30,806 nt of DNA from Pigoraptor vietnamica (lineage: Eukaryota; Opisthokonta; Filasterea). The position numbers were made by a program, and so were the translations under genes. A model generated the notes under the pieces. That model ran no database searches. It worked only from the letters and a program-made list of their open reading frames with translations, and was not told the origin of the DNA. Below are positions 1-30,806 of this stretch, one piece after another; within the stretch, counting starts at the first letter, position 1, and each line of letters begins with the position of its first letter. The stretch covers positions 1 through 30,806 of the forward strand of contig CALSCQ010002800.1 of the NCBI GenBank assembly GCA_943704525.1, given 5' to 3'.

Positions 1-487
1 GGGGGGGGGTCGCATGATAGGGTTACGTCAGTTGTGATCTCAGATTGGCGCAGGCTGGCGACCGCTCCTAGGCCGGGCTTCTCGGCGTCGGCAGGTCGGA
101 CAATTTTAGATTGGCTCACCGGTTTCGTTGGGAAGGAGACATGCCACTGGCGTCGACGACGTGTTGGGTGCACACGCGATGACACACAGGATGGACACCA
201 CGGCCATCCATGACGACGCCGGCAAGCGATTTCGAAGCTGCGTCAGCGTTGCCGAGGCTGCAGGGCCTGCCGAGTGGGCCCCGCACCCGGCCATTTTCAA
301 CAAGTCGACCCAACGGCAAACTCGCAAGAGGAAGATGCTTGGTTGCAAGAAGAAATACGAGGGTAAATAGCAGCAATGAATGGATGGAGTCGCGTGTTTG
401 CCAAAGTGCGTCCTAAAGTGTGTGCGTGTGTATCAGTCGTCGTAGTCCCAAGCATTCGACCTACTTACTATTTCTCATATTTCCGCC

Positions 488-550
488 AAATGGAAAATCG
501 TTCCATTTAACTAACAATATCAATACAATTGAAAAACGACATTAAGTCGT
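488..550. repeat. Two short hairpins in an AT-rich island
   Basis: A perfect 8-bp inverted repeat (AAATGGAA, 5-nt loop, TTCCATTT) spans 488-508. A second, 5-bp one (ACGAC, ATTAA loop, GTCGT) spans 536-550. Base composition drops sharply in GC compared with both flanks. No function can be assigned. Confidence 0.5.
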
Positions 551-592
551 AGGAATTCGCATGGTGAACACGGCTCACCCGGACATGGTGAA

Positions 593-967
593 TGGCCAAA
601 CTCAATTGTCTCGGTGAGTGTGACACTGCGGACTCCGCTCCACTTCAGTCACTCGGCCATCGTTCTCATTTAATTGTAGCGGCAACACCGAGCAGACGAC
701 ACACACTGGCACAAGACATCCTACCTAATCGTAGCAGTAGTAGTACATGTAGCACATAACTGGCCATGACGTCCTACGGGCATCGGGCGCCTCCAGCACA
801 ATCTCGGATTGCCTGTTGCTGCCGGCACAGCCGGCGTCCGAGTCGCCGCACACAAACCGCCGACTGGCCACTGAATTGTCCGTCGCTGACTGTCGTGTGA
901 CTGGCGGCACTGCGGAGTCCGCACTCCAGTCACTGCCATCGATCTAATCGTTACCGCCGCCGGCAAC
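593..967 (+). repeat. Diverged direct repeat pair (593-686 and 865-967)
   Basis: Both copies run in the same order through TGGCCA, AATTGTC, GTGTGAC, ACTGCGGA-TCCGC, CAGTCACT, GCCATCG and GGCAAC, with small insertions between the blocks. The spacing is 272 nt start to start. This looks like an old tandem duplication or two copies of a short interspersed element. No coding potential is shared between them. Confidence 0.5.
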
Positions 968-1229
968 TGGAAACCAGGCCGTCACTGAGGGCGCCGAGCA
1001 CGCAGTGCTGGTCAATAATCCGGGCACGGGGTCCAAAATTAAGTTCAGTGCGATAAACTCGGGCTAACCCATTTCGCATACGTTTACAGTCCTGCTGCAA
1101 CGCGCACATCGCGGCCCGCCCGACTGGGCGCATAAGTATCAGCGAGAGCGCACGCATTTGATAACGTGCAATAATGTACGGAAGACGAAGTCAAATATTT
1201 GCAAACGCAAAACGCCGCCGGCGGAGCTC

Positions 1230-2207
1230 CTAGTCGAGGGCGGGCATCCTCAAGAGTCCGGTGCCCTGCACAAGCCGCGCCATCGCCCGCGACATGTTCG
1301 CGAGTCCCTCTAGGATTGCCGCGTCGTCCGCACCGAGCGGTGGCAGCGCGCACGGCGTCGCACTCGCACGCACGGCCGGCGCGCTCGTTCTGCTCGATTG
1401 ACGCGAAGCCGGTGGCACGCTTCTCACAAGGTTCTCGACGGCCGGAACCTTTGGGGACGCGGGGGGAGTTGCCACGATCGCAGGCCGCGGAGTCGCCACC
1501 GTTCCCGGCTCTTGCAAACTTGCCGCACACGCTGAGCGCCGGCGCCGACAGCTCTTTGTCCACTTTCCAGTTGGGATCACCGTCGTGTCGCTCGCGCAGT
1601 TCGTGCTAACGGACGCCGGCGACATGGGCGCGTCGTCCTCGCTCGAGGCGGCGGGCGAGAGGCACGGCGACAACAGCGCGTCCAGGTCAGCCCACTCCTG
1701 CAACGCCGCAAACTCGCGGTCGCTTGTTGTCTGGCTGCTTCCGTCGATCAATTCGGGGCCGTACGGGGCGTAGTCCATGTTGAAGAAGATGTCGCCTTGC
1801 AAGTCGAGTTCCGGGGATGCAAACATCGCAGCGGACGCGAGCCCTCCCAGACATTCGTGCGTGTCTGTCCTTTCCGTCTCGAGCTCACACGACTGTCGCA
1901 ACGCCTCAGCGACGAAAGGCTCGAGGTCGAAAATATTTGCCAACGCCGTCCCGCTCCTGTACGAGGCAGATTTACGTTGCTGTCGTCGTTCGCCAATCGG
2001 CGTCCTGTTGACTCTCCTTGGGCGCCGCCGCCGCTCACACACCGCAGCCGCAGACACGAGATCCTTCTCGCTCCCATGCCGCGATTCCACATCCCCGGGT
2101 CCGTGGAACGGAATGGAAAGCTCTGGAACGATCGAACCCGTGCTCGCTCCACTGAGGCGCTGGTAGAGGAAGAGGGGGTCGGCGTCGGCGTACATCTCCG
2201 TATACAT
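1230..2207 (-). CDS. Unrecognised 325-aa protein, low complexity
   Basis: This is a single uninterrupted frame of 325 codons starting with ATG at 2207, with G at -3; a second in-frame ATG follows four codons later. I do not recognise the family. Residues about 57-82 are strongly basic (RRRRPRR, then RRQQRK) and could be a nuclear localisation signal. The middle is acidic and hydrophobic (residues about 130-180, with FFNMDYAP and EWADLDALLSP). The tail is rich in Ser, Pro and Ala up to a short possible helix near the end (ILEGLANMSRAMARL). That mix of basic patch, acidic-hydrophobic patch and Pro/Ser-rich disorder is typical of transcriptional regulators, and the next gene on the same strand is a zinc-cluster regulator. 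The role is inference only. The length of the frame on a GC-rich strand is the main evidence that it is real; hidden introns are possible. Confidence 0.55.
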   Translation of the reverse strand: MYTEMYADADPLFLYQRLSGASTGSIVPELSIPFHGPGDVESRHGSEKDLVSAAAVCERRRRPRRVNRTPIGERRQQRKSASYRSGTALANIFDLEPFVAEALRQSCELETERTDTHECLGGLASAAMFASPELDLQGDIFFNMDYAPYGPELIDGSSQTTSDREFAALQEWADLDALLSPCLSPAASSEDDAPMSPASVSTNCASDTTVIPTGKWTKSCRRRRSACAASLQEPGTVATPRPAIVATPPASPKVPAVENLVRSVPPASRQSSRTSAPAVRASATPCALPPLGADDAAILEGLANMSRAMARLVQGTGLLRMPALD

Positions 2208-2480
2208 TGCCGCGTGACCCTATAATTCAGTCACTTGCAGTTCAGATCCTGCGCCGGCGGGGGAAATGGATCAGCGCGGCAGTCCATGACGGAATGCCCG
2301 TCTGCGATGCTCACCGTACTCGGTTGCAAATATGCCGCATTAAAAAAAGTCCTGTCACTGAAGATAGTTGAAGCGATCGGCGGCGAGAAGGAATCACACA
2401 GATCGGACCTATTCGGCGCGACCACTATACACATTTACCCCGTGTTGGATTGTGTCTGCACACCGGCGACAGTGGAAGAG

Positions 2481-2510
2481 GTGTGCGTGTGTGTGTGTGT
2501 GTGTGTGTGC
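2481..2510. repeat. GT microsatellite
   Basis: This is a near-pure (GT)n run of about 30 nt with one GC interruption, lying in intergenic DNA. Confidence 0.85.
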
Positions 2511-2610
2511 GCCCATGTGCGTCGGTGTTTTGTGTTTATCGGCAGATCGGCGGAGAAAATCGATCTGCTTGCGCCGATTGGTCGATTTGAAAGGTGACTG
2601 ACATTACAGC

Positions 2611-2835
2611 GTAGAGTGGGTGTTTACATTTTGTATGACTAGGAGTGAGGGTTAGGCAAGGACGGCGGCAAGTTTGAATGTAGGGTGGATGTTACGTGGA
2701 TGTTTGCATATTGTATAACATAGGGTGAGGGTTGTGCAAGCGCCGCAATGGATGTGAAGGAAGGGTGGATGTTATAGCTCGTGCGCGGAGATTTCGCGAG
2801 AAAAAAGTTAATGTAGTGCAGGGTGGGTGTTACCG
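2611..2835 (+). repeat. Degenerate minisatellite, core TAGGGTGGRTGTTA
   Basis: The core recurs at about 2611, 2681, 2762 and 2819, at irregular spacing of roughly 57-81 nt. Between copies lies a second motif, GTGAGGGTT, followed by a CAAG word at about 2646 and 2726. The units differ by substitutions and indels, so this is an old array rather than a young satellite. Confidence 0.5.
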
Positions 2836-3515
2836 CGGGGTGACCGCGTTGAATGGAAGGTGAGGGCTACCTTCGCATGTTACCGCGCACCGGGTGAAAC
2901 AAAAAACCGTTCTCAATGTCGGCCGATGACGTAAATCGCGGAATCCAATCCAGCCATTTCATAAAAAAACCCGAACTGCCACTCTTGACTGAGAACACGG
3001 GTCGTGACGCCGAGACTTGGGTTATAGTATTTCGCACAAGCCCTCCCTTCAATCCACTAATGTACTGTAGATTCGGTCTGGAAATAAGCGTAAGCAGCCT
3101 CAGTGACAGATGACCGACACAGCGACAGTCTGCACACTTTATATCCAGCCAGTAAATTTTGAATTTGAATGGTCGTTGCAAGCCTGAATATGAGCCTATT
3201 TCACTTCTGGCATGCGACGAACTCCTGGCCATGCAAACAGCTCACAAGTGCGTGAAAGATGCCGGCTTTATGTACAAACTCACAGCAAACGGCCACGGCA
3301 CGCCGCGCTGTAGAATGGCACGGGCTCGATCGCCTGTCCGCTTCTGAGGTGGCGATACCATTACAAGTGGTAACGCACACACTCAATACGCAAACGCAAG
3401 GCGACGCTGTCAGCGAAAGAACGCGCGCAGTATCGATAAAACGAGGGATAACACAGGAACTGACAGACAATAGGCGGGCGACGCAAAACAATAGGACGCT
3501 CGGTACAGAGGCGCC

Positions 3516-4630
3516 TCACCACCCAACATATTCGTTGTTGGCAACCGCAGGGCCGTCATAGTTTTGCAACGACTGGTAGTACGTCGCCCCGCACGACGCG
3601 TCTCCATAATTCGGCAGCCTCTCCGCGAAGGGCTGCCCGGAGGAGTTCGACGTCGAAGCGCACTGGCCGTCGTTGGATAATGGCACAGCGTGAAGAAGGG
3701 CAGATGATGGATACTGCACGACGGCCTGGCCGACACACGGCGAGTCCGTCTCAGAAGTGCGTCGGCTTGGTGGCGGCGTCGGCATCGACGAGTCGATTTG
3801 CATGCGGCCGTCATAAACCATCACGTGCCCATCGTGCACAATCGACGGGCGCCTCGACGGATCGCACGGAACGAGCGGGACATACCCGACTGCGGGGCTG
3901 TTCCACGCGCTTGGGACGCGAGAAGATTCCGAGAAGGTCGAGACGCTCGGAACTCGCGACTGCTGCTGTTGCACGACGCCGACAGCAGCGGTGTTGTCAT
4001 AGTACCCTTCCGGCGAAAGGGGGACCGGGGCGAACCGCGAATACGACGCCTCGAAGTCAGCGAGCTCCCTCTCGAGCGCCGAAATGACATCTTGCGTGCT
4101 CTCAGAGTACGAAAAATGCACGACTGAGGCGTCGCCGCTGTCGACGGGAGGCGTGAGGAGCGCCGACGATTTTCCGAGTGCTTGCAGACGGAGCTGCTGC
4201 TGCTGCCGTTGGGCAGCGCGCGCCGACTCGGCCTTGGCGCGTGTGAGAGTAGGCGAACGACGGGCGGGGATCACCGTCTGCGCTTCCGCCAACAAGGGTG
4301 CGCCGGGACGCGGCTTCGGCTTGCGACCCTTGCGTCCCGGCGGCAGATAGACGCACTGATCCTCGATGCCGAGGCGGACGCAGTCAGAGCAGGGCGCGCT
4401 GCCGTTGCACCTCCGATGTCCTTGCTGCGGGGCGGAGGGGTGGGAGCGGCGTTAGTCGTAGACAGGCGGCAAGAGACGTGGCTGCCAAAACGAGCGAAGT
4501 GCGTAAGGCTTACCCTGCAGTTGATGCACGCAACGTGCGTTCCCGGCGGCAGGTGCGCAATGAGACGCTTGGCCTTCGAGTCAGCCCGCGAGGGGTCGGA
4601 CGACGCCTTGGGTTGCTTCGGTTTCGTCAT
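3516..4630 (-). CDS. Zn2Cys6 (GAL4-type) zinc-cluster transcription factor
   Basis: Two exons, 4630-4514 and 4424-3516, are joined by an 89-nt intron (donor gtaagc, acceptor cgcag) in phase 0, giving 341 aa. The join completes a binuclear zinc cluster: Cys 35, 38, 45, 51, 54 and 63, spaced C-x2-C-x6-C-x5-C-x2-C-x8-C, the canonical GAL4-type pattern that binds two zinc ions and CGG-type DNA half sites. A basic stretch follows (GRKGRKPKPR, about 69-78), then a Gln-rich segment (RQQQQLRLQ) and a Ser/Pro/Tyr-rich tail of about 220 residues, probably disordered activation sequence. No fungal-specific middle homology region was seen. The start is the first ATG in frame upstream of the cluster; upstream frame continues only to non-ATG codons. 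The DNA-binding call is strong; target genes are unknown. Confidence 0.85.
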
Positions 4631-4867
4631 GGCTTGGTTTGTCAGGATGTCCCTTGACGCCAGCGCAACGCCCAGCGATTTTTGCGGCAACTGCTTTCTC
4701 GTGCGCCAATGCCTGGGGATCTTGAACGCGAATGTAGGCTGCTCAGCCACCGAATTTTCGTAAGCGGTTTCTGTTGTCGTGGCTGCGAACCGAAGGAGGA
4801 CGGAAGACTAGAAAACCTCTCGTGCACACGCAACGCACTCGCCGACACACGCGCTCCCGGTCGTCAG

Positions 4868-4868
<1 letters not shown>

Positions 4869-4921
<53 letters not shown>
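4869..4921. repeat. CA microsatellite
   Basis: This is an uninterrupted (CA)n of about 26 units in the presumed upstream region of the zinc-cluster gene. Confidence 0.95.
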
Positions 4922-4923
<2 letters not shown>

Positions 4924-5533
4924 CATTCGCACCACCAAACAGCGATACTGAAGTCAAGTAAAAAGCGTTCATTCAACCGCCCTCGCAACCAATAAAATGG
5001 TGAATGAAATAATTTTCAGCCACTTCCATACATTGCAATACATTCACCCACATATGGAACCACGTCAATCAGCACGAAACCAAATAGAGGGTTAGAGAAA
5101 CCAAATTATGGGCTCAATGCGGCGCACGCGCCCGACTGCCGCTATACAGAGCGGGGAATCAACGTGCGAATCCCGCCCACAGTGTGGTTTTCCAGCACCC
5201 ATGTGCTACAATTTTGGTGCTAAATAGAATGCAAGGCGGGTGACAAGGGAATAAAGAACGGCATGCGCGTGCATGAATGCCCGAGCGAATTGCTGTGCGT
5301 CGGAGGCACTTCCTTCTACGAGTACTGTGGGGCCCTCTATCAACCTTTTCCCTCGTTTCTTTGGGTGCGAATGGAGGCGGGGTTTTGGGTTTGGCAACGG
5401 TCCGTTCCATCCAATTCAAACTGGCGCGCGTCTTGCCGTGCCCAATCATTGCGCTTGTTCGGAACAATAGGCACTCCGAATTTCAACATTTTGTGCAATA
5501 ATGCCCGACAGCGGATAACGCGGATTTGCACTC

Positions 5534-5790
5534 GTCATGGAAACGGCGGACCTCTGTCTCCGCACCGATCAGGTAAAAGCCGTACCGTGACCCTATTGCG
5601 CAAGCCGCTCTGTGTTCTCTGGACAGAATTCAAAACCGCGTCAGTCGACGCGTGTGTTTTGCCATGTGGTTTATCCAGTCCTTATGGAAACGATGGTGGA
5701 CCTTGCCTCGTTCAAGTATATCCGGTCCTATTGAACCCATGAACTCTGCAGTGCTCTCCGGACAGAAACAGTCGCCGTGACGTAAGTCCG
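5534..5790 (+). repeat. Diverged tandem repeat (5534-5640 and 5683-5790)
   Basis: Both units open with ATGGAAACG followed shortly by GGACCT. They then share a CTC-rich block, GTGYTCTCYGGACAGAA, and a later GTGTTTTGCC word just beyond each unit. The copies differ by many indels. They could be a duplicated short exon or an old interspersed element; nothing identifies a protein. Confidence 0.4.
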
Positions 5791-6029
5791 CGGCGCCGTG
5801 TACTCGGTGTTTTGCCGTTCCCTTTCTTTCCTTCAATTCCAGTTGACGCCTCTGTGTGCACGCGCCGTTGTCCCGCCGCACCGAACCGTTGCCGGCGGAA
5901 ATCACGGACACTGGCTTCTTAAACCGTGTGTCAGTGGGGGAGTGCCACAGTGTGTGCAACGTGTGTGCATACGTGTGTCGCCGGTGTGGGGGAGTCGCCG
6001 GGGTGTGTGGTGTGCGTCTGTGCGTCCGT

Positions 6030-6038
6030 GTGTGTGTT

Positions 6039-6075
<37 letters not shown>
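6030..6075. repeat. TG microsatellite
   Basis: This imperfect (TG)n tract is embedded in a wider TG/CG-rich stretch starting at about 5930. Confidence 0.85.
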
Positions 6076-6842
6076 CCGCGCATGTGTGTCGTGTGTGGGG
6101 AAGTTCACGCAAACCGTTCACATGTCAATCGGCGAAATCAGTTCGGCTGAGGCGGCGCTCCTATCAGTACGGTGAATGACAGAGCTGGCGCCGGACTTGC
6201 AACATGAGTAAACGACCAGTCGTGTCGAGGTCTTGTGCACGTTTAGCCATTTTCAGCCGATTTTGGCCGAACTGATGCAGCACAAAGTAGACTGACCGCC
6301 GAATGGCCGTGCAATCAGCCGGCTCGCCATCTACGGCCATGGCGGCGGTAAAGTGCCCCAAGCGGATGGCCGCCGGCGGTGCTGCCACAGACTACTCCTG
6401 GCTGCGGCGACGACGTCTTGCGACCAACGGCCTCCGCCTGCCACTGTCGATCCTGCACCCAGACGCCGTCGGCACGCCGCGGCCCCGGGGGGGGGGGGGC
6501 ACTGCGGCGGCGGCGACTTGCCGGTCGGTTAAGTGAAGATTGTCTGACTCGGCAAACGGCCCGGACCGGGTCCGGCGACAGCCGCCGGCCGTCTTGGATG
6601 TCAGCCAGCCCCCGGGCGGCGTGCGTGCCAGGCCGGCTCACACGGCCAGAATTGGCAAGCGGCGCCGGGCTATTGTGCGGCAGCACTTTCAGTCGTCATG
6701 ACGAGCAACTGTCGACATGAAGCCACTGACCGGTACCGCCTGGAGTGCGTTTGGGCGGCTACTGACGTTCCAATTAATTCGCCCGCGGCATTTCACTGAA
6801 AAAAGTTCAGCGCGCAGCTCGGCTGATTGCGTCAGCTGAAAA

Positions 6843-6868
6843 TGACATCATCACAAAATGACGTATCA
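6843..6868 (+). promoter_or_regulatory. RBM22: Paired CRE/ATF-like words upstream of RBM22
   Basis: TGACATCA (6843-6850) and TGACGTAT (6859-6866) lie 16 nt apart, each preceded by AA, about 230-250 nt before the RBM22 start codon. They resemble bZIP (CRE/ATF) sites. The assignment rests only on sequence likeness; binding in this organism is unknown. Confidence 0.25.
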
Positions 6869-7095
6869 GTTTGCGCACGACTGCGTGATTCAAACGCCGC
6901 ATGCTGCGCATCCGTTTTGCCACGTGCGTTTTGCTCTCTACTCTTTTCTTTTTTTTTCTTTCTTGAACCCAGCCAAGGGTCGCAGAGGGCGATCTTGTTG
7001 GGCTTCCTTGAGATTAGTCGAAGTGCCGCTGACTCTGTGCGTGGCGTGTGCGTCTTCGTGGTCGTGAAGCGCGGCGCATCGCGCGACGTGCCAAC

Positions 7096-9276
7096 ATGGC
7101 GTATAAGGGGGCGCCCACGGACGGCTGGGAGCAGGCCGACTTTCCCATCCTCTGTCAAACGTGCCTTGGAGATAACCCTTATGTGCGCATGACGAAGGTT
7201 GGTGTCTTTCTGAAAACGTGGCACCACATTTGCAAGTGCGTTGGCGGAAATTGTGTTACGTTTTGGCTTCGGTGTTCCTTGGAACGCTTTTGCAAGTGCT
7301 GTTTGTCGGTGTGGGGTTTACGTTTGCTTTGCAATCGCCGGGTCGCTTTTGCCCGCGTGATTGGTCTGTGAGAAGAGGTTGTATGCGCGCATGGAGACGG
7401 TTGTCTGTGTGGCCTCACTATTGTGCCACCACACCATCCACGCTCTCGCCCAGAATTTCGAACAATTCGCGTGTCCCACTCTCAGTCCCAACCAAATCTA
7501 TCATTGTTCTCGCTCTCACACAAAAACATCGTTCATATTGCGCAGGAGAAATTCGGCAAGGAGTGCAAGATTTGCGGGCGTCCCTTCACCGTGTTTCGCT
7601 GGTGCCCGGGAGCCAAGATGCGCTTCAAGAAGACGGAGGTGTGCCAGACGTGCAGCAAGATTAAGAACGTCTGCCAGACGTGCATCCTCGACCTCGAGTA
7701 TGGACTCCCCGTCGAAGTGCGCGACAAGGCCCTCGGGCTCGCGGAAAACGTGCCGCGCACGGACGTCAACAGGGAATACTTTGTGCAGAACGCAGAGCGG
7801 CAGCTTGCGGAGGCGAGCGACCCGACGGCGCCCGCGGGTGAGATTGGAAAGGCATCTGCGCCGACGGAGGTCTTGCGCAGGCTCGCGCGGACGGCGCCCT
7901 ATTACAAGCGAAACCGCGCACACATTTGCTCGTTCTGGGTCAAGGGAGAGTGCAAGCGAGGCGATGAGTGCCCCTACCGTCACGAGATGCCCACCGATCC
8001 GAACGATCCGCTGGCCAAGCAGAACATCAAGGACCGGTGCGTGGCCCAACGTGTTAGTCGTTGTATTATGGCGCGTTTCGTATGTGCGAGTGGTGGCAGT
8101 CTGGCCAGAGGTAACAATGTGTTTTAGTCACACTCGTCCTTTGCACTGTCTTGTTCGGACCTTCGCGGACGTGCTTGCGTTCTCTTGTGCGGACTTTGTG
8201 TTTGTACTCACTGCCTTGCCTCGCGCATGCAGCTACTATGGTGTGGACGACCCCGTCGCCGCCAAGATGCTTCGGCGTGCGGCCGATACGCCTGGCCTCG
8301 AGGCGCCTGCGGATAAGAGCATCACGACACTGTACGTGGGCGGCATCGATCCCTCAACAACCGACCAGGACCTCAGGTTCGTGGGGGTGTGCACATCCGC
8401 GTATGTGTGCGTGTGCGTGCGCACGCTTTTAAGCGGAGCTTCCTCCGGAGACTGCTGAATTACATGTGCGGTATTACGACGTTCGATTTCTGCAGAGCTC
8501 TCGCCTGACATTTGGTTCGTCTTGTGTTTTCGTGTAGGGACTATTTCTATCAGTTTGGCGAAATCCGCAACATCCACATTGTGTCGCGGCAGGCGTGCGC
8601 CTTTGTCGCGTTTGCGAATCGCTCGGACGCCGAACTCGCGGCGTCGCGCGCGAACAACGCCGTCATTAAGGGGAAGAACGTGCGGGTGACGTGGGGAAAG
8701 GGCCAAGGGGAGCGCAACGCCCCCGGACAGCCCGGCGGAAGCGCCCTCGCGCCCGTGCCTGGCCTCCCGTCGTGTGAGTGTCGCGCAAAGGATTGCAAAT
8801 TGCGTGTTTGTATGTGTGCGCGCGTGCGCATGGGCAATCTCAGGGTGTCCTGTGCCTTCGCGCGCGCGCGTGTGTGAAATTTCTCGTTTGCATGCGCGCT
8901 GACGTTCTTACTTAATCGCCTCGCAGCCACACCGATGCCAGCCGCGTACATGGCCCAATACGGCGGAGGAGCCGCTGTGCCGCCGCCGCCGCCTCCTGGA
9001 GGTGCGTACTTCTTCATTCGCAGCGCGCGCACTTCCATGCACTCGCGCCAACGTGCACATTCTACGCGCACGCGTTCTTCATATTTACCTGCATTCCTCT
9101 CGAATGCAGCACCGCCGGGCGCGCCGCCTGGCCCTCCCCCCGGTCCCCCTCCGTCTGCGGCAGGGGCTGCCCAGGTGCCGCCGCCGCCGCCGCCCGGTCG
9201 GCCAGGCGCCGGTCCTCGCCCCATCTACTACCCGAGCATGGACCCCAACAGGATGGGAGGGGGTGCGCGCCGGTAG
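7096..9276 (+). CDS. RBM22: RBM22 / Slt11 pre-mRNA splicing factor
   Basis: Six exons (7096-7197, 7546-8036, 8233-8376, 8538-8773, 8927-9001, 9110-9276) give 404 aa, close to the 420 aa of human RBM22. RBM22 is a nuclear protein of the activated spliceosome that contacts the U6 snRNA stem-loop and the intron near the 5' splice site. The N-terminal zinc-finger region carries [11 protein letters not shown] and [10 protein letters not shown], followed by RWCPG and EVCQTC, all family signatures. A CCCH finger has Cys 162, 170, 176 and His 180. An RRM spans about 228-302, with LYVGG as RNP2 and ACAFVAF as RNP1. The tail is rich in Pro and Gly and ends with the conserved [12 protein letters not shown]. 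The ATG has A at -3 and G at +4. Intron phases are 0, 2, 2, 1 and 1. The last intron (9002-9109) is a multiple of three and lacks stops, so a longer isoform is possible. Confidence 0.96.
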
Positions 9277-9815
9277 AGGGCAGGGTCCGTGCGGTGTCCA
9301 CAGAAGGGGCCATGCGGTCGCGATTGGGTCCACGCCGTGTTGGCATCGTATGTGTGCGTTGGGCCATCTCTTTGTGATTCGCTGCAATGACGTGTCGTCG
9401 CTCTGATCATGAGTTCGGGAATGTGCGATGGCCTGTGTCATTCTGCCGTTGACATTGTCTCACTGCGTTCTCCTCCTTTTCGCTCTTGCGCGTTCGTGCT
9501 TTTTTGCGTGGTTTTCTTTTTTGGCGGGTTGCGTGGCAGCGCGTGCGTTGCGCAGTTGCAGGCGCGTTGAAAGCGAACAAAAACAAAAAAGAATTTTTCG
9601 TCGACGAAGTCGCCTTTTCTGTTCTCTTCTGTTCTCTTTGCTATTCTTTCCTTCGGGCAATTCGCAAACCCGTTGTGCGCACATTGATGGGTCGAAACTA
9701 TTCTGTGACAGCGGAGGCAACACAGAGGTGAGAGATATGCTGGAGACGGCCTGCGCCATATTATTCGAGAGAGGCAAACGCACGCAAAACGAGGCGGGAG
9801 GGAGACCCCTATGGG
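9277..9815. other. Convergent 3' intergenic space
   Basis: This 539-nt spacer separates the 3' ends of RBM22 (plus) and the kinesin gene (minus) and should hold both 3' untranslated regions. No gene, canonical AATAAA signal or RNA gene was recognised. A T/C-rich stretch at about 9470-9530 and 9615-9655 is the main compositional feature. Confidence 0.55.
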
Positions 9816-12800
9816 CTATCGCGCGGGTGCGGCGCCCTTCTCCACGTGCTTCTTTGCAGGTCCGAATTCGAGCCCCGAAATGCCCTTGCCGAAATTGAGC
9901 GTCGAAATGGTTTCGTCCGAGTTGATGGTGAGTGGGCTCACGTTCAGGAACATGCACGTCTTGGAGTCCCCTCCGAGCGAGTCCTTCACGTTAGGAAAAG
10001 AGGGATTGTTAGTATAGTTCACAAAGCCACCACATTGTACGCAGGCATATGGCACATGGGGGGTATGTCGGAGGCGCATTTTGGAACGACCACATTACAC
10101 ACAAGCACATGGTGCACCCGGACAAATACACACACAAACGAATGACTCATCGGCACATCAACAGCGTACAAACGCGCAGACATACACATGCGCGCAGACA
10201 ACTGCCACGTGCAAAGCCCCACCTGCAGCAAGTGCGTGAGCTTCGAATTCCGGTACGGAATGTGCAGCGCCTTGGACCGCAGCGACTGAAACACCTGTCC
10301 GAGCGCACTGAGCGACTTGTTGATAGCGGCGGCTTCCACGAGCCGCTGCCCCTGCGCCTCGCTGCGGGACACGCGCTCGCTACCGGCGAGGTCGACGAGC
10401 GTGAGCTTGCCGTGCAGCGTCTCCTTGCTCAGGCGATTCGTGCACGACACGGCGATCGTGAGGACGAGGTGGGACCGGCTGCTGCTGGAATTCATGCTGG
10501 TCGCAGCCACGGAGCGGTTCTTGTCGCCCGTGGCCATCACGCGCATGACGTCGTCGATCGACTTGACCTCGACCTCGGTGAGGCCGGGCACGTAGTTGCC
10601 GTTGGGACCGCGGCAGACCTCGTTCTTGCTGTTGCGCGCGGACGCGGGATCGCCGAGGAGGTCGATGATCTGTTCGTTGTAGATTTCGACGAGAGAGACG
10701 ATGATGCGGTGGTCGACCTGGTGGGTGGGTGGGGAAGGAGGAGGCAAGTGCTCACATGAGATGCTGTTTCCTGATACACACAGACACGCGCGCGCACGCA
10801 CGCACACGTTCGACGACATACCTCCGCGCGCGACTTGCAAATCTTGAAGAGTTCGGCGAGGGCGCGCACGTTGACACCGGGGTCGGCCTTCGTCCCCATC
10901 ATCGTGAATGTCTTGCCGGCGCCCGTCTGCGCACCCATACACAAAAGGCCGGTTGAGCGCCTTCGCCTCCATCAAGGGTCCGCGAACATAGGGCCTCAAA
11001 TATTGCCATATTACAACACACAAACGATAATGCGATAACTGTGAATGTAACACAGAACAACACACACACACACACACAGGCGCAGTCCCTTCGGTCTCGT
11101 AGCCTCGCACGCACCTGACCATAAGCGAGGATGCACACATTGTAGCCGTCCAAACACGACGTGATGATCGGCTCCGTGTCGTTGAACACCTCCGTCTGCG
11201 TGGACGTCGGCGCGTAAATTCGCTCAAACTCGAACCTGTTCGCGCGGCCCTGCGTGTTCGTGACGATGAGCTCGCTCTCCGACGGAATCTCGAGCGCGAG
11301 GGGCCCAGAGTCGTCGCGACGCACGCGGCAAAAGATGCGAATGTTGCCGCGCAGCTCCTGCAGCTTGTTGTAGAGGAGGCGTCGCTGGATGTTCTCCGCG
11401 CGGTACTTGGCGCGCAGCTCGGCCACGACATTGTCGATGTTGCCGTAGCGATCGCGCATCTGCCTGAGCGCGTCGTCGAAGCGGAGTAGAAGGGGCGCGA
11501 AGGCGGCAAACTCGGTCGCCGCTTGCTGCTTGAGAGACACGACAGTCTTTTGCAGGCCCTGCTCGGCAAGGACGGATGGCGTCAGCGCCGACGTATGCTG
11601 CATCCACACGTCGCTAGCACATGCACACGGAGAGTCAAGCGACCGCCCTCACTCACGTGCACCCGAATGTCGATCAACTAAAAGCATGACCACAACGGCC
11701 AACACGGTCACTTTCGCGCAGCGAATAACAAGAGCTACGAGGCACACTCCACAGAGACATCAAACGCACCCTTACTCTAACATTAACCCAACGCACACCC
11801 GCGCACCCCACCTTGACCTCCTTCGCGGCCTTCCCAAGCTTCTTGAGCGCCTCTCCGCTCTTCTTATTCTTCTTGTTCGCCTTCTTCAGCTTGAGCTGCG
11901 CCTGCGACAGCTGCGCGCGCACGCTCTCGAGCTCCGCCGTCGCCTCCGACGCGCCCGTCGCCACCGCCGCGTGCCGCGAGCTCTCGTCCTTCAGCCGCTG
12001 GTTCTCGTGCTCCAGTTCTAAGATACGGTCCTCGCTCAGCCGGAGCTGCGTCTCGAGATCCCGCAGCGACTTCATCGTCTCGTTGAGCTGCTTGCTCGCC
12101 TTCGTGTCGTCCCCTGCCCCGCCGCCGTCCTTCGCCACGGCCTTCTTCTTGTAGTCCATGAGTTGCACTTGGAGTTCGAGCAGCTCGTGCGTCTTTGCCT
12201 CGAGCGCCTTCTCCGCCTCCTGAAGCTTGAGCTTGCACGACGCGAGCACCTCAAAGTCCGTGTGGTGTGCGGGCATGGGACTCTTGGCATTGGCCTTCTT
12301 CGAGTGGTTGTTCTCGGAGTACTTCCAGTTGATCGTGTCCTGCACGTCGTAGTCGTTCTCGCGAAGCGCGCGGATCATCTCTTCCTCGTCCTTCCATTGG
12401 GGAATCACCGTCCGAATTTGCTTCAACATCTTCTGGACCTCGGGGACCTGCGCGAGCAAGCGTGCGTGCGTGTGCATGTGTGTGGGGTGGGGTGTGCGTG
12501 TGTGTGTTTGGGGGGGAGGGGACAAGGATGATGGTTGGAATGAGTGCGGGTGGTGTACTACACACCCTCAACATAAGCGTGCAATACCGCGTGTATCGAC
12601 ACATGCACATGAACACGCACACACCCTCACACGCACATGCCCTCACACCTTGTACGCAGGACAACCACGCACACAGGACACATGCGTCTGCGCGTGCATA
12701 GCATGCATTTCACGCACCTCCCGCTCAAGCTCGACCGGCATGCGCAGCCATGACGCCGAGTCGTCGTCGAAAAAGTAGCGCACGTTCTTGTGCACCTCAA

Positions 12801-13734
12801 ACACGTACGTCTGGTACGTGCGACCGTTCGGGTGCTTGAACGTAGCCACGCGCCCCTGCATGTCGTCGACACCCTCCGGCATCGCGGCGGCGGGCGGCGC
12901 TGCGCCGTGGCCCATCCGCGCGGCGGCGGCGGCGTTCGCGCGCTCTTGTTCCTCAAACAGGCGCTGGCGTTCGCTCTCGAAGATGCCCTGGTTGAGCCAC
13001 TCCTTTGGAAAGGGCACCCACGTCTGCAGGCGTCGCACCGTGTCAGTGAGCATGATGGATGCGGCAGTGCACGACCCATCGCAGGATACAGAGGGCGCAC
13101 GTGCACGCGCATGGGCCTGTAATTAACGACGCAGATACCCACACACAAAGAGACAGAGAGGGGGCCGCACACTACTTTGCTTCGACCATCTCTCCCTCTC
13201 CAATGCACGCATCCCCGCACTTGCCTGGTAATCCCAGTCGACGTAAAAGCGCTGCCCCGACGCGTCCACATACGTCGTAAACATCTGTCCGTCCTCGCGC
13301 ACGAAGTTGTCGAACGTCCCTTCGCCAGGTCCCTCACCGCGCGGCACTGTGGGCGACTTTCCCCGCATGTTCGGTGAAGACGGTGGCTTGCCGGCCGCCG
13401 CCGCCGTCCCAAGCGTCTTGTAGTCGGCATCTTTCTTCGGGGTCGCCTTCTTCTTGCTCGCAGCCGCATTTCCGCCCTTGCCGTTCGCATCGGATTTCGA
13501 TTCCTGCACAACCGACTTCTCCTTCCGTTTGGGTTTCACCTCGGGCTCGCTCTCCGCGGATTCCGAGTCGCTGCTCTCGCTCTCCTGCTTCTTCCCGCCC
13601 CCGCCCTTCGGCTTGGACACGACCACTTTGGGAGCCGCTGCCGGTGTCGCGCCATCCCCGTCCGCCTTCGGGGCGACCTCGATCACGCGCGCCGGCTGCT
13701 TCTCCTCGGCCGGGTTCGACGCCCCGTTGCCCAT
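9816..13734 (-). CDS. Kinesin-14 with C-terminal motor and WW-like tail repeats
   Basis: Seven exons (13734-13225, 13023-12718, 12447-11812, 11597-11115, 10926-10822, 10717-10223, 9983-9816) give exactly 900 aa, with every intron in phase 0. The N-terminus MGNGAS fits an N-myristoylation signal. Then come a Lys/Ser/Glu-rich disordered stretch, two WW-like repeats (about 147-182 and 231-268), a CUE/UBA-like helical segment (about 273-316, with NDYDVQDTINW), a coiled coil (about 335-560) and the motor (about 565-895). The neck LQELRGNIRIFCRVRR immediately before the motor marks the minus-end-directed kinesin-14 class. The P-loop GQTGAGKT is at 644-651, switch I NSSSSRSH at 756-763 and switch II DLAGSE at 789-794; all key residues are present. 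The first intron uses a GC donor (CAG then GCAAGT). The ATG has A at -3 and G at +4. Cargo is unknown; the tail suggests membrane or ubiquitin contact, which is inference. Confidence 0.93.
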
Positions 13735-15222
13735 GGTGCGATGTCGCGCGTTATACCATTACTCTACACGGCGCAGTCGCACGAAGTGTAGTCCCCGATT
13801 GCCACGATATACAACGCAAAAGGCCACCGCGGGCCTCTGTTATGAAAGAAGGGGTTAGTCGATGCACGCACACGCACGCATGCACGAAGCGCACTCGGCC
13901 CCTCTGTCATCCATATTGCCTAAGGAGGACGTGGACTCAGTTGCTATGACCACCATGCGACTACCCCGGAGGAAATACCTCATCTACTCCCAATTACTGT
14001 AATAAAGTATGATTCAAACATCCGGGGGGTAATTGCTTCAATCATCGTACACCACGCACGGCCACGCAATGCAACGCACAGGCCCAAGGAGGACGCAGCC
14101 ACAAAGAAAATACGCTTGCGAGCGCAGACACGAGAGCAGTCTAATACTGTATCGGCGTTGAAGGACTTGCTGGCCTGGTGGGCCCTTGGATCAGCGGCCA
14201 GGGCTCAGAGAACCCGCCGGCCAGATTGGGGCTAACAGTGACGACCGACGGGTGATGCCACACTATAGCAAGTGGTAGCATGGAGAAAACCGAGACGATA
14301 CCGCCGACGACTAACGTATTCGAATTTTGCTTGATGATGCCGGAACAGCAAGGTAGTAGACCGGGGCGGTGCCGAGTCCTCGGCCTGACTCCACAGTGCT
14401 GCACCTCGCGCCGCCGCTACTCAGTTTCAACGAATTGATGGCGGGTGGCGATGAGCCTCACGTGCGTATTCGCTCCCGAGGCCCAGGCCGAGAATCACGC
14501 AAAGCATTAGAGCAAGCGCGCCTGCCACAACGGCGGCAGTTGTTGACTGTGCCATCACTGTGCACGGCGCCGCGCCCGGGCGAGAGGCCAGTTCAGGTGG
14601 TCAGGCGATGACAGTCCGCCGAGTCCAATGCAATCGCACCAAAAATCGCTCGCTTGTTTTTTGCGGCCGGCCCTGCGCTTTGCGACGACCCGACGATCTA
14701 GAGTGAGGAGACCGGCGTTGGCGGCGTGATTGAGCCGCCGGGCGACCGGCGTCGGAGAAGAGTTCGCTGAGACTTGACACCCTTTCTATACTTCATACGC
14801 ACTCATTCCACGCACTCTGTGGCAATGCCTGTTTCGCCCGCATGCGACGACGTACGTGGGGGAACAAAAAATGCGACTGAAAATGGCAGTTGGAGGAAGA
14901 AGGGCATTACGTTGCGCACATACCTTCCAAAACGGGCGCAGCGATAGCTGTCTGGACACGAATCTACACCCTCGCCAAATTGAGCGGTCACCCAGGACCG
15001 TTTGACCCGAAAAGGCGCCTTTGCAAGTTCACAATTGTGCTCTTCGCCCACAACAAAGCAACGCGCACGCAACGAGACGACACTTACTTCGTCGCTCGTG
15101 CTTGAGCTTTTCGTCGCAGCAAAACGCGTTTATTTGTGGCAACAAATCAGTCGCCAGTGAGGTCAGCAGTCGGCGAGTCGCCAGCAGGGACGCGAACGAG
15201 GGACGACCTGGGCGTTTTATCA
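13735..15222. other. Intergenic region, divergent promoters
   Basis: About 1.5 kb between the kinesin start (minus) and the small secreted protein (plus). No gene was recognised. It contains interleaved inverted repeats at 13964-14035 and a GC-rich stretch at 14340-14770. A minus-strand frame at 14141-14404 includes a hydrophobic run but has no supported start or family. Confidence 0.5.
13964..14035. repeat. Interleaved inverted repeats
   Basis: CCCCGGA (13964-13970) pairs with TCCGGGG (14021-14027), and CAATTAC (13991-13997) pairs with GTAATTG (14029-14035). The second pair starts inside the loop of the first and closes outside it, which in RNA would be a pseudoknot topology. Each arm is only 7 nt, so chance is a serious alternative. 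Confidence 0.4.
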
Positions 15223-15833
15223 ATGCTCAAAGCGACTACCAAGAAGGCGCAAATGCGGCCATCATTTTACCTCGCCACGGCCGCAGCGGCATGCGTCTTC
15301 TTCGTACTCTGTGTTGTTGCGTCGGCTGCTGAGACCGACCCTCCGAGCAACGCGGCCTTCCGGTACTTCTTCGCGGGCCCCAACGGCATCGTGCGCGCCT
15401 GCCAGAGCGAGACAAGCTGCGGACAGATGACCATCACGACGTACGCGAACGTCAAGCCTACGTGGTCGTCATCAGCTGGTGGCCTTCCTGTGAGTTGCAG
15501 TGATTCCTTGTTCAGTGCCAACACCATCGGCCCCCCCCNNNNNNNNNNCCCCCCCCCCCCCCCCCCCCCCCCCAACCTGATCGTCTTTCCAGTCGCTGAA
15601 ACTGTTTGCTGTCGCGCGAACACTCATTTGTGCCATGTCTCGGCGCGCAGCTTCCCGCGTCGCCCACAGCCCCCGGGTCCATCCTCTTCCAAGTGGGAGT
15701 TGACAAGGCCGACAACAACAAGAAGTGGGCCATGTCGCTCGAGGGCATCGACTCGAGCACGGACGCCGGGACGACATGGCGAAAGATTGCGTTCTTCAAC
15801 TGCAACGCATCGTGCGGACCGACGGCAATGTGA
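15223..15833 (+). CDS. Small secreted protein, unknown family
   Basis: Two exons (15223-15489 and 15651-15833) with a phase 0 intron (donor gtgagt, acceptor cgcgcag) give about 149 aa. A signal peptide is evident: a Lys/Arg-bearing start, a hydrophobic core from about residue 14 (FYLATAAAACVFFVLCVVA) and a likely cleavage near ASA-AET. The mature part has four or five cysteines (RACQSETSC, FNCNASC), a Ser/Pro-rich linker at the exon junction, ILFQVGVDK and NKKWAMSLEG. I do not recognise the family. An ATG ten codons downstream (15253) is an equally possible start; neither has a good Kozak context. The intron contains the 10-N gap in a poly-C run, so its true length is unknown. GTGAGC overlaps the stop codon, so a further exon cannot be excluded. 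Confidence 0.6.
15539..15548. other. Assembly gap of 10 N in a poly-C run
   Basis: Eight C (15531-15538), ten N and twenty-five C (15549-15573) form one homopolymer. The gap lies inside the intron of the secreted-protein gene. The round number suggests a placeholder rather than a measured length. Confidence 0.95.
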
Positions 15834-16439
15834 GCACTCTGTATATAAATGCGATGCGTGATCGCTTACGAGTTTTTTCCCTTTTTGCGAACGCGCACTG
15901 AGTCCACTGACGACCCACTCATGCAATAAGTGACATGAGTGCGTGGACTGAGAACTCGACGGTGACCGGCTTGCGACTTGGATCGCGTTGAGCGCGACGA
16001 ATTACCGTCGAAGGTCGTGACTTTAGAGACTGAATGCGACGACCGGCACTGGTCGGATTTGGACGCACTGAATCAGAGCGCCACTGGCATCGTCCTGTCA
16101 GCTTTGGAGGCATGCCATGCACACACTCCCCGGATGTAAATTCTACCCCGGATGAAAATTCTGATGGGTATTGTTGTTGGTCCCGCCCATTTTAGCCACA
16201 TTCACACTCCGTGTCTGCGGCTTTTGCCCGTTGCGAAGCAGAGGCGTGTGTGTGTCTGTGTCTGTCCTCGCGGCGCCCGCGAACTACGTCGACAGGGAGC
16301 AGCGAACAAGCTCTTCTCTACGATAGCTGTCGTTTCCCTGCGTACGAGAGAAAAGTCCTTTAGTGGTTACTGCGCTGCGGCATTAGGGCACACCCACACA
16401 CTTTCACGCGGAACACGTAGACTCGACGATTTGGACACA
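15834..16439. other. Intergenic region upstream of the START-GOLD gene
   Basis: About 600 nt without a recognisable gene. It holds an 18-nt tandem duplication (16128-16163) and should contain the promoter of the START-GOLD gene. A TATA-like TATATAAA at 15841-15848 lies just after the preceding stop codon, far from the next start. Confidence 0.5.
16128..16163 (+). repeat. 18-nt tandem duplication
   Basis: Two adjacent copies of CCCCGGATGWAAATTCTR differ at two positions. They lie about 280 nt before the START-GOLD start codon. The duplicate could be a doubled regulatory word, but this is only a guess from position. Confidence 0.6.
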
Positions 16440-18740
16440 ATGTCGGATAAGGAGTACATCAAGAAGTGGCGGAAGCAGGTCGTTCTTGCCGCGCACGGCG
16501 GAGAGTCGTTCGGATGGATTTCGCTCGGCACGCAGCAGGGCGTGGACCTGTTTTACTCGAAGCAGGAGAACGGGCAGATTTGGTGCAAGGGTGCGTGCGC
16601 GAGCATGGCTTTTGTTTAATTTTGCGAGTGCGAGTTTGTGTGTGATGCGTACTCACGTAACATGCCTCTTTAGACGTGAAAACACTCTCGAGTTGCCATA
16701 TGTACATATAAAGAATTCCCTAAGATGACAGTCTTTCTGCGACTGCTCACAAATTGATTTATCGCTCTCCAGGCGTCGGCGAAGTGTTTGCGTCGATGGA
16801 AAAGGTTGACACGTACCTCAAGGACTACGAGTTGCGCCTCCGCAGCGGCGAGTTTGTCAAGGGCGCCCTCGTCGAGACGATTGACGAGTGCACGGCCGTG
16901 TACTACAGCGTCGTCAATTTCCCGAACCCTTTCTTCAACCGCGACATTGTTTATCTCCAGCACACGGCTGTGTGGCCGGACAACATTGGTGTCTCGCTCA
17001 TCCGCTCTGTGGAGGTGCGTGTGTCTGGAGGGAATTGTGCAGGTGTCTGCGTTGACTGTGTGCGTGCGTGCGTGCGTGCGTGCGTTTGTGTATTACGAGA
17101 AATCCGCGGTTGTGGTCTCAATCCTTCGCCCGTCGCTTGCTCTCCCTCGCACACACGCGTCACAGCGCGAGTCTTCCCCGCCGACCCAGCGGTTCGTCCG
17201 CGCGTTTGTCGACTGCGGCGGCTACGTGTACGAGCCGCTGTACGATGAGTCGAACAAGGTGCGGCTGACGTTCGTCCTCCAGCTGGACCCCCAGGGGATC
17301 GTGCCCGCGTGGGCCGCGCGCATCGTTGCGCAGGACCTCGGCCTCAACGTGGTGCGTATCTTGTACGATTCTTGTTTGTCACACTTGTTACAGGAGACCT
17401 TTTGCGCCCATATCGTGTTAGGCACATGCACGCATTCCGTGTGCCTGTTTCAGTTACTCCGAAAATGTTCGCGCGTGTGTGTGGATTTCACATGACAATC
17501 GCCTGCCTCGTTCACCTATTCTGGCCACCTCACACACACTCACTCACACACACACACATGCACACACAAAATGCACACACACAAACACACACACACACAC
17601 GCGCGCGGGCGCACACTAATTGCATTGCACATGTGTCACATCCACACGCAGGCCCGGGTGAAGGAGCACTTTGACCCGAGCAGCGACACACCGAAGCTGG
17701 CCGACCTCTCCCCCCAACAGAAGTTCCTCGCTCGCCACGACGACATTCAGGTTCGTGCAGGGCGCCATTTCTTCATTCATTCGCACGCACACTACAAAGC
17801 ATGTTCGAAATTGTTCGAAGCGAAAGAGAAAACTAATTGCACTGCACCGCATGCTGCTTTCCTGCATAACTGTCTAACCGCCCGTACCGACGCGCATCTC
17901 ACTTCCATAGGCACTGACCACCACTGCTCACCACTACTCACGAGCACACACGCACAAGCACTTCTCACAACTCATTTCCCATTCCCCACTTGCGCAGACC
18001 ATGGAGGTCAAGCCCAAGTCGGCGCTCGTGATTCGCATCCCCGTGTCTTCGGCGCGCAGCATTGTGAGCTGGGAGTTCCTCACCGAAAAGAACGACATTG
18101 GATTTGGCGTCACGTTTGAGCCCGCCGAAGAGGGTGCGTGGCGTGTGCGTGCGTGCGTGTGTGTGTGTGCGTGTGTGTGCGTGTGTGTGCGTGCGTTCGT
18201 ATGTGAGTGTCTTTGTCTGTGTGCGTGAGGCTGCGTGAGGGCATGTTTGCGTGCGCTTTCTCCATGCTGACCATCCGCACACTGCAGGCGTGGGCTCTAT
18301 TGTTGTGCGCGAGCCCAAGCGCATCGATAGCCACCTCGCCATCACGCAGGACCACGAAATGGCTCACGTGCCCGGCACGCTCGTCCTCACGTTCGACAAC
18401 AACTACTCGACGCTCAGCTCCAAGACGCTCCTTGTGAGGTCGGTGCTCCGTTTGCGAATGCGTGTGGTCCGTGTCTCCGGCGGCGCAATGGGGAAAAGTT
18501 GAACGCCTTTCGTTTTGTTTCTGCGTGTGCTTCGTGTCTCCGGCGCTTCTTCGGCGGCTCCAATGGTTCGATTACTGTTATACGCCGCCGCCAATTGTGT
18601 TGCTTTGCCGTCGTTATTGATCCGATGATGCCTCGTCAGGTATATGGTGACGCCTGCGAGCGATGACTTCATTAAGCACTCGAAGAGCCTCGAGGACCTC
18701 CACAAGGCGGTGAGTACTTTCGTCAAACAACACACGCACG

Positions 18741-18775
<35 letters not shown>

Positions 18776-20019
18776 GCACGCACGCGCGCGCGCACAACAC
18801 ACACCACACACACATCGCACGAGAGTATACCGCGCACAACGTGTCGCCAATCCCTTCCATGCCTCATCTCAATCCTTGGTTGGGCACGATGCCCGCAGAC
18901 CGAGGCGAACAAGCAGATTGCGACGCGCGCTGAGGAGCAGGAGCGGCACCGTCGCATGTCGGAAATCGAGAAGACGCACACGCAGGAGGAGCTGCAGCGG
19001 CGCCAAAACCAGAAGATGGCCGACAAGCTCATGGACAACGAGCAGAAGCGCCGCATTACGGAAGAGACGATGGCCCACGCGCAGGAGGAGGTGCGCGTCT
19101 GCGTGTATGTGCATGTGCGCTTGTGCGCATGTGCACTATATGGTGTATGTGCGCGGATGGATTAGTGTGGGTGTGGGTGTGGGTGTGAGTGTATCTGTGT
19201 GCGTTGCGCTACGTATGGTGTGCGCCTATGAATGGGTGTATTTGTTTCTATAAGTGCATGCGCGCATGCACGTGAGCGTGTGCAAGGATGCATTCATGTC
19301 CGCATGTAGCGTGCCATTCACTGTGTCTTGTCCTCTCTCCCTTCTGTAGGCCATGCGCAAGGTGAACCAGAGCATCGCCGACCGCGCCGTTGAAGCAGAG
19401 AAGGAGTCGCGCATCACACAGGAGCACGTGGCCGTCGTGCAGCAGGAGGTCGTCCGCCGCCGCAGCATTTCGGAGGCCGTCCGCGCCGAGGACGAGGAAC
19501 AGCGCCGCCGCATTGCCGTGGGTGTTCCTTTGTGCGGGGAAACTCTTGTGTCCTCACTCCTCGCTCTTGTATCCTTCTCGAGAGTAAGGGTGGTATGGTG
19601 TCTGATATTAATTGCGCCCTTTTGTATTACAGGAGGCCGCGAAGCTGGAAGTTGTGGCCGAGGTGGCGCGCGTCAAGAACGCGAAGTCGGTACGTTGGAA
19701 TTCACTCTTTGCCTTGTGTGTGCAAACAATTTGAATGCCGTGTTAACGCCGTGGCGTTTGCGCAGGCCGACCACGACGAGGATGAAGAGAAGGAGCGCCG
19801 CGTGAAGGAGGGCGACACGCCCGACAAGCGCGAGCGGCGAAAGAGCATTACGGAGGTGCGCTTGCAGTTACAAACGGTGGCTCCAGCTGAGGGCAGACTT
19901 CGCGCCGCCTGTGCTCTTACTCCTTCTCACATATCACTCTCTTTCTCGCACGCACACAGGCCTTGGAGGCGCACAAGCGGCGGTGCCAGGCCGAGGGCAA
20001 GACGCTTGCAGAGGCGTAG
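16440..20019 (+). CDS. START-GOLD-coiled-coil lipid-binding protein
   Basis: Twelve exons (16440-16590, 16773-17014, 17166-17351, 17652-17750, 17998-18133, 18288-18438, 18640-18709, 18899-19090, 19350-19517, 19633-19689, 19766-19855, 19960-20019) give 533 aa with frame kept throughout. Residues about 1-195 fit a START lipid-transfer fold: FFNRDIVYLQH, then SLIRSVE, then RAFVDCGGYVYEPL and LQLDPQGIVPAW, in the order usual for START domains. Residues about 228-328 fit a GOLD domain, with SWEFLTEKNDIGFGV and PGTLVLTFDNNYS, very like those of Sec14-like proteins. The remaining 200 residues are highly charged and likely coiled coil. A soluble protein that moves or senses lipid at Golgi or endosomal membranes is inferred. 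Two acceptors 24 nt apart (exon 3 from 17166 or 17190) keep frame. The ATG has A at -3. The next gene starts 371 nt downstream on the same strand. Confidence 0.88.
17059..17085. repeat. TGCG tetranucleotide repeat in an intron
   Basis: Six or so TGCG units lie in intron 2 of the START-GOLD gene, just downstream of a GTGCGT splice donor. Confidence 0.8.
17528..17605. repeat. CA-rich tract near a splice acceptor
   Basis: This imperfect (CA)n lies in intron 3 of the START-GOLD gene, about 50 nt upstream of the acceptor. Confidence 0.8.
18732..18800. repeat. CACG/CA tract in an intron
   Basis: CACG and CA repeats with a short CG-alternating core lie in intron 7 of the START-GOLD gene. Confidence 0.8.
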
Positions 20020-20390
20020 AAAAACCTTGTCGATACTGCATTCAGTCCTCATCAGAGCTTTCGCGTCCGCCTGCCATGTTTGGGAAATTCCATCACTAAA
20101 AATGCAAATTTGGTCACAATTTTCCAGGACAAAATAGGCTTATTTAGAAAGTTTGGGTGTAAAATCTCCTTATGCTTCCATAGCGACGCCCTCGGAATTG
20201 CTGAGTCACTCTTCAGACCAGTGCCATGCTCGCTGGGGTGTTGGCTACATCTTCACCTTTCCCGACTCCGCAGTTCAGCGACTTCTTTTCCTTGTCAACG
20301 AAACGTCGCTTTCGGGAGTGGTCGTGCGCAATGACACACTCTACAACGATGCCAACTCTTTAGACGCAGTGTGCGTGAGTTCGAGAAGAA
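20020..20390. other. Intergenic spacer between START-GOLD and TIR genes
   Basis: This 371-nt spacer holds the 3' end of the START-GOLD gene and the promoter of the TIR gene. It is less GC-rich than the coding DNA. No TATA box, gene or RNA was recognised. Confidence 0.5.
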
Positions 20391-20925
20391 ATGGTGCGCG
20401 TGGCGCCTGCTCCCGACGACGCACCGGCGTCCCCAAACGCGAAGGCTGCGGGTGCCGAATTGCTCTCGCAGACTGCGCGAGATGGGGCGAAGCGAACGTT
20501 GCCGCCGTTAGCGTCGGAAGCGAATGGAAACGGCTCGCCCCTCCGCCGCAGGTCTCGCGTTGAGGAAGACGGACGCGCGGAGAAGGACGTTGAACGAGGA
20601 GACGGCGGGGATGCGTCGCCCAAGGGGAGCGTCAGTAGGAATGGGAGTGGATCCGAGTCATCTGTTGGGGGGGACGTCAGCAAGGAAGGCGGTGAGGGCG
20701 AGGCTGTGGACTATAAGCACAATGCGATTGCGGTGGGAAAGGGCCAAGGGAGCGGCGAGTTGTCGGGGGCGCCAAAGGGTGCGTTGGATGGAATGTGTTT
20801 AGCGCGCAGTCTGAGGACTCGGCTGTGCTTCTGTGTGGTGGATGAGTGTGCGCTCGGGACATGCAGATATGCATGCTGCCCTTCTTTTCAGGCTTGTGTG
20901 TGTCTGTGATTAGAGAGAGAGAGAC

Positions 20926-20969
<44 letters not shown>

Positions 20970-23900
20970 TGTGTGTGTGTGTGTGTGTGCGTGTGCATGT
21001 GCGTGTGCATGTGCGTGTCTGTATCTCCGCGCGTGTGAGTGTCTGTATCTCCGTGTGCGTTTGAGTGTGAGTATGTGTTGTGTGTGCGTGCTTGTGCGTG
21101 CGCGTTGCTGTTGTCAGGAGTCCTGCGCGTGTGCTCAATGATATCATGCGTTGTCTCACACCAATCGCTGCGCTTCAGACATCTTCATCTCGTACTGTCG
21201 CGTGGACCAAGACATTGTGCGGCGCATCTACGACAGGCTGCGCGAGCATTTTCGCAACCCGTGGGTCGATTGGGTGGACATTCCCCTCGTCTCGGACTGG
21301 CTCGATACCATCCACAAAGGTGCGCCAGATACATGCGCGTGCGTGTACATGCATGTGCATGCATTCATGTCGAGAGCGGGCAAGTTTTGCTGTTGCTGGT
21401 TCGCACTGTGCGTGTCTCACTTACTCGCGAAACCGTTTCCCTCTCTCTGTCGACCAAAATTGTCACCGCATTCTTCTCTCCTCATTTCTCCGACTCTCTC
21501 AGAGTGCAGTCGACTGCCAATTTTTGCTATAGAGGATGATCCCAATCCCTCTCCTCCCTTCCTTCGCCCCTGCGCGCAGGCATCGAGGGTGCCGACGTCT
21601 TCATGTTCATGCTCAGTCCGGACAGCGTCAAGTCGGAAGTGTGCCGCAAGGAGATCGACCACGCCGTGTCCCTCGGCAAGAAGCTCGTCCCCGTCGTTAT
21701 TCGCGACGTCGACCCCAAGACCGTCCCAGAGTCCCTCGCGGCGATCAACTGGCTGTTCATGCGCGAAGAAAAGGAGCCGCTGGTCGCCACTTTCCCGCGG
21801 TTGCTACACGCCATCGACGTTGACCTCGAGCATGTGCGGGTGGGTCAAGCAGTGTGCCTTGAGTACGTGGGACTGTTGAGTGGCGAAAATTGCGACTGCT
21901 TGCCATTGGTGTTCTTACGGCATTGCCTTCTAAATTTAACGGTGTTCGACTCGTGCGCACGCAGGAGCACACGCGGCTGACCGTGCGCGCTCTCGAGTGG
22001 GACGCAGCCAAGCGCGACAAATCGCTCGTGCTCTACGGGAACGAGCTCGGACGCGCGCAAATGTGGCTGGAGGTCGCCGAAACGAAACCACCGCACCCGA
22101 CGCCGCTGATCAGGGAGTTTCTCAAGGCGGGACAGAGGTTGCGGCGACGGAAAACGCTCCTCCGCTTCATGCTCGCGATTGCCATTGTCGCCGGGTGCAT
22201 CGGCTTTGCGATCGGCTCGCTCATGCAGAGCAAGGAGGCGCAGGACCTCAGGCGCCAGGCTGAAAAGGACAAGTACAACGCCCTCCTGCTTAGCGCGTGG
22301 GCGCAGCACGAGTCGGGCGTGTCGTCTGCGCGTCAGTACGTGAGCGCCTCCCAACAGCAATTGGCGTCGGGCCGCTCTGGGATAGGCTACTTTCACCTCG
22401 TGCAAGGGCTGACGGCCGCCATCGCGTCTGGCGAATGGGAAGTTATGGCGGAGATTGCCACGCTGGCGGAGAACCTTCTCGCGTTTGCGCTCGATTACCC
22501 GACGACGTACGTGTGGAAGTCGCTGAACGGGATGCGCTCGTACTCGCGGAGTGTGGATTTTGACGTGGGGGGACCCTACGTCCTTTCTGGCGGATTCGGT
22601 GGGACTTGGTTAGCTGTGCAATGATGTCGCTGTCGGTGTTTCTTGACGTTTGCGTGCTTGTGTGCGTGATGTGTGTGCGTCGTGTGTGTAAAAGGACGCG
22701 CGTCTCCGTATGCGAGAATGCGCATGTACGTATGCTTACGTATTTAAGTACGCTCGTGTGGCATTTGAGTATGTGGCGTGTTGCATTTGAGTATGTGCTG
22801 TGATATTTTCGTATGCGTGTGTGCCATCCAAGTAATGTGCATGTGTGCGTGTGGTATTTAAGCATGTATGTGTCTCGCACCAAAGCACCGCACATCGAAG
22901 ACTGACAGCAAGCGCCCCTCACTGCAGACGACCATCTCGGTCTGTGGAACTTTCAGACGGACGACTTTGCGCCCATTTCGCTTCGCAGCGCCATCAACAA
23001 CGCGCACATGTTCTCCTTCGTTGTCATTTTCGTCACGAACGCGCACACGTGGGGAATGGTCTTCGCGCAGATCAGCAGGACAAAAGCCCTCTCTGCGTCC
23101 TACCACGGACCCGTGTGGTACGGCTTCGACACGTCCAAGGCGTTCACAACGGGCGCGACGCCGCTCGTGAAGCTGTGCGACTCGTCGGACCATTCGGCGG
23201 CGTACGTGCAGGTGTCGCGCGCCACGCACGCCCTTGCGCTCATCGGGTGTCCGGATGGCGACTTTCGTCTGTACAATATGTCGAACCTCGCCGTCTCTCG
23301 CACCTCTGCGATCGTCCCCGTGCCGGTTCCCCAAGACATGCACGCGACCTCGACGCTTCTCAACACGGACGTAGTGGCCGCTTTCGCGGAGGCGGTCAAC
23401 CCCAGCTCCACCGCGGATGCTGCCGAGGGCCACTGCGTTGCATTTTCCGTCGCGCAGTTTACACACACGAGCGCCAAAGCGGGACTTCTTTACGCCCCCG
23501 CCCTCGTTTTGCGGTCGGACAGGCCGACCGAACCCATTCGCCTTGCGCGCACGTCCGCGACGCCCCTCTCGGCCGTTTCCGCCATCTCGTTCGTGCACAA
23601 CGGTTTCGCGTCGATGCCTGGCGTCTTGCTTCTTGTCGGGTACGTGGACTCGACCATCGATGTGTTCAACGTCACCGCCCTATGTGCGCCCGCGCGGTTC
23701 CACAAGGTCGACTACGAGTTGTTCCGCTTGCCAGGTGTCGCAAACCTGACGCTCGTTTCTTTCGGAACGGCAAACTTTACGGACGTGTCCACGCAAGTCC
23801 CCAACATCCCCTCGTCCACCGCTGGGTCGATCGTGAAGATGTGCGCGCCCGACGGCACGGATTTCATCTACGTGGGAGCGACGCACTTCTCCGGTTATGC

Positions 23901-26418
23901 GATGGTCTCGCTCTCTCCTGGGCGTGTGCTGAACCTCACGCTGCCGGCTGTCGCCTTCTTCTCTGGGTCTCATGTGGTCGTGTCGCACAACTGCCTCTGT
24001 TCCGTCTCGGAGGATTTGCAGAAGCAGGAGTTTACGGTGTTGGACCCGCAGCGCCTCCGGACGGTCCGGTTGCGCTTCCCAACACCCCCCATCGCCACCT
24101 CGGCCTTTTTGTTGGTGGGCGGAGGGCGAACGATTGTTGCGGTGACCGGCGATGTCACGAGCGTATGGAACCTCGATGACGACTCTCGTGCGACCAGCGG
24201 AAATAACGCCATGGACTTTCGGTGCGTGTGTGTGCCGCTGTATCTGCGTGTGCGTGTGTGATGTGCGGACACGCGCGGTGTGCGTGCGTGTCGTCGACTG
24301 CATGTGCGTATGATGTGCGGACATGTCCCTGTCTCTGTTTTAAGCTGTGTCGGTGTTGGTGCGCATGTTGAGAACGGAAACTCTCGATGGTGCACGTACT
24401 TATCTAACTTCCTTTCCCTTCTGCGACAGCCTCTCGTCCTTCTTCACAACCGACCACGACTACGTTGTCAGCGACGCCGATTCGACCCGCTCGGGCACCG
24501 TGGTCGCACTCGCCGGCAATTTCAACGAAGTGCGCCTGATGCACGTCGTGCCGTCGTCGCAGTTTCCCTATCCGTTTGCGCTCGTGACGCCAAACAACGG
24601 GTCCGACCACACCCTCCGCTACGGCGTGAACGACGTGGACTCGACCCCCTCCGTCGGCATCGTCATTGCGGCCGGGGACAACGGCACCGTCTTCACGTGG
24701 CCATCGATCGTCGACGTCATCAATGGCATCATCGACGACCCGCGCGCTTTCGTCGCCTACAACGACTCGAGCGCGGGCGATTTCTTTGCCGTGAACTTTG
24801 CGGACCACTACCGCACGGCGTTTGTGGCAGGTCGCAGAAAGTCGGTGTCGTTCGACGTCCCCTCGTGCTGGACATGCGCCGGCGCTGAGACTCTGGGAGG
24901 GGCGCCGCGTGAGCTCGTGTATGCGACGTACGGCCTTCCCTCCGCGTGGATAGCGGCCACCACGGGCAACCTTCCTGTTTCCGCCGTGTTCTCGCACCTC
25001 CCCACGACTGGCGGGCTTGCTTGGACGCACACGCACGTCAACTCCACGGCGGTGCGCCTGACCGTCGCGAATATCAACGCGTCGCACTGCCCCCTGTCTT
25101 CCGACGACGGCGACGATCCGGGCCTCGGCACCGCCGCAGGCATTGCGGTGAGTCCGGACGGTCGCTACATTGCGGTGACGACTTCGACGTACACGTCGTT
25201 TGTGTTTGCAAACACAGCGCTGGTGGACACGGGCTCGTCGGTGCCTCCGAGTGCCGCCATGGCGCTCGTCGAGCCTGCCTGTCGGCCGCTGCTGTCGAGT
25301 ATTGTGACGTGCCCCTTCTACGCGGACGCTGGCCTGCGCATGTGCAAGATCGCGGCCGTGGCCTTCTCACCGGACTCGACCCTCCTTGCTGTCGGCAACC
25401 CCGATGGCACGGTGGGCGTCTGGGCGCTGTACGCAAACGCCAGGTTCGATGGTGGCGTGCAGCCCTTTGCGTTCGCCGCCGTATTGCCAGCGTCACAGTC
25501 GCTCGTGACATCGCTGATGTTCTCGAACGCGGGAGACTTGCTTGCGGTGGGGGAGGAGACTGGCGCCGTGCGCGTGTTTTCCGGAATGCGACGCGTCCGC
25601 GCGGGCGGGTTTATCGACGGGACGAGCTCGTGGCCATTCTCCGTGCGCCACTTTGAGTCGCAGACGCGACGCGTGTTCCAGCTGCATTTCAACGCGGACG
25701 ATAGGTGTGTGTGAATGTGTGTGTGTGGCATTGGTGTGAGGAAGACAGACTTGGGGGAGCTGCGGAGTGGAGCAAAAAAATGCATTATTGTTGGTCGGGT
25801 GCCTCGTTCCTATATTGCGGTTGTCCTCGCCAGACTGTCGCTCACTCGCCGTGCGTCTGCCGCCCTGCAGCCTTCTCTTTTCTGCGGCGGACGACAACGA
25901 CGTGTGCGCGTACAACATGACGACCACGTGCGGGACGGGCGCGGCTGTCGTCGTGACGTCGCTGAGCTCCATGACCAAAGGGTGCGTCGCTTTGGTTGAT
26001 TTGACTGCTGCAAACAAGTGTGTCAGCACCGTTTCGCATTCCCACAAACGCACATATCGACAATCGACATCTCTGTACCTCTCCCTCGTCCTCCGCCCCC
26101 TCTCCTTTGGGTATGAGAGTTTTTCCGCTTCCTCTTCTCACGCGGATCTTATGCGTCACTCCGTACCTCCTCACAAGCGACTCCTGAACCCCACCCTCCG
26201 CGTGCAGTGTGGCGGACGGCGGCCTTGCGTCTCTCACGATATCGTCGGATGGAAAGTACCTCTTTGCCGGCGTCAGCGAAGGCGGCGTCAAGCTCTTTAC
26301 GACGGACCTCCGCATCCTCTCGGACCTCGCGACACTCAAGTCGCTCGACCCCTTTGGCTTGCCGTTCATTGGAAAGAATACCGATCTGCGCTGCGTCTCT
26401 CGCCCCGCGACAGTCTGA
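20391..26418 (+). CDS. TIR-transmembrane-WD40 protein, type II topology
   Basis: Eight exons (20391-20778, 21179-21319, 21580-21839, 21965-22598, 22928-24221, 24430-25704, 25871-25981, 26208-26418) give 1437 aa. Residues 1-129 are charged and disordered. The TIR domain (130 to about 262) opens with DIFISYCRVD, has WVDWVDIP in the BB-loop region, and carries SPDSVKSEVCRKEID, placing Glu201 where NAD-cleaving TIR domains have the catalytic glutamate. A juxtamembrane stretch (HTRLTVRALEWD, LVLYGNELGRA, PHPTPLIREFL) matches what I know of bacterial TIR-WD40 proteins. One membrane span lies at about 330-350 after a basic RLRRRK. The remaining 1080 residues are WD40-like repeats, for example AFSPDSTLLAVGNPDGTV and ISSDGKYLFAGVSEGGV, with eleven N-glycosylation sequons. 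Cytosolic TIR and lumenal or extracellular propeller are inferred. The ATG has A at -3 and G at +4. NAD hydrolysis and the ligand are unproven. Confidence 0.9.
20911..20990. repeat. GA and GT compound microsatellite
   Basis: A (GA)n run is followed directly by (GT)n in intron 1 of the TIR gene. A pyrimidine tract with CAG just upstream (to 20891) mimics a splice acceptor. Confidence 0.9.
22731..22870 (+). repeat. Minisatellite of about 22 nt in a TIR intron
   Basis: Units built on ATTTRAGTATGTG recur at about 22732, 22753 and 22775, then decay into longer variants up to GTATTTAAGCATG at 22854-22866. The array fills much of intron 4 (22599-22927), close to its acceptor. Confidence 0.6.
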
Positions 26419-27019
26419 CACTAGCATCCCGAGTTCGAATCCTGCTGGCCGCGGTACTCACTCTGCGACGCTGGCATGCGCTGTCCCTCTCGCTGCGTTT
26501 TTTATGCATCGTTGCCTGTCAGTGCGCTCGAACTTGCGTGCCTCAGGCCGTAGCCTGCGATTCGTTCCGTCCCCTCTGTGTTTTTATATCTCGCTGCGTA
26601 TCGTCTCTGCGCTTGAAATTTGCGTATTCGTTCGCGTCTCTCACCCAACCGCGCGCGCTCTGCTGGACAGACGCACCGTACAACCACCCTTGCAACATAA
26701 ATAAGTCTCGCAACGAGACACCTTCTCTGTGAGATGTGAAATTGAGTATCGGTTGATTTCGGGTTATGCTCAGACGCACACGCCGCGGCGCGCAAGGGAC
26801 AAAGACATCGTGCTATAATACAAATTGGGAGGGCGCACTCATATCCGAATGCGGAATGTGCTGCAGAGGGAGGGCGGAAAGCATGTCAGGACACATAATC
26901 ATGGCGTGGGCACACCTCTCGATAGAAAAACAACCTCGACAGAAGAAATTACGCGAGAGAAACAAGGCATGGGACGACGAGCGTAAGACAACGGGGCGAC
27001 GAGAGAAATAAGTGCGAGC
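26419..27019. other. Convergent 3' intergenic space
   Basis: About 600 nt between the ends of the TIR gene (plus) and the CIB gene (minus). A pyrimidine-rich stretch is followed by ACATAAATAAG at about 26695-26705, a possible plus-strand polyadenylation region. No gene was recognised. Confidence 0.5.
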
Positions 27020-28474
27020 TCAATACACAGAAGAATGTGACCAAAACAATGGGACCACAAAATTAATACGAGCGGCGACGAGAGAAGCAAGAGATGCCGC
27101 AGTTCTCGCTGCGCGTCGCAACACCCACTTGATGAAGTCTGGGGCGCGCGCGATAATGTGCTCAAATTCGACGTACGACAGGCGCTGGTCGCCGTCGAGG
27201 TCGGACTCCTCCAATATCTGCACGTGCGACACATGGCGTGCGCGTGAGTAAGGCGGGTCTCACGAGTATGGCCAGAATTGCACACGGATTCGTCCTGCAC
27301 GTACCAACATCCACTGCACACTCACACGAGCACACACAAAGCAGACGCGCAGGCTACGTCGCCTCAGACCAAACTGCGGCGCAAGAACCGCACACGTTGC
27401 AAATCCACGCACCCTGTCGCACACGTATTCCATGTCGTTCTCGTTGAGTTCGCTGCCGACGAGCGACGATATGACGATGAGCAGGTCCGATTTGTCAAGA
27501 TACCCGTCGCCGTCGATGTCTAAGTAGGAGCAAACACGTTGTTCGTAAGAGAGAGGTAAGGTGGGAGAGGGAGACCGGTGGGGCGGGGTAGGGGGGGCGG
27601 TCGGGTGGGAAAGAGGATGCCCATGGACCACGCTCACACGCACCGTATATCCTGAAAGCGTACGAGGCCTTCACGTCACGCGTCGCCTGCAAGCGTCAGA
27701 GTCCCAGTGAGCAATGGTGCGACGAAGCGCCAATTGTGCGACGCACATGAGCGCTTCAACAACAATACGCCTCAGCGCGCGACATAGAGATACTACAATA
27801 GCGACGCACTGAAGCGAGTCTGATGTCAGTGGCAGCAAACAACAAACAATCCGCGAAAAGCACAGTCGGCACGCACCCCCTCGCTGAACACCGAGAGAAA
27901 GTCGAGAAAGTCCTCAAACGTCATTGCGCCGCTGCCGTCCTCCGAAAAGACCTTGACAATCTGTTCCCTGAAGGGGTTGACGCTGAGCTCCGGCAGTGCA
28001 AGCACCTGCTCGCGCGACAGCTTCTCCTTGTTGTCGACGTTCAGCTGCTGAAAGCGCTGGTGTATGCTGCGGCGGACCAAACGAGCGCGTGTTTTTAGAG
28101 ACCGTGTGCAGAGTGGGCGGAGGCATGACAGCAACACGCGCAAGGGAAGATGATGAAAGTCTATAAAAGTGTTCGCAAGGGAAACTGGCGCGAATGACGT
28201 CCACAAATAATTGAGTGACACACAAGCAGTGTGAACGCCAAGTGAGGGATCCCCTGCGCAACCCACCCAAGGATCTCCTTCTTCGTGAAGAACGTGCAGT
28301 TCTGTTGGGAGGGAAAAGAGAAGAGGGGGTTGAGAACTTCAGCGAAGCACCAAAGCGCCCACTATTTGAAATTTGCAAAAGAAACCGTTTTGACGATTTA
28401 CGCGGCATCTCCACAAAACTCACCTCATATTCCTCCAATTGGTCCTCCGAGAACACACTCTGGCTGTTTCCCAT
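27020..28474 (-). CDS. CIB1: CIB-family EF-hand calcium-binding protein
   Basis: Six exons (28474-28424, 28301-28267, 28066-27877, 27686-27644, 27519-27413, 27217-27020) give 207 aa; human CIB1 has 191. The order of motifs follows CIB1: MGN start (N-myristoylation), LEEYE, TFFTKKEIL, HQRF, LPELSVNPFREQIVKVFS, FEDFLDFLSVFS, YAFRIYDIDGDGYL, ILEESDLDGDQ and EFEHIIARAPDF. CIB proteins are calcium-myristoyl adaptors that bind membrane receptor tails and kinases. The third EF loop (DIDGDGYLDKSD) has Asp at position 12, as in CIB1, which usually means magnesium-tolerant binding. The fourth (DLDGDQRLSYVE) has Gln where Gly is usual at position 6. The C-terminus runs about 27 residues past the normal end; an unseen intron there is possible. 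Which CIB paralogue it is cannot be decided. Confidence 0.9.
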
Positions 28475-28988
28475 CCTCTCGCAAGCGAACACAGCCCCTC
28501 AACGAACACGAGGCGCCTATTGAATTTCTCTCGGCGCACTCCTACCGCCGCACACACACTGCACGCCGACGCCACACGCCCCCAGGCCACACACAGAACA
28601 AGCGGAACGACACACGAACACGAGAGACACAAAACGCGATGCCCCTTGTGCGGCAAACACTGGAGGAGACGTTCGCGCAGAGAGAGAGAGAGACTCGATG
28701 TGCATACCAAACCTAAAGCAGCCACACTTCAGTGTCTCAGTTTGGAAAGTTGTGAGTTGCCAGGGCGTGTCTTTGCGAGATCTCGCTAACTTTTAAAGAC
28801 TGATGTCACGTGAGGTGCGGTCACGGGTTCGGCGTAGTCTGCTCGTCGCACACTCAAATCTTCGAAAGAGAATCAATGCGAGTCCCTTGCGCAGCCGACA
28901 TTAGCACGCCAGGGAGTGCGCACCCGCACGACGACCACGCGAGGGTGCGGATAACATCCTTTCTACTAGGGTTCTCTCTCTGCGCACA
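28475..28988. other. Bidirectional promoter region
   Basis: This 514-nt spacer separates the divergent starts of the CIB-like gene (minus) and the phospholipase B-like gene (plus). It holds a GA-rich run at 28679-28692, TTTTAAAG at about 28791 and a palindromic CACGTG element at 28805-28814. No gene was seen in it. Confidence 0.6.
28805..28814 (+). promoter_or_regulatory. CLEAR-like E-box upstream of a lysosomal hydrolase
   Basis: GTCACGTGAG matches nine of ten positions of the CLEAR element GTCACGTGAC, which in animals is bound by MiT/TFE factors that drive lysosomal genes. It lies 175 nt before the start codon of the phospholipase B-like gene. CACGTG also occurs elsewhere in this GC-rich window, so a chance match is possible. 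Confidence 0.35.
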
Positions 28989-30692
28989 ATGGCATCTCGT
29001 TGTCTCGTCGCTGCGCTCGCAGTCGCGCTGCTTGCGGTGGCGTGCCATGGTGCATCCCCGCTTCCCAGGGACATTTACAGCGTAGTGCCCGCGGATTCCG
29101 CCAAGGGCATCACCGACGCTTTCCTCGCCGACGACTCGTATGCGTCGTATGTGGAATTCCGGTCGCAGTCGTTCAAGGTCGTCCCCGGTCGAGCCCCCAA
29201 CGCGCTCGCGACGGGGTGGTACGATGACGCCGTCAACGTGACGGGATGGGGCGAGTTTAGCGGGCGGTCGAATCCCTCTCTCTCTGCGCTGAAGCAGGGG
29301 TTCGCCGTCGGCTTTCTCGAGGGCGCGCTGACGCACGTGCGGATTGCGCAGGCGTTTGACAACTTTGTGGTGGCCACGGGCTTGCCCCCGTCCGGCGCGC
29401 TTCCGGCCAAGGTCGCTTCTTATGTGCAGCAGCAGAACGCGTACATGTGGGATGCCGTCAACAGCACGCTCTCGTCGCTCGTCGCCCGTCCCATTGACGC
29501 CGAATCGCCGGACGACCGCGCGTTTTGGGTGCAGGTGGGCGTGGCCATGGCGCAGGCCTACGGTGTTTACCGCGGGTACGTATCGGTGTCGAGCGAGAAT
29601 GCGCTGACGGAGGAGGACATTTACTCGTTGACGCTCGCCGGCGACCTCGAGGATCTCCTTCCCGCGTACTCTGGCATCTCGCTCAAGGTGCCCCAGCGCG
29701 TGACGGAGCGCATGGACTGCTCCGGGCTCGTCAAGCTGGACCCTGCGACAGGCAAGCTCTTCGTCGGCCACTCGACGTTCAACATTTACCCGTACCTCCT
29801 CCGGATCTTCAAGCACTATTCCATGGACCTCAGGCGATACGGCGCGGCTGCGACGACGCTGTCCCTCTCGGCGCGTCCTGGTGTGTTCATTGCATGCAAC
29901 TTGCCCCCGCTCGACCTTTTAACCCCTCTCACCTCTCGTGCTTACATCTTAGGGCCCGTCGGGGCGTCTCAGTCTTGTTGGCTGCCCTCGAACTTAACAC
30001 CTGGTTTTTTGTTTTATCCTGTCTGACCCCCCCCCCAAACACACACCACCATCTTTTCTATTGCAGCCGATCTCAACAGCAAGGACGACTTTTACCTGCT
30101 CGACAGCGGCCTCGTCGTCCTCGAGACGTCCCTCTCCGTCTTCAACAAGTCGCTCTACGGGCTGTTGACGCCGCAGTCTGTGCCGTCATGGGTCCGGTGG
30201 GTGGGATCACGTCAATTACCTCCTCAAACGCCGCACTTTTGGGATGCGTTGCAAATTCATTTTTTCCCTTCTTTGTTGCTGGCGAAGTGTGTCGTTCCCC
30301 GTTCTTCCCTTTCTCGTCGTCGACGTGTTCGCTGTCGCGTGGGGTCTCCCATCATGCCACGCGGCACACACACTGAAACCCAACTGTGACAATACGCGCG
30401 CAGTTGCCAGGTCGCCAACAGGCTCGCGCGCGGGGGCGAGGCATGGTCTCGCTGGTTCACGATGGAGAACAGCGGCACGCACAACAACCAGTGGGTCGTC
30501 ACAGACCTCAAGCTCTCCCCGTCGCGCCGCATGGGTCGCTTCAACCCGTCGGTGCCTCTCGCGCCGGGTGTCGTTTGGATTGCGGAGCAGATGCCGGGGA
30601 CGGTCGTTGCGCGTGACGTCACGAGCGAACTCCTCGCTGCGCAGCTTTACGTCCCCTCGTACAACATCCCGTACTTTCCGGAGATATTCAAC
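28989..30692 (+). CDS. PLBD: Phospholipase B-like (PLBD/LAMA) hydrolase, cut at window end
   Basis: Three exons are visible (28989-29880, 30067-30196, 30404-30692), coding 437 residues; a donor (gtgagt) follows at 30693 and the rest lies beyond the window. PLBD proteins are usually about 550-590 aa, so roughly the last quarter is missing. A clean signal peptide (MASRCLVAALAVALLAVACHG) directs it to the secretory pathway, and family members are lysosomal glycoproteins. PLBD enzymes are N-terminal-nucleophile hydrolases that cut themselves before a cysteine; Cys244 in RMDCSGL fits that residue. GHSTFNIYPYLLRIFKHY, ENSGTHNNQW, WIAEQMPG and YVPSYNIPYFPEIFN are further family signatures. NVTG, NSTL and NKSL are glycosylation sequons. 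The ATG has A at -3 and G at +4. The family call is strong; lipase activity in this family is debated. Confidence 0.93.
30027..30036. repeat. Poly-C run before a splice acceptor
   Basis: Ten C bases lie in intron 1 of the phospholipase B-like gene, about 30 nt before its acceptor. They may act as the pyrimidine tract. Confidence 0.8.
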
Positions 30693-30806
30693 GTGAGTTA
30701 CTTCGCTGCGATTAGCGCAAAAAAGGGAGGGAACGAAGAAATACTGAGATGTGAGAGTGCTTGTGTCGTCGTGAAGTGCGTTTACATGTAAGCTTCTGTC
30801 CCCCCC

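What the first reader, a model, noticed from the sequence alone, without database searches (positions are those of the whole stretch)
20391..26418. An upside-down Toll-like design: cytosolic TIR, one membrane span, glycosylated WD40 propeller outside
The sequence shows an N-terminal TIR domain, a basic patch followed by one hydrophobic span (about residues 330-350), then about 1080 residues of WD40-like repeats. Eleven N-glycosylation sequons follow the span, including NMS, NVT, NLT, NFT, NGT, NST, NAS and NMT. The basic patch before the span and the sequons after it both point to TIR inside and propeller outside or in the lumen. Toll-like receptors have the opposite polarity and use leucine-rich repeats. 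A eukaryotic receptor of this type would couple an outer propeller sensor to a TIR output.
Basis: partly seen in the sequence, partly recalled or inferred. Interest (0 to 1): 0.85.

Follow-up and report, generated by a model that had tools for sequence, protein, structure and literature searches.

The report
Bacterial-type membrane TIR-propeller protein in protist
A single-celled eukaryote carries an intron-bearing gene for a membrane protein with an immune-type TIR domain, a membrane span and a repeat-rich tail, a layout that is ordinary in bacteria and was probably acquired from them with its sensor part still attached.

Summary
The gene is real. Eight GT-AG exons (20391-26418, +) close one frame of 1437 aa: charged leader, TIR (131-241, E 1e-23), linker, one hydrophobic span (328-351), then a long tail with WD40 signal. 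Kinesin and phospholipase B genes share the contig, so it is eukaryotic.

The 'upside-down Toll' reading is partly right. The layout is not new: TIR, characteristic linker, one span about 200 residues after the TIR start, then WD40 is a large bacterial family. All 80 loci kept match the linker; 61 of 67 tails scanned have WD40. TIR inside, tail outside is supported mainly by relatives with CHASE2 or an M23 peptidase beyond the span.

Glycosylation is not shown: 11 sequons against 7.4 expected by shuffling, P 0.10. WD40 is detectable only at 1212-1401 and faintly at 446-486.

Best reading: a bacterial TIR-TM-WD40 receptor gene acquired by a protist, now with introns and host-like codon use, keeping the putative catalytic glutamate (E201). 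Eukaryotic relatives could not be searched; donor, host name, ligand and NADase activity are untested.

The parts
20391..20778 (+). exon 1, residues 1-129: charged, low-complexity leader, no signal-like hydrophobic stretch; the least certain exon
   Evidence: model; GC3 0.69, lowest of the eight; 0 of 80 bacterial relatives match; max hydropathy -0.01
21179..21319 (+). exon 2, residues 130-176: first half of TIR (DIFISYC...)
   Evidence: (PF13676, E 1.3e-7)
21580..21839 (+). exon 3, residues 177-263: second half of TIR with putative catalytic Glu201 (CRKEID) and start of linker
   Evidence: (E 2.2e-9), (aligned to SARM1 KEI)
21965..22598 (+). exon 4, residues 264-474: linker (HTRLTVRALEW...), basic patch, span, post-span region, start of a WD-like blade
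   Evidence: (linker 80 of 80)
22157..22228 (+). single hydrophobic span, residues 328-351
22928..24221 (+). exon 5, residues 475-905: beta-rich tail part, WD40 not detectable by profile; 5 sequons
24430..25704 (+). exon 6, residues 906-1330: contains the clear WD40 blades (from about 1212); 5 sequons
25871..25981 (+). exon 7, residues 1331-1367; 1 sequon
26208..26418 (+). exon 8, residues 1368-1437 and stop
   Evidence: propeller matches reach about 1401

Best explanation
A protist gene that belongs to the bacterial TIR-linker-single span-WD40 family and keeps the whole receptor layout. Shown here: the domain order, the homologous linker, the span at the family's position, retention of the glutamate aligned with SARM1's KEI, introns and host-like codon use. 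Inferred: type II membrane topology with TIR in the cytosol and the propeller region outside or in an endomembrane lumen; ligand binding by the tail clusters the protein; clustering of the TIR domains switches on NAD+ cleavage or production of an ADP-ribose signal, as in other enzymatic TIRs. Origin by horizontal transfer from bacteria is inferred from the breadth of the bacterial family against a single copy in this genome; the tree does not show direction or donor.
For: Gene model closes in frame with GT-AG at 7 of 7 introns. TIR E 1e-23. tblastn to Tolypothrix TIR-TM-WD40 at 38.8% over 233 aa, E 2e-47 (its Pfam content). Linker 245-322 matches 80 of 80, shuffled linker 0 in five tries. 71 of 80 have a span at +190 to +240 from the TIR start; the window has it at +198. 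61 of 67 tails have WD40. CHASE2 or M23 beyond the span in L015, L016, L036, L089. E201 aligned with SARM1 KEI (that this Glu is catalytic in SARM1 is recalled). Best solved-structure matches: Cat1, a CRISPR-associated TIR, E 9.3e-6 for the TIR, and PkwA WD40, E 1.3e-12 for the tail. Host-like codon use, RSCU r 0.93 against 493 codons of neighbouring genes. Eukaryotic neighbours. One copy of residues 130-905 and of exon 6 in the genome at E 0.001, apart from two weak TIR matches.
Against: No eukaryotic proteome collection was searchable, and genome contigs holds only bacteria and archaea, so 'all bacterial' is partly by construction and descent through other eukaryotes is not excluded. The 80 loci were ranked by tblastn over a query that includes the linker, so the 80 of 80 is homology within a selected set, not an unbiased rate. 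Both trees are unrooted with every other row bacterial, so they cannot show the direction of transfer; the window's branch is long (1.1) and its placement has no starred support. The tail is poorly recognisable: exon 5 0 of 80, post-span 352-440 0 of 80, exon 6 36 of 80 by what may be generic WD40 similarity. Sequons and charge bias in this protein alone do not settle topology. No activity, ligand or expression data.
Confidence: 0.7

Rival explanations
1. Membrane-tethered cytosolic scaffold: the span anchors the protein but the tail stays in the cytosol (hairpin, or no true insertion), so the WD40 part is an intracellular protein-binding platform.
For: Most eukaryotic WD40 propellers are intracellular (general knowledge); sequon excess not significant (P 0.10) and K/R 7 versus 5 around the span; span hydropathy reached by 179 of 2000 shuffles.
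Against: Span position conserved in the family (71 of 80); relatives carry extracytoplasmic domains beyond it; no second span of similar hydropathy (max 1.61 after 352); sequon density twice the bacterial pool.
Confidence: 0.18
2. Independent eukaryotic invention: a TIR, a span and a WD40 propeller were joined in this lineage, giving an inverted Toll-like receptor by convergence.
For: No other copy in the genome; the tail is diverged and exon 5 matches none of the 80 bacterial relatives.
Against: The TIR-to-span linker, for which Pfam lists no domain here, matches 80 of 80 kept bacterial relatives, at about 60 bits for one linker copy in the two best rows printed (whole-sequence scores up to 118 bits where three copies add up), and the spacing to the span is the same.
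Confidence: 0.05
3. Old eukaryotic gene (not exclusive of the best explanation): the bacterial-type receptor was acquired early or spread between protists, so this is one of a wider, unsampled eukaryotic family.
For: Long branch (1.1), introns, host-like codon use; an atlas reports eukaryotic TIRs scattered among bacterial ones (PMC13142454, section 5 read).
Against: No evidence either way from eukaryotes, which could not be searched here.
Confidence: 0.4
4. Assembly or contamination artefact: a bacterial gene in a eukaryotic assembly.
For: The architecture is bacterial.
Against: Seven in-frame spliceable introns, codon use like the neighbours, kinesin and phospholipase B on the same contig.
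Confidence: 0.01

Closest known systems
Bacterial TIR-linker-TM-WD40 proteins (e.g. WP_264267989.1, Tolypothrix sp. PCC 7712 plasmid; annotated only as TIR domain-containing protein)
   Same: TIR, linker, single span about 200 residues after TIR start, WD40 tail
   Different: No introns, no long charged leader; WD40 repeats regular in Tolypothrix and diverged here
Toll-like receptors
   Same: Single-span protein joining a TIR to a possible outside sensor
   Different: TIR is N-terminal, no LRR found, and the linker is bacterial; no relationship beyond the TIR fold is claimed
SARM1, Cat1 and other TIR NADases
   Same: TIR alignable (Cat1 E 9.3e-6; isolated SARM1 TIR E 0.002-0.003), glutamate of SARM1 KEI kept as E201
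   Different: No SAM, ARM or CARF match in Pfam; membrane-spanning; activity untested
Dictyostelium TirBCD (PMC13142454; outline with abstract, passages and section 5 read)
   Same: Bacterial TIR reported as acquired by a protist; introns reported for tirB and tirD
   Different: There the locus is reported to lack known regulatory domains; here linker, span and sensor-like tail are present. No sequence comparison was made
nSTAND1-TM-WD40 proteins (Streptomyces NBC_00053, WP_266501523.1)
   Same: A related linker-span-WD40 part (one search hit H5, E 8e-6, residues 113-356 of the query)
   Different: NTPase in place of the TIR; no NTPase found here

Membership tests
Bacterial TIR-linker-TM-WD40 family | N-terminal TIR_2 domain | tested here: met
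   E 1e-23, residues 131-241
Bacterial TIR-linker-TM-WD40 family | Linker (HTRL..RALEW...LxG..L..A..WL...P.PT) | tested here: met
   alignment, 80 of 80 kept loci, five shuffles 0
Bacterial TIR-linker-TM-WD40 family | One span about 200 residues after the TIR start | tested here: met
   +198; 71 of 80 relatives at +190 to +240
Bacterial TIR-linker-TM-WD40 family | WD40 tail | tested here: met
   WD40 E 5e-13; 95.9%, E 5.7e-9 for exon 6; but exon 5 not recognised
Bacterial TIR-linker-TM-WD40 family | TIR inside, tail outside | tested here: inconclusive
   Inferred from relatives with CHASE2 or M23; no topology program or assay available
Toll-like receptor | LRR ectodomain followed by span and C-terminal TIR | tested here: not met
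   no LRR; TIR is N-terminal
NLR / STAND receptor | NACHT, NB-ARC or nSTAND NTPase | tested here: not met
   none at E up to 0.1
TIR NADase | Catalytic glutamate at the SARM1 KEI position | tested here: met
   alignment, E201; role of this Glu recalled
TIR NADase | NAD+ cleavage | not testable with these tools
   needs an enzyme assay
N-glycosylated surface receptor | Occupied N-glycans on the ectodomain | tested here: inconclusive
   11 sequons, shuffle mean 7.4, P 0.10

The most novel reading that the evidence does not exclude
A complete bacterial sensor-effector receptor (TIR, linker, span and propeller) was transferred to a protist and works there as a surface or vacuolar receptor, whose outward WD40 tail detects microbes or non-self and whose cytosolic TIR consumes NAD+; the tail has since diverged and gained glycan sites.
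Probability: 0.3. Interest if true: 0.75.

Novelty: new member of a known kind. Interest (0 to 1): 0.5.

Why it matters
How eukaryotes take over bacterial immune effectors without being killed by them is an open question. The Dictyostelium case in PMC13142454 is reported to have kept the TIR but no known regulatory domain. If this gene is a transfer that kept its own membrane sensor, it gives a testable contrast: does a self-contained receptor make an NAD+-cutting TIR easier to domesticate? It also draws attention to a large bacterial membrane TIR family that I did not see described in the listings and passages of the papers searched.

Tried and rejected
Rfam on the window: nothing at the gathering threshold. 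tRNAs: none.

Viral or phage carrier: viral contigs gave 8 pattern matches, none a relative; phages, linker-span-blade query, no match at E 0.001.

Known defence system: PADLOC on three bacterial relatives gives only partial TIR, repeat and chance-like matches; NCBIfam on the window protein gives three matches, all far below cut-off.

Donor phylum: unresolved. The quick tree of 82 rows puts the window among Chloroflexota and Actinomycetota rows (87, no star), the careful tree of 68 rows with two Poribacteria rows (93/58, no star).

Structure: only exon 5 was modelled (mean pLDDT 56, pTM 0.48); exon 6 was never accepted and no fold search was possible, so 'propeller' for exon 5 is not shown. 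Papers PMC5587647, PMC3501461, PMC10907252, PMC7159879, PMC7075850 and PMC4083563 (passages only) do not describe this architecture in the passages shown.

Full report
OBSERVATION. The stretch 20391-26418 is not one reading frame. Read by frames and joined at GT-AG sites, it gives eight exons: 20391-20778, 21179-21319, 21580-21839, 21965-22598, 22928-24221, 24430-25704, 25871-25981, 26208-26418. GC3 is 0.75-0.86 in exons 2-8 (intron GC 0.50-0.56); exon 1 is less certain at 0.69. The window is a whole contig (C1166 of a 32.5 Mb, 1395-contig genome). Of 20 open frames scanned with Pfam, six had a match at E up to 0.01: two over cut-off on a kinesin (motor and microtubule-binding part, 10022-11609, -), one over cut-off on phospholipase B (28989-30023, +), and three below cut-off (START, EF-hand, Rab11-FIP3-like). 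The gene is therefore in a eukaryotic contig and is not a contaminant.

DOMAINS. TIR_2 at 131-241 (E 1e-23); WD40 and related propeller models at 1212-1401, with a faint match (E 0.03) at 446-486; no LRR, no NTPase. The only strong hydrophobic stretch is 328-351; its best Kyte-Doolittle value of 2.39 is reached by 179 of 2000 shuffles of the whole protein, so hydropathy alone proves little. No other copy of residues 130-905 or of exon 6 was found in the genome at E 0.001, apart from two weak TIR matches. The genome has four other TIR places, on contigs C518, C350, C938 and C58.

SEQUONS AND TOPOLOGY. There are 11 sequons after the span and 2 before it. Shuffling the 1086-residue tail gives a mean of 7.4 and P 0.10. 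Sixty-five bacterial tails of at least 300 aa (of 80; the other 15 were short or lacked a clear span) have a pooled density of 4.9 per 1000 against 10.1 here, and 3 of 65 reach that density although bacterial proteins of this kind are not expected to carry such glycans (general knowledge). K/R within 15 residues are 7 before and 5 after. In the bacterial family the bias is clear: more before than after in 61 of 72, equal in 10, reverse in 1. The better argument is by relatives with the same TIR-linker-span part: Kovacikia L015 and genome loci L036 and L089 carry CHASE2, and Agrobacterium L016 carries WD40 followed by an M23 peptidase (E 4.5e-21); L087 has an M23 match below cut-off and L040 a bacterial SH3 domain. 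CHASE2 is described as an extracellular sensor in PMC5587647 (passage) and PMC3501461 (passage). M23 acts on cell wall (general knowledge). So in this family the tail is probably outside and the TIR inside, and the window protein most simply inherits that. The leader has no hydrophobic stretch that could act as a signal peptide.

RELATIVES. A tblastn search of plasmids found five records, best Tolypothrix sp. PCC 7712 at 38.8% over 233 residues through the span (E 2e-47), with WD40 over most of the tail. The scan's two patterns came from the TIR, but the ranking used the whole query, linker included, so the linker result is homology in a selected set: residues 245-322 match 80 of 80, five shuffles match none. 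The span lies at +190 to +240 from the TIR start in 71 of 80; here +198. Of 67 tails scanned (13 of 80 left out because the tail was short or the span not found in range), 61 have WD40; the six others have CHASE2 (2), TPR (3) and SH3 (1). Matching by part: leader 0, post-span 352-440 0, exon 5 0, exon 6 36 of 80.

TREE AND ORIGIN. With 82 rows (quick) and 68 rows (careful; 13 near copies and the Tolypothrix plasmid row left out), the window is a long branch without starred support; the two trees place it differently. All other rows are bacterial and the root is not inferred, so the trees cannot show direction or donor. Transfer from bacteria is inferred from the breadth of the bacterial family and the single copy here. 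Codon use matches 493 codons of neighbouring genes (RSCU r 0.93; GC3 0.80 versus 0.84-0.90), which fits a transfer that is not recent. Eukaryotic databases were not available, so an older eukaryotic history remains open.

MECHANISM. Among solved structures the TIR is nearest to Cat1, a CRISPR-associated TIR (E 9.3e-6), and aligns with SARM1 (E 0.002-0.003 for the isolated TIR); its CRKEID glutamate, E201, falls on SARM1's KEI; that this is the catalytic residue is recalled. The tail's best solved match is the WD40 part of the kinase PkwA (E 1.3e-12). I infer that the tail binds something outside or in a vacuole, clusters the protein, and so activates NAD+ cleavage. Steps shown: anatomy and homology. 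Steps inferred: topology, clustering, activity, ligand.

STRUCTURE. Exon 5 was modelled with 35 bacterial tails (of the 67 in A2) as alignment: mostly strands, mean pLDDT 56.2, pTM 0.48; this neither shows nor excludes a propeller. Exon 6 compares with the bacterial tails at 95.9% probability, E 5.7e-9, over 70 columns; exon 5 does not.

LITERATURE. Eight searches of the paper library gave no description of TIR-TM-WD40 in the listings or passages I saw; five phrases of the type TIR-WD40 or WD40-TIR give 0 papers. PMC13142454 (preprint 2026; outline with abstract, passages, section 5) reports transfer of a bacterial TIR to Dictyostelium and says the locus lacked known regulatory domains; its main text has no occurrence of WD40.

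VERDICT. Real gene, bacterial architecture, probably acquired; polarity likely, glycosylation unproven; not a new inverted Toll design.

Noticed in passing
L001 (genome contig C518), minus strand: Another TIR gene of the same genome: a long open frame (1134 aa) with ankyrin-like repeats (by eye) before a TIR.
   Followed up: partly
L003 (genome contig C938), minus strand: TIR half followed in the same open frame by a cysteine-rich hydrophobic stretch that could be a second kind of membrane TIR protein (by eye).
   Followed up: no
L002 (C350) and L005 (C58): Two further TIR genes that resemble each other at the TIR start (DVFISY.WA.KE.AR..K..L), by eye.
   Followed up: no
L016 3456-6389: Agrobacterium plasmid protein joining TIR, span, WD40 and an M23 murein peptidase in one chain; annotated only as a peptidase.
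   Followed up: partly
L015 2187-5336 and L014 2190-4697: Three tandem TIR domains before a span, with CHASE2 after it in L015 (Kovacikia).
   Followed up: partly
window 20910-21110 and other introns: Introns hold GA and GT/GC simple repeats (by eye).
   Followed up: no
window 10022-11609 (-): Kinesin motor with a microtubule-binding part, spread over two open frames, probably because of introns.
   Followed up: no
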